64,000 nucleotides of DNA from Lutibacter oricola. Its GTDB lineage: Bacteria; Bacteroidota; Bacteroidia; Flavobacteriales; Flavobacteriaceae. The stretch covers positions 1 through 64,000 of the forward strand of contig NZ_FNNJ01000012.1 of NCBI RefSeq assembly GCF_900106565.1, read 5' to 3'. This document shows, one piece after another, positions 1-64,000 of this stretch (positions are counted from its first letter, which is position 1; each line of letters starts with the position of its first letter). Below the pieces are notes generated by a model, which saw only the letters and a program-made list of their open reading frames with translations, was not told the DNA's origin and did no database searches. Position numbers and translations under genes: made by a program.

Positions 1-34
1 CGACTCCGCTCAATGACCTAAAAAAATGAAGAGG

Positions 35-249
35 GTCCTATGAAATTTTCAGTAGAAAATACATCCGAAAAAAAAGAAACAGGCGGTGGTGTTTGAGCGC
101 AGCGAGTTCAGCGCATGTCTTTTTTAAGGAGCTGTATTTTAATGAAAATATCATCAGACTAGATTTTTGGTTCTTTTCATCAATGGAAAAGAACAAAAGT
201 ATACTTCTTAGTAAAACTTAAAATAGATTCCTACCTGTGCAGGAATGAC
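35..249 (-). repeat. 215-bp dispersed element, copy 1
   Basis: The copy runs from GTCCTATGAAATTTTCAG to GGAATGAC and matches the copies at 9573, 10037, 25950, 26438, 26853, 29086, 29643 and 36585. It contains an internal perfect hairpin, GTTCTTTTC/GAAAAGAAC, and ends in a palindromic motif (GATTCCTACCTGTGCAGGAATGAC). I define minus as the orientation opposite to the 26-37 kb copies. It has no transposase and no clear target duplication. Confidence 0.9.
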
Positions 250-320
250 ATACTTGTATTGTTGAAACGTGAGATTCTTCGCTTCCGCTAAGCTGCTCTC
301 AGAATGACAAGTAGAAATTC

Positions 321-430
321 ACATCTCACTTCTCACTTCTCACATCTCACATCTCACATCTCGCTTCTCACTTCTCACCTCTCACTTCTCACTTCTCACT
401 TCTCGCTTCTCACTTCTCACTCCACACTTC
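321..430. repeat. Heptamer tandem array (CTTCTCA family)
   Basis: About 15 units with period 7, mainly CACTTCT with CACATCT and CGCTTCT variants. The same family recurs at 26281, 27121, 28691, 28901, 29451 and 36949. It is non-coding; the 7-bp period would shift any reading frame. Confidence 0.9.
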
Positions 431-504
431 TAACTTAACCTAGAATAACAAGTAGTGGCCATTATTTAGACTTTAATTAGTAATACCTGAAAATCGGTCA
501 ACAA

Positions 505-1395
505 CTATATACTTCCTTTAGGAGCTTTATCTTTGTGTTTAAAACGTTTATGTGTCCAAAAATAGTAAGCTGGATTACTTTTAACTTGTTTTTCAACTTT
601 ATCTAAAAAAATGTCGGTAAGTTCATAATCTTTAAAATCTCTTGGGTTTTCAGTAATTACCTCAAAAGTAGTTTCGTAATATCCTCTTTTTATTTTTTTT
701 GAATTCATAAAAACTAAATTCATATCATACTTTTTGGTAAGCATTTCTGCTCCAGTATGGATGGGAACCTTCACTCCGAAAAAATCAGCCCAATAATGAG
801 TCTTTTTTAATTGTGGAGATTGATCGCTAAGTAAACCATACATGGCTTGTATGTTGTTAGTATCATTATGTTCAATTTCTCTAATAATTTTTGAAGTTTG
901 TTTTAGTGTTACACCAAACTTACTTCTAGATTTTAATATGGAGTTATTTAGATAGGGGTTTCCAATCTTAGTGTAAGCAGCATACCCCTTATAGGTTACT
1001 TGATTATTTAAACACATAATCCATTCCCAGTTAGCATAGTGAGCACCAACTAAAATGGTGCTTTTTCCGTTTTTATACAACTTATGAAACACTTCAAGGT
1101 TTGGAAATTGATAATGTTTGCACATTTCTTTTTCTGAAATGGTAAAAGATTTTATCATTTCCATAAAAATGTCTATAAAATGGTGGTAGAATTGTTTTCT
1201 AATAATAAGAAGTTCTTTTTCTTCTTTTTCTGGAAAAACCATTTTTAAATTATCTAATACAACTTTTTTTCTGTATCCAACAACATAATAAAGTATGGTG
1301 TAAAGGAAATCTGAAAAAAGATAAAGCAACTTAAAAGGTAAAATTGAAATTAACCAAATAAGTGGGTATACTAAAATGTAAACAAGTAAATTCAT
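505..1395 (-). CDS. Lysophospholipid/lipid A acyltransferase (LpxL/HtrB family)
   Basis: A 296-residue protein of usual length for the bacterial lipid A acyltransferase family, which moves acyl chains onto lipid A precursors or related lipids at the inner membrane. The N-terminus (about residues 1-40) is a hydrophobic anchor. The catalytic H(X4)E signature appears as HYANWE at residues 119-124, preceded by the typical ILVGAHYANWEW context. The C-terminus has the family-like PAYYFWTHKRFK segment, which sits just before the stop. It is monocistronic and divergent from the rhomboid gene at 1479. Its downstream side runs into the repeat field. The exact acyl acceptor cannot be read from sequence. 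Confidence 0.88.
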   Translation of the reverse strand: MNLLVYILVYPLIWLISILPFKLLYLFSDFLYTILYYVVGYRKKVVLDNLKMVFPEKEEKELLIIRKQFYHHFIDIFMEMIKSFTISEKEMCKHYQFPNLEVFHKLYKNGKSTILVGAHYANWEWIMCLNNQVTYKGYAAYTKIGNPYLNNSILKSRSKFGVTLKQTSKIIREIEHNDTNNIQAMYGLLSDQSPQLKKTHYWADFFGVKVPIHTGAEMLTKKYDMNLVFMNSKKIKRGYYETTFEVITENPRDFKDYELTDIFLDKVEKQVKSNPAYYFWTHKRFKHKDKAPKGSI

Positions 1396-1478
1396 AAATA
1401 TGCTGCAAATATCGATTAATTTTTTAAAATCAATGTCATCAAAATTTTATACATTCGTTTTAATAAATAATTAGAGTT

Positions 1479-2123
1479 ATGAATATAGATAAAGTACTAT
1501 TAATATTAATAGGAGTTAACGTATTGTTTTCGATAAAGGGATTTAACGATCGCTTGTTTTTTGATAAATATAAATTTCAAATAGGAGCTATAAACAGAGG
1601 CGAAAAGTTACGTATGTTAACCTCAGGTTTTTTACATGCAGATTATATTCATTTAGGGTTAAATATGTATGTGTTATATATTTTTGCTCCCATTATTATA
1701 GGTTCATTAGGAATTGTTAAATTTTTAATTATTTACTTCGGAAGTTTATTTGCAGGAAGTGTTTTAACACTAAGCTATCATAAAAATGAATTATATTATA
1801 GTGCAGTTGGAGCTTCAGGAGCTGTAGCAGGTGTTATTTACGGAGCAATTTTATTGCATCCTTCTATGACTTTATATATGTTTCCACTACCAATTCCAAT
1901 TCCTGGCTATATATTTGGATTGGGATATTTACTGTATTCAATTTATGGTATGAAAAAGCAATTAGGCAATGTAGGTCACGCAGCACATATAGGAGGGGCA
2001 ATTGGTGGTTATGCTTTAATGTTATTGGTAAACCCAGCAGTTTTTACGCAGCATATGAATACAGTTTTGTTATTAGGAATTCCAATAGTGTTATTACTAC
2101 TGTTTGGACATAAATTAAAATAA
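1479..2123 (+). CDS. Rhomboid-family intramembrane serine protease
   Basis: A 214-residue polytopic membrane protein. The rhomboid fold is shown by HADYIHLGLNM (residues 53-63, with the conserved H and N of the second helix), the catalytic serine in GASGA (Ser113) and the catalytic histidine in GHAAHIGG (His170). These are the Ser-His dyad residues of active rhomboids, so it should cleave transmembrane substrates in the inner membrane. The start ATG follows TTAGAGTT. A strong terminator follows the stop within 10 bases, so the gene is its own unit. The substrate is unknown. Confidence 0.93.
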   Translation: MNIDKVLLILIGVNVLFSIKGFNDRLFFDKYKFQIGAINRGEKLRMLTSGFLHADYIHLGLNMYVLYIFAPIIIGSLGIVKFLIIYFGSLFAGSVLTLSYHKNELYYSAVGASGAVAGVIYGAILLHPSMTLYMFPLPIPIPGYIFGLGYLLYSIYGMKKQLGNVGHAAHIGGAIGGYALMLLVNPAVFTQHMNTVLLLGIPIVLLLLFGHKLK

Positions 2124-2130
2124 AAGCAAT

Positions 2131-2164
2131 AAAAAAAGCCTAACTTTAGTTAGGCTTTTTTTTT
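2131..2164. terminator. Bidirectional intrinsic terminator
   Basis: The stem AAGCCTAAC/GTTAGGCTT with loop TTTA is flanked by an A-run on the left and a T-run on the right, so it can stop both the rhomboid transcript and the tRNA transcript from the other strand. Confidence 0.92.
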
Positions 2165-2165
2165 G

Positions 2166-2238
2166 AGCGAGAGACCGGGCTCGAACCGGCGACAGTCAGC
2201 TTGGAAGGCTGAAGCTCTACCAACTGAGCTACTCTCGC
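2166..2238 (-). tRNA. tRNA-Gly (anticodon TCC), copy 1
   Basis: The 73-nt cloverleaf on the minus strand has acceptor GCGAGAG/CTCTCGC, D-stem GCTC/GAGC, anticodon stem TCAGC/GCTGA with loop CTTCCAA (anticodon TCC, reads GGA/GGG), and T arm GCCGG TTCGAGC CCGGT. The CCA end is not encoded. It is identical to the copy at 2302-2374. Confidence 0.96.
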
Positions 2239-2261
2239 AATACGTTGGTGATAATTATTTC

Positions 2262-2296
2262 AAATAAAAACCAAACAAAACGTTTGGTTTTTATTT
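2262..2296. terminator. Intrinsic terminator between the two tRNA genes
   Basis: The inverted repeat AAATAAAAACCAAAC/GTTTGGTTTTTATTT has loop AAAAC. It lies between the two identical tRNA genes, with T-rich sequence on the plus side and the A/T complement on the minus side. Confidence 0.75.
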
Positions 2297-2301
2297 TTTT
2301 G

Positions 2302-2374
2302 AGCGAGAGACCGGGCTCGAACCGGCGACAGTCAGCTTGGAAGGCTGAAGCTCTACCAACTGAGCTACTCTCGC
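2302..2374 (-). tRNA. tRNA-Gly (anticodon TCC), copy 2
   Basis: Base-for-base identical to the tRNA at 2166-2238, including the flanking bases CAATAC on the 5' side of the tRNA. The tandem arrangement suggests a recent local duplication. Both are presumably transcribed leftward from upstream of 2374. Confidence 0.96.
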
Positions 2375-2430
2375 AATACTTGCGCAAATATACACCACTT
2401 TTACATTATAGCAAACGTTTTTTAATAAAA

Positions 2431-2856
2431 TTATATTTTTTTTAGATAATGAAAACCTAGCTTTTCAAAACCTTCGTTTTCATAAAAAGCATGAGATTTT
2501 AAATTGCTTATATAAGTGTTTAATTCAATACTTTCATAACCAATACTTTGAGCGTAATTGTATATCCATTCAAACAGTATTTTACCAATACCTTTACTTC
2601 TATATGGCTTAGAAATTATTACGTGATCTGGTTCTAAAGTTTTTCCGCAGTAATGTCTAGTTAAGTGCCACAAACCACAAATACCAATTAAATCTTGTTT
2701 AAAATAGACGCCTAAACATTCGTAATGTTGCTTAGACATAGAAATTAATCTATCTTTTAAAATTTCAGAATCAGTAAATTCGTTTAGTTCTTTTAATAGC
2801 GGTAGTGCATCTAAAATATGTTCAGCAGTAATTATTTTTATTTCTAGGTTTTTCAT
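2431..2856 (-). CDS. GNAT-family N-acetyltransferase
   Basis: About 141 residues from the ATG at 2856. The open frame continues upstream to 2970, but that part is hydrophobic and unlike the family, so I start at MKNLEIKIITAEH. The acetyl-CoA binding loop is RSKGIGK (in SKPYRSKGIGKILFEW), followed by the usual beta4/alpha4 region (YESIELNTYISNLKSHAFYENEGFEKLGFHY). That C-terminal NxxAxxFYxxxGF pattern is typical of GNATs. The substrate is unknown. The gene stands alone between the tRNAs and the toxin remnant. Confidence 0.82.
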   Translation of the reverse strand: MKNLEIKIITAEHILDALPLLKELNEFTDSEILKDRLISMSKQHYECLGVYFKQDLIGICGLWHLTRHYCGKTLEPDHVIISKPYRSKGIGKILFEWIYNYAQSIGYESIELNTYISNLKSHAFYENEGFEKLGFHYLKKI

Positions 2857-2989
2857 TAAGTAAGGATATTTGCAAATAGTATAGCAATAGTATGAAAATA
2901 AATTAATATTTAATAGGGATAGCACTAAGTAGAACGGTTTTTGGTATGCTTTGTAGCTATTTTTAAGCAATTAATTTAGCAACTGGCTT

Positions 2990-3307
2990 TTAATCAGTTC
3001 GTTTAATCTTAATTGGATTTTGTCTAGAATCAAATACATCATTAATTTCAATTCTGTTTTCGTTTTTATTAATCCAATAAATTATTTTATAATTCTTATA
3101 AACTAAATATCAGAATTCATTAGGTCTATCAATGAGTAACTCCTCAATCTGACCAATTTCAGGTTGTTTTTTTAGTTTAAATGTTTCTTTTGCAATTCCA
3201 ATAGTCAAATTCTTTGCAACTTTTATACTTGCATTTTCTTTGTAGTATTCAAAAATGTATTGAAGCTCTTTTTTAGAAAAATCAGTCCAATAAATTTTTA
3301 GTTCCAT
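2990..3307 (-). pseudogene. ParE/RelE-type toxin interrupted by an in-frame TGA
   Basis: The frame from 3307 encodes 65 residues (MELKIYWTDFSKKELQYIFEYY...) of a RelE/ParE-superfamily toxin and stops at a TGA after PNEF. The same frame resumes without any shift for 39 codons (YLVYKNYKIIYWINKNENRIEINDVFDSRQNP...) to a TAA at 2990. That downstream part is the missing C-terminal half of a ParE toxin, with the usual DVFDSRQNP ending. Family members usually have Arg at the stop position (PNEFRYLV), so a single CGA to TGA change explains it. The start overlaps the end of the antitoxin gene by 10 bases. The toxin is probably inactive. Confidence 0.85.
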
Positions 3308-3540
3308 TTATCAATCTCCGAAATTAATTCATTTATCTCTGTTAATTTTCCTTGTTTAGAGTCTTCCAAAGATTTGTCAATTCGTTGATTAAATTTTTTC
3401 ATAGTCATTGGCTGAATATCATCAATTTCAAACACAGTTTTTTCCTTTCTCAAAATGGTTTCAAGACGAGAAATGGTTTTCTCATTTTGTATTTTAAGAA
3501 TTTCTTGAATAAATGATAATTTTCGAGCTTCCAAATTCAT
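3298..3540 (-). CDS. Antitoxin of a ParDE/RelBE-type pair
   Basis: An 80-residue, highly charged, helical protein directly upstream of and overlapping the toxin frame, the standard order of a type II antitoxin-toxin operon. The C-terminus (MTMKKFNQRIDKSLEDSKQGKLTEINELISEIDKW) resembles Bacteroidetes antitoxins that wrap their toxin. The N-terminus probably dimerises or binds DNA, but no clear ribbon-helix-helix motif could be assigned by eye. The antitoxin frame is intact although its toxin is broken, as expected when toxin loss is tolerated. Confidence 0.75.
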   Translation of the reverse strand: MNLEARKLSFIQEILKIQNEKTISRLETILRKEKTVFEIDDIQPMTMKKFNQRIDKSLEDSKQGKLTEINELISEIDKWN

Positions 3541-3655
3541 ATTAATAAACTTTTAATCAAAGATACAAAATTTTCAATTTAGTTATTGTATTTCTTATGA
3601 TAACGAATTTCATCGCTTGTTGCCAACGGTTATTATAACATGTGTTTTAAATAGT

Positions 3656-3663
3656 TATATTTG
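3656..3663 (+). promoter_or_regulatory. Promoter -7 element (TATATTTG)
   Basis: Exact match to the Bacteroidetes TAnnTTTG -7 element, 30 bases before the ATG at 3693. No good TTG -33 element is seen at the usual distance. Confidence 0.65.
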
Positions 3664-3692
3664 TTTACAAGTAATTTAAATAGCAATACTAA

Positions 3693-4865
3693 ATGTACAG
3701 AAAAAGAAGTTTAAAATTTTTAGTGCTAAGTTTAGGAGTTATAACCTTTATGTTTACACTAACCGTTACAGCGCAACAAAAGAAAATTGAAGTAAAAGGA
3801 ACTATTTTTGATGAAACAAATATAACATTACCATATGTTGCAGTTAGTATTATTGAAAAAAGTATAGGAACTTCAAGTACGGAAGATGGTGAGTTTTCGA
3901 TTCAAATTACTAAAAATGAACTTCAAGATAGTTTAACGGTATCTTCATTGGGTTTTAACCCTTACAAAATAAAAGTTCAAGATTATTTAAATCAATCAGA
4001 GCAAAAAATTGTTTTAAAGCAAAGTGTGGTAAAAATGACAGAGGTTGTTATTTTAAAGCCTGCTGAAATTGTTCAAAATGCTATAAAAAAGTTAAAAGAA
4101 AACACATTAAGTACATCGCATAAATTAGAAATTTTGTACAGGCGTGCAGCAACTGAAGGAGGAAAATCTAAATTTTTTGTAGAAAATTATATAAAAATAA
4201 GAGATAGAGGTCCTGCTTATGGTTTAGGTACTGTTGAAATTGCTGAAGCCAGAAAATCTGCAGATTATAGAATATGGAAACGAACACAATGGACACACTC
4301 TATTAATTATATGGCTAGTGGTAATCCGTTAAGACCATCGGATAAAAAACCAAACCTAAAAAAATACAAATGGAAAAAAATAGGAGATAGTTCTTACGAT
4401 GGTGAAGATGTTGTAATTGTTAAAGGAACACCAGAAAAAGGATGGGGATTTATAACCTTTTATATTGGTTTAGATAATTATGGTATTTATAGAATAGAAT
4501 CTGGTAAATCATTATATGTATATAAAAAACATAAAAGTGGAAAACTACATTTAAATTACCATTCTAAAGAGTGGGGGTTTGGTAGAAGTATGATTCCAAA
4601 ACAATATTGGAACACCGAAGCAGAAAAAATGACCTATCGTTTAGAGGCTTTTGTATTAAATGTAGAAACAGATAAAAAGAAAATAAAAGTTAGAAATTAC
4701 GGAGGTCAAACAGATATGGGTTCTATAGATTTAGAATATCATGAAGATTTCTGGAAAAATTTAAGCATGCCACCAGACACAAAGTTTTTTAAGAGAATAA
4801 AATCAGAATTAGAGGGTTGGTATGGTGTTCCGTTAGAGCGTCAATTCGAGCTAGTTAATAAATAG
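3693..4865 (+). CDS. Exported CarboxypepD_reg-like domain protein
   Basis: A 390-residue protein with a signal peptide (MYRKRSLKFLVLSLGVITFMFTLTVTAQ). Residues about 30-110 form a carboxypeptidase-regulatory-like beta-sandwich (KGTIFDETNITLPYVAVSIIEKSIGTSSTEDGEF...SLGFNPYKIKV). The rest (AEIVQNAIKKLKENTLSTSHKLEILYRR...) resembles the periplasmic part of the DUF5686/CarboxypepD_reg_2 proteins common in Flavobacteria, but there is no outer-membrane barrel. The function is unknown; I infer a cell-envelope role. It has its own promoter (3656), and the next gene starts 35 bases after its stop. Confidence 0.75.
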   Translation: MYRKRSLKFLVLSLGVITFMFTLTVTAQQKKIEVKGTIFDETNITLPYVAVSIIEKSIGTSSTEDGEFSIQITKNELQDSLTVSSLGFNPYKIKVQDYLNQSEQKIVLKQSVVKMTEVVILKPAEIVQNAIKKLKENTLSTSHKLEILYRRAATEGGKSKFFVENYIKIRDRGPAYGLGTVEIAEARKSADYRIWKRTQWTHSINYMASGNPLRPSDKKPNLKKYKWKKIGDSSYDGEDVVIVKGTPEKGWGFITFYIGLDNYGIYRIESGKSLYVYKKHKSGKLHLNYHSKEWGFGRSMIPKQYWNTEAEKMTYRLEAFVLNVETDKKKIKVRNYGGQTDMGSIDLEYHEDFWKNLSMPPDTKFFKRIKSELEGWYGVPLERQFELVNK

Positions 4866-4900
4866 ATTGGTTGTTACTAGCATCTAAAAAAGTATAGTAA

Positions 4901-5335
4901 ATGATTGAAGTTAGAAATATTTCAGCTAAAGAAACATATGCTATTCGTAAAGAAGTATTGCGAAAAGGAGTACCAAAACCTGTTAAGTTTGAAGGAGACG
5001 AAGCTAAAGACACCTTTCATTTGGGAGCTTTTGAAAACGAGCAATTAATAGCTGTTTCTAGTTATATGAAAGTAGCAAACCATAATTTTAAAGGAGAACA
5101 ATATCAATTACGTGGTATGGCTACATTGCCACATTGCCAAGGTAAAGGAGCAGGCAAAAAAATGTTAACCAAGGCTATTAAACAGTGTAGAACCTTAAAA
5201 ATAGACTGTTTATGGTGTAATGCTAGAATTATTGCGGTAAATTTTTATAAAAAACAAGGTTTTAAAACAGTTGGTACTACTTTTGATATTGAGTATATAG
5301 GTCCGCATTATGTAATGTACCAATATTTAGTATGA
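4901..5335 (+). CDS. GNAT-family N-acetyltransferase
   Basis: A 144-residue single-domain GNAT. The acetyl-CoA site is QGKGAGKKML, within LRGMATLPHCQGKGAGKKML. The C-terminal VNFYKKQGFKTVGTTFDIEYIGPHYVMYQYL is the usual FYxxxGF plus final strand. It starts with an RTFxxRxxVL-like segment (YAIRKEVLRKG) seen in the ElaA/YjcF-type subgroup. The stop overlaps the start of the next gene (ATGA), which suggests translational coupling. The substrate is unknown. Confidence 0.85.
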   Translation: MIEVRNISAKETYAIRKEVLRKGVPKPVKFEGDEAKDTFHLGAFENEQLIAVSSYMKVANHNFKGEQYQLRGMATLPHCQGKGAGKKMLTKAIKQCRTLKIDCLWCNARIIAVNFYKKQGFKTVGTTFDIEYIGPHYVMYQYLV

Positions 5336-6039
5336 AAAAAATTTATATAATTCTAATCATCGTTTGTAGTGTAGCACAAAGCTATTCTCAAAAAGAATAT
5401 AGTAAAGCAGCTTTAATGGGTATGGGTGGTTTGCCATTGGTTGGTAATACACATAAACTTCAGCAAGAAACAAAAACTGCATTTACTGCCATGCAGTTAG
5501 CGGCCAAAAAAGATGGAATTCAGTTAGAAATTGTTTCAGCATATAGAAGTTTTAACCGTCAGCAATATATTTGGAATCGAAAATATAAAAAGTATGCAGC
5601 AAGTGGATTATCACACGATAAAACGGTTGAAAAAATAATTGAATATTCTACACTGCCTGGAACCTCTCGCCATCATTGGGGAACAGATATTGATATTATA
5701 GATGGTTCAAAAAAAAGACCAGCTAGTTTATTGCTCGAAAAAAATTATGAAAACAATGGTGTGTATAGTAAGCTGAAACAATGGATGGATGCGAACGCGA
5801 ATTTTTATGGCTTTTATTTAGTGTATACAAACTTACCCAATCGAAAAGGTTTTAAATATGAGCCTTGGCATTATAGCTATTTGCCATTAGCTAAGCCTAT
5901 GTTGCAGCAGTTTTTAAAGTTAGATTTGGCTTCGGTATATAAGTCAAGTACACTGAAAGGAGGCACTAAATTATCTGAAAAATTTCTTTCAAATTACAAA
6001 ATACATCAGGTCTTAGACATTAATCCATTACTTAAATAG
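5332..6039 (+). CDS. M15 (VanY-type) D-alanyl-D-alanine carboxypeptidase
   Basis: A 235-residue secreted peptidoglycan peptidase with signal peptide MKKIYIILIIVCSVAQSYSQ. The zinc-binding SxHxxGxxxD motif is SRHHWGTDID (Ser112, His114, Asp121). The later zinc/catalytic segment EPWHYSYL and the substrate-site segment SAYRSFNRQQYIW (from residue 69) match the family. It should trim the terminal D-Ala of muropeptides in the periplasm. It is translationally coupled to the GNAT gene before it. Confidence 0.92.
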   Translation: MKKIYIILIIVCSVAQSYSQKEYSKAALMGMGGLPLVGNTHKLQQETKTAFTAMQLAAKKDGIQLEIVSAYRSFNRQQYIWNRKYKKYAASGLSHDKTVEKIIEYSTLPGTSRHHWGTDIDIIDGSKKRPASLLLEKNYENNGVYSKLKQWMDANANFYGFYLVYTNLPNRKGFKYEPWHYSYLPLAKPMLQQFLKLDLASVYKSSTLKGGTKLSEKFLSNYKIHQVLDINPLLK

Positions 6040-6070
6040 TAGAAAATTTCACTAATTAATAAATAAATCT

Positions 6071-6078
6071 TATTTTTG
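6071..6078 (+). promoter_or_regulatory. Promoter -7 element (TATTTTTG)
   Basis: Matches TAnnTTTG, 65 bases before the ATG at 6144. A start site near 6085 would make the TTG codon at 6087 unusable, which supports the ATG at 6144 for the kinase gene. Confidence 0.6.
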
Positions 6079-6143
6079 AAGTTAATTTGTTAGAAATCAA
6101 CAAGCAAAACTGTTGTTTTTTTGAAACCCCACAAAAAGAATGC

Positions 6144-8195
6144 ATGAAGGTTAAGTTTATTTTACTATTTTTTTTTACCATAACTGTAGGCTGGTCTCAA
6201 GTAGAAGAATTATCTAAAGAAGAGTTAAAATTACAATACTTAAACGAACCAACAGACAGTATTAAAGCTTTATTAGGCTTTTATTTAGGAGGACATTATA
6301 TAGATGAACCTAATGATTCTGCCACTTATTATTATTACAAATCATATAAATTAATAGAGCATACCAATAACGATTTATTAAAAGGTAGTATACTTCACAA
6401 TTTAGGCTATAAGTTTGAGGTTAATAATAACAATAAAAAAGCGCTTGAATATTATATCGAAGCCTCTCATTTTTACCAAAAAACAGCAGATACTTTAAGT
6501 TTAGCTCAAATTAATAACAATATTGGTTATGGGTATATGCATTTGTATGATGAAGATAAAGCAATTGGTTATTATTTAGAATCTATGGCTTTATATAAAA
6601 GTTTAGGTAATTTAGATGGCATAGCTGTAAACCTAACTGATATTGCTAGTTTGTATTACGATTATGAAAACTACGAATTTGCCATAAAAAAATATACAGA
6701 AGCTTTAGAAATTTATAAAGAGTTAAATGATGAAGCAGGAATTTCTGGAGCATATACAAATTTAGGAAACGCAGTATCTGACAATGGAGATTGTTTAAAA
6801 GGATTGGAATATTTTAGAAAATCTATTGAAATTCAACAAAAAATAAATGATGTAGAAGGACTAGCAATTAATTTTAACAATATAGGAGATTGTTATATTC
6901 AATTAAAACAGTATAAAAAGGCGATAAGCTATTTTGAAAAAGCGTTGGTTCTAGTGCAAGAAATAAATGATGAAGATTTAAAATCAATAATTTATTTAAA
7001 TATTGCCGATGCTGAAGTGCATTCAAAAAACTATAAAAAGGCTATTAAAAATGCAATTACCAGTTTAACTATTTCAGAAAAAATAGGAAATGTAGATTAT
7101 TCATTAGAAAATTGTAAAACATTAGCCAAATCGTACCAGAGTATTGGAAATAAAGATTTGGCATTAAAATACCTAAATAGGTATAGAGTGTTAAATGATA
7201 GTTTGTTGGCAAAAGATAAGTTAAAAAAAGTAAAATTGTTTAATGCCTATCATCAAATTGAAGCATCAGAATATCAAATAAAAAGTTTAGAAGATAAAAA
7301 CAAAATTACGGAGGTTAAATATGCTACCGAAAAAAAAATAATTAATTTTTTAGTTGGTTCTATGACCGTGTTTGCCATTTTATTATTTATAGTAATTACC
7401 CAGCAAACATCTAAGAAAAAGGCCTATAATTTACTGTCGTTTAAAAATTATCAAATTGAAAAAATGAATTATGAAATTCAAGAACAACGCGATAATTTAG
7501 TGCAGTTAAATATAGATAAAGATCGTTTTTTCTCTATAATAGCACACGATTTAAAAAACCCATTTAGTTCTATTATTGGTTTTACAGAGTTAATGATTGA
7601 AAACATTGGGGAGTATGATTACGAAAAACAGTTAAAATTTTTAAAAATAATTAAAGGCTCTTCAACAAGGGCATCTAACTTATTAAATAACTTATTAATT
7701 TGGGCAAATTCACAATCGGGTAAATTAGCTTACGAACCTAAAAAAATAGAATTATTCGATTTGGCAAGCGAGGTTATTACGTTGTTAGAAATACAGGCTA
7801 TTAATAAAGATATTAATATTTTAAACCTTATAGAATATGGCACTACTGTAACTGCAGATAGCAATATGTTAGATACCATTATTAGAAATTTATTATCTAA
7901 TGCCATTAAATTTACCAATAATTTTGGTGTTATTGAAATAACTGCTAAAAAGAAGAAAAAGTTTATTCATATTTCTGTAAAAGACAATGGAGCAGGAATG
8001 AGTAAAGAAGTGGTGAAAAATTTATTTTTAATAGATAAAAAGAAAACAGTTATTGGAAGTGCTTCAACAGAACAGGGAAGTGGGTTAGGCTTAATTTTAT
8101 GTAAAGAATTTGTTGAAAAACACGGAGGAGAAATAGGAGTTGAAAGCAAGTTAGGAAAAGGAAGTACCTTTACATTTACCATACCTAGAACATAA
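6144..8195 (+). CDS. TPR-containing membrane sensor histidine kinase
   Basis: 683 residues from the ATG at 6144, which gives a clean signal peptide (MKVKFILLFFFTITVGWSQ); an upstream TTG at 6087 is less likely. Several tetratricopeptide repeats fill about residues 50-350, for example ALEYYIEASHFYQ, AIKKYTEALEIY and AISYFEKALVLVQ. A transmembrane helix follows (IINFLVGSMTVFAILLFIVI), then a coiled coil, the HisKA H-box FFSIIAHDLKNPFSSI and an HATPase_c domain with NLLSNAIKF, DNGAGM and GSGLGLILCKEF. The layout is that of the Bacteroidetes TPR kinases that sense in the periplasm. No response regulator lies next to it. The sugar transporter gene starts 8 bases downstream, so the two may share a transcript. 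Confidence 0.93.
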   Translation: MKVKFILLFFFTITVGWSQVEELSKEELKLQYLNEPTDSIKALLGFYLGGHYIDEPNDSATYYYYKSYKLIEHTNNDLLKGSILHNLGYKFEVNNNNKKALEYYIEASHFYQKTADTLSLAQINNNIGYGYMHLYDEDKAIGYYLESMALYKSLGNLDGIAVNLTDIASLYYDYENYEFAIKKYTEALEIYKELNDEAGISGAYTNLGNAVSDNGDCLKGLEYFRKSIEIQQKINDVEGLAINFNNIGDCYIQLKQYKKAISYFEKALVLVQEINDEDLKSIIYLNIADAEVHSKNYKKAIKNAITSLTISEKIGNVDYSLENCKTLAKSYQSIGNKDLALKYLNRYRVLNDSLLAKDKLKKVKLFNAYHQIEASEYQIKSLEDKNKITEVKYATEKKIINFLVGSMTVFAILLFIVITQQTSKKKAYNLLSFKNYQIEKMNYEIQEQRDNLVQLNIDKDRFFSIIAHDLKNPFSSIIGFTELMIENIGEYDYEKQLKFLKIIKGSSTRASNLLNNLLIWANSQSGKLAYEPKKIELFDLASEVITLLEIQAINKDINILNLIEYGTTVTADSNMLDTIIRNLLSNAIKFTNNFGVIEITAKKKKKFIHISVKDNGAGMSKEVVKNLFLIDKKKTVIGSASTEQGSGLGLILCKEFVEKHGGEIGVESKLGKGSTFTFTIPRT

Positions 8196-8203
8196 ATTAC
8201 TAT

Positions 8204-9511
8204 ATGAATACAAAAGCAAATACATTAGGACCTATTTTAATTATAGCAGGACTATTTTTTATATTTGGATTTGTAACTTGGATTAACGGAGCGTTAATTC
8301 CTTTTATGAAAACCATCAATCAGTTAACAGATCAGCAATCTTTTTATGTGGCATCAGCATCTTATGTTTCATTTTTTTTAATGGCGCTACCAGCATCCTA
8401 TTTATTAGGAAAAATAGGATATAGAAAAGGCATGTCTGTAGGGTTGTTTGTAATGGCTATTGGTGCTTTGGTATTTATTCCTGCAGCTAATGCACGTACC
8501 TATTGGTTATTTTTATTGGGTATTTTTATACAAGGTACTGGAATGACTATTTTACAAACAGCCTCGAATCCATATATTACTATTTTAGGCCCTATAGAAA
8601 GTGGAGCAAAACGTATTGCAATTATGGGAATTGCTAATAAAGTAGCAGGAGCACTAGGTTCGTTAATTTTTGGAGCGCTATTATTAGCAGGTATTGATAA
8701 AGTTAATGATCAAATTGCAGAAGTTTCACTATCCGAAAAGGAGGCTTTATTAAATACCATGGCAAATAGCGTAATAACACCTTATTTAGTAATGGCAGCA
8801 GTATTATTTATATTGGGTGTTTTAATACGTAAGGCACCATTACCTCATGTAGAGGCTTCACCTATAGAAGAGGCTACTAAAAATGAAAAAGAGATAACGG
8901 GTAAAACCAACATTTTTCAATTTCCACACTTATGGTTGGGTGTATTAACCTTATTTGTTTATGTAGGGGCAGAAGTTATTGCAGGAGATTCTATAATAGC
9001 CTATGGTATTTCAACTGGTTTTTCTGCGGAAGAAGCCAAATATTTTACAACATACACGTTGTTAGCAATGGTTGTAACGTATGCGTTAGGCGTAGTGTTA
9101 ATACCAAAAATTATAAGTCAAGGTACTGCCTTAAAAGTAAGTGCTGTATTGGGTATTGTATTTAGTGTATGTATTATTTTAACAACTGGGTTTACATCCG
9201 TGTTATTTGTTGCAGCTTTAGGTATTGCAAATGCTTTGGTTTGGCCAGCAGTTTGGCCTTTAACTTTACAAGGTTTGGGCAAGTTTACCAAAACAGCATC
9301 AGCATTGTTAATTATGGCCATTGCTGGAGGGGCATTAATTCCACCATTGTATGGGTATTTGGTAGATAGTTCTAAGGCTACTTTAATTGCTTCAGGTATA
9401 GAAGAAACAACGGCATTGGCTGTTGCTAGTAATTCTAGCTATTGGATTTTAATTCCTTGTTATTGCATTATATTGTATTTCGCTGTTTGGGGGCATAAGC
9501 AGAAGGGGTAG
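8204..9511 (+). CDS. Sugar MFS transporter, FucP/GluP family
   Basis: A 435-residue major facilitator with 12 predicted helices. It has the FucP-family N-terminus (FFIFGFVTWINGALIPFMK), the RKGMSVGLF loop after helix 2 and the ILQTASNPYITILGP segment. FucP is an L-fucose:proton symporter; close Bacteroidetes relatives also move glucose, galactose or other hexoses, so the substrate is open. It follows the histidine kinase by 8 bases. A heptamer array begins on the base after the stop codon. Confidence 0.88.
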   Translation: MNTKANTLGPILIIAGLFFIFGFVTWINGALIPFMKTINQLTDQQSFYVASASYVSFFLMALPASYLLGKIGYRKGMSVGLFVMAIGALVFIPAANARTYWLFLLGIFIQGTGMTILQTASNPYITILGPIESGAKRIAIMGIANKVAGALGSLIFGALLLAGIDKVNDQIAEVSLSEKEALLNTMANSVITPYLVMAAVLFILGVLIRKAPLPHVEASPIEEATKNEKEITGKTNIFQFPHLWLGVLTLFVYVGAEVIAGDSIIAYGISTGFSAEEAKYFTTYTLLAMVVTYALGVVLIPKIISQGTALKVSAVLGIVFSVCIILTTGFTSVLFVAALGIANALVWPAVWPLTLQGLGKFTKTASALLIMAIAGGALIPPLYGYLVDSSKATLIASGIEETTALAVASNSSYWILIPCYCIILYFAVWGHKQKG

Positions 9512-9532
9512 TTGTTGGTTGCTGGTTGTTGG
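9512..9532. repeat. Heptamer array abutting a stop codon
   Basis: Three 7-bp units (TTGTTGG, TTGCTGG, TTGTTGG) start directly after the TAG of the transporter gene. They end at TCATTTCGACTCCGCTC, the same junction used by the longer CCARCAA arrays (seen there on the other strand). Confidence 0.8.
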
Positions 9533-9572
9533 TCATTTCGACTCCGCTCAATGACCTAAAAAAAAGAAAAGC

Positions 9573-9787
9573 GTCCTATGAAATTTTCAGTAGAAAATAC
9601 ATCCGAAGAAAAAGAAACAGGCGGTGGTGTTTGAGCGCAGCGAGTTCAGCGCATGTCTTTTTTAAGGAATAGTATTTTAAAGAAAATATCATCAGACTAG
9701 ATTTTTGGTTCTTTTCATCAATGGAAAAGAACAAAAGTAAACTAATTAGTAAAATTTATAGTGGATTCCTGCCTGTGCCGGAATGAA
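9573..9787 (-). repeat. 215-bp dispersed element, copy 2
   Basis: Same boundaries and internal GTTCTTTTC/GAAAAGAAC hairpin as the other copies. The terminal GGAATGAC is changed to GGAATGAA here. Confidence 0.9.
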
Positions 9788-9899
9788 AGTACTAGTATTG
9801 TTGTAACGTGAGATTCTTCGCTTTCGCTGCGCTGCATATAGAATGACAAGTAGAGACTATCATTTCGACTCCGCTCAATGACCTAAAAAAGAGAAGAGC

Positions 9900-9960
9900 G
9901 TCCTATGAAATTTTCAGTAGAAAATACATCCGAAGAAAAAGAAACAGGCGGTGGTGTTTG
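9900..9960 (-). repeat. Truncated 215-bp element
   Basis: Only the first 61 bases are present, from GTCCTATGAAATTTTCAG to GGTGGTGTTTG. The rest is replaced by a heptamer array whose first unit is the element's own GTGTTTG. Confidence 0.85.
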
Positions 9961-9995
9961 GTGTTTGGTGTTTGGTTATTGGTTATTGGTTGCTG
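9954..9995. repeat. Heptamer array (GTGTTTG, GTTATTG, GTTGCTG)
   Basis: Exactly six 7-bp units: GTGTTTG three times, GTTATTG twice and GTTGCTG once. It ends directly at GTCATTTCGACTCCGC. The first unit overlaps the end of the truncated 215-bp element. Confidence 0.88.
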
Positions 9996-10036
9996 GTCAT
10001 TTCGACTCCGCTCAATGACCTAAAAAAATGAAGAGG

Positions 10037-10250
10037 GTCCTATGAAATTTTCAGTAGAAAATACATCCGAAGAAAAAGAAACAGGCGGTGGTGTTTGAGC
10101 GCAGCGAGTTCAGCGCATGTCTTTTTTAAGGAATAGTATTTTAAAGAAAATATCATCAGACTAGATTTTTGGTTCTTTTCATCAATGGAAAAGAACAAAG
10201 TATACTTATTAGTAAAACTCATAATGGATTCCTGCCTGCGTAGGAATGAC
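10037..10250 (-). repeat. 215-bp dispersed element, copy 3
   Basis: Full copy, one base shorter than the others because of AACAAAGT instead of AACAAAAGT. It ends in TGCCTGCGTAGGAATGAC. Confidence 0.9.
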
Positions 10251-10440
10251 AGTAGCACTATTGTTGAAACGTGAGATTCTTCAGTTCCGCTACGCTGCTC
10301 TCAGAATGACAAGTTGAGACGTTTATTTCGACTCTGCTCAATGGAAAAGAACAAAAGCAAACTAATTAGTAAAACTCATAATGGATTCCTGCCTACGCAG
10401 GAATGACAGTAATAGACTACCTCGTTTGTTATCTCAACTG

Positions 10441-10873
10441 CAGTGGAGAGATCTTGCACCACCAATTACCACTATTTAAAACAATTCTAAATTACTTTAA
10501 AACTAATAAAAGGGTAAAAACCCCCTAAACAAAAACGAAAATATAAGTAAATTGCAAATAAATACCTAAATTGCTAATTACTGGTATTTTGTACCCTCAA
10601 AGTAAGAAAAGAAAAACAGTGGCAAAGCCTTGTTAACAGGTTAAGCAATATGTAATACTTAATTAAGTAACATATTGTTTTGTACTGTACTTTTTTTTGA
10701 GTTCTAACCAGAATTCAATATTTCATATTTTAGGGTTTAAAAAAGTAATAAGTAGTTGTTGTAAGTGTCTTGTTTGCAGTAAGATAAACAGTTCGACACC
10801 TATATTTTTAAATATAGAAAGATGTTACCTTTAAGGTTTTAAATTTATTAAGAAAAGAAAGAAAAAGAAATAG
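10441..10873 (+). promoter_or_regulatory. Long leader region before the polysaccharide operon
   Basis: Over 400 bases of AT-rich, ORF-free sequence lie before the first biosynthesis gene. It contains a strong imperfect hairpin at 10646-10677 (CAATATGT..TACTTAA/TTAAGTA..ACATATTG), followed by T-rich sequence, and a second perfect hairpin at 10800-10817 (CTATATTT/AAATATAG). The layout suggests attenuation or antitermination of the operon, but no UpxY/NusG-like gene is in the window. No convincing TAnnTTTG element was found. Confidence 0.45.
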
Positions 10874-11851
10874 ATGAAAAATAGTACTGTATTAGTAACA
10901 GGAGGCGCAGGGTTTATAGGCTCTAACCTTTGTGAAGAATTAATTGCATTAGATAATAAAGTTGTTTGTTTAGATAATTTTGCCACTGGTAAAATGGAAA
11001 ACATAAACCATTTAATGGAGCATCCAAATTTTACTTTAATTGGTGGAGACATTCGAAACACTGAAGACTGTAACAAAGCGTGTACAGGCGTAGATTATGT
11101 ACTGCATCAAGCAGCATTGGGTTCTGTACCCAGGTCTATTAAAGACCCTATTACTACTAATGATGTAAACATATCAGGTTTTCTAAATATGCTATCGGCA
11201 GCAAGAGATGCAAAGGTTAAACGATTTGTTTATGCGGCAAGTTCTTCTACTTACGGAGATTCTAAAGGTTTGCCTAAAGTAGAAGATGTTATTGGAAAAC
11301 CATTATCTCCATATGCAATTACAAAATATGTTAACGAGTTGTATGCAGATATTTTTAAAAAAACATACAATTTAGATACTGTGGGTTTGCGATATTTTAA
11401 TGTGTTTGGAAGAAAGCAAGATCCAAATGGAGCTTATGCAGCTGTAATACCAAAATTTGTAATTCAATTTATGAATTATGAATCGCCAGTAATTAATGGA
11501 GATGGAGAGTATTCAAGAGATTTTACTTATATAGATAATGTTATTCAAATGAATTTATTGGCGCTAAGTACTACAAATACAGCAGCGTTAAATAATGTAT
11601 ACAATACAGCTTTTGGTGAAAGAACTACTTTAAACCAATTGATTGTAGCCTTACAAAATGAATTAGGAAAATTCGATCCAAAAATTAAAGAGGTAAACAT
11701 AAAATACGGTCCTAATAGAGCAGGAGATATTCCACATTCATTGGCGTCTATAGATAAAGCAAAAAGTTTGTTGGGGTATCAACCAAAGTATTCTATAGAA
11801 GCTGGCTTAAAAGAAGCAGTGAAATGGTATTGGGAGAATTTGAAAAAGTAA
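10874..11851 (+). CDS. UDP-N-acetylglucosamine 4-epimerase-like SDR (WbpP/TviC type)
   Basis: A 325-residue extended short-chain dehydrogenase/epimerase. The NAD-binding GGAGFIG is at residues 10-16. The catalytic residues are Ser in AASSSTYG (about residues 121-128) and YAITK with Tyr147 and Lys151. Length and motifs (HQAALGSVPRS, GDGEYSRDFTYIDN) match the WbpP/TviC group, which interconverts UDP-GlcNAc and UDP-GalNAc or their uronic acids. The next gene is the matching 6-dehydrogenase, the same pairing as TviB/TviC and WbpO/WbpP. Together they would supply a hexosaminuronic acid for the polysaccharide. A related 4-epimerase substrate is possible. Confidence 0.82.
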   Translation: MKNSTVLVTGGAGFIGSNLCEELIALDNKVVCLDNFATGKMENINHLMEHPNFTLIGGDIRNTEDCNKACTGVDYVLHQAALGSVPRSIKDPITTNDVNISGFLNMLSAARDAKVKRFVYAASSSTYGDSKGLPKVEDVIGKPLSPYAITKYVNELYADIFKKTYNLDTVGLRYFNVFGRKQDPNGAYAAVIPKFVIQFMNYESPVINGDGEYSRDFTYIDNVIQMNLLALSTTNTAALNNVYNTAFGERTTLNQLIVALQNELGKFDPKIKEVNIKYGPNRAGDIPHSLASIDKAKSLLGYQPKYSIEAGLKEAVKWYWENLKK

Positions 11852-12104
11852 GAAGTGAATAGTGAGCACTGTAATTGAAAGGCTTGAAAACAATAAAGTA
11901 CGTTCTGTAAATTTAAGATTGACACATTGAGCTTGTCGATATGTATTTAGATAAGGTAAAATTACGTCACCTTCAGCTTGACTAGAGGTCTTTAGATTGA
12001 AAATGACGACAAAGAAAAAACTGTCAGTTCGAGTGGTTTTTTTTGAAATAAAATGTGTAGAGAACAGAGTTAGAAGAAAATAGTAAATTATCAAATAAAC
12101 AGGA
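11852..12104. other. Intergenic gap with decayed repeat fragments
   Basis: 253 bases between two genes expected to be in one operon. No gene is seen. It contains fragments such as GACACATTGAGCTTGTCGA, CACCTTCAGCTTGACTAGAGG and CTGTCAGTTCGAGTGG, which resemble short intergenic repeats of Bacteroidetes but differ from those elsewhere in this window. No clear terminator or promoter was found. Confidence 0.5.
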
Positions 12105-13385
12105 ATGAAAAAAGAAATTAAAATAGGAATTATAGGTTTAGGCTACGTAGGTTTGCCTTTAGCACGTTTGTTTGCTACTAAGTTTCCAACCGTAGGATTT
12201 GATATCAATACAGAGCGTGTTGCTGAATTAATGCAAGGTACAGATAGCACATTAGAAATTGATAATAAAACTTTACAAAGTGTTTTAGTTGAAACGCCTA
12301 CCCATAAAAACGGTCTTTTTTGCAGTACCAATATACAAGATATTGCAGCTTGTAACTACTATATAGTAACTGTACCAACACCTGTAGATAAAAATAACAA
12401 GCCCGATTTAACACCCTTGGTAAAAGCGAGTGAAACCGTGGCCAAAGTATTAAAAAAAGGAGATGTGGTAGTGTATGAATCTACTGTATACCCAGGAGCA
12501 ACAGAAGAAGTGTGTATACCAGTATTGGAAAAAGCTTCAGGGCTGGTTTTTAATACAGATTTCTTTGCCGGTTACTCACCAGAACGTATCAACCCCGGAG
12601 ACAAGGAGCATACGGTTGAAAAAATATTAAAAGTTACTGCAGGTTCTACACCGCAAATAGGAAAAGAAATAGATGCCTTGTACAATGCCGTAATTACTGC
12701 AGGTACACATTTAGCACCTTGTATAAAAGTAGCAGAAGCAGCCAAAGTAATTGAAAACTCACAACGCGATATTAATATTGCGTTTGTAAACGAGTTGGCA
12801 AAAATATTTAATTTGTTAAACATAGATACGCATGCTGTATTAGAAGCTGCAGGTACTAAATGGAATTTCTTACCATTTAAACCAGGTTTGGTTGGGGGGC
12901 ATTGTATAGGTGTAGATCCTTATTACTTGGCGCAAAAAGCACAAGAAGTTGGGTATCATCCTGAAATTATTTTAGCAGGCCGACGAATGAACGATTCTAT
13001 GGGGAGCTATGTAGCTTCTGAAGTAGTAAAACTAATGATACAAAAAGATATTAAGGTAAAAGGCGCAAACATTCTAGTATTGGGTATTACGTTTAAAGAA
13101 AACTGCCCTGATGTACGTAATACCAAAGCGGTAGATGTTATACAAGAGTTAAAACAATATGGTACTAACGTAACTATTTACGACCCTTGGGCAAATCCTG
13201 CTGAAGTAATGCACGAATACGGATTAGAAACAAGTAACGAACAACCAACAACTAAGCACGATACCATTGTACTAACCGTAGCCCATAACCAATTTTTAAC
13301 CTTAGAGTTAAATACATTGTTAGTTAAAAATGGTATAATTTACGATGTGAAAGGGGTTTTATTAGAATCCGATAGAAGTTTATAA
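12105..13385 (+). CDS. Nucleotide-sugar 6-dehydrogenase (WbpO/TviB type)
   Basis: A 426-residue UDP-glucose/GDP-mannose dehydrogenase family protein. NAD binding is shown by GIIGLGYVG (residues 8-16). The nucleophilic cysteine is Cys267 in FKPGLVGGHCIGVDPYYL, a context typical of UDP-HexNAc dehydrogenases. Central-domain helix EAAKVIENSQRDINIAFVNE is also conserved. It oxidises C6 of a UDP-N-acetylhexosamine to the uronic acid with two NAD+. With the 4-epimerase upstream it probably yields UDP-GalNAcA or UDP-GlcNAcA; with WecB (14906) a ManNAcA route is also possible. Confidence 0.88.
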   Translation: MKKEIKIGIIGLGYVGLPLARLFATKFPTVGFDINTERVAELMQGTDSTLEIDNKTLQSVLVETPTHKNGLFCSTNIQDIAACNYYIVTVPTPVDKNNKPDLTPLVKASETVAKVLKKGDVVVYESTVYPGATEEVCIPVLEKASGLVFNTDFFAGYSPERINPGDKEHTVEKILKVTAGSTPQIGKEIDALYNAVITAGTHLAPCIKVAEAAKVIENSQRDINIAFVNELAKIFNLLNIDTHAVLEAAGTKWNFLPFKPGLVGGHCIGVDPYYLAQKAQEVGYHPEIILAGRRMNDSMGSYVASEVVKLMIQKDIKVKGANILVLGITFKENCPDVRNTKAVDVIQELKQYGTNVTIYDPWANPAEVMHEYGLETSNEQPTTKHDTIVLTVAHNQFLTLELNTLLVKNGIIYDVKGVLLESDRSL

Positions 13386-13417
13386 TAATATAACAGTAGC
13401 TTTAATTTTAAATTAAA

Positions 13418-14902
13418 TTGAACAATTCAAAAACAAATAATACAGTACAAGTTTTTTGGGTAGCAATGGGAAGTATGAGTTCAATTGCTTTGTCAATTTT
13501 AAGTGCAGCTATTTTATCTAGATATTTTGATAAAAACGATTATGGAACATATAAGCAGATAGTATATGTTTATACTACTTTGTTGATTGTGTTTTCTGCA
13601 GGGTTACCACGTGTTTTTTCCTTTTTTTTACCAAGGTATAGTATAGAAGAAGGGAAGGCTATCGTTAGAAAAGTAAATAAAGTTTTGTTTTTAGCAGGAC
13701 TAATTTTTTCTATTTTTTTGTTCTTTTTTTCAAGTGTTATTGCTGATGTTTTGAAGAATCCAGATTTGTCTTATGGATTGAAAATTTTTTCACCGATTCC
13801 ATTATTTTTATTACCTACTTTAGGTGTTGAAGGAATATTTTCAACATATAAACGAACAATTTATATTGCTATTTATAATACTTTATCAAGATTATTAATG
13901 CTTCTTTTTATTGTAGGACCAGTAGTTATATTTAAAGGGAATTATATTTCTGCAATTTATGGATGGTTAATCGTTTCAATAATAACATTTGTAATGGCCT
14001 ATTTTTTTAAAAGGATTCCTTTTAAAAAAATTAAAAAAGTAAATACATCTCTTAGATATAAAGAAATTTTTGCTTATAGTATTCCTCTAGTAACGGCAAG
14101 TATATGGGGGATTGCAATAAAAGGAGCTGATCAATTCTATATTAGCAGATATTTTGGTAGGGAAGTTTTTGCTGAGTTTTCAAATGGGTTTATAGAGTTA
14201 CCTTTTGTGTCTATGATAACCGGAAGTACTTCGGTAGTTTTGATGCCTATGTTTTCAAAAGTTTTTTATGAAAATAAAGGTGTTGATAAATTAGTAGGTA
14301 CTTGGCAAAATGTTTTGAATAAATCATCAAAATTAATTTTTCCTTTAGTTATATTTTTTATTGTTTTTGCTAATGAAATAATGGTAGTTTTATATTCAGA
14401 ACGCTATGAACAATCAAGTATTTACTTTAGAATAAATATGTTTTTAAATTTTTTCAATATAATAATTTTTGCTCCTTTATTTTTAGCAATGGGAAAAACA
14501 AAGTTATACGCAATAGTTCATATGGTATTAGCTATTATTATTTGGAGTTTTGATTACATATTAATTCAAATATTTTATTCACCAATTGCAATTGCTTTAA
14601 ATTCAACAATATTAAATATTGTTAAAATTATCTTTTTTGTTTATTTATCTTCAGATTTATTAAAAGTTAAATTTTTAGATTTATTTCCATTAAAAAGTTT
14701 TGGTGTAATTTTGATGCATGGAATAATTATGGTAACAATTGTTAAAGCTTTTCAAGTTTATTTGTCAGTGAACTTGCCATTGTTTTTACAAATGATTGTT
14801 TGTTCTTTGTTATACGCTATATTCCTATTAATTACAAGTAAATTTTTCAAATTAGATTATATAAGTATTATAAAACCACTTATTCAACGAATAAAAAAAT
14901 AA
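13418..14902 (+). CDS. Wzx-type polysaccharide flippase
   Basis: A 494-residue polytopic protein with about 12-14 helices and the polysaccharide-transporter (MATE/MOP superfamily) N-terminus: VFWVAMGSMSSIALSILSAAILSRYFDKNDYGTYKQ. It would flip lipid-linked repeat units across the inner membrane. I accept the TTG start at 13418 because the next ATG (residue 17) lies inside the first helix. The gene is in the operon between the dehydrogenase and WecB, with only 3 bases before wecB. Confidence 0.87.
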   Translation: MNNSKTNNTVQVFWVAMGSMSSIALSILSAAILSRYFDKNDYGTYKQIVYVYTTLLIVFSAGLPRVFSFFLPRYSIEEGKAIVRKVNKVLFLAGLIFSIFLFFFSSVIADVLKNPDLSYGLKIFSPIPLFLLPTLGVEGIFSTYKRTIYIAIYNTLSRLLMLLFIVGPVVIFKGNYISAIYGWLIVSIITFVMAYFFKRIPFKKIKKVNTSLRYKEIFAYSIPLVTASIWGIAIKGADQFYISRYFGREVFAEFSNGFIELPFVSMITGSTSVVLMPMFSKVFYENKGVDKLVGTWQNVLNKSSKLIFPLVIFFIVFANEIMVVLYSERYEQSSIYFRINMFLNFFNIIIFAPLFLAMGKTKLYAIVHMVLAIIIWSFDYILIQIFYSPIAIALNSTILNIVKIIFFVYLSSDLLKVKFLDLFPLKSFGVILMHGIIMVTIVKAFQVYLSVNLPLFLQMIVCSLLYAIFLLITSKFFKLDYISIIKPLIQRIKK

Positions 14903-14905
14903 AAT

Positions 14906-15997
14906 ATGCATATTACATTAATAGCAGGGGCAAGACCCAACTTTATTAAGATTGCACCTATCATACATGCAATACATAAAGCAAAAGAACTAGGAGAAAA
15001 CATAGATTGTAGACTTGTACACACAGGTCAACATTATGATAAAAAAATGAGTGCTACTTTTTTTGAAGAATTAAATATTCCTCATCCAAATACAAATCTT
15101 GGATGTGGTGGTGGTTCGCAAGCAGAACAAACAGCCTCTATATTAATAGCTTTTGAAAAAGAATTGATTGCTAATCCTACAGATTTAGTATTAGTTGTTG
15201 GTGACGTAACTTCTACGATGGCATGTGCAATTGTAGCAAAAAAGTTAAATACAAAAGTAACTCATGTTGAAGCGGGTATACGTTCGTTTGACTTAACAAT
15301 GCCTGAAGAAATAAACAGAATGGTTACGGATAGTATTACTGATTATTTCTTTACAACTTCAACGAATGCTAATGAAAACCTAGTTAAAAGCGGTGTTAAT
15401 GAGAAAAATGTGTATTTTGTAGGGAATGTAATGATCGATACATTATTAGCTAACAAACCTAATTTCAAGAAGCCTTTATTCTTTGATGAATTACAATTAA
15501 AAGAAAAAGAATACTTTGTTTTGACAATGCATAGACCAGCAAATGTAGATGAAATTGAAAAATTTAGACAAATGATGTTTGAAATTGTCAACAACGTACA
15601 TCAACTACCTGTATTATTTCCAATCCATCCTAGAACTGCTAAAATAATTAAAGAATTAAATTTAAACGCATCAAACTTAATTATAGTAGACCCTCTAGGG
15701 TATTTAGAATTTAATTATTTGGTACAACATTCAAAAGCTGTAATAACAGATTCTGGAGGCATAACAGAGGAGACAACAGTGATGGGGATACCTTGCTTAA
15801 CATTGAGAGATAATACAGAAAGACCTGAAACAATAACTTTAGGTACAAATGAATTAATAGGTACAAATCCTAAAAAAATAAAACCTGGTTTAGATAAATT
15901 ATTTGCAGGAAAATGGAAAAAAGGTGGGATACCTGAATTATGGGATGGTAAAACAGCTGAAAGAATTATTGATGAGATATTAATTTTGTTTAAATAG
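14906..15997 (+). CDS. wecB: UDP-N-acetylglucosamine 2-epimerase (non-hydrolysing)
   Basis: A 363-residue enzyme of the WecB/MnaA family, which converts UDP-GlcNAc to UDP-ManNAc. Family signatures are the N-terminal GARPNFIKIAPI, HTGQHYDKKMS, VEAGIRSFD (with MPEEINR following), the MHRPANVD segment and TDSGGITEE near the C-terminus. It is the usual length. It starts 3 bases after the flippase gene. It implies a ManNAc-derived sugar in the polymer, possibly further oxidised by the 6-dehydrogenase upstream. Confidence 0.95.
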   Translation: MHITLIAGARPNFIKIAPIIHAIHKAKELGENIDCRLVHTGQHYDKKMSATFFEELNIPHPNTNLGCGGGSQAEQTASILIAFEKELIANPTDLVLVVGDVTSTMACAIVAKKLNTKVTHVEAGIRSFDLTMPEEINRMVTDSITDYFFTTSTNANENLVKSGVNEKNVYFVGNVMIDTLLANKPNFKKPLFFDELQLKEKEYFVLTMHRPANVDEIEKFRQMMFEIVNNVHQLPVLFPIHPRTAKIIKELNLNASNLIIVDPLGYLEFNYLVQHSKAVITDSGGITEETTVMGIPCLTLRDNTERPETITLGTNELIGTNPKKIKPGLDKLFAGKWKKGGIPELWDGKTAERIIDEILILFK

Positions 15998-16030
15998 GTA
16001 GAGTATATATTAATTGTTTTTTTATAAAAG

Positions 16031-17245
16031 ATGTTATACAAAACAGCTCAAAATAGGTTTGGTTTATATGTCCTTCTAGCTTTGCTATTTTTTCTATGGC
16101 CTTTTTTTGGGTTATGTATTGCTTTATTAACTGTACAAATAAAAGATTTTAAATATTATGTAGTACCTTTTTTCTTTTTGTTAGGGTATTCTATAACCTT
16201 CAAATTAACAGAAGCAGATTCATACTCTTATGGAGTTCAGTTTTTGGAAATAAGAGAATTATCCTTTATAGATTTTTTTAAAAGCAGCTATTTGAAAGGG
16301 GAAACCACAGATTTATATAAAACATTTTTATATGCTATTTTAAGTTGTTTTACCAAAAGTCCTAAATTTTTATTTGGAGTTGTAGCTCTTGTTTATGGAT
16401 ATTTATTTATAAAATGTGTAGAGTTTTTTATAGGGAATACTAAAAAAGAGTTTATACATTACTATATGCTTTTAGTATTCACTTTGGTAATACCTTTTGT
16501 AAATTTAAATGGTTTTAGATTTTGGACAGCATCATTTTATTTTGTGTATGCATTATTTCTTTTTTCAAAGAAAAAGGATTCAAAATATCTTTTATTAGTA
16601 GCTTCAACAGTTTTTATTCATTTTAGTTTTGTTTTGCCAGTAATATTTATATTAGTATTTTACTTTGTAGGTAAAAAACCTAAGATTTATTTAGTGTTCT
16701 TTATTATCACTTTATTAATAAATAACTTTATATCAGTATTTATTGATATTGGTTCTTCTTTTCTTTCAAATATTTTTTTAGATAAATTAAATAATTACAC
16801 AATTTCTAATTATGCTAGTAGTGTAATAGAAGGTAAGGGTGAAGTATCTAAAGTTTTTTTAATTTTAAATAATTATCAAATATGGTATATGTTTATAACG
16901 GTATTTATAACGAGGTTAAATTTTTTAAGATATGAGTTTAATGAGGAAATAAATAATTTATTCTGTATTTTAATTTTAATGTTTAGCTTTATAAATATAT
17001 TTGGAGATTTGCCATCAATGCACAGGTTTAATAGTATTGTAATGTTATTAACATTAAACTACATGATGAGAGTTTTTACACTAAATAGAACAACTTTAAT
17101 GAAAAATCTAAATTATTTGGCTTTACCAACTATTTTAGTAAGTACCTACCAAGCATTTGACTTAAGTGTTGACTTATTTAGTTCAGAAATAGTAACGGGT
17201 ACATTATTTTCAATATTAACAGAAAAAAGTTATTTAATATATTAA
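16031..17245 (+). CDS. Probable polysaccharide polymerase (Wzy/EpsG-like)
   Basis: A 404-residue membrane protein with about 10 helices and no catalytic motif of other families. The EADSYSYGVQFLEIRE segment after the second or third helix, the position between wecB and transferase genes, and the overall pattern (NLNGFRFWTASFYFVYALFLF) match the EpsG/Wzy polymerase group. It would join repeat units at the periplasmic face. These proteins diverge strongly, so the call rests on topology and context. Confidence 0.72.
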   Translation: MLYKTAQNRFGLYVLLALLFFLWPFFGLCIALLTVQIKDFKYYVVPFFFLLGYSITFKLTEADSYSYGVQFLEIRELSFIDFFKSSYLKGETTDLYKTFLYAILSCFTKSPKFLFGVVALVYGYLFIKCVEFFIGNTKKEFIHYYMLLVFTLVIPFVNLNGFRFWTASFYFVYALFLFSKKKDSKYLLLVASTVFIHFSFVLPVIFILVFYFVGKKPKIYLVFFIITLLINNFISVFIDIGSSFLSNIFLDKLNNYTISNYASSVIEGKGEVSKVFLILNNYQIWYMFITVFITRLNFLRYEFNEEINNLFCILILMFSFINIFGDLPSMHRFNSIVMLLTLNYMMRVFTLNRTTLMKNLNYLALPTILVSTYQAFDLSVDLFSSEIVTGTLFSILTEKSYLIY

Positions 17246-17248
17246 TTT

Positions 17249-18328
17249 ATGAAAATATTAATAGTTTCAGGGTATTTTAAACCAAATATAACACCGAGAG
17301 CTTTTAGAACAACTGAATTAGCGGTTGAATTAGCAAGGCAAGGAAATGATGTGACTATTTACTTACCTTGGGTTGATTATGACTATTCTTGTTTTGAAAT
17401 GGAATTTGGGGTTAAAATTTTATTTTTTGGAAAATCTGATGTGGAAAAAAGGCTTTTTTCAAGTTCTAAAATAGCAGGTAAGTTTTATAGGTTAATGAAT
17501 ATTTTATTTCAATACCCTAAGATTAAATATATACCACAAATTTATAAAACTTTACAAAACGAAAAAGGATATGACCTTTTAATATCTATAGGTGCGCCAT
17601 ATAGTATTCATTGGGGGGTTGATAAATTAATTCGAAGGAATGAGTTTTTAGCAAAAAAATGGATTGCAGACTGTGGAGATCCATTTATGGGGAGTAAAGT
17701 TGAAATTTTCCCTAATCCATTTTGGTTTAAATTTTTAGAAAAATCATTTTGTAAAAGAGCTAATTATATTACCGTTCCTATTGAAAAAGCTATAAACAGT
17801 TATTATCCTGAGTTTAGAAGTAAAATAAAAGTAATACCGCAAGGCTTTAATTTTTCAAAAAACGAATATAATAAAGTTAAAGAGAATCCTGTTCCGACTT
17901 TTGCTTATGCAGGTATGTTTTATAAAGGAAATAGAGATCCTAGGCCTTTTTTAGATTTATTATTAACAATAGATTTAGATTTTTTATTTGTTTTATATAC
18001 ACCAAAATGGGAAGCTCTATATCCATACATAGAAAAGTTTAAAGGGAAAATTGAGATTAGAGAGTTAGTTCCTAGGGATGAGCTATTATCTGTATTAAGT
18101 CAGATGGATTTTTTAGTTAATTTTGAGAACGGTACAGCTTCACAATCACCCAGCAAACTAATTGATTATACAATTGCATCAAGACCAATTCTTTCAGTTT
18201 CACAAAAGCCAGATATCACAATTTTAAATTCTTTTTTAACTGGTGACTATAGTAATCAATTTATTTTTGAAAATATAGACAATTACAATATAAAAAATGT
18301 ATCAAAACAATTTATTAGATTGAAATAA
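17249..18328 (+). CDS. Glycosyltransferase, GT-B fold (GT4-like)
   Basis: A 359-residue cytoplasmic protein. The N-terminus MKILIVSGYFKPNITPRAFRTTELAVELARQGNDVTIYLP is the first Rossmann domain of a GT4-like transferase. A second domain starts near NPVPTFAYAGMFYKGNRDPRPF and ends with a donor-site region (QSPSKLIDYTIASRPILS) in place of the common EG(FL)...E motif. It starts 3 bases after the polymerase stop. Donor and acceptor are unknown. Confidence 0.78.
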   Translation: MKILIVSGYFKPNITPRAFRTTELAVELARQGNDVTIYLPWVDYDYSCFEMEFGVKILFFGKSDVEKRLFSSSKIAGKFYRLMNILFQYPKIKYIPQIYKTLQNEKGYDLLISIGAPYSIHWGVDKLIRRNEFLAKKWIADCGDPFMGSKVEIFPNPFWFKFLEKSFCKRANYITVPIEKAINSYYPEFRSKIKVIPQGFNFSKNEYNKVKENPVPTFAYAGMFYKGNRDPRPFLDLLLTIDLDFLFVLYTPKWEALYPYIEKFKGKIEIRELVPRDELLSVLSQMDFLVNFENGTASQSPSKLIDYTIASRPILSVSQKPDITILNSFLTGDYSNQFIFENIDNYNIKNVSKQFIRLK

Positions 18329-18334
18329 AAAGCT

Positions 18335-19147
18335 ATGAAAAGATATTTTGTTACATTTTCTAATTTAAATTTTGATATAGCGAGAAAGAGAATAACTAAG
18401 GAAGCTGAAGAGTTAGATTTTTTTGAAAATTGCTTTTCATTTGGAGAAGAAATATTAAGTGATGAATTAAAGGAATGTGGTTTGTTAAAAGCTGAACGAG
18501 GTTTTGGATATTGGTCTTGGAAGCCAGATGTTATTTTAAAAGCTTTTGAAACAATGGAGGAAAATGATATGTTAGCATATGTAGATGCAGGTTGTTACCT
18601 GTATAAAGATAAAGAATGGGACTATTTATTTAGTAAATTAGAAAATCATGATATGGTTTTGTTTAATATACCTAATAAAGTGATTAATTGGACAAAAAAA
18701 TCGGTTCTTGATTTTTTTGAAGTTTTCAAAAATGGGAATTTAAATAGAAAATATTTAGTTGCAGGGGGTATTTTATTTTTAAAAAAAAATAAAGAAAGTA
18801 TTAACTTTTTAAAAAAATGGAAAAATATAATGGTTAATTATCCTGAATTATTATATGATGTGAGAGAAGAAGAATTTAATGAACAAATAAAATCTTTTAG
18901 AGAGCATAGACATGATCAATCATTACTAACTCAATTGGCTTATAGAGAAACTACAATGAAAATTGCTTATGAATGGGAAAATTTCGAATCTAAATCCTGG
19001 TTGGGTCAAGCAATATTTGCGGCAAGATCTAATCATTCGAGTCAATTAAAAGTAACTCAAAATATATTCAAATATACAGTTAGACACTTTATTTTATATC
19101 CGTTTATGAGTTTAATGTTGAATAATAAAAAAAACAAAAACCTATGA
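18335..19147 (+). CDS. Putative glycosyltransferase-like protein of unknown specificity
   Basis: A 270-residue protein not assigned to a named family by eye. It has ERGFGYWSWKPDVILKAF, then AYVDAGCYLY (a possible DxD-like metal site), a VAGGILFLKKN segment and EHRHDQSLLTQLAYRE. This pattern (D-x-G, AGG, HRHDQS) is that of GT-A-fold capsule transferases seen in many surface-polysaccharide clusters. It lies inside the transferase run and overlaps the fucosyltransferase start by 4 bases. A transferase role is inferred. Confidence 0.6.
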   Translation: MKRYFVTFSNLNFDIARKRITKEAEELDFFENCFSFGEEILSDELKECGLLKAERGFGYWSWKPDVILKAFETMEENDMLAYVDAGCYLYKDKEWDYLFSKLENHDMVLFNIPNKVINWTKKSVLDFFEVFKNGNLNRKYLVAGGILFLKKNKESINFLKKWKNIMVNYPELLYDVREEEFNEQIKSFREHRHDQSLLTQLAYRETTMKIAYEWENFESKSWLGQAIFAARSNHSSQLKVTQNIFKYTVRHFILYPFMSLMLNNKKNKNL

Positions 19148-19995
19148 TAGTGGTTCGGGTTATTGGCGGCGTGGGAAATCAGTTATTTCAATACTTATTT
19201 GGACAATATTTAGAGAGTAAATATAAACAACCAGTTTTTTATGATGTTATTGCTTTTGAAACGGTAAATAAAGAACGTTCATTAGAGTTGCAATTGTTAT
19301 TTCCTAATATGAGAATATACAATGGAAATAGGTTTAAATTTTCACGTAATTTTAAATTAAAAGCAAAATTATCTGTTTTTTTATTTAAATTAAATAAAAA
19401 AAACCATTATATAACAGATGATTCTTTTAATAAACTTGATGATATAAAACCTAATGATATTTATTATTTTAATGGTTATTGGCAAAATAAAGATGTTTTT
19501 TCTAAAAGAAAATTAATACTAGGTAACAATTTAAAATTAAAAGAAATTGTTCCTCTACAATTAAAAGATATTGTAAGGGAAATAAAAAAGAGTAATTCTG
19601 TAAGTGTTCATGTTAGAAGAGGAGACTATTTTGTACCCAAAAACATTAAAACTTATGGGGTTTGCACAAAGGGTTATTATCAAAAAGCTTTTTTTGAGAT
19701 AAAAAAAAATTATCCAAAAAACCTAAAGTATTTTGTTTTTACAGATGATATTGATTGGGTTAAGAATAATTTAAGTTTACCATGTAATAGTATAATTGTA
19801 AATAATTTTAAAATTAACAGCTATTGGTATATTTATTTAATGTCTTTATGTAAAAGTAATATAATATCTAATAGTTCTTTTAGTTGGTGGGCTGCATATT
19901 TAAATATGAATTCTTCAAAAACTGTTATAGTACCAAAAAAATGGACATTGACTAGCGAAAAATCATTAGCTTTAGATCATTGGATAAAATTATAA
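19144..19995 (+). CDS. Alpha-1,2-fucosyltransferase-like enzyme (GT11)
   Basis: A 283-residue GT11 protein. Signatures are the N-terminal VIGGVGNQLFQYLFGQYL, the nucleotide-binding VSVHVRRGDYF, FTDDIDWVKNN and SSFSWWAAYLN. GT11 enzymes transfer L-fucose from GDP-fucose, usually in alpha-1,2 linkage. Its start overlaps the stop of the preceding gene (ATGA). GDP-fucose synthesis genes are not in the window. Confidence 0.92.
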   Translation: MIVVRVIGGVGNQLFQYLFGQYLESKYKQPVFYDVIAFETVNKERSLELQLLFPNMRIYNGNRFKFSRNFKLKAKLSVFLFKLNKKNHYITDDSFNKLDDIKPNDIYYFNGYWQNKDVFSKRKLILGNNLKLKEIVPLQLKDIVREIKKSNSVSVHVRRGDYFVPKNIKTYGVCTKGYYQKAFFEIKKNYPKNLKYFVFTDDIDWVKNNLSLPCNSIIVNNFKINSYWYIYLMSLCKSNIISNSSFSWWAAYLNMNSSKTVIVPKKWTLTSEKSLALDHWIKL

Positions 19996-19999
19996 ATTT

Positions 20000-20944
20000 A
20001 TGAGAAACAAGACTATTGATTCATTGAAAGGTTTTGCAATCCTTCTTGTGGTTATAGGCCATATTATACAAGCTACGTATCCAAATTTTGACGAAAATTT
20101 ATTTTTTAGATTAATATATAGTTTTCATATGCCTTTATTTTTCTTTTTGAGCGGTTTTGTTTCTAAAAAAGAAGTGACTATCAAAAGTATAAAAAAATAT
20201 TTTGTAGGGTTAATTATTCCTTTTATAGTTTGGGCTCTGATATCTCAAATTTATTCATTAAATATTAGTGGGGGAACTTATGACTTTATTTATACTGGTT
20301 TTATTAAAACTTTAATCTTTCCTGATAACGGTTTGTGGTATTTATATATTCTTTTTGGTTTACATATATTAACTTGGATTGAGTTTAAAACATCTTTAGT
20401 TTATGTTATAATAATAATTATAATGCTTAGCTTGTTAAGCTACTTTATTGGAAATGGTAATATTTTTGGGTTAAAAGCAATAGTTATTTATACTCCGTAT
20501 TTTTATTTAGGTAGATTTGTATTTTTCAATGACATGAAAATAAAAGTAATATGTATTAAATACAAGTTTCTGTTTGGTTTATTATTTTTATTTTTTGCTT
20601 GGAGTTGGCATAGAACAAATATTAATTTTTTTTCTATTAGTTTTAATTCAATTTCTATGTATATTTATAAATATTGGGTAGCATTTTTAGCTATTTTTTG
20701 GTTTTATGGCCTTTTCTTAACAATGAAATTAAATGTATTAGAAACTTTAGGTACTCATACACTTATAATTTATATATTGAACTCTTATTTTACCCCTTTT
20801 CTAAAACATTTATTTATTTCAAATTACTATACATTAAGTTTAATAATTAGTTGTGTCCTAATATGTGTAATCTCTATACTTATCGAGGGCTTTTTTTATA
20901 AAAATAAATTTTTAGCCTATATTTTACTCGGAAAAATTAAATAA
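20000..20944 (+). CDS. Acyltransferase family 3 (polysaccharide O-acetylation)
   Basis: A 314-residue protein with about 10 membrane helices. The N-terminus RNKTIDSLKGFAILLVVIGHI carries the family's catalytic-histidine context, followed by FHMPLFFFLSGFV. It belongs to the membrane acyltransferase_3 group, which O-acetylates polysaccharides or sugars. It lies between a fucosyltransferase and a GT2 gene with short gaps, so it probably decorates the repeat unit or its lipid-linked form. Confidence 0.87.
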   Translation: MRNKTIDSLKGFAILLVVIGHIIQATYPNFDENLFFRLIYSFHMPLFFFLSGFVSKKEVTIKSIKKYFVGLIIPFIVWALISQIYSLNISGGTYDFIYTGFIKTLIFPDNGLWYLYILFGLHILTWIEFKTSLVYVIIIIIMLSLLSYFIGNGNIFGLKAIVIYTPYFYLGRFVFFNDMKIKVICIKYKFLFGLLFLFFAWSWHRTNINFFSISFNSISMYIYKYWVAFLAIFWFYGLFLTMKLNVLETLGTHTLIIYILNSYFTPFLKHLFISNYYTLSLIISCVLICVISILIEGFFYKNKFLAYILLGKIK

Positions 20945-20946
20945 GT

Positions 20947-21807
20947 ATGAATGAAATTCTTGTAACAATAGGTTTACCTGTATATAATGCAGAAAAGTTT
21001 TTAAAGCATGCTATAATGTCTATTCTTAATCAAAGTTTTAAAGATTTTGAATTATTGATAATTAATGATGGTTCTACAGATTCTTCTCTAAATATTATTA
21101 AATCTTTTAAAGATTCTAGAATAAGGTTATTAAATGACGGTTGTAATAAAGGTCTTCCGTATAGATTGAATCAAATGGCACGTGAAACTAAGACTACATA
21201 TTTAGCGAGAATGGATGCCGATGATATAATGCATGTTGATAGAATTAAAATTCAAATGGATATTTTAAAGAAAGAACTTAATATAGATGTATTAGGTACA
21301 AATGCTTATTCTATAGATGAAAATGATAATATTGAGGGTGTTAGAAATATGATTAATAATGAAATAGTATCGGTTGGGTCATTTATTCACCCTACAATAA
21401 TAGGGAAAACAGAATGGTTTATTAATAATAATTATAATCTAAATGCGTTAAGATTTGAAGATAAAGAGCTTTGGTTTAGAACAAAAGAGGTGTCGAATTT
21501 TTACTGTTTAAATACTCCTTTGTTGTTTTATAGAGAATTTGGAGGTAGTTATCATAATAAATATTTAATAGGAATTTTATCGATGTTAAATTTAGTTGTA
21601 AATCATATTAAACAAAAAAAATATAGAAGTGGTTTTTTTTGGTTGTATACAGCTGTTAAGCGTATTTTAAAATATTTTGTTTATAGATTATTTAGTGTTT
21701 TTAAAATTGAAAATTTATTAATAAAAAATAGGAATTTAGACTTAAGTGAATCAAAATTAAAATTGGCACATGAAGATTTAAAAGTGTCAATTAAAAGTGT
21801 TAATTAA
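20947..21807 (+). CDS. Glycosyltransferase family 2
   Basis: A 286-residue GT-A transferase. It starts with VTIGLPVYNAEKFLKHAIMSILNQSFKDFELLIINDGSTDSS, the classical GT2 nucleotide-binding region, and has the metal-binding DxD as ARMDADDIMH. The acceptor part is ALRFEDKELWFRT. The C-terminal 70 residues are basic and hydrophobic, likely membrane-associated. It starts 2 bases after the acyltransferase gene. Confidence 0.93.
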   Translation: MNEILVTIGLPVYNAEKFLKHAIMSILNQSFKDFELLIINDGSTDSSLNIIKSFKDSRIRLLNDGCNKGLPYRLNQMARETKTTYLARMDADDIMHVDRIKIQMDILKKELNIDVLGTNAYSIDENDNIEGVRNMINNEIVSVGSFIHPTIIGKTEWFINNNYNLNALRFEDKELWFRTKEVSNFYCLNTPLLFYREFGGSYHNKYLIGILSMLNLVVNHIKQKKYRSGFFWLYTAVKRILKYFVYRLFSVFKIENLLIKNRNLDLSESKLKLAHEDLKVSIKSVN

Positions 21808-21858
21808 AAAAATAAAAAGTAAGTTTAAATTCTATTAATATTGTAAAGTTAAATTAAA

Positions 21859-22977
21859 ATGCACATTGTTTTTTCGTCAAATATTTCGTGGAGTATTTAT
21901 AATTTTAGAACACCATTGTTAAAATCGTTAAAAGCAGAGGGTCATAAAATTAGTACAGTAGCCTTTAAAGATGCCTATGCTTCAAAACTAATTGAAGAAG
22001 GCTTCAATTTTTATGAAATTAATATAAATAACAATGCAACCAATCCTTTAGAAGATTTAAAAACAATTGCAGCATATTATAAATTGTATAAAAAAATTAA
22101 ACCAGATGTAATTTGCCACAATGCTATAAAACCCAATATATATGGTACAATTGCTGCAGGTTTGTTAAAAATACCTACAGTTAATAATATTTCAGGCTTG
22201 GGTACTTTATTTATTAAAAAAAGTTTTTCAACCTATTTGGCAAAGGTTTTATATAAAATATCACAGAAAAAAGCTTCATTGGTGTTTTTTCAAAACTCAG
22301 ATGATTTTAATCTGTTTACTACTTCAAACATTGTTAAAAAAGAAAAATGTAGAATAATCCCTGGTTCAGGTGTAGATACTACGGTTTTTATATCAAAAGA
22401 AGGTGTTTCTAAAAATTCCAATAATTTTGAGTTTTTATTTATAGGTAGATTGCTATATGACAAAGGAATTAGAGAATATGTTACGGCAGCAAAAAATATA
22501 AAAAAACGCTATCCTAATGCTGTTTTTAATATTCTAGGCCCGTTATATGCTAAAAATGCTACAGCAGTAACTAAAGAAACTTTAGATGCTTGGGTAGAGA
22601 ATTCCGTAGTAAATTACTTAGGTGAAACTGATAATGTAAAAGAGTTTATGCAAGTAACAAATTGTGTAGTGTTACCATCTTATAGAGAAGGATTGTCTAA
22701 AGTTTTAATAGAAGCATCTAGTATAGGTGTACCTATAATTACTACAAATGTACCAGGTTGTAGAGATGTTGTAGTAGATAATGTAACAGGTTTTTTGTGC
22801 AAGGTTAAAGATAGTAAAGATTTAGAGCTTAAAATGGAAAAAATGTTGCTTGCAAGTGATAAAGAAAGGTCTATTATGGGTGTAAATGCGCGTAAAAGAG
22901 CAATTAATACGTTTGATATAAATATTATTATTAACCATTATAAAAATGCAATTAATGATGTTACCAGTACTAATTAA
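21859..22977 (+). CDS. Glycosyltransferase family 4
   Basis: A 372-residue GT-B transferase. The N-terminal domain begins MHIVFSSNISWSIYNFRTPLLKSLKAEGH. The GT4 donor site is clear: FLFIGRLLYDKGIREYV, GPLYAKN, and LPSYREGLSKVLIEASSIGVPIITTNVPGCRD. This gene resembles the GT4 members that precede WecA/WbcO-type transferases in Bacteroidetes and probably adds the second sugar. Its last 32 bases overlap the next gene. Confidence 0.9.
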   Translation: MHIVFSSNISWSIYNFRTPLLKSLKAEGHKISTVAFKDAYASKLIEEGFNFYEININNNATNPLEDLKTIAAYYKLYKKIKPDVICHNAIKPNIYGTIAAGLLKIPTVNNISGLGTLFIKKSFSTYLAKVLYKISQKKASLVFFQNSDDFNLFTTSNIVKKEKCRIIPGSGVDTTVFISKEGVSKNSNNFEFLFIGRLLYDKGIREYVTAAKNIKKRYPNAVFNILGPLYAKNATAVTKETLDAWVENSVVNYLGETDNVKEFMQVTNCVVLPSYREGLSKVLIEASSIGVPIITTNVPGCRDVVVDNVTGFLCKVKDSKDLELKMEKMLLASDKERSIMGVNARKRAINTFDINIIINHYKNAINDVTSTN

Positions 22978-23926
22978 TGCTTTAGTGGTTTTTATTATTG
23001 TAATTTCTTCAATTATATATCTAAAACTAGCGCAAAAATATAATATTGTAGACAATCCTAATTTTAGAAGTTCGCATACCATACCTACCATTAGAGGTGG
23101 CGGTATTTTATTTTTTATAGCGGTACTTTGTTATTTTGTAGTTAGCAATTTTAAAGCTCCTTATTTTGTGTTGGGGCTTAGTGCTATTGCACTAATTAGT
23201 TTTTTAGACGATATACTTACGCTATCAGCAAAACTGCGGTTGCCTTTTCAGTTTTTAGCGGTAGGCTTGGTGTTGTTTCAGTTGCATGTATTTAATATGC
23301 CTTGGTATGTGCTTACAAGTGCAGCCATTGTTGGTGTTGCCTTTGTAAATGTGTTTAATTTTATGGATGGTATCAATGGTATTACAGGCTTGTATAGTTT
23401 GGCAGTATTGGGTGGTTTGTTAGCCTTAAATACCATAGAACAATTAGCGTACACGCAATTGTTAAGCTATGTATTGGCAGCAGTAGTGGTATTTGGCTAT
23501 TATAATTTTAGAAAAAAAGCAAGAATGTTTGCCGGTGATGTTGGTAGTATTTCATTAGCCGTTGTTATACTGTATGTATTACTAGCTATAGGGTTGGAGT
23601 TACAAGCGCCAGTACTTATATTATTGGTAGCCGTATATGGTATAGATGGCGGACTCACTATTTTATATAGATTTTATTTAAAAGAACAGCTAATGCAAGC
23701 ACACAGGCACCATTTGTATCAGAAATTGGTAGACGTTTGGCAATGGTCGCACTTAAAAGTATCGGCGGTGTATATGAGTTTGCAATTGGCAGCAGTAGTA
23801 GTGGTGTTGCTAACCTATAAATTTTCGATATTGGCACAAGTTGGAGTTGTTGTTGCAGGTTTAGTAATGTTGGCTGTATTGTATGTAGTAGGTTTTAAAG
23901 CTACTGTAAAAAAGTTAGAAGTATAG
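22946..23926 (+). CDS. Undecaprenyl-phosphate sugar-1-phosphate transferase (MraY/WecA/WbcO type)
   Basis: A 326-residue, roughly 10-helix protein of the polyprenyl-phosphate HexNAc-1-P transferase superfamily. Diagnostic motifs are NVFNFMDGINGITG (Mg/substrate site), FAGDVGSISL and the cytoplasmic HRHHLYQKL loop. It should start repeat-unit synthesis on undecaprenyl phosphate. The ATG at 22946 gives a 32-base overlap with the GT4 gene; nearby ATGs at 22955 and 22958 would shorten it slightly. It is the last gene of the first polysaccharide block. The donor may be a 4-amino-6-deoxy or N-acetyl sugar made by the block-two enzymes. Confidence 0.92.
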   Translation: MQLMMLPVLINALVVFIIVISSIIYLKLAQKYNIVDNPNFRSSHTIPTIRGGGILFFIAVLCYFVVSNFKAPYFVLGLSAIALISFLDDILTLSAKLRLPFQFLAVGLVLFQLHVFNMPWYVLTSAAIVGVAFVNVFNFMDGINGITGLYSLAVLGGLLALNTIEQLAYTQLLSYVLAAVVVFGYYNFRKKARMFAGDVGSISLAVVILYVLLAIGLELQAPVLILLVAVYGIDGGLTILYRFYLKEQLMQAHRHHLYQKLVDVWQWSHLKVSAVYMSLQLAAVVVVLLTYKFSILAQVGVVVAGLVMLAVLYVVGFKATVKKLEV

Positions 23927-24524
23927 AGTGAGATCTCTCCACTAAGGTCGAGATGACAGTACTTGTCATTTTGAGCGCAACGAAGTGAAGTCGAAAAATC
24001 TCACGTTTCAACAATACTACTACTGTCATTCCTGCGCAGGCAGGAATCCATTTTAAGTTTTACTAATTAGTATACTTTTGTTCTAGATTATTGAGCAAAG
24101 TCGAAATAATCGTCTCAACTTGTCATTCTGAATGCAGCGCAGCGGAACTGAAGAATCTCACGCTTCAATAGTAAAAATACGTCCATTACAGTCGAAATGA
24201 AGCGAGGTTACTTTAGACTCTCACCTCTCACTTAAAACATTGCAACTGTCATTCCTTCGCAGGCAGGAATCCATTATGAGTTTTACTAATTAGTATACTT
24301 TTGTTCTAGATTATTGAGCGTAGTATAAATAAGGGGGCGTTTTTTTAAATTACAATAAAAAACACCTAATAACGTCTATAAAAAGTAAGAAGCGCTAGAG
24401 ACAAGCGTAAGCAGAAGAGTTATAAACGTAACATGCACAAGTTACGGCGGTTTGCTGCGCATATTATTAACAAAACAAGCGCAAGAAATAAAGGGCTCAT
24501 GCGCTTGCTATTTGAGTACGTACA
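23927..24524. repeat. Intergenic repeat field after the initiating transferase
   Basis: No gene is seen. REP-like motifs include GTCATTCCTGCGCAGGCAGG (from 24027), GTCATTCCTTCGCAGGCAGG (from 24249), and the CATTCTGAATGCAGCGCAGC type (about 24122). Two short deletion forms of the 215-bp element occur here: they keep its left part up to TTTTGTTCT and then join AGATTATTGAGC. From 24330 the sequence is unique, with small inverted repeats (CGTAAC/GTTACG at 24427-24446, CAAGCGCA/TGCGCTTG at 24476-24507). Confidence 0.75.
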
Positions 24525-24560
24525 AAAAAAAGAGGCTGTTTTTTTAAAACAGCCTCTTTG
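24525..24560 (-). terminator. Intrinsic terminator of the HU-like gene
   Basis: Stem AAGAGGCTGTTTT/AAAACAGCCTCTT. Read on the minus strand it is followed by a run of T, 20 bases after the stop codon of the HU-like gene. Confidence 0.9.
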
Positions 24561-24580
24561 TAAATAATACTAGAAGTAAC

Positions 24581-24976
24581 TTAAGAACCGGTTTGGGTTT
24601 TAATTGAGTAATCTAACGATTTCAATTTTTTTCTTAATTTACTACTTGCTCTAAAGTTCAAGTGAGCACTTTTAATGGTAGTTACGGTAACCTCTTCTGG
24701 TGTATCTTCTCTATTAGATTTTACACCAATTTTAAAATTCCCAATTCTTCCAAAATTCACTGTTTTACCCTGTTGCAATTCATCTAGCATATTGTGTTCT
24801 AAAGCCAGTAAAACCGCGTAGCAATCAGATTCACGAACGGTACATTGGTTAGAAACCAAATAAGCCAATCGTTCAAAGTCTATTAAACCAGTGGAAATAG
24901 ATTTTGCAATATATTTTGAATCTTCAGTTAAATTCTGAGGATTTTTACTACTTAAAGCTTTGATATGTAATGCCAT
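24581..24976 (-). CDS. HU-family-related DNA-binding protein (HU_rel type)
   Basis: A 131-residue protein of the Bacteroidetes HU-related group. It is longer than HU (about 90 residues). Features are TGLIDFERLAYLVSNQCTVRESDCYAVLLALEHNMLDELQQGKTVNFGRIGNFKIGVKSN, the HU-like helices and beta region with the GxVxFGxxGxF pattern, then a variable basic tail. Such proteins often sit in Bacteroidetes polysaccharide loci, and this one separates the two blocks of this locus. It would bend or compact DNA, possibly in a regulatory role. Confidence 0.85.
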   Translation of the reverse strand: MALHIKALSSKNPQNLTEDSKYIAKSISTGLIDFERLAYLVSNQCTVRESDCYAVLLALEHNMLDELQQGKTVNFGRIGNFKIGVKSNREDTPEEVTVTTIKSAHLNFRASSKLRKKLKSLDYSIKTQTGS

Positions 24977-25524
24977 ATTATAAAAATTAAAAAATATACC
25001 GTTGTATAGATAAAGAGCACGGTGTAAACACTCTATAGAACCGTTATTCTTTTAAAAGGCCTACGGTTTGGCGAGCCTTTACGCTTTTTTTGAGTACACA
25101 CTTTGTTCTAAAAGTGAAGCTCCAGCGGTTTTAGAGCATTCAATTACACCGTAAAAGGCGTAATGCGTTAAAAAATTAAGTCATACTTCTTACCATGAAC
25201 CTATCATTTAAATAGGAATTATTTTTTTGTTTCAAAAAATTTGGTAAGCTAGAAGAAGAAGTGTAAATTTGTTTTATTGAAAAAAATAAACACGCTTCTT
25301 TTAGCGTTACACAATACCAAGTTCTAAAGCGCCAACTTTAGGACTTTGTTGTTTCTACAAAGAGCATATACACACTATTTGTTAAAAAGTAGAACTAGCT
25401 ACTTTTATGAGTTCATAAAAAATCAATACTTTTAATCAGCAATTTTGTTTGACTTTCTTGATACCAAATATAATTAATTTAACAATACATTTTACATCTT
25501 TAAATAAAAAAATAGATTAAATGT

Positions 25525-25555
25525 TTGTTTATATCAAAAAATAAATGTATTTTTG
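25525..25555 (+). promoter_or_regulatory. Complete Bacteroidetes promoter with no downstream gene
   Basis: TTG at 25525-25527, a 20-base spacer, then TATTTTTG at 25548-25555, fitting the TTG/TAnnTTTG consensus. The next plus-strand gene is 1.9 kb away, beyond repeats. Confidence 0.6.
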
Positions 25556-25561
25556 CAAAAA

Positions 25562-25636
25562 TCCAAACTTAAACCTACTGACTCTCAATAGGTTGAATCT
25601 TAAGCGTTTTGCTTATTAAAATCGTACTTTTTTTAA
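25562..25636 (+). ncRNA. Candidate small RNA
   Basis: ORF-free sequence starting where the promoter at 25525-25555 would initiate. It can fold with an outer CTTAA/TTAAG and inner AACCTA/TAGGTT stem, then a small AAGC/GCTT hairpin, and ends in seven T (25628-25634). Inference only. Confidence 0.35.
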
Positions 25637-25949
25637 AATGAACCTTTATTTTACTGTTTTTTGTTGAAAACAGTTGTTTTAAAATGCGTAAAAACGTCAA
25701 ATTTAGTTTAAAACTGTTCTTTTGTTGTGTTTTTATTGTTCAGAATCTATATGCTCGTCTCAACTTGTTATTCTAAGTGCAGCGCAGCGGAATTGAAGAA
25801 TCTCACGTTTTTATTGTAAAAAAAACACGCTGTTCCAGTTGAGTAGACAAACGTGGTCATTGAGCGGAGTCGAAATGATAGTCTCAACTTGTTATTCTAA
25901 GTGCAGCGCAGCGGAACTGAAGAATCTCACGTTTCAACAATACTAGTAT

Positions 25950-26164
25950 GTCATTCCCTCGTAGGCAGGAATCCATTATGAGTTTTACTAATAAGTTTAC
26001 TTTTGTTCTTTTCCATTGATGAAAAGAACCAAAAATCTAGTCTGATGATATTTTCATTAAAATACTATTCCTTAAAAAAGACATGCGCTGAACTCGCTGC
26101 GCTCAAACACCACCGCCTGTTTCTTTTTCTTCGGATGTATTTTCTACTGAAAATTTCATAGGAC
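25950..26164 (+). repeat. 215-bp dispersed element, copy 4
   Basis: Exactly 215 bases from GTCATTCCCTCGTAGGCAGG to CATAGGAC, in the orientation opposite to the copies at 0-10 kb. Confidence 0.92.
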
Positions 26165-26280
26165 GCTTTTCTTATTTTTATTGTCATTTTAAATGCAGCG
26201 TAGCGGAATTGAAGAATCTCACGTTTTTATTGTAAAAATACGTCCATTACAGTCGAAATGAAGCGCGGTTACTTTAGACT

Positions 26281-26336
26281 CTCACTTCTCACTTCTCACT
26301 TCTCACTTCTCACTTCTCACTTCTGTCTTCTCACAC
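26281..26336. repeat. Heptamer array (CTTCTCA)
   Basis: About seven CACTTCT units plus a GTCTTCT end. The left junction is TTACTTTAGACT and the right is CACACCAATATG, as in the other arrays of this family. Confidence 0.9.
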
Positions 26337-26437
26337 CAATATGGTCATTGAGCGGAGTCGAAATGATAGTCTCTGCTTGTCATTCTGAATGCAGCGCAGC
26401 GGAATTGAAGAATCTCACGTTTCAACAATGCTAGTAT

Positions 26438-26652
26438 GTCATTCCCTCGTAGGCAGGAATCCACTATAAGTTTTACTAATTAGTTTACTTTTGTTCTTTT
26501 CCATTGATGAAAAGAACCAAAAATCTAGTCTGATGATATTTTCATTAAAATACTATTCCTTAAAAAAGACATGCGCTGAACTCGCTGCGCTCAAACACCA
26601 CCGCCTGTTTCTTTTTCTTCGGATGTATTTTCTACTGAAAATTTCATAGGAC
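26438..26652 (+). repeat. 215-bp dispersed element, copy 5
   Basis: Exactly 215 bases with the same boundaries as copy 4. Confidence 0.92.
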
Positions 26653-26852
26653 GGTTTTCTTATTTTTATTGTCATTTTAAATGCAATGCAGCGGAATTGA
26701 AGAATCTCACGTTTTTATTGTAAAAAAATACGCTGTTCCAGTTGAGTAGACAAACGTGGTCATTGAGCGAAGTCGAAATGATAGTCTCAACTTGTTATTC
26801 TGAATGCAGAGCAGCGGAATTGAAGAATCTCACGTTTCAACAATACTAGTAT

Positions 26853-27067
26853 GTCATTCCCTCGTAGGCAGGAATCCATTATGAGCTTTACTAATTAGTT
26901 TGCTTTTGTTCTTTTCCATTGATGAAAAGAACCAAAAATCTAGTCTGATGATATTTTCATTAAAATACTATTCCTTAAAAAAGACATGCGCTGAACTCGC
27001 TGCGCTCAAACACCACCGCCTGTTTCTTTTTCTTCGGATGTATTTTCTACTGAAAATTTCATAGGAC
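26853..27067 (+). repeat. 215-bp dispersed element, copy 6
   Basis: Exactly 215 bases with the same boundaries. It forms a direct repeat with copy 7 (29086), and the two flank the aminotransferase gene. Confidence 0.92.
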
Positions 27068-27120
27068 GCTTTTCTTATTTTTATTGTCATTTTAAATGCA
27101 ATGCAGCGGAACTGAAGAAT

Positions 27121-27168
27121 CTCACTTCTCACTTCTGTCTCCTCACTTCCCACTTCTGTCTTCTCATA
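27121..27168. repeat. Degenerate heptamer array (CTTCTCA family)
   Basis: About six units, mixing CACTTCT, GTCTCCT, CACTTCC and GTCTTCT, followed by CATACCAATATGCTC as at the other array ends. Confidence 0.8.
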
Positions 27169-27321
27169 CCAATATGCTCATTAAGCAGAGTCGAAATAAT
27201 GTCCTCGCTTGTCATTCTGAATGCAACGCAGTGGAATTGAAGAATCTCACGTTTCAATTGTAAAAAAATGCTCTGTTCCAGTTGAGTAGACAAACGTGGT
27301 CATTGAGCGAAGTCGAAATGA

Positions 27322-27405
27322 CCAGCAACCAGCAACCAGCAACCAGCAACCAGCAACCAGCAACCAGCAACCAGCAACCAGCAACCAGCAACCAGCAACC
27401 AGCAA
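27322..27405. repeat. Heptamer array (CCAGCAA)x12
   Basis: Twelve perfect CCAGCAA units follow directly on GTCGAAATGA (27312-27321) and are followed by a CCACCAA variant. The array ends about 40 bases before the presumed -7 region of the aminotransferase gene. Confidence 0.95.
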
Positions 27406-27447
27406 CCACCAAAACCAAAAAAACCAATCAGTCTTCATAAAAAAAAT

Positions 27448-27455
27448 GTATTTTT
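27448..27455 (+). promoter_or_regulatory. Possible -7 element (TATTTTTA)
   Basis: One mismatch from TAnnTTTG, 21 bases before the ATG at 27477 and 42 bases after the heptamer array. Confidence 0.35.
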
Positions 27456-27476
27456 AACCACTGTTTAACATGTAGT

Positions 27477-28598
27477 ATGAAAGATAAAATTTGGCTGTCT
27501 TCGCCACATATGGGAGGAAACGAGCAAAAGTATGTACAAGAAGCATTTGAATCTAATTGGGTTGCGCCAATGGGAGCACAACTTGATACTTTTGAAAAAG
27601 AATTGGAATGTTATTTACAAACCTCTCAAAAAGTGGTGGCATTAAACTCAGGAACAGCAGCCATTCATTTGGCATTGATTCAGTTAGGAGTAGGGATAGG
27701 AGATGAAGTGCTTTGCCAGAGTTTTACTTTTTCGGCAACGGCAAACCCTATAACCTATGTAGGGGCAACACCTGTTTTTATTGATAGTGAAGCTGATACG
27801 TGGAATATGTGTCCGAAATTATTAGAAGAAGCAATAAAAAGCAGAATTTCAAACGGAAAAAAACCAAAGGCTATTATAGCAATGCACGCGTATGGAATGC
27901 CTTATAAGATTTCAGAAATACATCAAATTGCTTCAACATATCAAATTCCAATATTAGAAGATGCGGCGAGTGCTTTAGGAAGTACGTATAAAAATAAAGC
28001 CTGCGGAAGTTATGGAACTTATGGTGTGTGGTCGTTTAACGGCAATAAAATAATCACAACTTCTGGAGGAGGTGCTTTGTTGTGTAATTCGGCAACAGAA
28101 AAAGAACACGCCATATTTTTAGCCACACAAGCCCGAGATACAGCACCACATTACCAGCATACGCATGTTGGGTATAACTATAGAATGAGCAATATAGTAG
28201 CTGGTATAGGAAGAGGGCAATTAGAAGTATTAGACCAGCGAGTAGCACAACGAAGAGCTAATTTTGAGTTTTATAAAACAGCATTAGCTGGGTATGCACA
28301 ATTGCAGTTTTTAGAAGAGTCTAGCGGAAGTTTTTCTAACAGGTGGTTGAGTTGTGTGTTAACGCCATCATTTAAAATTAGAGAACAGCTACGTTTGGCT
28401 TTAGCAGAAGAACAGATAGAGTCTAGACCATTATGGAAGCCTATGCATTTACAACCAGTATTTGCTACTTGTAGATCGTTTGCCAATGGCGTGTCTGAAG
28501 ATTTATTCAATAGAGGTTTGTGTTTACCTAGTGGTTCTAATTTAACTTTAGATAATTTACAAAAAGTAGTTGAAGTTATAAAACAGCGTTTGGATTGA
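27477..28598 (+). CDS. DegT/DnrJ/EryC1/StrS-family sugar aminotransferase (PglE-like)
   Basis: A 373-residue PLP enzyme. The Schiff-base lysine is Lys191 in SFNGNKIITTSGGG, the PLP-ring aspartate lies in LEDAASALGS, and the N-terminus LSSPHMGGNEQKYVQEAFESNWVAPMGAQLDTFEK is typical of the PglE/LegC-type UDP-4-keto-6-deoxy-HexNAc aminotransferases. It would aminate the 4-keto product of the PglF/WbpM-like dehydratase encoded at 30259. It is the only gene between two repeat fields and is flanked by direct copies of the 215-bp element. No PglD-type acetyltransferase is nearby. Confidence 0.88.
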   Translation: MKDKIWLSSPHMGGNEQKYVQEAFESNWVAPMGAQLDTFEKELECYLQTSQKVVALNSGTAAIHLALIQLGVGIGDEVLCQSFTFSATANPITYVGATPVFIDSEADTWNMCPKLLEEAIKSRISNGKKPKAIIAMHAYGMPYKISEIHQIASTYQIPILEDAASALGSTYKNKACGSYGTYGVWSFNGNKIITTSGGGALLCNSATEKEHAIFLATQARDTAPHYQHTHVGYNYRMSNIVAGIGRGQLEVLDQRVAQRRANFEFYKTALAGYAQLQFLEESSGSFSNRWLSCVLTPSFKIREQLRLALAEEQIESRPLWKPMHLQPVFATCRSFANGVSEDLFNRGLCLPSGSNLTLDNLQKVVEVIKQRLD

Positions 28599-28690
28599 GT
28601 TGTTAGAAATCAGGAATTTGAAGTTGAGAGTCAATAGTTTTAAGCGAATTTTTACGTGTCATTTTGAGTGCAGCGCAGCGGAATTGAAGA

Positions 28691-28759
28691 CTCTCACTTC
28701 TCACTTCTCACTTCTCACTTCTCACTTCTCACTTCTGACTTCAGACTTCCCACTTCTCC
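28691..28759. repeat. Heptamer array (CTTCTCA)
   Basis: About ten 7-bp units, mainly CACTTCT with GACTTCT, AGACTTC and CCCACTT drift at the right end. Confidence 0.88.
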
Positions 28760-28900
28760 CACCAATATGCTCCTTAAGCAGAGTCGAAATAATGTTCTCG
28801 CTTGTCATTCTGAATGCAGCGCAGCGGAACTGAAGAATCTCACGTTTTTATTGTGAAAATACGTCCATTACAGTCGAAATGAAGCGAGGTTACTTTAGAC

Positions 28901-28984
28901 TCCTACTTCTCACTTCTCACTTCTCACTTCTCACTTCTCACTTCTCACTTCTGACTCCTGTCTTCTCACTTCTCACTTCTCACA
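28901..28984. repeat. Heptamer array (CTTCTCA)
   Basis: Twelve 7-bp units, with GACTCCT and GTCTTCT variants interrupting the CACTTCT run. Left junction TTACTTTAGACTCC, right junction CACACCAATATGG. Confidence 0.9.
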
Positions 28985-29085
28985 CCAATATGGTCATTAA
29001 GCAGAGTCGAAATAATGTTCTAGCTTGTCATTCTGAATGCAGCGCAGCGGAACTGAAGAATCTCACGCTTCAACAATACTAGTAT

Positions 29086-29300
29086 GTCATTCCCTCGTAG
29101 GCAGGAATCCATTATGAGTTTTACTAATAAGTTTACTTTTGTTCTTTTCCATTGATGAAAAGAACCAAAAATCTAGTCTGATGATATTTTCATTAAAATA
29201 CTATTCCTTAAAAAAGACATGCGCTGAACTCGCTGCGCTCAAACACCACCGCCTGTTTCTTTTTCTTCGGATGTATTTTCTACTGAAAATTTCATAGGAC
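29086..29300 (+). repeat. 215-bp dispersed element, copy 7
   Basis: Exactly 215 bases with the standard boundaries. Confidence 0.92.
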
Positions 29301-29450
29301 GCTTTTCTTATTTTTTAGGTCATTGAGCGGAGTCGAAATGATATTCTTTACTTATCACTCTGAGAGTAGCGTAGCGGAACTGAAGAATCTCACGTTTTTA
29401 TTGTAAAAATACGTCCATTACAGTCGAAATGAAGCGCGGTTACTTTAGAC

Positions 29451-29541
29451 TCCCACTTCTCACTTCTCACTTCTCACTTCTCACTTCTCACTTCTCACTT
29501 CTCACTTCTCACTTCTGACTTCTGACTCCTGTCTTCCCACA
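29451..29541. repeat. Heptamer array (CTTCTCA)
   Basis: Thirteen 7-bp units, the longest uninterrupted CACTTCT run in the window, with GACTTCT, GACTCCT and GTCTTCC at the right end. Confidence 0.9.
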
Positions 29542-29642
29542 CCAATATGCTCCTTAAGCAGAGTCGAAATAATGTTCTCGCTTGTCATTCTGAATGCAGC
29601 GCAGCGGAACTGAAGAATCTCACGCTTCAACAATACTAGTAT

Positions 29643-29857
29643 GTCATTCCCTCGTAGGCAGGAATCCATTATGAGTTTTACTAATAAGTTTACTTTTGTT
29701 CTTTTCCATTGATGAAAAGAACCAAAAATCTAGTCTGATGATATTTTCATTAAAATACTATTCCTTAAAAAAGACATGCGCTGAACTCGCTGCGCTCAAA
29801 CACCACCGCCTGTTTCTTTTTCTTCGGATGTATTTTCTACTGAAAATTTCATAGGAC
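29643..29857 (+). repeat. 215-bp dispersed element, copy 8
   Basis: Exactly 215 bases with the standard boundaries. Confidence 0.92.
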
Positions 29858-29986
29858 GCTTTTCTTATTTTTATTGTCATTTTAAATGCAATGCAGCGGA
29901 ACTGAAGAATCTCACGTTTCAATTGTAAAAAAATGCGCTGTTCCAGTTGAGTAGACAAACGTGGTCATTGAGCGAAGTCGAAATGA

Positions 29987-30133
29987 CCAACAACCAACAA
30001 CCAACAACCAACAACCAACAACCAACAACCAACAACCAACAACCAACAACCAACAACCAACAACCAACAACCAACAACCAACAACCAACAACCAACAACC
30101 AACAACCAACAACCAACAACCAACAACCAACAA
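29987..30133. repeat. Heptamer array (CCAACAA)x21
   Basis: 147 bases, exactly 21 units of CCAACAA, with no visible interruption. It starts directly after GTCGAAATGA, and its right end is 29 bases before the -7 element at 30163. Long open frames across it (NNQQPTT or VVGCWLL repeats) are artefacts of the repeat. Confidence 0.96.
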
Positions 30134-30162
30134 TAAAAAAGAGCAAATAAATTCAAAAAGAT

Positions 30163-30170
30163 TATATTTG
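30163..30170 (+). promoter_or_regulatory. Promoter -7 element (TATATTTG)
   Basis: Exact TAnnTTTG match 89 bases before the dehydratase ATG. The -33 position falls at about 30140, just beyond the end of the CCAACAA array. Confidence 0.65.
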
Positions 30171-30258
30171 TAATAATATATAGTTTTAAGCATATAATTG
30201 GTTGAGGATCTGTTAGGTTAAAACTAGTCTTGAAAGAAAAAGAAAAAAGAAAAATGCA

Positions 30259-32169
30259 ATGGTTGAAACAGCAATTAAAAAGGCAGTTAAAAGAAACGCA
30301 CCTAGATGGTTGGTATTATTAATTGACATTTATATAGTTGCTAACCTATTTATTGTCGCTTATTTTATCCGATTTAATTTTAGATTAGATTTTGATACGG
30401 CTGCTTTAGCGTGGCAAATACCTTTGGTTGTTTTAGTCGCTTTTTTGTGTATGTTGGTTACAGGTTCTTATAAAGGAATTATAAGGCATACAGGAGTTAG
30501 GGATGCAGTATATGTAATTTTTACCAATATATTAATCTCAGGTATATTGGCTACTATTGTTTTTGTAAAACGGTTATTAAATATTGAAACAAGATTTACC
30601 ATTCCAATATCAATTATCATCATTCATTTTTTATTAAATGTAATGGTTATGGTAACTTCAAGATATGTATTAAAAGAGTTATACTACTTACTGTTTAAAG
30701 AAAAAAAAGCAATTCAAAAAGTTTTAATTTATGGAGCAGGAGAAACAGGACTGTTAACCCAGTCTGTATTGCGAGAGGTAAAAGAGAATAAGATTCAGGT
30801 AGTAGGTTTTGTTGATGATAATAAGCGAAAGTGGGGGGTAAAAATAATGGGCTTGCATGTATATAGCCCTAACAGAGTTACTCGTAAATTTGTAGAAAGT
30901 AGAGGAATTACTGAGATTATAATTGCATTTCATAAAGAGAACCCTAAAGATTTTATGGAAATTACCAATAGGTTGTCTTTTTTAGGGGTTGAAGTAAAAA
31001 TAGTACCACCAGCAACCACTTGGGTAGATGGAGAATTTCAATCCAAACAAATTAAACAGGTTAAAATTGAAGATTTATTAGGTAGAAAACCTATAGAAAT
31101 ATTAACGGTTGAATTGCAGGAAGAAATTAAAGGTAAAGTAGTGTTAGTAACTGGAGCAGCAGGATCTATTGGAAGTGAGTTGGCAAGGCAACTACAAAAA
31201 TACCAACCAGCAACCTTACTGTTACTAGACCAAGCAGAATCTCCTTTATACGATTTAGAACAAGAATTTATACGGCAGGGAGTTACCAATTTTGAAGCCA
31301 TTGTGGGAGATGTGAGAGGTGAAAAGCGAATGTTGGCTATATTTAAACATTTTAAACCTCAAATGGTGTTTCATGCGGCAGCGTACAAACACGTACCCTT
31401 AATGGAAAAAAATCCATACGAGGCTGTAAATGTAAATGTGTTAGGAACACGTATATTGGCAAAATTAGCGGTTGCTTACAAAGTAGAAAAATTTGTAATG
31501 GTGTCTACAGATAAGGCAGTAAACCCAACTAATGTTATGGGGGCAAGCAAGCGTTTGGCAGAGTTAATGGTAAGCTCTTTAAAAGACAAAGGCACCACAA
31601 AATTTATTACCACGCGCTTTGGAAATGTATTGGGGTCTAATGGTTCTGTAATTCCGTTGTTTAAAAGGCAGTTAGAAAATGGAGGGCCTTTAACAGTAAC
31701 CCATAAAGAAATTACACGTTATTTTATGACCATACCAGAGGCTTGTAGTTTAGTGTTAGAAGCAGGTGTTATGGGAAAAGGAGGTGAGATATTTGTGTTT
31801 GATATGGGAGCATCTGTACGTATTTTTGACCTGGCTAAAAATATGATTCGATTATCTGGTTTAAGTTATCCAAACGATATTGATATTGAAATTACAGGCT
31901 TACGCCCTGGTGAAAAAATTTACGAAGAGTTGTTAGCTGATGGAGAAAATACTGTGGCAACCTACCACCCTAAAATAATGATAGCAAAAGTAAGAACTAT
32001 AGATTGCGAAGATGTAGAAGATTGTTTAAAAGATTTATCGGAAAATTTGAAAACATATTCCCGATATGAAATTGTAGCTATTATAAAAAAATTAGTGCCT
32101 GAGTTTGTATCTAACAATTCTGAATATGAAACCTTAGATACAAATTATAAAGACTCTAGAATAGCTTAA
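30259..32169 (+). CDS. Membrane nucleotide-sugar 4,6-dehydratase (PglF/WbpM/CapD family)
   Basis: A 636-residue protein. Four N-terminal helices (about residues 15-135) are followed by a first Rossmann domain (VLIYGAGETGLL) and a catalytic SDR domain with VTGAAGSIGSE. The active site has STDKAVNPTNVMGASKR, the Met-x-x-x-Lys form typical of WbpM/PglF instead of Tyr-x-x-x-Lys. It converts UDP-GlcNAc to the 4-keto-6-deoxy sugar. With the PglE-like aminotransferase it would supply a 4-amino-4,6-dideoxy-HexNAc. It heads the export/kinase block. Confidence 0.92.
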   Translation: MVETAIKKAVKRNAPRWLVLLIDIYIVANLFIVAYFIRFNFRLDFDTAALAWQIPLVVLVAFLCMLVTGSYKGIIRHTGVRDAVYVIFTNILISGILATIVFVKRLLNIETRFTIPISIIIIHFLLNVMVMVTSRYVLKELYYLLFKEKKAIQKVLIYGAGETGLLTQSVLREVKENKIQVVGFVDDNKRKWGVKIMGLHVYSPNRVTRKFVESRGITEIIIAFHKENPKDFMEITNRLSFLGVEVKIVPPATTWVDGEFQSKQIKQVKIEDLLGRKPIEILTVELQEEIKGKVVLVTGAAGSIGSELARQLQKYQPATLLLLDQAESPLYDLEQEFIRQGVTNFEAIVGDVRGEKRMLAIFKHFKPQMVFHAAAYKHVPLMEKNPYEAVNVNVLGTRILAKLAVAYKVEKFVMVSTDKAVNPTNVMGASKRLAELMVSSLKDKGTTKFITTRFGNVLGSNGSVIPLFKRQLENGGPLTVTHKEITRYFMTIPEACSLVLEAGVMGKGGEIFVFDMGASVRIFDLAKNMIRLSGLSYPNDIDIEITGLRPGEKIYEELLADGENTVATYHPKIMIAKVRTIDCEDVEDCLKDLSENLKTYSRYEIVAIIKKLVPEFVSNNSEYETLDTNYKDSRIA

Positions 32170-32226
32170 AAGCCTTTTGGTACAACACTAACTTTTGAAC
32201 CTGTATATTTAATATAAATAAGAATC

Positions 32227-32252
32227 TAAAAATGTGTAAGTTTACATTTTTA
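32227..32252 (+). promoter_or_regulatory. Hairpin in the leader of the export gene
   Basis: Perfect 9-bp stem TAAAAATGT/ACATTTTTA with an 8-nt loop GTAAGTTT, ending 32 bases before the ATG at 32285. A terminator or 5' leader hairpin is possible; there is no long T-run. Confidence 0.4.
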
Positions 32253-32284
32253 AAAAGTAACCCTACAAAAGAGACGAAACATAC

Positions 32285-33055
32285 ATGACAAATAATAAAA
32301 TTACTTATGGTTTAATACTACTGTTAGCAGCCATTTTTCAAAATTGTGCTTCGCCAGAAAAAGTAGTTTATTTTCAAGATATAGAAAATTTAAAAGCACA
32401 AACAGCATTGGTAAATTACGAACCGCAATTGCAAGTAGGTGATATTTTAACAATCAATGTGTCGGCAATTGATGCAGAAGCGGCAGTGCCTTTTAATTTG
32501 TACGAAACACCTCCAACTGTAGGGGTTATGAGTAGTAATGCCAAGCCATTGACATATATTGTAGATGCAAGTGGCGTTATTCAATTTCCTGTAATTGGTA
32601 GTGTGCAAGTAGGTGGTAAAACTATTAAAGAAAACACAGCTTACTTAACCAATTTATTGAAAGATTATATAAAAAAACCAATTGTAAATATACGGTTAAC
32701 TAATTTTAGAGTTACGGTTTTAGGTGAAGTAAAAAAACCAGGAACGTTTCAGGTTGCTAATGAGCGAATTTCTGTAGTTGAGGCTTTGGGCTTAGCAGGA
32801 GATTTAACCATTCATGGTAAAAGAAAAGAAATACAACTAATTCGAGAGCAAAACGGTGAACGAAAATTTGTAACCTTAGATTTAACTTCTAAAAAAATAT
32901 TTGAATCGCCTTATTTCTACTTAGCTCAAAACGATGTAATTTATGTTACGCCTAACAAAACAAAGGTAAACTCTTCTGCAGTAGGAACCAATACAGGGGT
33001 AATTATTTCATCTATATCCATTTTATTATCTCTAATTTCAATTCTATTAAAATAA
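32285..33055 (+). CDS. wza: Polysaccharide export lipoprotein (Wza/OPX family)
   Basis: A 256-residue outer-membrane export protein. The signal ends in a cysteine (LLLAAIFQNC), so it is probably a lipoprotein with a relaxed Bacteroidetes lipobox. A Poly_export domain (LQVGDILTINVSAIDAEA...SGVIQFPVIGSVQVGGKT) is followed by an SLBB domain (RVTVLGEVKKPGTFQVANERISVVEALGLAGDL). The last 25 residues are a hydrophobic helix. It is shorter than E. coli Wza (379), as usual for Bacteroidetes. It is 6 bases upstream of wzc. Confidence 0.9.
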   Translation: MTNNKITYGLILLLAAIFQNCASPEKVVYFQDIENLKAQTALVNYEPQLQVGDILTINVSAIDAEAAVPFNLYETPPTVGVMSSNAKPLTYIVDASGVIQFPVIGSVQVGGKTIKENTAYLTNLLKDYIKKPIVNIRLTNFRVTVLGEVKKPGTFQVANERISVVEALGLAGDLTIHGKRKEIQLIREQNGERKFVTLDLTSKKIFESPYFYLAQNDVIYVTPNKTKVNSSAVGTNTGVIISSISILLSLISILLK

Positions 33056-33061
33056 TTCTTT

Positions 33062-35419
33062 ATGCAAACGCAAGAACCTTTAAATAATTTTGAATTTAAT
33101 GAAGATAGCATTCATTTAAGAGAAGAAATTGAAAAATATACCTACCATTGGAAATGGTTTGTGTTAAGCGTGCTAATTGCTGTAGTAGGGGCATTTTTGT
33201 ACCTACGTTATGCCACCAATCAATACCAAGTTTCAACCACTATTTTAATAGACGATGAGAAAAAAGGAGGAATGAGTTCTGAGTTATCGGCTTTTGAAGA
33301 TTTGGGCTTGTTTGGAGAGCAAAACTCTATTGATAATGAAATAGAGTTGTTAAAATCTAGAACATTGGCCGAAACGGTTGTAAAGAGTTTAGGTATAAAT
33401 GTAGGTTATTTTGTAAAAGGACGAGTAAAAACAACAGAGGCATATGCTAAAAGCCTACCAATTAAAATACAGTTTTTTAAAAAAGATTCTATTTTCTATA
33501 GAACAGATTCTTCTTTTGTTGTTCGCGTTACTTCGGCAACTAGTTTTAAGTTGGAAAGTGATAGTGGACAAACAAGTACACATGATTTTGGTGAAAATAT
33601 AGAAACCAGTGTAGGAGCTATGACCATTACACCAACAGCTAAATTTAAAGGAGAAAATACTGCAGTTACCGTGCATATTACACCGTTAAAAAATGTGGTA
33701 GCTTCGTATAGAAAGCGTATTCAAGTTCAACCTGTTAATAAAAATTCAAGTGTTATTCAATTATCTTTAAAAGATCCAATTAAAGAAAAAGCGAAAGATA
33801 TTTTAAATAAGTTAGTAACACAATACAATAAAGATGCTGTTGAGTATAAAAGTTTAATAGCTAAAAATACCAATGCCTTTATTGAAGATAGATTGGAAAT
33901 TATTAATAAAGATTTGTTAGGGGTGGAAGCAGGAGCAGAAGCTTTTAAAACAAAAAATAGATTGACAGATATTGCTTCTGAAGCTACATTAGTATTAGGA
34001 TCTAAATCTGAAATTGAAAAAAGAATTATTGAGCTAAGTACACAAAAAAAACTAGTTGGTTTTATTAGTGAGCATTTGCAATCTAATAGCAATCAATTAT
34101 TACCTGCAAACTTAGGCTTAACCGAAGAAGATTTAAATACAAGTAGTGCTCAATACAATGAGTTGTTATTAGAACGCAATCGAATTTTAAAAAGTTCAAG
34201 TGCTTTAAATCCTGTAATTATAAATTTAAACGAGCAAATTAAAAATTTAAGAAGCAGTATTACGCAAAGCTTGGCAAATTTAGAAAGCTCATTAGCTATT
34301 TCATTAAGTCAAGTGCAACAACAGGAGTATAAGTTGGATTCTAAAATAGCCAAAGTACCGAAGCAAGAAAGAGAGTATAGAGTTATACAACGAGAACAAC
34401 AAATTATTGAAGCCTTATATTTATACCTGCTTCAAAAGAGAGAAGAAAACGCCATTACATTAGCAGTTACTTTACCCAATGCTAAAATTATTGATAAAGC
34501 TTATGGAAGTGATATTCCTGTAGCGCCTAAGCGAAAAATTATTTACTTAGCTGCGTTGTTATTAGGTGTAATTATTCCTTTTGCTTATTTGTACATACGT
34601 AATTTATTAGACAATTTAGTGCATACTAGAAAAGATGTTGAAACTGTTTTAAAAGCGCCTATTTTAGGAGATATTCCTAAATCTATGGTAGAAAAGAAAA
34701 TGGTGGTTTCAGACAATGAGCGTAATAGTACAGCGGAGTCGTTTAGATTGTTACGTACCAATTTAAATTTTATGCTCTCAGGCGTAAAAGATAGAGGGAA
34801 CGTAGTGTTTGTTACTTCTACTATGAGTGGTGAAGGAAAAACGTTTATAGCTATTAATATGGCTTCTGTATTGGCATTAACTAATAAAAAAGTATTGTTA
34901 GTTGGAGCGGATATAAGAAAACCGAAAATTTCGGAATATTTAAATGTATCTACTTCAAAAGGGTTGACACATTTTTTAATGGATGATACGCTACTACCTC
35001 AGGAGGTGATTGATAAAAATACAGAAACTAAATTTGATATTTTACATTCGGGTGTGTTAGCGCCAAATCCTTCGGAATTATTAATGAATGGGCGTTTTGA
35101 AGAGGTGTTAGCCTATGGTAAAGAGCATTACGATTATGTAATTGTAGATACAGCACCTATACAAATGGTTACCGATACTTTATTGTTAAGTGAAAAAGCC
35201 GATATGTTTGTATATGTAGTGAGAGCTAATTATTTAGACAAGCGTTTGTTAGAAATACCAAAAAAATTATATGCAGAAAAACGATTGCCAAATATGGCTG
35301 TACTAATCAATGGTTCGGATTTTGAACGTAGTTATGGATACGGCTATGGTTACGGATACGGCTATGGTTATGGAGAAGATTCTGCTAAAAGTTGGTGGAA
35401 AAAACTATGGAGAAACTAA
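33062..35419 (+). CDS. wzc: Wzc-type chain-length regulator and tyrosine autokinase
   Basis: A 785-residue inner-membrane BY-kinase. The first helix (FVLSVLIAVVGAFLYL) and second helix (IIYLAALLLGVIIPFAYLYI) border a large periplasmic coiled-coil Wzz domain. The kinase has Walker A STMSGEGKTF, Walker A' VLLVGADIRKP and Walker B YVIVDTAP. The C-terminus carries a tyrosine cluster of seven consecutive Tyr-Gly pairs before EDSAKSWWKKLWRN, the presumed autophosphorylation tail. Its partner phosphatase is the convergent gene at 35424, whose stop lies 4 bases away. Confidence 0.95.
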   Translation: MQTQEPLNNFEFNEDSIHLREEIEKYTYHWKWFVLSVLIAVVGAFLYLRYATNQYQVSTTILIDDEKKGGMSSELSAFEDLGLFGEQNSIDNEIELLKSRTLAETVVKSLGINVGYFVKGRVKTTEAYAKSLPIKIQFFKKDSIFYRTDSSFVVRVTSATSFKLESDSGQTSTHDFGENIETSVGAMTITPTAKFKGENTAVTVHITPLKNVVASYRKRIQVQPVNKNSSVIQLSLKDPIKEKAKDILNKLVTQYNKDAVEYKSLIAKNTNAFIEDRLEIINKDLLGVEAGAEAFKTKNRLTDIASEATLVLGSKSEIEKRIIELSTQKKLVGFISEHLQSNSNQLLPANLGLTEEDLNTSSAQYNELLLERNRILKSSSALNPVIINLNEQIKNLRSSITQSLANLESSLAISLSQVQQQEYKLDSKIAKVPKQEREYRVIQREQQIIEALYLYLLQKREENAITLAVTLPNAKIIDKAYGSDIPVAPKRKIIYLAALLLGVIIPFAYLYIRNLLDNLVHTRKDVETVLKAPILGDIPKSMVEKKMVVSDNERNSTAESFRLLRTNLNFMLSGVKDRGNVVFVTSTMSGEGKTFIAINMASVLALTNKKVLLVGADIRKPKISEYLNVSTSKGLTHFLMDDTLLPQEVIDKNTETKFDILHSGVLAPNPSELLMNGRFEEVLAYGKEHYDYVIVDTAPIQMVTDTLLLSEKADMFVYVVRANYLDKRLLEIPKKLYAEKRLPNMAVLINGSDFERSYGYGYGYGYGYGYGEDSAKSWWKKLWRN

Positions 35420-35423
35420 AATA

Positions 35424-36164
35424 TTAAAGCAATTTACTATTGTTTTTTAAAAGAGGTGTTACCAAGCGTAGCACCTTTTTTTTGTTAATTTTTTCTAACT
35501 GTTCTAAATGTCTTTGATGGTGTGTATCTGTACCTACAAAATCTATTAATTGTTGTTCTAGAAGTTGTATAGCAATATGGTGAACGCTTTTGCCATAGTA
35601 ATTAGATAGCGAAAGGAGGTTTAATTGAAATAAACATCCCGCGTTTTTAAGTTTATGGTACTCGTTAAAGTTTGAATGTAAAAAATTATAACGTTCAGGA
35701 TGTGCCAATATTGGTTGGTAACCTGCTACCTGAATTTTGAATAAGATATCGTATAGGTTAACAGGAGGATTTAAATACGACATCTCAATAAGTAAATAAT
35801 TATCTTTTAGAGTGAGTAATTTTTTTTCATTTAGTAATTTTTCAAAATTAGCGTCTAGCATATATTCAGCTGCAGCTTTTATAGTAATGCCTGTAAGTTG
35901 TTCTTTAAGAATAGCTGTTTTAACTTCTTGTAGTTTTTGTTGAATAATTTCTGGCGTGTTTTCCCAAACATCTTCCATAATGTGCGGAGTAGCTCTAAAG
36001 TTTGAAATACCGTAGCTATGCATTTTTTTTATCAACTTAATGGAATCTTCAAGTGTTTTTGCACCATCATCTATACCGGGTAGTATATGAGAGTGAATAT
36101 CTACAAAGTTCTCTGGAAAGCTAGCAGTAAGTGCTGTTCTAGAGCGTTTAAAAAGTGATAGCAT
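35424..36164 (-). CDS. PHP-family tyrosine-protein phosphatase (CpsB/YwqE type)
   Basis: A 246-residue metal-dependent phosphatase of the PHP superfamily. Metal-binding motifs are DIHSHILPGIDDGAK near the N-terminus, the RATPHIM segment, LAHPERY and GTDTHHQRH. This family dephosphorylates the tyrosine cluster of Wzc/CpsD kinases and so controls chain length and export. Being convergent with wzc, with only 4 bases between the stop codons, it is transcribed separately from the repeat side at 36165. Confidence 0.92.
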   Translation of the reverse strand: MLSLFKRSRTALTASFPENFVDIHSHILPGIDDGAKTLEDSIKLIKKMHSYGISNFRATPHIMEDVWENTPEIIQQKLQEVKTAILKEQLTGITIKAAAEYMLDANFEKLLNEKKLLTLKDNYLLIEMSYLNPPVNLYDILFKIQVAGYQPILAHPERYNFLHSNFNEYHKLKNAGCLFQLNLLSLSNYYGKSVHHIAIQLLEQQLIDFVGTDTHHQRHLEQLEKINKKKVLRLVTPLLKNNSKLL

Positions 36165-36210
36165 TTATTGGTGGTTTTGTTTTGGTAAAGGTAAATATTT
36201 TAAATGAGAA

Positions 36211-36294
36211 GTCTGGAGTCTGGAGTTTGGAGTCTGGAGTCTGAAGTCTGGAGTTTGAAGTTTGGAGTTTGAAGTTTGAAGTCTGGAGTGAGAA
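36211..36294. repeat. Heptamer array (GTCTGGA/GTTTGAA)
   Basis: Exactly twelve 7-bp units: GTCTGGA, GTTTGGA, GTCTGAA and GTTTGAA variants and a final GTGAGAA. GTGAGAA is the reverse complement of the TTCTCAC register of the other family. Confidence 0.9.
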
Positions 36295-36584
36295 GTGAAT
36301 TTCTAATTGTCATTCTGAATGCAACGCAGTGGAATTGAAGAATCTTACGTTTCAACAATTCAACTGTCATTCCTACGCAGGCAGGAATCCATTATGAGTT
36401 TAGCTTAGAAGCATACTTTTATACTAGATCATTAAGCAGAGTCGAAATAATAGTCTCAACTTGTCATTCTGAATGCAGCGAAGCGGAACTGAAGAATCTC
36501 ACGTTTTTATTGTAAAAATACGTCCCATTACAGTCGAAATGACAATGAGGTTACTTTAGACTGCTGACTTAAAACATTGCAACT

Positions 36585-36799
36585 GTCATTCCTACGCAGG
36601 CAGGAATCCATTATAAGTTTTACTAATTAGTTTACTTTTGTTCTTTTCCATTGATGAAAAGAACCAAAAATCTAGTCTGATGATATTTTCATTAAAATAC
36701 AGTTCCTTAAAAAAGACATGCGCTGAACTCGCTGCGCTCAAACACCACCGCCTGTTTCTTTTTCTTCGGATGTATTTTCTACTGAAAATTTCATAGGAC
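36585..36799 (+). repeat. 215-bp dispersed element, copy 9
   Basis: Exactly 215 bases; it begins GTCATTCCTACGCAGGCAGG, with the same internal hairpin and the same CATAGGAC end. Confidence 0.92.
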
Positions 36800-36948
36800 G
36801 CTCTTCTCTTTTTTAGGTCATTGAGCGGAGTCGAAATGATAGTCTCTACTTGTCATTCTGAGAGCAGCGAAGCGGAATTGAAGAATCTCACGTTTTTATT
36901 GTAAAAATACGTCCATTACAGTCGAAATGAAGCGAGGTTACTTTAGAC

Positions 36949-37025
36949 TCCCACTTCTCACTTCTCACTTCTCATTTCTCACTTCTCACTTCTCATTTCT
37001 CACTTCTCACTTCTGTCTTCTCACA
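36949..37025. repeat. Heptamer array (CTTCTCA)
   Basis: About eleven units of CACTTCT and CATTTCT, with the standard junctions on both sides. Confidence 0.88.
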
Positions 37026-37178
37026 CCAATATGCTCATTAAGCAGAGTCGAAATAATGTTCTCACTTGTCATTCTAAATGCAGCGCAGCGGAACTGAAGA
37101 ATCTCACGCTTCAATTGTAAAAAAATGCGCTGTTCCAGTTGAGTAGACAAACGTGGTCATTGAGCGGAGTCGAAATGA

Positions 37179-37248
37179 TCAGCAACCAAATACCAGCAAC
37201 CAACAACCAAACACTAACAACCAAACACCAACAACCAAATACCAACAA
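37179..37248. repeat. Degenerate heptamer array reaching a stop codon
   Basis: Exactly ten 7-bp units (TCAGCAA, CCAAATA, CCAGCAA, CCAACAA, CCAAACA, CTAACAA and so on) start at GTCGAAATGA and end one base before the PL6 stop codon (CTA at 37250-37252 on the plus strand). Confidence 0.9.
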
Positions 37249-37249
37249 C

Positions 37250-39667
37250 CTACTCACTCCCCAAATACACCCCAATATTTTCAATTCCATTATTAGCTTT
37301 TAATAAAATAGATTTTTTATTTGGGATATAATGCTTTGCATCTTCCCATTTAGGATTTTTAGTGTAAATGTGTGCTTTGGAAGCCATTCCGCTTATTTTT
37401 GGAGTTCCGCAGGTATAAATCAACGTGTTTTTAACGCTATGGTTTGCAGCAGCTAGTTTAAAAGGAGTTTTAAGGTTGTAGCTTTTTTCGAAAATAGAAT
37501 TGGTAATTTCTACGGTATCTATTCCTGAATTTTTTAGAATGTATCCTTTTTCAGTATCGTATACTTTACTAAAAATACAGTGGTTAATACTTAGTTTTCC
37601 GCCTTTATTTACAAAGTAGTTTCCAGCTTTGGTGTAGCTTACAGCAAATTGTTCCATATTTTTAAAAACACAGTACTCGAGTGAAACGCTACCTGCATTG
37701 TAGTTTCCTGTTGTTCCTTTTTCATACGATAGGTTTAGGCCTCTGTAACTATCTTCAAAAAGACTATTTTTAATAGTAATTTCATTAGCAAACGTACCTA
37801 CATAAGCTTTAAAAATGCTACCACCATTTTTGTTTTTAAAATTTCGAAAAATGCAATTAGAAATTGTTAATGTGTATGGTGCTTTTTCGTTCTCGTTTGG
37901 TGATACAATAGCGTATTTAACCAATTTGTTATGTTGTCCGCTAAGTGTTACATTTTCTAAGTTAAAATTGCAGTTTTCTTGCACTCTAAATAAATAGCTC
38001 AAAGGTTTTTCTAACTTGGCGTTTGCTTTGATAAACACGCTGTCTTTATGTACACCAATAATATGGATTGATTTTTTTAACTGTACAGAATTTTTTAAGA
38101 AATAAGTACCAGATTCTAAAGTTAAGGTACTACCAGCAGCCGCATTTTTAATGGCTTTTTCTAAGGTGCCTACACCAGGTTTAACAGTAGCAATGTTGGT
38201 TGTTGGTTTATTATTGGTTGGTATTGCTACTGTTGGTTTCCACGAAAGTGGCCCTGATTTACTAAGTATTGCACTTGGTATTTTTTGGTTATTTAAATTA
38301 AAAGCACCAGCAACTAAATTAGTTCTAGTTGTATTACAAATGTCTGTACTAGGACTTTGCTTGTTATAGTTAGAAACGGTTAAAGCTGTATTGTTAGCGG
38401 TTGGCATTGGTAACGATTTTAATAATTGCCATTCTATAGCCGCTTTTGTAAAATAATCTGAATTTATTTCAGCTGTAGTTTCTCCAATATTACCTTCAAA
38501 AGTAATTTTAGCGTTTGCATCGTTTAAATCTAATAGCTGTTTTCCGTTTGTATTAGATACTAAATTGTTTACAAAGCTAGAGTTGATTGGTGCTAACGAT
38601 TTCTCGCTGTCTTTTCCTGCTCCAATAACTATTGTACCACAATTAATAATAGTATTGTTTTGCACCAATACATCTTCAACTTGATGATACCTGTTTAAAG
38701 GAGAGTTTGGGACACCGTTCATAAATACAATAGGAGCTCTATAATCATCTCCAGTTAACCCAATTAAAAAATTATTTTGAACAATATGTCCTTTGTTAAT
38801 GATGCGAATACCTCCAGTTCTAGGTTTGTTGTTACCTATAAATACATTGTTTTCAACCAGGGCATTGTTACCATGTCTAAGTGTTAAAGTACCTTCAGAT
38901 TCTAGAAATAAATTGCTGTTAAAAATATTATCACAAGATTTGTTAGAGATAATTTCAATTTCGCCGTTGCACTGTTTAAAAGTGTTGTAGGCAACGGTGG
39001 TTTTAGAAGATTTTAGCGAGTTGGTACTTGTACCAATTCGAATAGTTTCTCCTCCATTTTCGCCTAAATCAGGTCTAAAACCAAAAAAATTATGATCTAT
39101 TTGATGGTTGTTTTCAGTATGTTCGTCGCCTTTTAGCCAAACTACTAGAGTGCTACCAATATTTGTTTTACCTGTAAAATTACAATGATCAACTCTATTA
39201 TTTTTTCCCCATAAATCTACCCAATGTGTTTGGAAAGTGACATCGGTAGGGTTGTAGTTGCTTATGGTGCAATTGGTTACTCTACAATTATTAGCAAAAT
39301 TTTTAGAATCTTTTCTAAAACTAATAACAGATTTTGAGGTTGGTATACCATTTTTAAACCATAAACCATTAATTATAAGATGTTTTCCGGCTATAGTTAA
39401 GCTAGAATTTCCTGTAAAAATTACTTCCCCATCTGTTTGTGCTGTAATTATTATTGGGCTTTCTTTAGTTCCATTAGCAATGGCTAAAAGTTGTGCATTT
39501 TTCCATTCACCATTTTTTAATACAATTTCGCTACCTGGTTTTGCATTTTTAAGTGCATTTGTAAATTCAGTTTCAGTAGCTACTAATGTTGAGTAAGAGG
39601 CCTGTGTATACATTTTTGTACAAAAACTTGAAACAATAAACAGTGTAATAAGAATGTTGGTTTTCAT
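37250..39667 (-). CDS. PL6 alginate lyase, secreted form
   Basis: An 805-residue right-handed beta-helix lyase. The catalytic lysine and arginine lie in CNGEIEIISNKS (Lys243) and LTLRHGNN (Arg264), with the 21-residue spacing of PL6 enzymes. GGETIRIGTS is the calcium-region motif. A second beta-helix part (about 490-805) gives the longer two-domain PL6 form. The signal peptide (MKTNILITLFIVSSFCTKMYTQA) looks like type I rather than a lipoprotein signal, unlike the partner at 39817. It should depolymerise alginate or MG blocks. It is divergent from the second PL6 and shares a compact symmetric promoter region. Confidence 0.92.
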   Translation of the reverse strand: MKTNILITLFIVSSFCTKMYTQASYSTLVATETEFTNALKNAKPGSEIVLKNGEWKNAQLLAIANGTKESPIIITAQTDGEVIFTGNSSLTIAGKHLIINGLWFKNGIPTSKSVISFRKDSKNFANNCRVTNCTISNYNPTDVTFQTHWVDLWGKNNRVDHCNFTGKTNIGSTLVVWLKGDEHTENNHQIDHNFFGFRPDLGENGGETIRIGTSTNSLKSSKTTVAYNTFKQCNGEIEIISNKSCDNIFNSNLFLESEGTLTLRHGNNALVENNVFIGNNKPRTGGIRIINKGHIVQNNFLIGLTGDDYRAPIVFMNGVPNSPLNRYHQVEDVLVQNNTIINCGTIVIGAGKDSEKSLAPINSSFVNNLVSNTNGKQLLDLNDANAKITFEGNIGETTAEINSDYFTKAAIEWQLLKSLPMPTANNTALTVSNYNKQSPSTDICNTTRTNLVAGAFNLNNQKIPSAILSKSGPLSWKPTVAIPTNNKPTTNIATVKPGVGTLEKAIKNAAAGSTLTLESGTYFLKNSVQLKKSIHIIGVHKDSVFIKANAKLEKPLSYLFRVQENCNFNLENVTLSGQHNKLVKYAIVSPNENEKAPYTLTISNCIFRNFKNKNGGSIFKAYVGTFANEITIKNSLFEDSYRGLNLSYEKGTTGNYNAGSVSLEYCVFKNMEQFAVSYTKAGNYFVNKGGKLSINHCIFSKVYDTEKGYILKNSGIDTVEITNSIFEKSYNLKTPFKLAAANHSVKNTLIYTCGTPKISGMASKAHIYTKNPKWEDAKHYIPNKKSILLKANNGIENIGVYLGSE

Positions 39668-39759
39668 TATAATAGATTGTTTTAGAATGTTTAAGCTATT
39701 TTACTATAAGAAATTACTTTATTAAAAAAAAATATTGGTTTCTTTAAGTAAAAATCAAA

Positions 39760-39767
39760 CAAATATA
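39760..39767 (-). promoter_or_regulatory. Promoter -7 element for the leftward PL6 gene
   Basis: CAAATATA on the plus strand is TATATTTG on the minus strand. It lies 93 bases before the start at 39667 and 2 bases from the rightward element. Confidence 0.65.
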
Positions 39768-39769
39768 CA

Positions 39770-39777
39770 TATATTTG
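39770..39777 (+). promoter_or_regulatory. Promoter -7 element for the rightward PL6 gene
   Basis: TATATTTG, 40 bases before the ATG at 39817. Its last bases are the first bases of the operator at 39774. Confidence 0.7.
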
Positions 39778-39801
39778 GTAAACCAAACTGGTAAACCAAT
39801 T
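39774..39801 (+). promoter_or_regulatory. Operator site 1, presumed GntR (FadR-type) binding
   Basis: Two adjacent palindromic boxes, TTTGGTAAACCAAA and CTGGTAAACCAATT, just downstream of the rightward -7 element. FadR-subfamily regulators bind TGGT...ACCA sequences. A site here would block the rightward promoter and lie close to the leftward one. Confidence 0.7.
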
Positions 39802-39816
39802 TAAAATATAGTTAAA

Positions 39817-42141
39817 ATGAATTTAGTTAAGTTATTTAGCCGTGTATTAGCACTTAGTTTTTTAGTGTTAGTTTCTTGTAATAAGGCTACAGATAGTAAG
39901 GTGTTAGTATCTACTAAAGAAGCCTTGTATTCAGCAATTTCAGAAGTAAAACCTGGAACAGAAATTGTATTAGCAAACGGTACTTATACAGATGTTAATA
40001 TTGTGTTTAAAGGTGAAGGTACTAAAGAAGCTCCAATAGTTTTAAGAGCCGAAACACCTGGTAAAGTATTTATAGAAGGTGTTTCTAATGTTCAAATTGG
40101 AGGCTCTTATTTAGTAATAGATGGATTGTATTTTAGAAAAGGGTACTCTCCAACTAAAAATGTAATTGCTTTTAGACTGTCTGAAAAAGAAGTAGCAACA
40201 AATTGTAGAGTTACAAATTGTGTAATTATAGATTTTAATCAATTAGAAAGAGATAAGGATGATCTTTGGGTACAATTGTATGGTAGACATAATAGTTTAG
40301 ACCATTGCTATATTGCAGGTAAAACAAATGGAGGACCAACGGTTCGAGTAGATTTAAAAGGAAATCAAAGTATTAGAAACTTTCATAAAATAACGAATAA
40401 TCATTTTGGACCAAGACCAAGAAAAGGTGGTGCGCGTGGAGAAACTATCCAATTAGGAAGTAGTTATACATCAATGTCTCCAAGTAATACTTTAATAGCA
40501 AATAATTTGTTCGAAGAGTGTAATGGAGAGGTTGAAGTAATATCTAGTAAAACTAATTTTAATGTAATTAAAAATAATGTGTTTTATAAGTGTGAAGGTT
40601 CTGTAGTAACAAGACACGGAAATTACGTTATGATAGACGGAAATTATTTTATTGGTGATGGAGTTAATAAAAATGTAGGTGGAATTAGAATTATAAATAC
40701 GGGACATTGGATTGTAAATAATTATTTCTATAATTTAATTGGAGAAAACTTTAGAAGTCCTCTGGCTGTAATGAATGGTATACCTAAATCGCCCTTAAAT
40801 AGATACAACCAAGTAACCGATGTGGTAGTAGCATATAATACGTATGTAAACTGTAAGTCGCCTTGGCAATTTGGAGTAGGAACTAATATAAGCCAAAAAG
40901 AAGTGTTGCCATTGTCTGAAATACGTTCGGCAAGAGCTTTAAGAACAGAAGTGGTAAACAATGTAATTTTTAATACTGAAGGTGATGCTCATTTAATAGT
41001 GGAACATGATAAAGCCGATGGAGTTACGTTTATGGCAAACGCTATAAATAATCAAGGAGTTGATTTTAAAAATAAAGATAAATTTATTGTTAGTAATTTT
41101 GAATTGAAAAAAGTTTCGGAAGAGTTATTTGTGCCAGTTGGAATTTCAACAGATATAACACCGTATACAGGTTTTGGTTTTGAAGCAATTAAAACAGATT
41201 TATTTGGGGTAAAGCGAGAAAATTCTAATAGTATTGGAGCATTGGTTTCAGAAAATATTAAAGATCCCGTTATTTTAGATAAAACAAAATATGGAGCTAG
41301 TTGGTTTGTTGCAGATAAAGCTACTGTTGAAGCTAAAAAACATGAAGTAACAGCTGCTAAAGGAGATTTGGAAGCTAAAATTGCTGCTGCAAACTCGGGT
41401 GATATTTTAGAATTAAATGCAGGAACTTACGCAATTTCAAACTCATTAAAAATAGATAAACAACTTACTATTAAATCTAAAGATGGTGAAAAGGCCATTG
41501 TTGTTGCAGATAAAGCGTTAAACTCGCCATTGTTTCAATTAAACCCTTATGGTATATTAACTATAGAAAATGTGAAGCTTGAAGGAAGTGGAAAGCAAGC
41601 AGCATTTGCCAGTTTAAAAGAAAATATGTTTAACCATTTTGGATTGTTTGTTACTGGTTGCGAAATCAATAATTTTAATTATGTATTGAAAGCCTATAAA
41701 CAATCTTTTGCAGAAGAAATAGCTTTTACTAATACAAGTATTTTAAATTGTGAAAACGGAATTGAACTTTCTGAAGAAACCAATGATAGAGGAGATTACA
41801 ATGTAGAGTTTTTAACAATAGATAATTGTGTGTTTACCAATGTTAAAAGTAATGTAATAGATTATTATAGAGGTGGTTATGATGAATCTACAATTGGAGG
41901 GAATTTAATGGTGAAAAATAGCACATTTAAAAATTGTGGAGCAAAAGAAAAGAATGGTATTTTATTAAATACGCGAGGTATTGTAAATGTAGCTATTAAT
42001 AACAATACGTTTACAAATAATAATATAAAATTAGTTGCACTTTTATGGGGTGCTAAAAACAATACAGAATTAAATAATAAGCTTCAAAATTCTGGAGTAA
42101 TACGTGTTGAAGAAAACTTGAAAATGAAGTTGATGTATTAA
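39817..42141 (+). CDS. PL6 alginate lyase, lipoprotein form
   Basis: A 774-residue PL6 lyase with lipoprotein signal MNLVKLFSRVLALSFLVLVSC, so probably anchored in the outer membrane. The catalytic pair is Lys245 (CNGEVEVISSKT) and Arg266 (VVTRHGNY). RGETIQLGSS is the calcium-region motif. The C-terminal part (about 500-774) is a second beta-helix (NSGDILELNAGTYAISNSL...). It is a paralogue of the divergent PL6 with clear but incomplete identity. It is the first gene of a rightward operon with the heparinase-fold lyase, 15 bases apart. Confidence 0.93.
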   Translation: MNLVKLFSRVLALSFLVLVSCNKATDSKVLVSTKEALYSAISEVKPGTEIVLANGTYTDVNIVFKGEGTKEAPIVLRAETPGKVFIEGVSNVQIGGSYLVIDGLYFRKGYSPTKNVIAFRLSEKEVATNCRVTNCVIIDFNQLERDKDDLWVQLYGRHNSLDHCYIAGKTNGGPTVRVDLKGNQSIRNFHKITNNHFGPRPRKGGARGETIQLGSSYTSMSPSNTLIANNLFEECNGEVEVISSKTNFNVIKNNVFYKCEGSVVTRHGNYVMIDGNYFIGDGVNKNVGGIRIINTGHWIVNNYFYNLIGENFRSPLAVMNGIPKSPLNRYNQVTDVVVAYNTYVNCKSPWQFGVGTNISQKEVLPLSEIRSARALRTEVVNNVIFNTEGDAHLIVEHDKADGVTFMANAINNQGVDFKNKDKFIVSNFELKKVSEELFVPVGISTDITPYTGFGFEAIKTDLFGVKRENSNSIGALVSENIKDPVILDKTKYGASWFVADKATVEAKKHEVTAAKGDLEAKIAAANSGDILELNAGTYAISNSLKIDKQLTIKSKDGEKAIVVADKALNSPLFQLNPYGILTIENVKLEGSGKQAAFASLKENMFNHFGLFVTGCEINNFNYVLKAYKQSFAEEIAFTNTSILNCENGIELSEETNDRGDYNVEFLTIDNCVFTNVKSNVIDYYRGGYDESTIGGNLMVKNSTFKNCGAKEKNGILLNTRGIVNVAINNNTFTNNNIKLVALLWGAKNNTELNNKLQNSGVIRVEENLKMKLMY

Positions 42142-42156
42142 TGATAATTTAAAAGT

Positions 42157-44418
42157 ATGATAAAATATAAAATCGTTGTTTTCTGTTTGTTTTTAGGAGT
42201 TGTAAGTTGGGGGTATTCGCAGCAAATCCCTTCAAAAAAAGTAATTGACATTAGTCAGCTTTCAACCTATTTAAAAAAAGAAGTTCAACAAGAGTTAAGT
42301 AAAAGTGAGGATATTTCTAATGCTAAATTAGCAGACTATTTTAGAACTAAATTTTCTGAACGTTATTTCTTTGATTGGCACAACTTTGAGCAACGATTTA
42401 CTGAATATCAAAAGTTATATCCAACTTCAGCAGCATATCATAAAGAGCGAGGGTTAGATCATACACAAAAGTTTGCAGGAAAAACAAATTGGGTGTTACC
42501 GTTTAATTATTTAAATGGAAAACCTGTAAATGCCTATGCGTTGCGTCATTTGGCACGTCAGCATAAAACAGTAGATTTAGCTTTTGATTATTTTAATTCA
42601 GAAAAAAAGAATGGAGCAGTAGCTTATTTTACAACTCAAATGCACTCGTTAAATGAGGCATTGGCTTCAGGAACTTATGAGAAAATTGAAGATGGTAATG
42701 GAGTTTACGAAGCTTTTAGAGCGGGTTATAGAGTGTTAAATTGGTTGCAAATTCACACCATGTTTTTGGGTGAAGAATCTTATACTAATGAGCAGCAATT
42801 AGAAACAATTGCTACGTTATTACAACACGCAGAAAACTTATATGAAGTAAATCAAAATTTTCATGCAGGAAATCACCAAACAAGAGGTTTGTCTGCATTG
42901 GCAATGGTTTCGATATTGTTAAGAGATTTTGAAGGTGCTGATGTGTGGTATGCACACGCAATGAAATTATTAGAAGAGCATTTAAAAAAGGAAATTAATA
43001 ACGATGGTTTTCAGTTTGAGCGTTCTGTACATTACCATATAAGTGATATAGGTAATTACTATTATGTGTTTCAGTTGGCTCAAAAAAGTAACTTGCCAGT
43101 TTCTAAGTTTTGGGAAGAAAAATTAGCATCGTTATTTACAAGTTTAACTAAAATTGCGTTTCCAGATAAAACAGCACCTGTATTGCAAGATGATACAGAC
43201 ACACCTTGGGCAGAAAAAAATGATATTTCAGGAGCGCTTACTTTAGGGTATTTGTTATTTAACAATCCAACAATGGGTTATTTTGCAACTACAAAAGTGA
43301 GTAGTAAAATGTATTGGTTTTTAAGTAAAGAGCAGTTGTTAAAGTTACAAGAGGTTCAAAAAGAACAACCAACATTTGAATCGGTTTCGTTTCCAACAAC
43401 AGGTTATTATATTATGCGTAATGGATGGCAAGCTAATGACCAAATGTTGTTGCTGTCTGCTGGGTTAGATGCAGATAAACCAGATCATCAACACGGAGAT
43501 ATGTTGGGTATACAAGCAATGGCAAACGGTAAAGTAGTATTGCCTAATTACCAAGTAAGGTACTCGTTACCAGATTTAGAATTGTTTAAAAATTCTATGG
43601 TTAAAAATGTAGCTTTAGTAGATAGTGAGTTGCAAGGTAAAAAGTATACTTCTAATAAAGGAGGTAGTGGTTTTGGTAAATTTAAACAATTGCCGCAACC
43701 AACAACTAATTTTTGGAAGACCTCAAAAATGTTTGATGCCTACTCTGGAAGTCATAATGGATTTGAAAATATTGGAGTCTCATATTCTAGACAGGTAATT
43801 TATTTAAAAAATGATTTTTGGATTGTAAAAGATAATTTTTCTTCAAAAAATACACATACTTATAAACAAGTTTGGCAAGGGCATTATACGGCTGAACAAA
43901 CACCAAATTTACTAAGAGCTAGTTTTGACAATGCCGAAGGTTTAGATATTTTTCAGTTGAATAAAATAGATGCTATAGAAAGTAGTGGTGCTAGAGGAAA
44001 ACAATGGACTGTTGCTTCCAAACAAGCGGTAAATAAATTTAGTTTTGTAACAGTATTATTTCCTTATACAGGTTATTTAAATAGAATTGATGAGTTAAAT
44101 AGCAGTTCAAGTATAAAAGGGTGGAAGCAAGAATCTATAGAGGGTGTTTATTTAAATAAAAATGCTATAGTGCTTTCAAAAGAAAACACTTTGTATGCAT
44201 TTTTAGTAGAAGAAATTAATACTTCAAAAGGTGTTATTAAATTTTCTGAACCAATAGATTTGGTATTGCAAAAAGAGAAAGATGTTTTTAAAGCCCAAAT
44301 TTTAGGTGGTGATACTGTTGAGTTTTCTAAAAAAGGAAGCGTAAAAATAAAGAGTAATGGTATAATTTTACGTGCTGGATCATCTTTAAAATTAGGAGAT
44401 GAGTTTGTTGTTTTTTAA
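42157..44418 (+). CDS. Heparinase II/III-fold polysaccharide lyase
   Basis: A 753-residue exported enzyme (signal MIKYKIVVFCLFLGVVSWGYSQ). The N-terminal alpha/alpha toroid has HAGNHQTRGLSALAMVSILLRDFEGADVW and FQFERSVHYHISDIGNYYY, which carry the Asn-His and Tyr-His residues used by this superfamily. The C-terminal heparinase II/III beta-sandwich begins near PTTGYYIMRNGWQANDQMLLLSAG, then DKPDHQHGDMLGIQAM. Its position in the operon with PL6 suggests it acts on alginate oligosaccharides, possibly as an exolyase. The PL family (17, 39 or a relative) cannot be fixed by eye. Confidence 0.82.
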   Translation: MIKYKIVVFCLFLGVVSWGYSQQIPSKKVIDISQLSTYLKKEVQQELSKSEDISNAKLADYFRTKFSERYFFDWHNFEQRFTEYQKLYPTSAAYHKERGLDHTQKFAGKTNWVLPFNYLNGKPVNAYALRHLARQHKTVDLAFDYFNSEKKNGAVAYFTTQMHSLNEALASGTYEKIEDGNGVYEAFRAGYRVLNWLQIHTMFLGEESYTNEQQLETIATLLQHAENLYEVNQNFHAGNHQTRGLSALAMVSILLRDFEGADVWYAHAMKLLEEHLKKEINNDGFQFERSVHYHISDIGNYYYVFQLAQKSNLPVSKFWEEKLASLFTSLTKIAFPDKTAPVLQDDTDTPWAEKNDISGALTLGYLLFNNPTMGYFATTKVSSKMYWFLSKEQLLKLQEVQKEQPTFESVSFPTTGYYIMRNGWQANDQMLLLSAGLDADKPDHQHGDMLGIQAMANGKVVLPNYQVRYSLPDLELFKNSMVKNVALVDSELQGKKYTSNKGGSGFGKFKQLPQPTTNFWKTSKMFDAYSGSHNGFENIGVSYSRQVIYLKNDFWIVKDNFSSKNTHTYKQVWQGHYTAEQTPNLLRASFDNAEGLDIFQLNKIDAIESSGARGKQWTVASKQAVNKFSFVTVLFPYTGYLNRIDELNSSSSIKGWKQESIEGVYLNKNAIVLSKENTLYAFLVEEINTSKGVIKFSEPIDLVLQKEKDVFKAQILGGDTVEFSKKGSVKIKSNGIILRAGSSLKLGDEFVVF

Positions 44419-44502
44419 TAATTTGAAGTTGCTTACACTGCATAATTTCTACAGTTAGTCTAAGCTTATTTTATATGTAATTATCAATATAGCATCTTAT
44501 TA

Positions 44503-44519
44503 TGTTAATTTTATTAACA
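44503..44519. promoter_or_regulatory. Small hairpin upstream of PL17
   Basis: TGTTAAT/ATTAACA with a 3-base loop, about 30 bases before the PL17 promoter. No T-run follows; it is possibly a weak end signal of the preceding operon. Confidence 0.3.
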
Positions 44520-44546
44520 AAATATTGTTAGGTTAAAATATACTCG

Positions 44547-44577
44547 TATATTTGGTAAACCAAACTGGTTAACCAAT
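44547..44577 (+). promoter_or_regulatory. Promoter and operator site 2 before PL17
   Basis: TATATTTG (44547-44554) runs straight into TTTGGTAAACCAAA and CTGGTTAACCAAT. The geometry is the same as at 39770-39801, base for base around the junction. Confidence 0.72.
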
Positions 44578-44637
44578 ATTAGATGTTATCGATGTCTTTT
44601 AAAGCCTAAGTTTTGTTGTAATTTAAAAAGGATAAGA

Positions 44638-46911
44638 ATGAAAACTACGTTTAAATTAATAGTATTATTTATAGCAATAAGTTTTGTTTCGTGTAAACAA
44701 ACAACATCTAATTCAATTGATAATACTACATCTTCAGAAAATAATCACCCTAGTTTAATTCTTACACAACAAGGAGTTGCAGCTATTAGAGCAAATTTAG
44801 GAAGTATTCCAATTTTTGACAAAACATTAGCCGCAACTCAAAAAGAGGTTGATTTAGAAATTGAAAAAGGTTTTGATGTGCCAACTCCAAAAGATTATTC
44901 TGGAGGTTATACACACGAAACACATAAAAAAAATTATGTGTTAATGCAAAAAGCAGGTGCGTTATACCAAATTTTAGATGATGAAAAATATGCCAAATTT
45001 GTTAAGGATATGTTGTTCGATTATGCAAAAAAATATCCTACTTGGCCTATTCATCCAAAACCTAGATCTTACGCTAGAGGTAGAGTGTTTTGGCAATGTT
45101 TAAATGATTCTAATTGGTTAGTGTATACAAGTCAAGCTTACGACTGTATTTATAATTATTTAACTGAAGAAGAGAGAAGTACCTTAGAAACTGATTTATT
45201 TAGACCTTTTGCTGATCATATTTCAAAAGAAAGCCCTCAGTTTTTTAATAGAGTTCATAATCATGCAACTTGGGGTAATGCAGCAGTTGGAATGATGGCT
45301 TTGGCAATGGATGATGCTGAGCTTTTAGATAGAGCTTTAAACGGAGTTAAGGTTGAAAACTTTGACCCGAACGAAAAAGATAATGATGGAGGTTATATTA
45401 GAAAAGATGGACAAAAAATAGGTTTTTTTGCGAATGTTAATGAACCATTTTCTCCTGATGGATATTTTACAGAAGGTCCTTATTATCAACGTTACGCTTC
45501 GTATCCGTTTTTAATATTTGCGCAAGCACTTCAGAATAAACAACCAGAACAAAAAGTGTTTGAATATAAAGATGGTGTTCTTTTAAAAAGTGTAAATGCC
45601 TTATTGAATTTATCGGATGTTGATGGAGATTTCTTTTTATTGAACGATGCTCAAAAAGGAATGTCATATTATAACTCCTCTTTAATATCTACAGTAGATA
45701 TAGGTTATCATTTTGGTGGAAACAATCCAGGATTGTTAAGTATAGCAAAAAAGCAAGGCGAAGTAACATTAGATGATGCAGGTTTAGCAGTAGCACTTGG
45801 TATTAAAGCTGGTAAAGAAGAACCTTTTGTTAAAAAATCTATTGAATTATCTGATGGTGCTGATGGAGATGAAGGTGCAGTTGGAATTTTAAGAAGTGAT
45901 GATTTAGAATTGGTTTATAAATATACTGCTCACGGATTAAGTCATGGACACTTTGATAAATTATCTTTTGCTTTATTTGAAGATGGAGATGAGATAGTGC
46001 AAGATTACGGAATGAGTCGTTTTGTAAACATTGAACAAAAAGGTGGAGGTAATTATTTAAAAGAAAATAAAACGTGGTCTAAACAAACCATTGCTCATAA
46101 TACAATTACCCAAAACGAAAAATCGCAATTTAAGGGGAAATATGATATAGGAAGTAAATTTCATTCTAATACATATGTATTTAGTTCAGATAATGAAAAT
46201 GTGCAAGTTGCTAGTGCTAAAGAAGAGAATGCATATCCTGGCACTAAACTTCATAGAACTATGGTAACTATTAAGGATGAAGATTATAGGAATCCTTATA
46301 TATTAGATATTATGAGAGTTTCATCTGAAAAGTCTAATCAATATGATTTACCACTTTATTATTTAGGTCATATTATGCAAACAAATTTTGAGTATAATAA
46401 ATTAAGCACACCACAAATTTTAGGTAAATCAGATGGTTATCAGCATTTATATAAAGAAGCTAGTGCTTTAGCAAATGGAGAAAACATAAAATTAACATGG
46501 TTGTTAAACAATAAGTTTTATTCATATTCTGCAATAACTAGTACTAATGATGAAATTATTTTAGGAAGAATAGGAGCCAATGATCCGGCATATAACTTAC
46601 GTAATGAGCCTACTTTAATTTTAAGAAAGAAAAATGCAAAAGATGCATTGTTTGTTTCAATCATAGAATCACACGGAACATATTCACCAGTAACTGAACT
46701 AGCTGAAGATGCTTATAGTAATGTAAAGTTATTAGAGGTGGTTTACAATTCAGAAAAATATACAGCTGTAAAACTAGTGATGAATACGAATACAGCTAAA
46801 GTATTTATTATTTCGAATCTAGATAATAGTTCGGAAACAGCACATAAATTAGAAATTAATAATAAAGAATACGCCTGGAAGGGTTCGTTTATACTAACAG
46901 AAATTAAATAA
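44638..46911 (+). CDS. PL17 alginate lyase (oligoalginate exolyase)
   Basis: A 757-residue lipoprotein (signal MKTTFKLIVLFIAISFVSC). The alginate_lyase N-terminal domain has YVLMQKAGALYQILDDEKYAKFV, RSYARGRVFWQCLNDSNWLVYTSQAYD, and the catalytic Asn208-His209 in RVHNHATWGNAAVG; FTEGPYYQRYASYP carries the likely catalytic tyrosine. The C-terminal heparinase II/III domain has YTAHGLSHGHFDKLSFALFEDG. PL17 enzymes release unsaturated monomers from alginate oligosaccharides. It is cotranscribed with kdgF, 10 bases downstream. Confidence 0.94.
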   Translation: MKTTFKLIVLFIAISFVSCKQTTSNSIDNTTSSENNHPSLILTQQGVAAIRANLGSIPIFDKTLAATQKEVDLEIEKGFDVPTPKDYSGGYTHETHKKNYVLMQKAGALYQILDDEKYAKFVKDMLFDYAKKYPTWPIHPKPRSYARGRVFWQCLNDSNWLVYTSQAYDCIYNYLTEEERSTLETDLFRPFADHISKESPQFFNRVHNHATWGNAAVGMMALAMDDAELLDRALNGVKVENFDPNEKDNDGGYIRKDGQKIGFFANVNEPFSPDGYFTEGPYYQRYASYPFLIFAQALQNKQPEQKVFEYKDGVLLKSVNALLNLSDVDGDFFLLNDAQKGMSYYNSSLISTVDIGYHFGGNNPGLLSIAKKQGEVTLDDAGLAVALGIKAGKEEPFVKKSIELSDGADGDEGAVGILRSDDLELVYKYTAHGLSHGHFDKLSFALFEDGDEIVQDYGMSRFVNIEQKGGGNYLKENKTWSKQTIAHNTITQNEKSQFKGKYDIGSKFHSNTYVFSSDNENVQVASAKEENAYPGTKLHRTMVTIKDEDYRNPYILDIMRVSSEKSNQYDLPLYYLGHIMQTNFEYNKLSTPQILGKSDGYQHLYKEASALANGENIKLTWLLNNKFYSYSAITSTNDEIILGRIGANDPAYNLRNEPTLILRKKNAKDALFVSIIESHGTYSPVTELAEDAYSNVKLLEVVYNSEKYTAVKLVMNTNTAKVFIISNLDNSSETAHKLEINNKEYAWKGSFILTEIK

Positions 46912-46921
46912 AATAAAAATT

Positions 46922-47299
46922 ATGAAGCGATTTAGTGAAAAATATGTCATAGCAAAAGACATGGAATGGGAAGAGCTTGGTGGAGGAGTATCAAGAAAAT
47001 TTTTAGGTTACGACAACCAAATTATGATGGTAAGCGTAAAATTTGATAAAGGAGCGCTGGGAGCACCACATCAACATTTTCATACGCAAGCTACTTACTG
47101 TGTTTCAGGTAAATTTGAATTTGATATTGAAGGAGAAAAGAAAATTGTTGAAGCTGGAGATGGAGTTTATATTGAACCAAATTTATTGCACAGTGCAGTT
47201 TGTTTAGAAGAGGGACAATTAATTGATACATTTAGCCCTGTAAGAGAAGATTTCTTAAGTGGAGATGGAGTGTCTTACTTTGGAGATAAGGAATCTTAA
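46922..47299 (+). CDS. kdgF: KdgF-type cupin, unsaturated uronate ring-opening enzyme
   Basis: A 125-residue cupin. The metal-binding residues lie in GAPHQHFHTQATYCVSGKFEF (His50, His52, His54 and Gln56 in view) and in IEPNLLHSAVC (His90). Length and context match KdgF, which converts the 4,5-unsaturated monouronate released by PL17 to the linear ketouronate DEH (4-deoxy-L-erythro-5-hexoseulose uronate). No signal peptide, so cytoplasmic. It is directly downstream of PL17 and followed by a terminator. Confidence 0.93.
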   Translation: MKRFSEKYVIAKDMEWEELGGGVSRKFLGYDNQIMMVSVKFDKGALGAPHQHFHTQATYCVSGKFEFDIEGEKKIVEAGDGVYIEPNLLHSAVCLEEGQLIDTFSPVREDFLSGDGVSYFGDKES

Positions 47300-47313
47300 G
47301 TTAAGTATTGCAA

Positions 47314-47341
47314 ACTAATCTAGTTCTTAGATTAGGTTTTT
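47314..47341 (+). terminator. Intrinsic terminator after kdgF
   Basis: Stem CTAATCTA/TAGATTAG with loop GTTCT, followed by GGTTTTTAG, 15 bases after the kdgF stop. Confidence 0.82.
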
Positions 47342-47450
47342 AGGAGAAGAAAACCCACTTTTTTGAGTGATTTTACTAAAACGTTTTAGTAAAGTGTGTT
47401 AAAGATTGAAAATAAGTTGATTAATATTTTTTTTTAACTACAAATTAACA

Positions 47451-47494
47451 TATATTTGGTAAACCAAATTGGTGAACCAGTTTGGATAACCAAA
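47451..47494 (+). promoter_or_regulatory. Promoter and operator site 3 before susC
   Basis: TATATTTG (47451-47458) runs into TTTGGTAAACCAAA, then TTGGTGAACCAG, then TTTGGATAACCAAAA. This is the same arrangement as sites 1 and 2, with a third degenerate box. Confidence 0.72.
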
Positions 47495-47564
47495 ATAAAA
47501 GAACAAATTAGTAATTTTTTAACCAAACCTTAATTATTGAATTAGATGAAAAAATAACAAAAAA

Positions 47565-47654
47565 AAAGGATAGTTGCACCTATCCTTTTAGAGTTTACTT
47601 CATTTCAGAGGGAAGTAAAACGTAATGAGTCATTTCTCAAAAACTCATAACTAC
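47565..47654 (+). ncRNA. Candidate cis-regulatory RNA, copy 1 (susC leader)
   Basis: An 8-bp stem AAAGGATA/TATCCTTT with loop GTTGCACC (47573-47580), exactly 19 bases, then GAGGGAAGTAA (47608-47618), then ATAACTAC (47647-47654). The copy at 54995-55095 has the same loop, the same 19-base spacing and the same two blocks, but a completely different stem sequence. It lies about 105 bases after the operator-promoter and 138 bases before the susC ATG. No known riboswitch class was recognised. Confidence 0.6.
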
Positions 47655-47701
47655 AAATATAGTAATTAAAATATATTAATTAAAGTTATTGTTTTTGAGA
47701 A
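47634..47701 (+). promoter_or_regulatory. Long-range hairpin in the susC leader
   Basis: A perfect 11-bp inverted repeat, TTCTCAAAAAC (47634-47644) and GTTTTTGAGAA (47691-47701), encloses an AT-rich loop with ATAACTAC. It could be an alternative fold with the candidate RNA upstream, or an RNA-stability element. Confidence 0.45.
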
Positions 47702-47791
47702 GTGAAGACGCTTTTAAGATGAAAATCTATGCTAAAATTAATACCTCACGAAGTATTAATAAAATTAACACTTAGAACAAAAATTAATATT

Positions 47792-50700
47792 ATGAATTTA
47801 AAATTTAAGTTAACCATTATTGCAGTAGTATTGCTTAATTTTACTATGATGGCTCAAAGTAGCTATTTGCTAAAAGGTACCGTGGTTTCTAGTACTGATA
47901 ATTCGCCAATTCCTGGCTCGAGTATCATTATTAAAGACACTACAAAGGGAACTACTACAGATTTTGACGGAGTATTTGCGTTGCAAGTAAAGCAAGGTGA
48001 TGTACTACAAGTTTCATTTATAGGATTTGAAACTAAATTAATTACAATTACAAACCAAAAAAACATTTCAATTTCACTAGCGGAAGCTCAAAACGTGCTA
48101 GATGAGGTTGTTGTAATTGGTTATGGAACATCAAAAAAATCTCATTTAACAGGAGCTATCTCTAAAGTAGTAAATGAAGATTTAGATCAAGTTGCTGTTT
48201 CTAGGGTAGATGATGCCTTAGTTGGGCAAGTATCAGGGGTAAACATTCAGGCAACTGAAGGTGAAGCTGGTTCTGCACCAACAATTAGAATTAGAGGTAC
48301 AGGTTCAATTACAGGAGATTCTAGTCCATTAGTTGTAGTGGATGGAGTTGTAGTTGATGCTGACTTTTTAGGGTCTTTAGATATGAATGATGTAGAATCT
48401 TTTGAAGTATTAAAAGATGCTGCTTCTGGTGCAATCTATGGATCAAGAGGGGGTAACGGAGTTATTATGATTACTACTAAAAGTGGTAAAGATGGAGAAA
48501 CAAAGTTTAACTATAGTACTTATATAGGTTATAAATCTGCACACCAAAGTGATGCTTATAACTTAACATTAGAAGAAACAGCTGCTGCAGAGTTAGCTGC
48601 AAACGGTGTTTTATCTGATAAAACAATCTACAAACAATTAATAAATGCTAAAACTAACTGGCAAGATGTAATTTTTGACGGTGGTGTTATTAATAACCAT
48701 TCATTTAGTGCACGTGGTGGAAACGAAAAATTAAAATTTAGTACAGCTTTAAATTATTTAAATGATCAAGGTGTATTATTAACAGATGAGTACCACAAAT
48801 ATAGTGTAAAAGCTAAAGTTGAATATAAGTTTACAGATAGATTTTCTATGGGACTTAGTGTAACTCCTTCACATACAAAAAGAAGAAGATTCGATGGTTC
48901 TGCACATGATATTTTACGTCAACCATCTTGGTTACCAGTTTATGTAAATGAAGATAATATTCAATATGTAAATAGAGTTAGAGATAATGCAAAATATGCT
49001 GATGTAAAAATAGGAGACTATGCAACTCAACGTATGTTTGATGATTATGATTTAGTAAATGGAGTACCAGTAACTTCAGGAACAGATATTAGTAATACTT
49101 CAAATACAAATCCAGCTGCTAAAATTTTAGAGCGTAAAAGAATGGATTATAAGTATAAAGTAGTAGGTAGCTTATTTGCTAAATACAAAATTAACGACGA
49201 TTTAAGTTTTAAGACTACAGCGTCTGGAGACCGTCAATACACTAGACAATCTAGATATCAAGGTGTTTTAGCTCATAGAAATGGAGCAAGTAACTCTCAA
49301 TTAGATAGTACAAACATTAGATCTTTTCACTTAGCATTAGATAATGTATTAATGTATAACAAAAATATTGGAGATCACGATATTAGTGCTGTAGTTGGTG
49401 CTTCTGCTGAAAAAACAAAGTATGAGTATGAAACTATTAGAGGTAGTCAGTTTGAAGATGATTCATCTCAAATTATAGCTTCAGCAGCTGAAATTAGTGA
49501 GTCTACAGGATATGAGTATGAAAACACGTTAATGTCTTTCTTCGGAAGGGTAAATTATGCGTATGCTGATAAATATTTAGCTTCATTTAGTGCAAGACGT
49601 GATGGTAGTTCTGTATTTGGTCCAGATACTAAGTATGGTAATTTCTTAGCAGGTTCATTAGGTTGGAATGTTTATAAAGAAGACTTTTTAGCTGATAGTG
49701 ATGTTGTAAGTAACTTAAAATTAAGAGTAAGTTATGGTGTAACAGGTAATAATAGTTTCGAAACGACAGGTGGAGATTTACAAGATAACTTCCCTTACTT
49801 AGCTTTATTAACTACTGTAAATACTTCAGCAGTTGTAGATGGTACTGTAACTGATGCGGTTAACCCGTTAAATATTGCAAATAGCGAATTAGGTTGGGAA
49901 CGTTCAATTGAATTTAACCCTGGTATTGACTTTGGTTTTTATGATAATGTTGTTTCTGGTTCTATTGATTTTTATACAAGAACTAGTGATAAATTATTAT
50001 TAGATAACCCTGTTTCTACAACTACAGGATTTAGCAATGCATTAGTTAATATTGGTGAAGTTCAGAATAGAGGTATTGAAGTTGAATTACGTACTAGAAA
50101 CTTTTCTAGAGACAACTTTAAATGGACAACAACTTTAATTGCTTCTAAAAACGAAAATGAATTAACAGATTTTGCTGATTCTAATGGTCAAATTCAAAAT
50201 GTAGATGCAAAAAGAGCTGCAGAATGGATTAACTTAGAAGGTCAACCAATATCTTCATTTTATGGTTGGGTAGTAGATAGAGATATTCCATTAGAATACC
50301 TTTCTAATCCTTACCATCCAGTAGGAGCAGAAGCTCAGGATGTATATGTAAAAGATTTAAATGGTGATGGTTTAATTGATGATGATGATAAAACGATAAT
50401 TGGTAATCCATACCCAGAATTAGTATGGAGTGTAACAAATGACTTTAAAATTTCAAATTTTGATGTAAGTTTTATGTTCCAAGGAAGTCACGGTGCTGAG
50501 GTTAGAAATATGGGAGACCAATATATTTTCAATCACTTTAACAGTGCACAAGATTTTATTTCTTCAACACCAGATCAGGAATTTATTAAACAAAAAATAT
50601 TTACAAATGATATAGTTCAAGATGCATCATACATTGCATTAAGAAACGTAAATATTGGGTATAACTTTAAGGAGTCTGCATTAAGTAATTTAGGAATAAC

Positions 50701-50872
50701 TAAATTAAGAGTGTATGCTTCTGGTCAAAACTTAATGTATTTAACAGCTGATGATTACACAGGATTCAATCCAGAATCTATTTATGACACAAGTGCAACA
50801 ACTTATGGTTACCAAAGAGCTGGTTCTCCAGTTTATAGTACAGTGTCGTTAGGTGTAAATATTGACTTTTAA
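47792..50872 (+). CDS. susC: SusC/RagA-type TonB-dependent outer-membrane transporter
   Basis: 1026 residues from the ATG at 47792, which yields a proper signal peptide (MNLKFKLTIIAVVLLNFTMMAQ); the open frame begins earlier at 47729 but that extension is not signal-like. A CarboxypepD_reg-like domain (KGTVVSSTDNSPIPGSSIIIKDTTKGTTTDFDGVF) is followed by the SusC signature VVVIGYGTSKKSHLTGAIS, the plug with RIRGTGSITGDSSPLVVVDGV and SGAIYGSRGGNGVIMITTK, and a C-terminal barrel ending in ...GVNIDF. It imports alginate oligosaccharides with the SusD partner 28 bases downstream. Its leader is long (about 330 nt) and structured. Confidence 0.95.
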   Translation: MNLKFKLTIIAVVLLNFTMMAQSSYLLKGTVVSSTDNSPIPGSSIIIKDTTKGTTTDFDGVFALQVKQGDVLQVSFIGFETKLITITNQKNISISLAEAQNVLDEVVVIGYGTSKKSHLTGAISKVVNEDLDQVAVSRVDDALVGQVSGVNIQATEGEAGSAPTIRIRGTGSITGDSSPLVVVDGVVVDADFLGSLDMNDVESFEVLKDAASGAIYGSRGGNGVIMITTKSGKDGETKFNYSTYIGYKSAHQSDAYNLTLEETAAAELAANGVLSDKTIYKQLINAKTNWQDVIFDGGVINNHSFSARGGNEKLKFSTALNYLNDQGVLLTDEYHKYSVKAKVEYKFTDRFSMGLSVTPSHTKRRRFDGSAHDILRQPSWLPVYVNEDNIQYVNRVRDNAKYADVKIGDYATQRMFDDYDLVNGVPVTSGTDISNTSNTNPAAKILERKRMDYKYKVVGSLFAKYKINDDLSFKTTASGDRQYTRQSRYQGVLAHRNGASNSQLDSTNIRSFHLALDNVLMYNKNIGDHDISAVVGASAEKTKYEYETIRGSQFEDDSSQIIASAAEISESTGYEYENTLMSFFGRVNYAYADKYLASFSARRDGSSVFGPDTKYGNFLAGSLGWNVYKEDFLADSDVVSNLKLRVSYGVTGNNSFETTGGDLQDNFPYLALLTTVNTSAVVDGTVTDAVNPLNIANSELGWERSIEFNPGIDFGFYDNVVSGSIDFYTRTSDKLLLDNPVSTTTGFSNALVNIGEVQNRGIEVELRTRNFSRDNFKWTTTLIASKNENELTDFADSNGQIQNVDAKRAAEWINLEGQPISSFYGWVVDRDIPLEYLSNPYHPVGAEAQDVYVKDLNGDGLIDDDDKTIIGNPYPELVWSVTNDFKISNFDVSFMFQGSHGAEVRNMGDQYIFNHFNSAQDFISSTPDQEFIKQKIFTNDIVQDASYIALRNVNIGYNFKESALSNLGITKLRVYASGQNLMYLTADDYTGFNPESIYDTSATTYGYQRAGSPVYSTVSLGVNIDF

Positions 50873-50899
50873 TAAATAAAATTAAAAATTTAAAGTATT

Positions 50900-52327
50900 A
50901 TGAAACAAATAAAATTTTTAACATTACTAATTTTAGCGGTATTTATATCTTCTTGTGAAGACGATTTCTTATCGCCAGAGTTAGTGTCTGCAGAAAATGG
51001 GGATACCTATTATGCAAATGACGCAGAGATTGAAACAGCAGTTGTTAATATATATGATGGAGTTCAAGGAGTTAATCAATTAGAACTAACAAGTTCAGGT
51101 TTAAACTATGGAGTTCAAAATGAGTATTATTTAACTGAAATGAGAAGTGATAATACTCGTACAAAAAGTAGTGAAGGTGAAGCAGCTCAATTTGAGAACT
51201 ACACTTTAGAGTCTACAAATGGTATAGTATTAAACTATTACAGAAGTTATTATAACATTATTTTTAGAGCAAATACAGTTTTAGAAAATTTAGATGCTGC
51301 TACTGATAGTGGAAAAGTAAAATTTGAAGCTGAAGCTAAATTTTTAAGAGCATATGCTTACTTTAATTTAGTACGTTTATTTGGAGACGTTCCTTTAGTT
51401 GATAAATTAATTAACCCAGCAGATACTGAAACATCATTTACAAGGGTTGCAACATCAACTATTTATGAATTAATAGTAGCTGACCTTCAAACTGCTGCAA
51501 GTGGTTTAACTGATGGTTCTAAAGATAGAGCATCAAAATCTGCTGCTCAAACTTTATTGGCTAAAGTATATTTAACTTTAGGTAATTACGGAGATGCTAA
51601 AACACTTTTAGAATCTGTAATGTCTAGTGGTTTTACTTTGCAAGATAATTTTGTAGATTTATTTTATACAGAGCGCAATAGTGAAATTATTTTTGCTATT
51701 GGATATGAAGCTAGTGATGTTTACAATAGCCAAAATTTTTCTGCAGAATGGTTAAACGCTGTTGGTAGAACAAGTGGTGTAAATTACGTAACTGATGATG
51801 CTGTTGCAGCATTAGATGCAATGGGTGGAAATAGAGCAATGTATTCTTATAGAATAGACCCTGCACAAGTAACACAACATCAAGTGGTAAAATACTTACC
51901 AAATGGAGACGAAGACTTAGGAATTCCTGTAACTTCAGGAGATCCAACTTCAGCAGGAAATGACTGGATAGTTTTACGTTATGCAGATGTGTTGTTAATG
52001 TATGTTGAAGCTGTAATGGCAGGAGCAGATGCAACTTTAGATGCAAGTGCTATTGAAGCTTTTCAAAAAGTAAGAGATAGAGCTGGATTAACAGATACAG
52101 TAACTAGTATTACAAAACAAGAATTGTTAGACGAAAGAAGAGTAGAATTAGCCTTTGAAAACCACCGTTTATTTGATTTAATACGTTTTGGGGTTGCTCA
52201 AGAAGTATTGTCAGCGTTTTCAAGTGCAAATGGATATTCATTTTCAGCTACAGATTTATTATTACCAATTCCTCAATCTGAGATTGGGTTAAGTAATGGT
52301 GTGTTAACTCAAAATCCGGGTTACTAA
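50900..52327 (+). CDS. susD: SusD/RagB-type surface glycan-binding lipoprotein
   Basis: A 475-residue lipoprotein (MKQIKFLTLLILAVFISSC). TPR-like helices (FEAEAKFLRAYAYFNLVRLFGDVPLVDK), WIVLRYADVLLMYVEA and ELAFENHRLFDLIRFG are classical SusD sequences. It caps the SusC barrel and captures alginate oligomers at the cell surface. It is translated from the susC transcript, with a SusC-SusD gap of 28 bases. Confidence 0.95.
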   Translation: MKQIKFLTLLILAVFISSCEDDFLSPELVSAENGDTYYANDAEIETAVVNIYDGVQGVNQLELTSSGLNYGVQNEYYLTEMRSDNTRTKSSEGEAAQFENYTLESTNGIVLNYYRSYYNIIFRANTVLENLDAATDSGKVKFEAEAKFLRAYAYFNLVRLFGDVPLVDKLINPADTETSFTRVATSTIYELIVADLQTAASGLTDGSKDRASKSAAQTLLAKVYLTLGNYGDAKTLLESVMSSGFTLQDNFVDLFYTERNSEIIFAIGYEASDVYNSQNFSAEWLNAVGRTSGVNYVTDDAVAALDAMGGNRAMYSYRIDPAQVTQHQVVKYLPNGDEDLGIPVTSGDPTSAGNDWIVLRYADVLLMYVEAVMAGADATLDASAIEAFQKVRDRAGLTDTVTSITKQELLDERRVELAFENHRLFDLIRFGVAQEVLSAFSSANGYSFSATDLLLPIPQSEIGLSNGVLTQNPGY

Positions 52328-52361
52328 GTTTATTAATAGTAATAAATTAAAACATTTAGAA

Positions 52362-53216
52362 ATGATTAAAATTAAAAATAACATAAAGCAATTAAAGAGT
52401 CAGGTAATTATGGCTTCACTTTTAGTGATGGCAGTAGTTATGACATCTTGTGATTTTGAATTTGACTTACCAGAAGAAGGTAGTATAGCAGATTTAACAC
52501 CACCTACAGCAAGTTTTGAATCAAAAGTGAGCCCTGAGAATAATTTGAAAATTAATTTTACAAACCTATCAGGAAGTTCAACAGATTATGTTTGGGAGTT
52601 TGGAGATGGTAATTCATCAACAGATAAAGAACCTTCTCATACATATGATGCAATAGGAACTTATACAGTAATGCTTACAGCTACTGATAAAATTGGTGCT
52701 AGTAGTTCTGTTACAGGAGAGGTTATAGTTGAAGAAAAGCAAGTAATTAAACCAGAAATTTTAGAAGCAGGATTTGAAGATAACACGCTTCCTGATGGAA
52801 CAGGTGATGGTAGAGATTCTTGGAGAAATGATTTTGGTGGAGTAATTCAAATTACAAGTAGCCCTGTAAATGGTGGAACTCAAGCAGCTAAATTTCCTTC
52901 TGCAGGTGATAGAGTTGGACATCAAGAAGTTTTAGCTACTCCAGATACAGATTATATACTTACATACTATTACACTATGAAAACTTCTGGTACAGGTAAC
53001 TTAACAGTTAGAGTATTAGGTGGTTCTATAAGTGATTTAGATGAAGCAGATGGAGCTACGTTAGCTTCACATGTTGGAACAAATCAAGATAGTTCTAGTA
53101 CATATGTAAAAGTTGAAATTCCATTTAATACAGGATCTAATAGTGTTGTTGGAATATTAATTACAAATGAAGGAGTTGAGAGTAGAGTAGATGATATGGA
53201 GATTACAATAAAATAA
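52362..53216 (+). CDS. PKD-domain surface lipoprotein, probable alginate-binding protein
   Basis: A 284-residue lipoprotein with a long signal ending MAVVMTSC. Residues about 45-125 are a PKD domain (YVWEFGDGNSSTDKEPSHTYDAIGTYTVMLTATD). The C-terminal 150 residues (GFEDNTLPDGTGDGRDSWRNDF...TQAAKFPSAGDRVGHQEV...VDDMEITIK) look like a carbohydrate-binding beta-sandwich. Its position directly after susD is that of SusE/F-like surface glycan-binding proteins. I infer alginate binding; there is no catalytic motif. Confidence 0.78.
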   Translation: MIKIKNNIKQLKSQVIMASLLVMAVVMTSCDFEFDLPEEGSIADLTPPTASFESKVSPENNLKINFTNLSGSSTDYVWEFGDGNSSTDKEPSHTYDAIGTYTVMLTATDKIGASSSVTGEVIVEEKQVIKPEILEAGFEDNTLPDGTGDGRDSWRNDFGGVIQITSSPVNGGTQAAKFPSAGDRVGHQEVLATPDTDYILTYYYTMKTSGTGNLTVRVLGGSISDLDEADGATLASHVGTNQDSSSTYVKVEIPFNTGSNSVVGILITNEGVESRVDDMEITIK

Positions 53217-53231
53217 AGTTTGGTTAATAAA

Positions 53232-54128
53232 ATGAGTAATTTCCGAAGTCATATAGCAATCTTATTAGTATTATTCACATTAAATGTAAGTTGTCAAGAT
53301 AATGATAAGGATGAAATTATAGCTGTTGAAGTTGAAGAGGAAATAGATGTGCCTTCGGAAATTACTTATAAATTACCTAACATAGATTTAAGTCATTGGA
53401 AAGTAACACTTCCTATTGGGAAACCAACAGAAGTTTTACCTCCAGAGATTTTAAAATATGCAACTAATGAAACATTAAAGCCGTTTATGTATAACGATTC
53501 TATTAATGGAGCTTTAGTTTTTTATACCTATCCAGGAGAAACAACTGCTAATACATCATATTCAAGAACTGAATTAAGAGAATTAATGAATCCTGAAGAT
53601 GGTGGAACAACCAATTGGACTTTTGCTGAAGGAGGTTATATGAAAGGAACACTATCTGTTCCTGAAGTTTCTAAAGATGAAGATGGAAAATTTCATAGAA
53701 CCATTATAATGCAAATTCATGGAAGGTTAACAAACGAGCAGCGAGATTTAATAGGAGAAGATGATAATAATGCACCTCCAATATTAAAAATATATTGGAC
53801 GTATGGTTATGTAAGAGTTAAAACAAAGGTTTTAAAAGATTTAGATGCAACACCAACTGAAATTTTATATACGGATGCTTGGGGTGATGATGAAGGGTAT
53901 ACGTTTCCTACATATGTAGGTCATGATAAATTTACCTTAGAGGTTAAAGTTTCAGAAGGAAAAATGGAGGTTATATTAAATGAAAACGAATCTAAAGTAT
54001 ATGATGATATTCATATAGAGAAGTGGAATGTTTTTGAAAATTATTTTAAAGCAGGTAATTATTTAGTTTCAACAGACGAAAATGCATTTGCCAAAGTAAA
54101 TTATTATAATTTAAATATAACACATTAA
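53232..54128 (+). CDS. PL7 alginate lyase, lipoprotein
   Basis: 298 residues from the ATG at 53232, which puts the lipoprotein signal MSNFRSHIAILLVLFTLNVSC at the start (a TTG at 53220 is possible). All three PL7 motifs are present: SYSRTELRE (residues 109-117), IIMQIHG (158-164) and NYFKAGNYL (270-278). They form the jelly-roll active site; QIH is common in guluronate-acting PL7 enzymes, but specificity is not proved. It is the last gene of the SusCD operon and probably acts at the cell surface. Confidence 0.95.
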   Translation: MSNFRSHIAILLVLFTLNVSCQDNDKDEIIAVEVEEEIDVPSEITYKLPNIDLSHWKVTLPIGKPTEVLPPEILKYATNETLKPFMYNDSINGALVFYTYPGETTANTSYSRTELRELMNPEDGGTTNWTFAEGGYMKGTLSVPEVSKDEDGKFHRTIIMQIHGRLTNEQRDLIGEDDNNAPPILKIYWTYGYVRVKTKVLKDLDATPTEILYTDAWGDDEGYTFPTYVGHDKFTLEVKVSEGKMEVILNENESKVYDDIHIEKWNVFENYFKAGNYLVSTDENAFAKVNYYNLNITH

Positions 54129-54162
54129 TAAAATGAAAAGAAGTTTAGTTAATAATTGAGCG

Positions 54163-54204
54163 AAAATTTCCGCCAATAAGTGTAAAATTATTGGTGGAAA
54201 TTTT
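54163..54204 (+). terminator. Long hairpin terminator after PL7
   Basis: A 17-bp stem AAAATTTCCGCCAATAA/TTATTGGTGGAAATTTT (one G:U pair) with loop GTGTAAAA ends in TTTT, 34 bases after the PL7 stop. Efficient termination or 3' protection of the SusCD-PL7 mRNA is likely. Confidence 0.78.
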
Positions 54205-54242
54205 AAAAAAACTTTGATTACAAATAAAATTTGTTAATTTTT

Positions 54243-54265
54243 GCCAATTAAACTGGTTTACCAAT
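54243..54265 (-). promoter_or_regulatory. Operator site 4 before gntR
   Basis: GCCAATTAA and ACTGGTTTACCAAT, the same box as sites 1-3 but on the opposite strand (ATTGGTAAACCAGT), 11 bases before the GntR start codon. It implies autoregulation. Confidence 0.65.
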
Positions 54266-54275
54266 ATTATAAAGT

Positions 54276-54980
54276 ATGAAATTAGATATTTTAACAAAAA
54301 ATGATAATAGAGTAGTTCAAAATTCAATCATTTCTCAAATAAGAGATCTAATTAATTTCAAAAATTTGGAACCCGGAGATAAACTACCTTCTGAAAGAAT
54401 GCTTTCTGAAAAGTTTGAAGTATCTAGAAACAACATTCGTGAAGCAATTCAAAAATTAGAATTTTATGGTTTATTAAAATCAATACCTCAAAGCGGAACA
54501 TTTATAGCTAATATAGGTGGGGTTGCTTTAAATGGTATGGTTGATGACATTTTAAGATTAGAAGATCCTGATTTTAAATCGTTAGTTGAAACCAGAATTT
54601 TATTAGAATTAAAAACAGCTAGATTAGCGGCTTTAAGAAGAAGTGAAGATGATTTAATTCAACTTGAAGAAGCTTTAAATGCTTATAAAGAAAAAGTATT
54701 GAATAGTGAAGATGCAGTTGAAGAAGATTTACTCTTTCATTTAGCAATTGCAAAAGCTGCAGGAAACAGTACTTTAAATACATTAATGTTAATGATAACA
54801 CCTGAAATTATTACAAACTTTGAAGCATATCATGTATGTGATAAAAGTCAAGCTAGAGCAGGTATTATTGAACATGAAAATATTTTTGAAGCAATTAAAG
54901 AGCAAGACCCTAAAAAAGCAAAAGAAATGATGAAAGTTCATTTTAGTGTATTATACCAATACTGTTATAGTAAAAAGTAA
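54276..54980 (+). CDS. GntR-family (FadR subfamily) transcriptional regulator of the alginate locus
   Basis: A 234-residue regulator. The winged helix-turn-helix is residues about 12-78 (GDKLPSERMLSEKFEVSRNNIREAIQKLEFYGLLKSIPQSGTFI). The C-terminal FCD domain (about 90-230) has the ligand/metal histidines in LLFHLAIAKAAGN, EHENIFEAI and MKVHFSVL. FadR-type GntR proteins in uronate pathways (UxuR/ExuR-like) respond to uronate intermediates. The operators at 39774, 44547, 47451 and 54243 fit its expected TGGT...ACCA site, so it is probably the repressor of this locus, with a KDG-pathway intermediate as inducer (inference). Confidence 0.9.
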   Translation: MKLDILTKNDNRVVQNSIISQIRDLINFKNLEPGDKLPSERMLSEKFEVSRNNIREAIQKLEFYGLLKSIPQSGTFIANIGGVALNGMVDDILRLEDPDFKSLVETRILLELKTARLAALRRSEDDLIQLEEALNAYKEKVLNSEDAVEEDLLFHLAIAKAAGNSTLNTLMLMITPEIITNFEAYHVCDKSQARAGIIEHENIFEAIKEQDPKKAKEMMKVHFSVLYQYCYSKK

Positions 54981-54994
54981 TACCTAAATTTTAG

Positions 54995-55095
54995 TTTAAT
55001 AAGTTGCACCTTATTAAATTAAAAAAAGAAAATAAAGGAGGGAAGTAATCGGTAAACTGCATTTACTGTGTAATTTAAATATTACCAATAACTAC
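54995..55095 (+). ncRNA. Candidate cis-regulatory RNA, copy 2 (MFS permease leader)
   Basis: An 8-bp stem TTTAATAA/TTATTAAA with loop GTTGCACC (55003-55010), exactly 19 bases, then GAGGGAAGTAA (55038-55048), a small hairpin GTAAA/TTTAC, then ATAACTAC (55088-55095). It shares loop, spacing and both blocks with copy 1 (47565-47654) and differs in the stem. It lies 74 bases before the ATG of the permease gene. Confidence 0.6.
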
Positions 55096-55112
55096 TATTT
55101 ATTCGTATTACA

Positions 55113-55134
55113 GGTTAACTATAAACTAGTTAAC
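55113..55134. promoter_or_regulatory. Inverted repeat, possible degenerate operator
   Basis: GGTTAACT and AGTTAACG with an 8-base centre, 35 bases before the permease ATG. It resembles the GGTTAACC part of the GntR sites, but the spacing differs. Confidence 0.3.
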
Positions 55135-55169
55135 GCTAATAGAGAACCTATAATTTAAAAATAATATAA

Positions 55170-56465
55170 ATGAAAATAAAAGGATTAAGATGGTGGGTAA
55201 TTGCTTTAATAGCTTTAGCAACCGTAATTAACTATATAGACAGACAAGCTCTTGTAGTTTTATGGCCTAGTATATCTGAAGATCTATACCCAGATAAAAC
55301 AATGACAGAAAGAAAAGAAATCTATGCACTAATTTCTGTAGTGTTTATGTTTTCGTATGCTTTCGGACAATCAATTTTTGGAAAAATATTTGATAAAGTT
55401 GGTACTCGTATTGGATTTGTTTTATCAATTGGTTTTTGGTCTCTTTCTACGGCGCTACATGCGTTGGCAAAAGGTGTATTAAGTTTTGCGTTTTTTAGAG
55501 CAATTTTAGGAGTTTCAGAAGCAGGAAACTGGCCTGGAGCAGCTAAAGGTAATGCAGAATGGTTTCCGGCAAGTGAAAGAGCCTTTGCACAAGGGTTATT
55601 TAATTCTGGAGCAGCTATTGGTGGAATTGTTGCCATACCAACTATTGCGTATTTAACAGTTCATTTTAGTTGGCAAATGATTTTTGTTATTATTGGACTT
55701 ATCGGTTTACTATGGTTAGTTCCTTGGTTATTTATCGTAAAAGCTCCACCAAAAAGTCATCCTTGGTTAACTGATGAAGAAAAGAACTACATATTATGTG
55801 GTCAAAAAGAAGAAGTTGAAGAAACTGATGATGTTGATGAATATAACCCGCCAGTGAAAGAATTACTTTCTCGTAAACAAAGTTGGGGTGTTATTATAGC
55901 ATCAGCAGCAATTGACCCAATATGGTGGTTATTTGTATTCTGGATTCCATTATACCTTTCTGAAGTATATAATATGGACGTTAAATCTATTGGTATCTAC
56001 GGATGGGTTCCTTATGTAGGAGCAATGTTAGGTGCTTGGTTTGGTGGTTTATTAGCTCAAAACAGGTTAAAAGCTGGTTGGAATGTAAATAAAACACGTA
56101 AAATGGTAATAACTTTAGGTTGTATTATTATGCTTCCTGCATTATTAGCTTTATCAAATCCAGGATCTCCAATTGCAGCCGTTTTAATTATGGCAGCAGT
56201 ACTTTTCGGATTTCAAACAGCAATTGGTAATGTACAAACACTTCCAAGTGATTTATTTGGTAAGAAAACAGTAGGAACACTTTCTGGTTTTGCTGGTACG
56301 GCAGCCAAATTAACAGGAGCAGGTTTAGTAGCATTGGTACCTATGTTAACAGCAGGTGGTAATTATACTCCAGCATTTATTATTGGTGCAGCGTTAGCGT
56401 TTATTGTATTTGCAAGTGTTTGGGTTCTAATACCAAAAATAGAGGCGCTTAAGCCAAAACAATAA
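55170..56465 (+). CDS. MFS permease of the hexuronate/ACS family (DEH/KDG or uronate uptake)
   Basis: A 431-residue transporter with 12 helices. It has the anion:cation symporter N-terminus MKIKGLRWWVIALIALATVINYIDRQALVVLWPSI and the ExuT-like FRAILGVSEAGNWPGAAKGNAEWFPASERAFAQGLFNSGAAIGGI. The family takes up hexuronates across the inner membrane; in alginate loci it carries alginate-derived monomers or short oligomers. It is followed 45 bases later by the DEH reductase gene. Its leader carries the second copy of the candidate RNA element. Confidence 0.92.
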   Translation: MKIKGLRWWVIALIALATVINYIDRQALVVLWPSISEDLYPDKTMTERKEIYALISVVFMFSYAFGQSIFGKIFDKVGTRIGFVLSIGFWSLSTALHALAKGVLSFAFFRAILGVSEAGNWPGAAKGNAEWFPASERAFAQGLFNSGAAIGGIVAIPTIAYLTVHFSWQMIFVIIGLIGLLWLVPWLFIVKAPPKSHPWLTDEEKNYILCGQKEEVEETDDVDEYNPPVKELLSRKQSWGVIIASAAIDPIWWLFVFWIPLYLSEVYNMDVKSIGIYGWVPYVGAMLGAWFGGLLAQNRLKAGWNVNKTRKMVITLGCIIMLPALLALSNPGSPIAAVLIMAAVLFGFQTAIGNVQTLPSDLFGKKTVGTLSGFAGTAAKLTGAGLVALVPMLTAGGNYTPAFIIGAALAFIVFASVWVLIPKIEALKPKQ

Positions 56466-56510
56466 ATAAGATTTAGAGATTAAAGTATTAAAATTATAAA
56501 ATAAAAAAAA

Positions 56511-57275
56511 ATGAGTAATTTAAACAAAAAAGTAGCTGTAGTTACTGGAGCAACTGGAGGAATTGGATTCCAGGTAGCTAAAAGATTAGGTAAAGACGGG
56601 TATGCTGTAGTTTTAAACGGTATTGAAGACGAAGAAGGAGCTAAACGAGTTGAAGAACTTACTGCAGAAGGAATTACTGCAGAATACTTTGGATTTGATG
56701 TAACAAGTGATGATGCAGTAACTTCAAACATTAAAGCTATTGGTGAAAAATATGGGAAAATAGATGTACTTGTAAATAATGCAGGTGGTTTAGGTGGAAG
56801 ATCTAGATTTGAAGAAATGACAACTGAATTTTATAGATTTGTTATGGCTTTAAACCTTGATTCTGTATTTTTTGCTTCAAGAGCAGCAATTCCTTTCCTT
56901 AAAAAAGGAGATAACCCAACAATTATTAACTATACGTCAAATGCTGGGTGGAATGCAGGTGGACCTGGAGCTGGAATTTATGGAACTTCTAAAGCTGGTG
57001 TACACGCTATTACAAGAGCATTGGCAAAAGATTTAGCTGAGTATGGAATTAGAGTTAACGCTGTATCTCCTGGTACAATTGATACTCCTTTTCACGCTCA
57101 AATTAAAGCTACAAAACCAGAAGTTTTTGCTTCTTGGGCAAATAACATTATGTTAGGTAGATTAGGACAGCCAGAAGAAGTTGCTTCTGTTGTATCTTTC
57201 TTAGCTAGCACAGATGCTGCTTTTATAACTGCTGAAACTATCCAAATAGGTGGTGGACAAGCATTAGGTATTTAA
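56511..57275 (+). CDS. SDR oxidoreductase, probable DEH reductase
   Basis: A 254-residue classical short-chain dehydrogenase. The nucleotide-binding motif is TGATGGIG (residues 12-19), followed by NNAGG. The catalytic residues are Ser143, Tyr157 and Lys161 (YGTSK). It lies last in the alginate operon, where DEH reductases convert DEH to 2-keto-3-deoxygluconate with NAD(P)H. A KduD-type or other sugar reductase role is possible from sequence alone. Confidence 0.87.
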   Translation: MSNLNKKVAVVTGATGGIGFQVAKRLGKDGYAVVLNGIEDEEGAKRVEELTAEGITAEYFGFDVTSDDAVTSNIKAIGEKYGKIDVLVNNAGGLGGRSRFEEMTTEFYRFVMALNLDSVFFASRAAIPFLKKGDNPTIINYTSNAGWNAGGPGAGIYGTSKAGVHAITRALAKDLAEYGIRVNAVSPGTIDTPFHAQIKATKPEVFASWANNIMLGRLGQPEEVASVVSFLASTDAAFITAETIQIGGGQALGI

Positions 57276-57294
57276 ATCAATCAATATTTATATT

Positions 57295-57331
57295 AAAAAG
57301 GGGCGTAGTTTTTAACTACGTCCCTTTTGCT
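57295..57331. terminator. Bidirectional terminator at the end of the alginate locus
   Basis: Stem AAAAGGG.CGTAGTT/AACTACG.CCCTTTT with loop TTT, then TTTGCTTTTTA. It lies between the convergent SDR gene and the GH29 gene. Confidence 0.88.
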
Positions 57332-57354
57332 TTTTAGTACTCAAAGTATACTTT

Positions 57355-58857
57355 TTAATTTCTCTCAATTTTTAAAACATAAGCAAACTCACACGGTTTT
57401 TTCTTTGGAAATTTAACCACTAAACCTTTTTCTGTTTGTTTCCAACTTAGTTTTTCTTTTGAACCTAGCAACTTAATTGATTTAATATCATTAGGGTATA
57501 ACTTCCCTTTACTTCCCAGGGTTCTAACTTCAACCTGTTCTCCTGGCCAGTCCATACAAATAGCGTATAAGTATTTACCATTTTGAGTAAATCGGATATC
57601 TTTTGCGGTATATTTAGGTATTAATTCTCCATGTTTTTTACCTTGTCCGTGATGCCCAGGATTTGTTACTTCCGTTGGTCCTTCACCAAAAAACACCCAC
57701 GGAATTGTATTATAGATAGCTTCACCATTTATTTTTAACCAAGCACCCATTGCATACAATTCTTTTTTTGTTTCTTCCGGAAAAGTACCATCAGCCATTG
57801 GCGGAACATTTAATAGCATTCGTCCATTTTTACTAGTCATATCAATTAGCATATCAATAAGTGTTGCTGCAGGTTTAACTTTATTTACGGGATTATAAAA
57901 CCAAGTTGTTTTCCATTCAAAATGGCGTTGCATATTTACGTCAGACATCCAAGGATCGTATTGTAAACCAATTAAATTTCCATCTTCAATATCTCTTACG
58001 CCAATACCTGTTGGAATATCGTGTGTTTTATAAATAACTTCAACACCTTTATTCCACTCAATACCTTTATTAAAAAAGTGGCTAATCATTTTTTGTTGAT
58101 ACTTTTCAGGAGCACTTCTTAACTCATTATTACCTTCAGGTAACAATCGCCCATTGCTAGCGTGTCCTTTTAATTCAGCAGGTACAGTACCTCCAAAACC
58201 AGTGTCAAACCAAATCATATCTGGTTTGTAATTGTTAATAGCTTCTGTAATACGGTCAAACCAAGCATCGAAAATAGCTTCTGAAATTCTACCATTATTA
58301 GAAGTTGCATAAACAGAATTATCTTTATTTGGATCAAGGTTTGTTTTATTTTTCCAAGATAATTGTCCCCACATTCTACTCCAAAAATCTCCTGTATGAA
58401 ATGAAGAAATAACAGGCATACCTCTTTTACGAAGTTCTTTAGCAAGAGAACCATATATATCTACTTTGGGGCCTTTATTTACCGAATTCCAATCTGTAAG
58501 TTTACTATTCCAATTTAACAAACCACTTCCGTGCCAAGCAACAGGACCTCCAAATTGAGCACCAGCAGCTTCAAATAAATCTACCCATTCTTTTGCGTCA
58601 AATTTTTCTCCTTTCCATTTTTCAATGGCTTCTATTCTTGTAATATTTTCATTGCCAGGTAAGCGCTCAACTGTTTGAGGCCCCCAATGACAATAAATTC
58701 CAAATTTTAGTCCATCAAACCATTCAGGTGTGTTGTGTTTTCTTAATGAAGACCAATTTGCTTCGTATTTTTTATCCTTTTTTGAAGTTTGAGCTATTGT
58801 ATAATAAGAATTTCCTATGGAAAAAATAAGAAGAACTATAGAAATAAAATTTTTCAT
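57355..58857 (-). CDS. GH29 alpha-L-glycosidase (fucosidase family; possibly alpha-L-galactosidase)
   Basis: A 500-residue exported (beta/alpha)8 enzyme. It has GIYCHWGPQTVERLPGNE (GH29 H-W-G motif at residues 57-59) and a nucleophile-like PDMIWFDTGFGG (Asp218). The usual KHHDGF active-site motif is replaced by VAWHGSGLLNWNS, which argues against a plain fucosidase. It follows GH2 and a sulfatase in one operon. Bacteroides plebeius has a known porphyran trio of S1 sulfatase, GH2 beta-galactosidase and GH29 alpha-L-galactosidase; I infer the same role here. Confidence 0.82.
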   Translation of the reverse strand: MKNFISIVLLIFSIGNSYYTIAQTSKKDKKYEANWSSLRKHNTPEWFDGLKFGIYCHWGPQTVERLPGNENITRIEAIEKWKGEKFDAKEWVDLFEAAGAQFGGPVAWHGSGLLNWNSKLTDWNSVNKGPKVDIYGSLAKELRKRGMPVISSFHTGDFWSRMWGQLSWKNKTNLDPNKDNSVYATSNNGRISEAIFDAWFDRITEAINNYKPDMIWFDTGFGGTVPAELKGHASNGRLLPEGNNELRSAPEKYQQKMISHFFNKGIEWNKGVEVIYKTHDIPTGIGVRDIEDGNLIGLQYDPWMSDVNMQRHFEWKTTWFYNPVNKVKPAATLIDMLIDMTSKNGRMLLNVPPMADGTFPEETKKELYAMGAWLKINGEAIYNTIPWVFFGEGPTEVTNPGHHGQGKKHGELIPKYTAKDIRFTQNGKYLYAICMDWPGEQVEVRTLGSKGKLYPNDIKSIKLLGSKEKLSWKQTEKGLVVKFPKKKPCEFAYVLKIERN

Positions 58858-58919
58858 TATTATTTTTTTATGATGTTTAATTCAATTTTACAGCTTTTTT
58901 AGAAGTATTATTTGAATGT

Positions 58920-61361
58920 TTAATTACTTTTAAAATTAATTGTGGTTGATTCTAAACCTTTCGAGGTTATAGATAACTTAATATTTCCAGCTTTTTGTGT
59001 AGATTGAATAATAGCTAAACATTTACCATTAAAAGCAGTGCGTTGCTTTGCTTTAAACGGTTCCAAGCCCATATTATCACCATTTGCAACACCAGAAATT
59101 ATTGCAGCCCCTTCAACATTAAATTTCAATAAATTGTTAGCAGTTGGTACTTCATTTCCATTTTTATCTAAAATAGTACATTCAACATAAATTAAATCTT
59201 GACCGTTAGCATTCATTTTTGTTCTTCGAGTTTCAATTTTAATTTTTGAAGGTTTACCTGCAGTTTTAACCATTTTTTCGGCAATAATTTTTCCGTTTTT
59301 GTAAGAAATTGCTTTTAGTTCTCCAGGTTTGTACACAACATTCCAAGTTTGGTATTCTACCTTTTCAGTATTATTCTTTTGTTTACCTAAAGATTTTCCA
59401 TCTTGAAATAATTCAACCTCATCTCCATTTGTATAACTATAGACTGAAACTTTTTTTCCTTCCATTCCTTCTAAATTCCAATGAGGGAATATATGAACCA
59501 TCGGTTTATTAGACCACTGACTTTGATAAAAATAGTAACCATCTTTTGGAAATCCTGCTAAATCAATAGGAGCAAAAGAAGATGAACGTGCAGGCCAACC
59601 AAACGGAATAGTTTCTCCAATATAATCCCAACCTGTCCAAATAAACATTCCCATTAAAAAAGGCGATTCTTTTACCAATCTCCAAGCTTCCATTCCAGCT
59701 TCACCACGTATATCTCTTTTTTCAACCCACTTATAAGCATCATCGTATTTATAGTTCAATTTATTCCACCATTGTTCTTTTTGTTTTCCATATAAATAAG
59801 TAGAACGAGGATAAAATGATTGTGCAGACTCGTGTTCTGTTATTACTGCCATTACATTAGGAAATTGTTCTCTTTCCCAATCCATACGGTCTTGTTTAAT
59901 GTAATTATACCCATAAATATCACTTGTTGCAGCAGCTTCTTGATTTGGACGTTTCATATCCCAGTAACCGTGAACACCATTTGTTGCTGGGCGATAATCA
60001 AATTTATGAACTATATCCACCAAACGCTTTCCAATGGCAATTCCTGTTTCGTCTCGCATTTGATCAATTTCATTACCAATACTCCACATAATTACAGATG
60101 GATGATTTCTGTCGCGAAGGATAAAGTCTTCTAGATCTTTAGCTGCCCATTTTTTGAATAAATGTGCGTATTTGTGAACAGTAATCTTTTGTTTTTTTCC
60201 GTTTTGTGTAGTTGCAGGTTGTTTTGGTCGTTCCCATTCATCAAAGGCTTCATTCATTACCAAAAACCCCATTTCATCACAAATATTTAAAAATTCTTCA
60301 GAAAAAGGATTGTGAGCTGTACGTACAGAGTTACAACCCATTTCGCGTAATTTTTCTAACTGGCGTTCAATGGTTCTTTTATGAACTGCTGCGCCTAAAG
60401 GGCCACCATCGTGATGTAAACAAACTCCTTTTAATTTAACAGTTTTACCATTTAATTTGAAACCTTCAGTATGGTTGAATGTTAAAGTTCTAATACCAGT
60501 TTTAGTTGTTTCGGTATAAACTATTTTATTATTCTGAATTATTTCTGTTCTTATTGAATATTGATATGGATTATTTATATCCCATAAAGTTGGATTTTCA
60601 ACCGTTAAAATGGATTTATGTTTAATGGATTCGTTCTTAGAAATTGCTTTAGACTCTTTTTTTGAAGTAATTAATTTTCCTGCTTCATTAAAAATAGAAA
60701 CAGAAATATCGATATTTTCATTAGTGTCAAAATCATTTTTTACAGTTGTTTCAACATTAATTTCAGCTTTGCTATTTTTAATTTTATTAGCTACAATGTA
60801 GTTACCCCAAACTGGAATGTATAATTTATTGGTTGTAATTAAATGAACGTGACGATAAATTCCTGTTCCCGTGTACCAACGTGAGCCTGGTTGCTTAGAA
60901 TTATCCAATTTTACTGTAATTACGTTTTCTTTTCCAAAGTTTATATGCTCAGTCATATCATAATAAAAAGCAATGTAACCAAATGGTCGTTTTCCTAATA
61001 ATTTTCCATTGATATATACTTCAGAATTTCGGTAAGCACCATCAAAATAAATAACAATTCGTTTGTTTTTATCTGTTGAAGGTACTGTAAACGTTTTTCT
61101 ATAAGCTACTTTTCCTGTTGGAAGCCATCCACCACGAGAAAATGATGGATTATTTTTACTGAAATTTCCTTCAATACTCCAATCGTGTGGAAGATTTACT
61201 GTTCTCCATTTGGAGTCATCAAAGTTAGATTTTTCAACATTTTCAATATCTCCAGCGTAAAATTTCCAATCAAAATCAAAGTTTTCTTTGGTGTTTTTTG
61301 TTGGTGTTTTACTGCACGACAATAAAATTATGGACAAAAGTATTAAGAGTGTATTTTTCAT
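58920..61361 (-). CDS. GH2 beta-galactosidase-like enzyme
   Basis: An 813-residue lipoprotein (MKNTLLILLSIILLSC). The sugar-binding domain (residues 25-180) and Ig-like domain are followed by the (beta/alpha)8 core. The acid/base Glu431 lies in WSIGNEIDQ and the nucleophile is probably Glu509 in VITEHESAQS. C-terminal Ig-like domains (DUF4982 type) complete the protein. It would remove terminal beta-galactose from red-algal oligosaccharides. It is 62 bases upstream of the GH29 gene on the same transcript. Confidence 0.9.
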   Translation of the reverse strand: MKNTLLILLSIILLSCSKTPTKNTKENFDFDWKFYAGDIENVEKSNFDDSKWRTVNLPHDWSIEGNFSKNNPSFSRGGWLPTGKVAYRKTFTVPSTDKNKRIVIYFDGAYRNSEVYINGKLLGKRPFGYIAFYYDMTEHINFGKENVITVKLDNSKQPGSRWYTGTGIYRHVHLITTNKLYIPVWGNYIVANKIKNSKAEINVETTVKNDFDTNENIDISVSIFNEAGKLITSKKESKAISKNESIKHKSILTVENPTLWDINNPYQYSIRTEIIQNNKIVYTETTKTGIRTLTFNHTEGFKLNGKTVKLKGVCLHHDGGPLGAAVHKRTIERQLEKLREMGCNSVRTAHNPFSEEFLNICDEMGFLVMNEAFDEWERPKQPATTQNGKKQKITVHKYAHLFKKWAAKDLEDFILRDRNHPSVIMWSIGNEIDQMRDETGIAIGKRLVDIVHKFDYRPATNGVHGYWDMKRPNQEAAATSDIYGYNYIKQDRMDWEREQFPNVMAVITEHESAQSFYPRSTYLYGKQKEQWWNKLNYKYDDAYKWVEKRDIRGEAGMEAWRLVKESPFLMGMFIWTGWDYIGETIPFGWPARSSSFAPIDLAGFPKDGYYFYQSQWSNKPMVHIFPHWNLEGMEGKKVSVYSYTNGDEVELFQDGKSLGKQKNNTEKVEYQTWNVVYKPGELKAISYKNGKIIAEKMVKTAGKPSKIKIETRRTKMNANGQDLIYVECTILDKNGNEVPTANNLLKFNVEGAAIISGVANGDNMGLEPFKAKQRTAFNGKCLAIIQSTQKAGNIKLSITSKGLESTTINFKSN

Positions 61362-61417
61362 TAGTTTTAGCTGTTAATATTTTTTAAAAGTGTTTTTGCT
61401 TCAAAAAACACTAATTA

Positions 61418-62860
61418 TTATTTTTTTGAATTTACTTCTCCAGCACTAGTTTTTTTCATAATAACCTCACGAGCTTTTTTCATTTTACCAATGTTAGGTA
61501 AATGTGCATCTGGCCAATGGTTTTTAACATTGTCTTTATTCCAATTATCGTAATCAGATTTTAGTTCTTTTACTTTTTTAGGTAAAGTAGTAACTAAATT
61601 CTTTTGCTCATATGGATCTTCTTTTAAATTGAAAAGAAATAACTCATCTCTAACAGCTTCTTTTACTAATTTGTAATCACCTTTTCTAACGGCAAATCCA
61701 GCTCCATCACTATAGCGCCAAAACAGCTTTTCGTGAGTTGTTTTATTAGTTGCTTCACCTTTTACAAACGGAATTAAATCGACTCCATCAAGGTCTTTTT
61801 TAGGATTAATGTTGGCAGCTTTCATAACCGTTGAAAATATATCATAAGCTATTACTGGTTCATCCATTTTATTACCACCTTCAAACCCTGCAGGCCAAGA
61901 CATTAAAAAAGGAACTCGAATACCACCTTCAAACAACAAACCTTTTTGTCCACGATAAGGACTTTGGTCAGAACCTTTTCCGTGACCACCATTATCGCTG
62001 TAGAAAAAGATTAAAGTATTCTCATATTCGCCCGTTTTTTTCAATTGTTCAATTACTTTTCCAATACCAACATCCATTCCAGAAACCATTGCTCCATAAG
62101 CAGCTCTTTCTCCTTGTTCTATATGATCTACAGTTTTAAGATATTCTTTTGTAGCTTGAATTGGAGCGTGAGGCGCATTGTATGCCAAATACATAAAGAA
62201 TGGTTTTTCTGATTTGCTATAATTGTTTATATATTCAACTGCCGCGTTAGAAAAATCATCGGTTAAATAACTTAAATTTTCTAAAGGTTCAGGTTTACCA
62301 TTACGCATAATTTGATGCCAAGTATTAAAACCCTTTCCCCAAGATTTTCCCCAAAAATTTCTTGAACCACCAGCAAAACCAAACCAGTCGTCAAAACCTC
62401 TTCCGTTTGGCCAATATTCTGGAGTGTTTCCTAAATGCCATTTTCCAATAGCACAAGTTTGATAACCATTTTCTTGAAGTACTTCTGAAATCATTTTTTC
62501 ATCTAATGGAACTCCTGGAATTGGTCCGTCAAAACCTTTCCCAATGTTGTTTTCACACCCAAAGCGTTGCTGATACCTACCAGCTAATAATCCAGAACGA
62601 CTTGGCCCACAATAAGAATGTGATGCATAGCCGTTTGTAAATGAAACACCTTGGTTTGCTAAGGCATCTAAATTTGGTGTAGGAATATCTGTACTTCCAT
62701 TAAAACCAACATCTGCCCAGCCTAAATCATCTGCTAAAATAATTATTACGTTGGGTTTTTCTTTTTTTGTATTGGCTGTAGTAATTTTATTTTCTGTTTG
62801 TTTTGGGGAGCAACTAACAATTAATATTAAAAATGAAACGAATAATGTGTTTTTAATCAT
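61418..62860 (-). CDS. Sulfatase (S1 family, formylglycine type)
   Basis: A 480-residue lipoprotein (MIKNTLFVSFLILIVSC). The metal-binding start is VIIILADDLGWADVG, and the cysteine that becomes formylglycine is Cys84 in SYCGPSRSGLLAGRY (C-x-P-S-R motif). FFYSDNGGHGKG gives the second metal site. It is the first gene of the sulfatase-GH2-GH29 operon. In red-algal galactan loci S1 sulfatases desulfate galactose units such as L-galactose-6-sulfate. An anaerobic or aerobic formylglycine-generating enzyme is not in the window. Confidence 0.93.
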   Translation of the reverse strand: MIKNTLFVSFLILIVSCSPKQTENKITTANTKKEKPNVIIILADDLGWADVGFNGSTDIPTPNLDALANQGVSFTNGYASHSYCGPSRSGLLAGRYQQRFGCENNIGKGFDGPIPGVPLDEKMISEVLQENGYQTCAIGKWHLGNTPEYWPNGRGFDDWFGFAGGSRNFWGKSWGKGFNTWHQIMRNGKPEPLENLSYLTDDFSNAAVEYINNYSKSEKPFFMYLAYNAPHAPIQATKEYLKTVDHIEQGERAAYGAMVSGMDVGIGKVIEQLKKTGEYENTLIFFYSDNGGHGKGSDQSPYRGQKGLLFEGGIRVPFLMSWPAGFEGGNKMDEPVIAYDIFSTVMKAANINPKKDLDGVDLIPFVKGEATNKTTHEKLFWRYSDGAGFAVRKGDYKLVKEAVRDELFLFNLKEDPYEQKNLVTTLPKKVKELKSDYDNWNKDNVKNHWPDAHLPNIGKMKKAREVIMKKTSAGEVNSKK

Positions 62861-63444
62861 GTTAAAAAGTTTAGTTATGTTAAATACTTACTTTCAAATT
62901 TAGTGTTAAACTATAAAAATAAATTTTAAACCATCTATATTAAAACTATACTATTGTTAAATACGCTTACATTATAACTTTATTTGTACATATTTAAACA
63001 TATGTTATACAGCCCAAAGGCATTAATATTAAAATGCTAAGTTGTTAAGAAATAATTTACCTGAAAAAACAAAACACTAAGTAGTACTTTTAAGCAACGA
63101 AATAAAAAAATAGGGGATAATTTTTACCTTAGATTTATCCAAGCAAACAATTAGTGTTATATGCAATTATAAAAGTTACATTTTATATTAACTCCTAATG
63201 ATTTAAAAGTTTGTGTACTTATAAAACTCAATTTCTATAGTAAAGAAATGTAGTATATACTTGGAATATCTCTTCATAGTGTACATATGACTTAGTCTAG
63301 AATTAGAAAGATAACGTGTCTAGTTAGAGAAGATAGTTTAAGTAGTTATTTGTTTAAAATATAAATTAATAGTTATACTATTTTGGATTATAATTTTGCT
63401 TTAGATTAAAGGTGTTGAGTATTTTTGAATTTAAAATAAATATT
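62861..63444. promoter_or_regulatory. Divergent regulatory region between sulfatase and GH16 genes
   Basis: No gene is seen in 584 bases. On the minus strand, TAAATTTG at 62895-62902 is the -7 element of the sulfatase operon, 35 bases before its start. On the plus strand, TAATTTTG at 63391-63398 is a candidate -7 for GH16. The middle is AT-rich and unique. A regulator site was not identified. Confidence 0.55.
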
Positions 63445-64000
63445 ATGACACTAAAAAATATTTCCATAGCCCTAATAGGTATAAGTCTTTTTTCTTGCGG
63501 TTCGGTACCGACTGTAGAAAAAGAACCTGTTTTACAAAGTAAAGATCATATTGAAACAATTGCTTTACCGGATAATTTAAATGATGGAACTGTTTGGGAG
63601 TTTCAATCTGATTTGTCTGATGATTTTAACTACAAATTTGCTCCGAGTAACGAAAAAACAAATTTTGGAAACGGCAAGTGGTATAATTTTTACCAAAGTA
63701 AATGGGATGGCCCTGGAACAACTTACTGGAAATACAATCACGTATCTGTAGATGGGAATGATTTATTAATAACTTCATCGCGTTGGGATGGCGATAATGA
63801 AGATGCACCAGTTGCATTTCAGTCTAATAAAATGAACAAGCCTAATGAAGGAGTTAGTGCTGGTTGTATTACGTCTAACAAGCAAGTTTTATATCCTATT
63901 TTTATTGAATCAAAATCAAGTGTAGCAGATATTGTATTGGCTTCAGATGTTTGGTTGTTAAGTCCAGATGCTACTCAAGAAATTGATATTATGGAGTGTT
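63445..64000 (+). CDS. GH16 beta-agarase/porphyranase-like enzyme (partial, cut by window end)
   Basis: Lipoprotein signal MTLKNISIALIGISLFSC begins at ATG 63445. The N-terminal 185 residues include DLSDDFNYKF, KWYNFYQSKWDGPGTTYW, SAGCITSNKQVLYPIFIESK and VLASDVWLLSPDATQEIDIMEC. EIDIME gives the catalytic Glu179, Asp181 and Glu184 of GH16. The surrounding SDVWLLSPDATQEIDIMEC context matches beta-agarases of that family. The C-terminus lies beyond 64000. It would cleave agar or porphyran backbone outside the cell and feed the sulfatase-GH2-GH29 set. Confidence 0.9.
   Translation, partial: MTLKNISIALIGISLFSCGSVPTVEKEPVLQSKDHIETIALPDNLNDGTVWEFQSDLSDDFNYKFAPSNEKTNFGNGKWYNFYQSKWDGPGTTYWKYNHVSVDGNDLLITSSRWDGDNEDAPVAFQSNKMNKPNEGVSAGCITSNKQVLYPIFIESKSSVADIVLASDVWLLSPDATQEIDIMEC

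Follow-up and report, generated by a model that had tools for sequence, protein, structure and literature searches.

The analysed window, a stretch of 64,000 nucleotides, was read as an alginate locus in which one small RNA may act on both the outer-membrane and the inner-membrane importer. With a probability of about 85 %, the stretch before the susC-like gene encodes a DonS-like cis-antisense RNA of the susC leader (S), which has a conserved trans target (M) between a gntR gene and an MFS permease gene. Supported at the level of sequence are the strand of each RNA, a promoter box and a terminator for S, the co-change of the S and M loops, and a loss of constraint on S where M is missing. On this basis S would be transcribed, would bind M and would lower the expression of both importers when alginate is scarce.

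The locus contains lyase-like genes, a cupin, susC, susD, a PKD protein, a PL7-like lyase, a GntR regulator, an MFS permease and an SDR, with gene names taken from translations and helped by PMC8286568. The susC-like outer-membrane transporter (47792..50872, plus strand; translation and relatives) has a likely start at 47792, deduced from relatives, whose alignments begin at about residue 21 of a longer frame. The GntR-family regulator, AusR-like by its translation (54276..54980, plus strand), is followed by M and then by the MFS inner-membrane transporter (55170..56465, plus strand). AusR is described as a GntR repressor of alginate genes in Zobellia (PMC8286568). Operator-like GntR/AusR repeats (TTTGGTAAACCAAA..., no strand, 47455..47494; repeat families D5/D6 and positions in relatives) lie at the susC promoter, whose -7 box, TATATTTG (47451..47458, plus strand), is upstream of S, and a further operator-like repeat at 54239 belongs to the gntR-MFS transcript.

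An initial annotation had described a repeated element in the leaders of the two transporter genes. Its shared blocks were recovered where it had placed them, GTTGCACC at 47573-47580 and 55003-55010 and GAGGGAAGTAA at 47608-47618 and 55038-55048, the latter each 19 nt past an 8-bp stem. A third block, ATAACTAC, was found 39 and 50 nt further on as claimed but is not part of the conserved element; it was present in two of 75 M gaps and in two of 75 stretches after S, the window being among both. Equal spacing was rejected as a rule (Spearman -0.19 between S and M spacings, p 0.11, 71 pairs). The loop, given as 8 nt, is one of 6 nt (TTGCAC) closed by a G-C pair, and the stems, given as 8 bp, extend to 10 and 15 pairs. 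The two-block pattern occurred twice in the window against 0.00 expected from 100 shuffles. These were the only two occurrences in the 4.1-Mb assembly, where a reversed-pattern control gave 0 and a looser version of the pattern again returned only the same two. Among 199 family genomes the exact loop-plus-anchor pattern was present in eight, and the seven outside the window's genome had no stem by the loop when judged by eye and were attributed to chance. A small frame after GGAGG was dropped, as its start codon was not conserved (judged by eye).

The window stretches had no Rfam match at the gathering score, in agreement with the earlier statement that no catalogued class was recognised, and elements from five relatives matched no curated family. 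Two candidates seen at a relaxed E of up to 10 were rejected: BTnc231 on the minus strand (E 0.026, 21 bits against a cut-off of 80) and rliF on the plus strand (E 0.035, 24 bits against a cut-off of 60). On the M side, the same relaxed search gave only matches far under the cut-offs.

Relatives were collected by a protein search with the MFS permease, in which the best 80 of 355 loci carried record titles and matches were found in 22 of the 38 genomes of the genus. A hairpin with the loop NUGCACN and GGAGGGAA downstream of it stood upstream of the MFS gene in many relatives, and was visible in 12 of 17 loci compared, the window's own among the 12. Alignment of 30 copies showed ten pairs, each changed on both sides, with a covariation score of 0.537 compared with 0.09-0.28 for slid versions and 0 of 500 shuffles. 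The stem covariation first seen between two copies is thus borne out, and the element was rightly taken for RNA rather than mere repeated DNA. A covariance model (R1, E <= 0.01) matched 72 of 397 family genomes, 46 of them with two or three matches. The weak third R1 match in the window's own genome (G000:C29, 28.5 bits) lacks TGCAC, adjoins a frame read as an exonuclease and was set aside as chance. The copies sort into two types, S before susC and M after gntR and before the MFS gene; of 121 motif rows, place and loop identified 112 as S or M (counting L188), and the other nine were chance matches elsewhere. With genes located by tblastn, the tie to the two alginate transporters therefore stands.

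The two types differ in the strand on which the helix is kept. Read on the plus strand, the P1 helix of 75 S copies contained 55 C-A oppositions and 1 G-U (12 and 1 when collapsed to 16 distinct arm pairs), and the P2 helix contained 5 and 0. A plus-strand C-A is a minus-strand G-U, so the S helix is kept on the minus strand. The pairs of M on the plus strand comprised 49 G-U, 18 C-A and 19 other non-pairs in 73 loci, and the S versus M signatures differed at a Fisher p of 6e-18, a value that ignores kinship. The motif TAnnTTTG, reported as the sigma-A consensus for Flavobacterium psychrophilum (PMC9723704), was located 25-45 nt 5' of P2 on the minus strand in 64 of the 75 S copies, compared with one of 75 on the opposite strand of the same stretch, and the plus-strand A-run before P1 corresponds to the U-run of a terminator on the minus strand. 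Helix, -7 box and terminator together indicate that S reads away from susC.

In the window, S is a predicted cis-antisense small RNA of about 91 nt directed away from susC (47559..47649, minus strand, both ends predicted), as drawn from the helix signature, the -7 box, the fold and a second covariance model (R2). Its -7 box is TATATTTG (consensus TAnnTTTG; 47654..47661, minus strand). The predicted fold of a 92-nt stretch has three hairpins at -22.7 kcal/mol, all on the minus strand: a 5' hairpin (ATGAGT...ACTCAT, 47625..47648), the letters of which differ in relatives and which has no pairs in the consensus fold; the P2 hairpin, UUUACUUC / GAAGUAAA, with CCUCU in its loop (47594..47619); and the P1 terminator hairpin with the loop GUGCAA followed by a U-run (47564..47589). 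In the minus-strand alignment of 56 sequences on which R2 was built, no pair of the consensus fold was broken in more than two sequences and the predicted length of S was 80-103 nt. With genes located by tblastn, S stands ahead of the susC alignment by 64-272 nt, except in one locus (L188), where it precedes gntR. Of the 40 loci listed (75 examined, binned), 39 had a plus-strand TAnnTTTG, the susC -7 box, at 54-129 nt upstream of the S loop. With this box upstream of S, the leader of susC should run through the complement of S, so the predicted transcripts would overlap as those of PUL antisense RNAs do, and S would be an RNA opposite and divergent to a susC homologue within the 78-128 nt size of that class.

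R2 at E <= 0.01 matched 15 of the 395 genomes from the phylum and 11 of the 246 from the order, and all matches above 47 bits were within the window's family. Weak matches beyond the family looked like ordinary terminators, and no susC or MFS relative adjoined them. The least clear of them (G835, 46.4 bits; same order, other family) is a terminator stem with wide-spaced CCCUC/GGGG arms between unrelated converging frames; it was set aside as a probable chance match. Gammaproteobacterial loci with a related MFS gene gave no R1 match at E <= 5.

The strand of S bears directly on the initial annotation's reading of a cis-acting RNA, of which the RNA stands but not the single cis element in two copies. 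Under that reading, a riboswitch or protein-binding leader would be present twice and a common ligand or protein would read UGCAC and GGAGGG, with both copies following it. Covarying stems, the position of both copies before alginate transporters and a hairpin fold that is available to the susC-side copy on the plus strand too are all compatible with it. However, it is quite improbable given a susC-side helix kept on the minus strand, together with a promoter box and a terminator on that strand. A structure conserved on the mRNA strand ahead of each gene, as expected of a riboswitch or another Rfam cis-regulatory family, was accordingly not found. A ligand-binding riboswitch is not needed for explaining the data. 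Of the three options offered earlier (riboswitch, protein-binding leader or sRNA target), the sRNA target is the one that fits, and post-transcriptional control common to both transporters is the likely point of the arrangement.

The M hairpin, with the loop TTGCAC, occupies 54989..55024 (plus strand) in the gntR-MFS gap and is followed by an anchor, GGAGGGAAGTAA (55037..55048, plus strand), complementary to the P2 region of S. With S on the minus strand and M on the plus strand, identical letters mean complementary RNAs. Agreement between the two was assessed in 75 loci in which a gntR-MFS gap was present and S was found by pattern, after removal of identical gaps; loci with S outside the fetched stretch or found by model only (L231, L247, L251 and L056 among them), and L206, were left out. 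In 72 of 75 loci, or 73 with L216, where M is beyond the searched stretch, M carried the hexamer of the S found in that locus. This agreement spans seven different hexamers, the S hexamers being TGCACG (52 loci), TGCACA (14), CGCACA (3), TGCACC (2) and TGTACC, TACACG, TGTACG and TTCATC (one each). When M was extracted independently of S, 71 of 73 hexamers were equal, while dealing the M hexamers anew 10,000 times gave a mean of 38.5 agreeing and a maximum of 50. The automatic extraction misread M in L223, the gap of which contains TGCACA, and L042 is discordant by one base (S TGCACC, M TGCACA).

On a quick GntR tree with stars on 16 of its 72 inner branches, S and M each underwent 18 changes of the hexamer. 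All seven independent contrasts on starred branches agreed for the presence or absence of TGCACG (sign test p 0.016), and for A or not at base 6 of the hexamer 6.5 of 7 agreed and 0 opposed (median p 0.031). The anchor agreed in 72 of 72 classifiable loci, GAGGG with GAGG in 58 of 58 and GAAGGG with GAAGGG in 14 of 14, leaving three unclassified; a rare GGAAGGG was present in both copies of G281. Anchor agreement carries little phylogenetic weight because independent changes are few (three in S and four in M, with one contrast on starred branches). Three loci outside the 75 (L189, L228 and L246/L265) agreed at both contacts. Separately, GAGGG is placed before the hairpin in L112 and L115, and L248 has a hexamer common to S and M in a gap without GAGGG. 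The letters common to S and M are best explained by complementarity of two RNAs, and the complementary hairpin loops, which co-vary between S and M, have the character of a candidate kissing pair.

The loop of S drifted in six genomes without M after gntR (L056, L241, L243, L245 with L264, L247 and L251), no M being found in L243. In two others (G355 and G727), drifted S loops were found by R2 first; M was then expected to be missing, and none was found when the gaps were fetched. Three genomes (L231, G223 and G224) kept the S loop although the M hairpin loop had changed. The S loop had therefore drifted in 8 of 11 genomes in which M was absent or decayed, as judged by eye on the gap sequences, while S and M agreed in 76 of 77 with M present (the 73 and the three further loci; L042 is the mismatch). 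The difference has a Fisher p of 2e-8, from counts made by hand and ignoring kinship. This drift, with most of the remaining S unchanged, is a further point against one cis element in two copies. The survival of S without M indicates that S also works independently of M, most simply on susC. It would also be compatible with S as a cis-antisense RNA of susC only, the match in M being a relic or a copy kept by gene conversion or chance. This is very unlikely, since copying would carry the stems along, whereas the stems vary widely in M and hardly at all in S, and agreement and joint change are confined to loop and anchor.

The favoured reading is that S is made from the strand opposite the susC leader, to which it would be fully complementary, and that it reaches M in trans through two contacts. 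In the first, the terminator loop of S (P1) would kiss the loop of the M hairpin; in the second, CCUCC of the P2 hairpin would pair with GGAGGG just downstream of that hairpin. The P2 loop and the other S loop are predicted to be open (mean p_unpaired 0.96 and 0.93, 64 sequences), as is the M loop (0.89, 71 loci). At the second contact the CCUC of S is in a loop, while the GGAGGG of M is not clearly looped and is slightly more open than background (0.44 compared with 0.36, 71 loci). By mimicking the susC leader, M would bring the inner-membrane importer under the same RNA, and S, by analogy with DonS, would lower both importers under alginate scarcity. Promoter control of the two transcripts would fall to AusR, with S as a second layer common to both.

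M lies 26-41 nt past the gntR alignment (81 in L210 and 194 in L216), with 141-254 nt between it and the MFS alignment, and its anchor ends 51-224 nt before the MFS start, not at the start (71 loci). Because M is far from the MFS start, S may alter how stable the MFS RNA is or how it is processed, and not how ribosomes enter it. In six loci (L217, L224, L229, L236, L238 and L244, by eye) the gntR stop codon and the M hairpin overlap, which could reflect coupling to gntR translation. A possible but less probable reading of the same anatomy is that M is mainly a sponge: after AusR release, gntR-MFS transcripts would titrate S, free susC and speed its induction, and the operon itself would not be repressed. 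This would accord with the operator-like repeat of the gntR-MFS transcript and with an M loop at a median of 22 nt past the gntR stop and 198 nt ahead of the MFS start (72 loci). However, it requires an amount of M rivalling that of S, and in L210 and L216 extra DNA parts gntR from M while M stays near the MFS gene, which favours the MFS gene as the regulated one.

Regulation of both importers by S, the favoured reading, has partial parallels in known systems. OxyS and fhlA are an sRNA and an mRNA leader joined by two separate contacts, as proposed for S and M, but OxyS is trans-encoded, whereas S has a cis partner in the susC leader, which its trans target would mimic. In CopA-CopT plasmid control, antisense pairing starts at hairpin loops and has one fully complementary target; S pairing would also begin through hairpin loops, but with a second target that keeps only loop and anchor. 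DonS and the PUL antisense RNAs of Bacteroides are described as 78-128 nt and divergent to a susC homologue (PMC7366714, PMC10994844), and S is predicted to have the same orientation at about 91 nt. Those RNAs are described in cis pairs, whereas S, which occurs in Flavobacteriaceae and matched no Rfam family, would additionally act in trans on another operon of the locus, a target backed by co-changing loops. DonS is described as negatively affecting susC homologues (PMC7366714), and both positive and negative correlations are reported for PUL-associated antisense RNAs (PMC10994844). FopS sRNAs and RbpB of B. thetaiotaomicron (PMC11697453) resemble S in base pairing on glycan-transporter mRNAs; the FopS seed is described near susC start codons, while S would use hairpin loops at sites distant from the MFS start and is predicted to be antisense to the leader of its own susC. 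Searches of the open-licence literature revealed neither an antisense RNA in a flavobacterial alginate locus nor a PUL antisense RNA with a trans target.

Antisense RNAs beside susC are known in gut Bacteroides. Here, sequence comparison puts forward a candidate trans target, including both contact sites, in a system for the degradation of brown-algal carbon, and loss of that target provides a natural experiment in which the loop tends to drift. At roughly even odds, a cis-antisense RNA has recruited a second transporter through a leader that mimics its cis target, with stems free, loop and anchor locked, and the two sides kept matched by compensatory changes in many flavobacterial genera. The balance between outer and inner importer would then depend on a single RNA, and the gntR-MFS transcript, as a sponge, could in turn influence susC.

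Operator-like repeats (TTTGGTAAACCAAACTGGTnAACCAA) were found upstream of four genes of the alginate locus, at 39774-39804, 44551-44581, 47455-47498 and 54239-54269, and are probably sites for the GntR-family repressor AusR or its local counterpart. The repeat at 47455-47498 overlaps the -7 box of susC. Elsewhere in the window, a dense set of short intergenic repeats occupies 36194-37253 (families D1-D4, D7, D8 and D10), some in arrays with repeat spacings of 14 and 21 nt, and two tandem tRNA genes with equal Rfam scores lie on the minus strand (2166-2238 and 2302-2374).

Among the relatives, the gntR-MFS gap of L112 and L115 carries a hairpin with the loop CGCACA, and GAGGG is located 5' of this hairpin instead of 3'. 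Two copies of the S type (the predicted antisense RNA of the susC leader) were present per locus in L217, L263 and L199/L200; in L217, the loop of M, the gap hairpin, is matched by only one of them. No MFS gene was seen after gntR in L206 (genome G026; sites at about 2337 and 10210). Its second susC is preceded by an intact S, while the first susC leader holds a decayed S-like hairpin that retains the TGCACA loop of the intact S and is perhaps a trans target.
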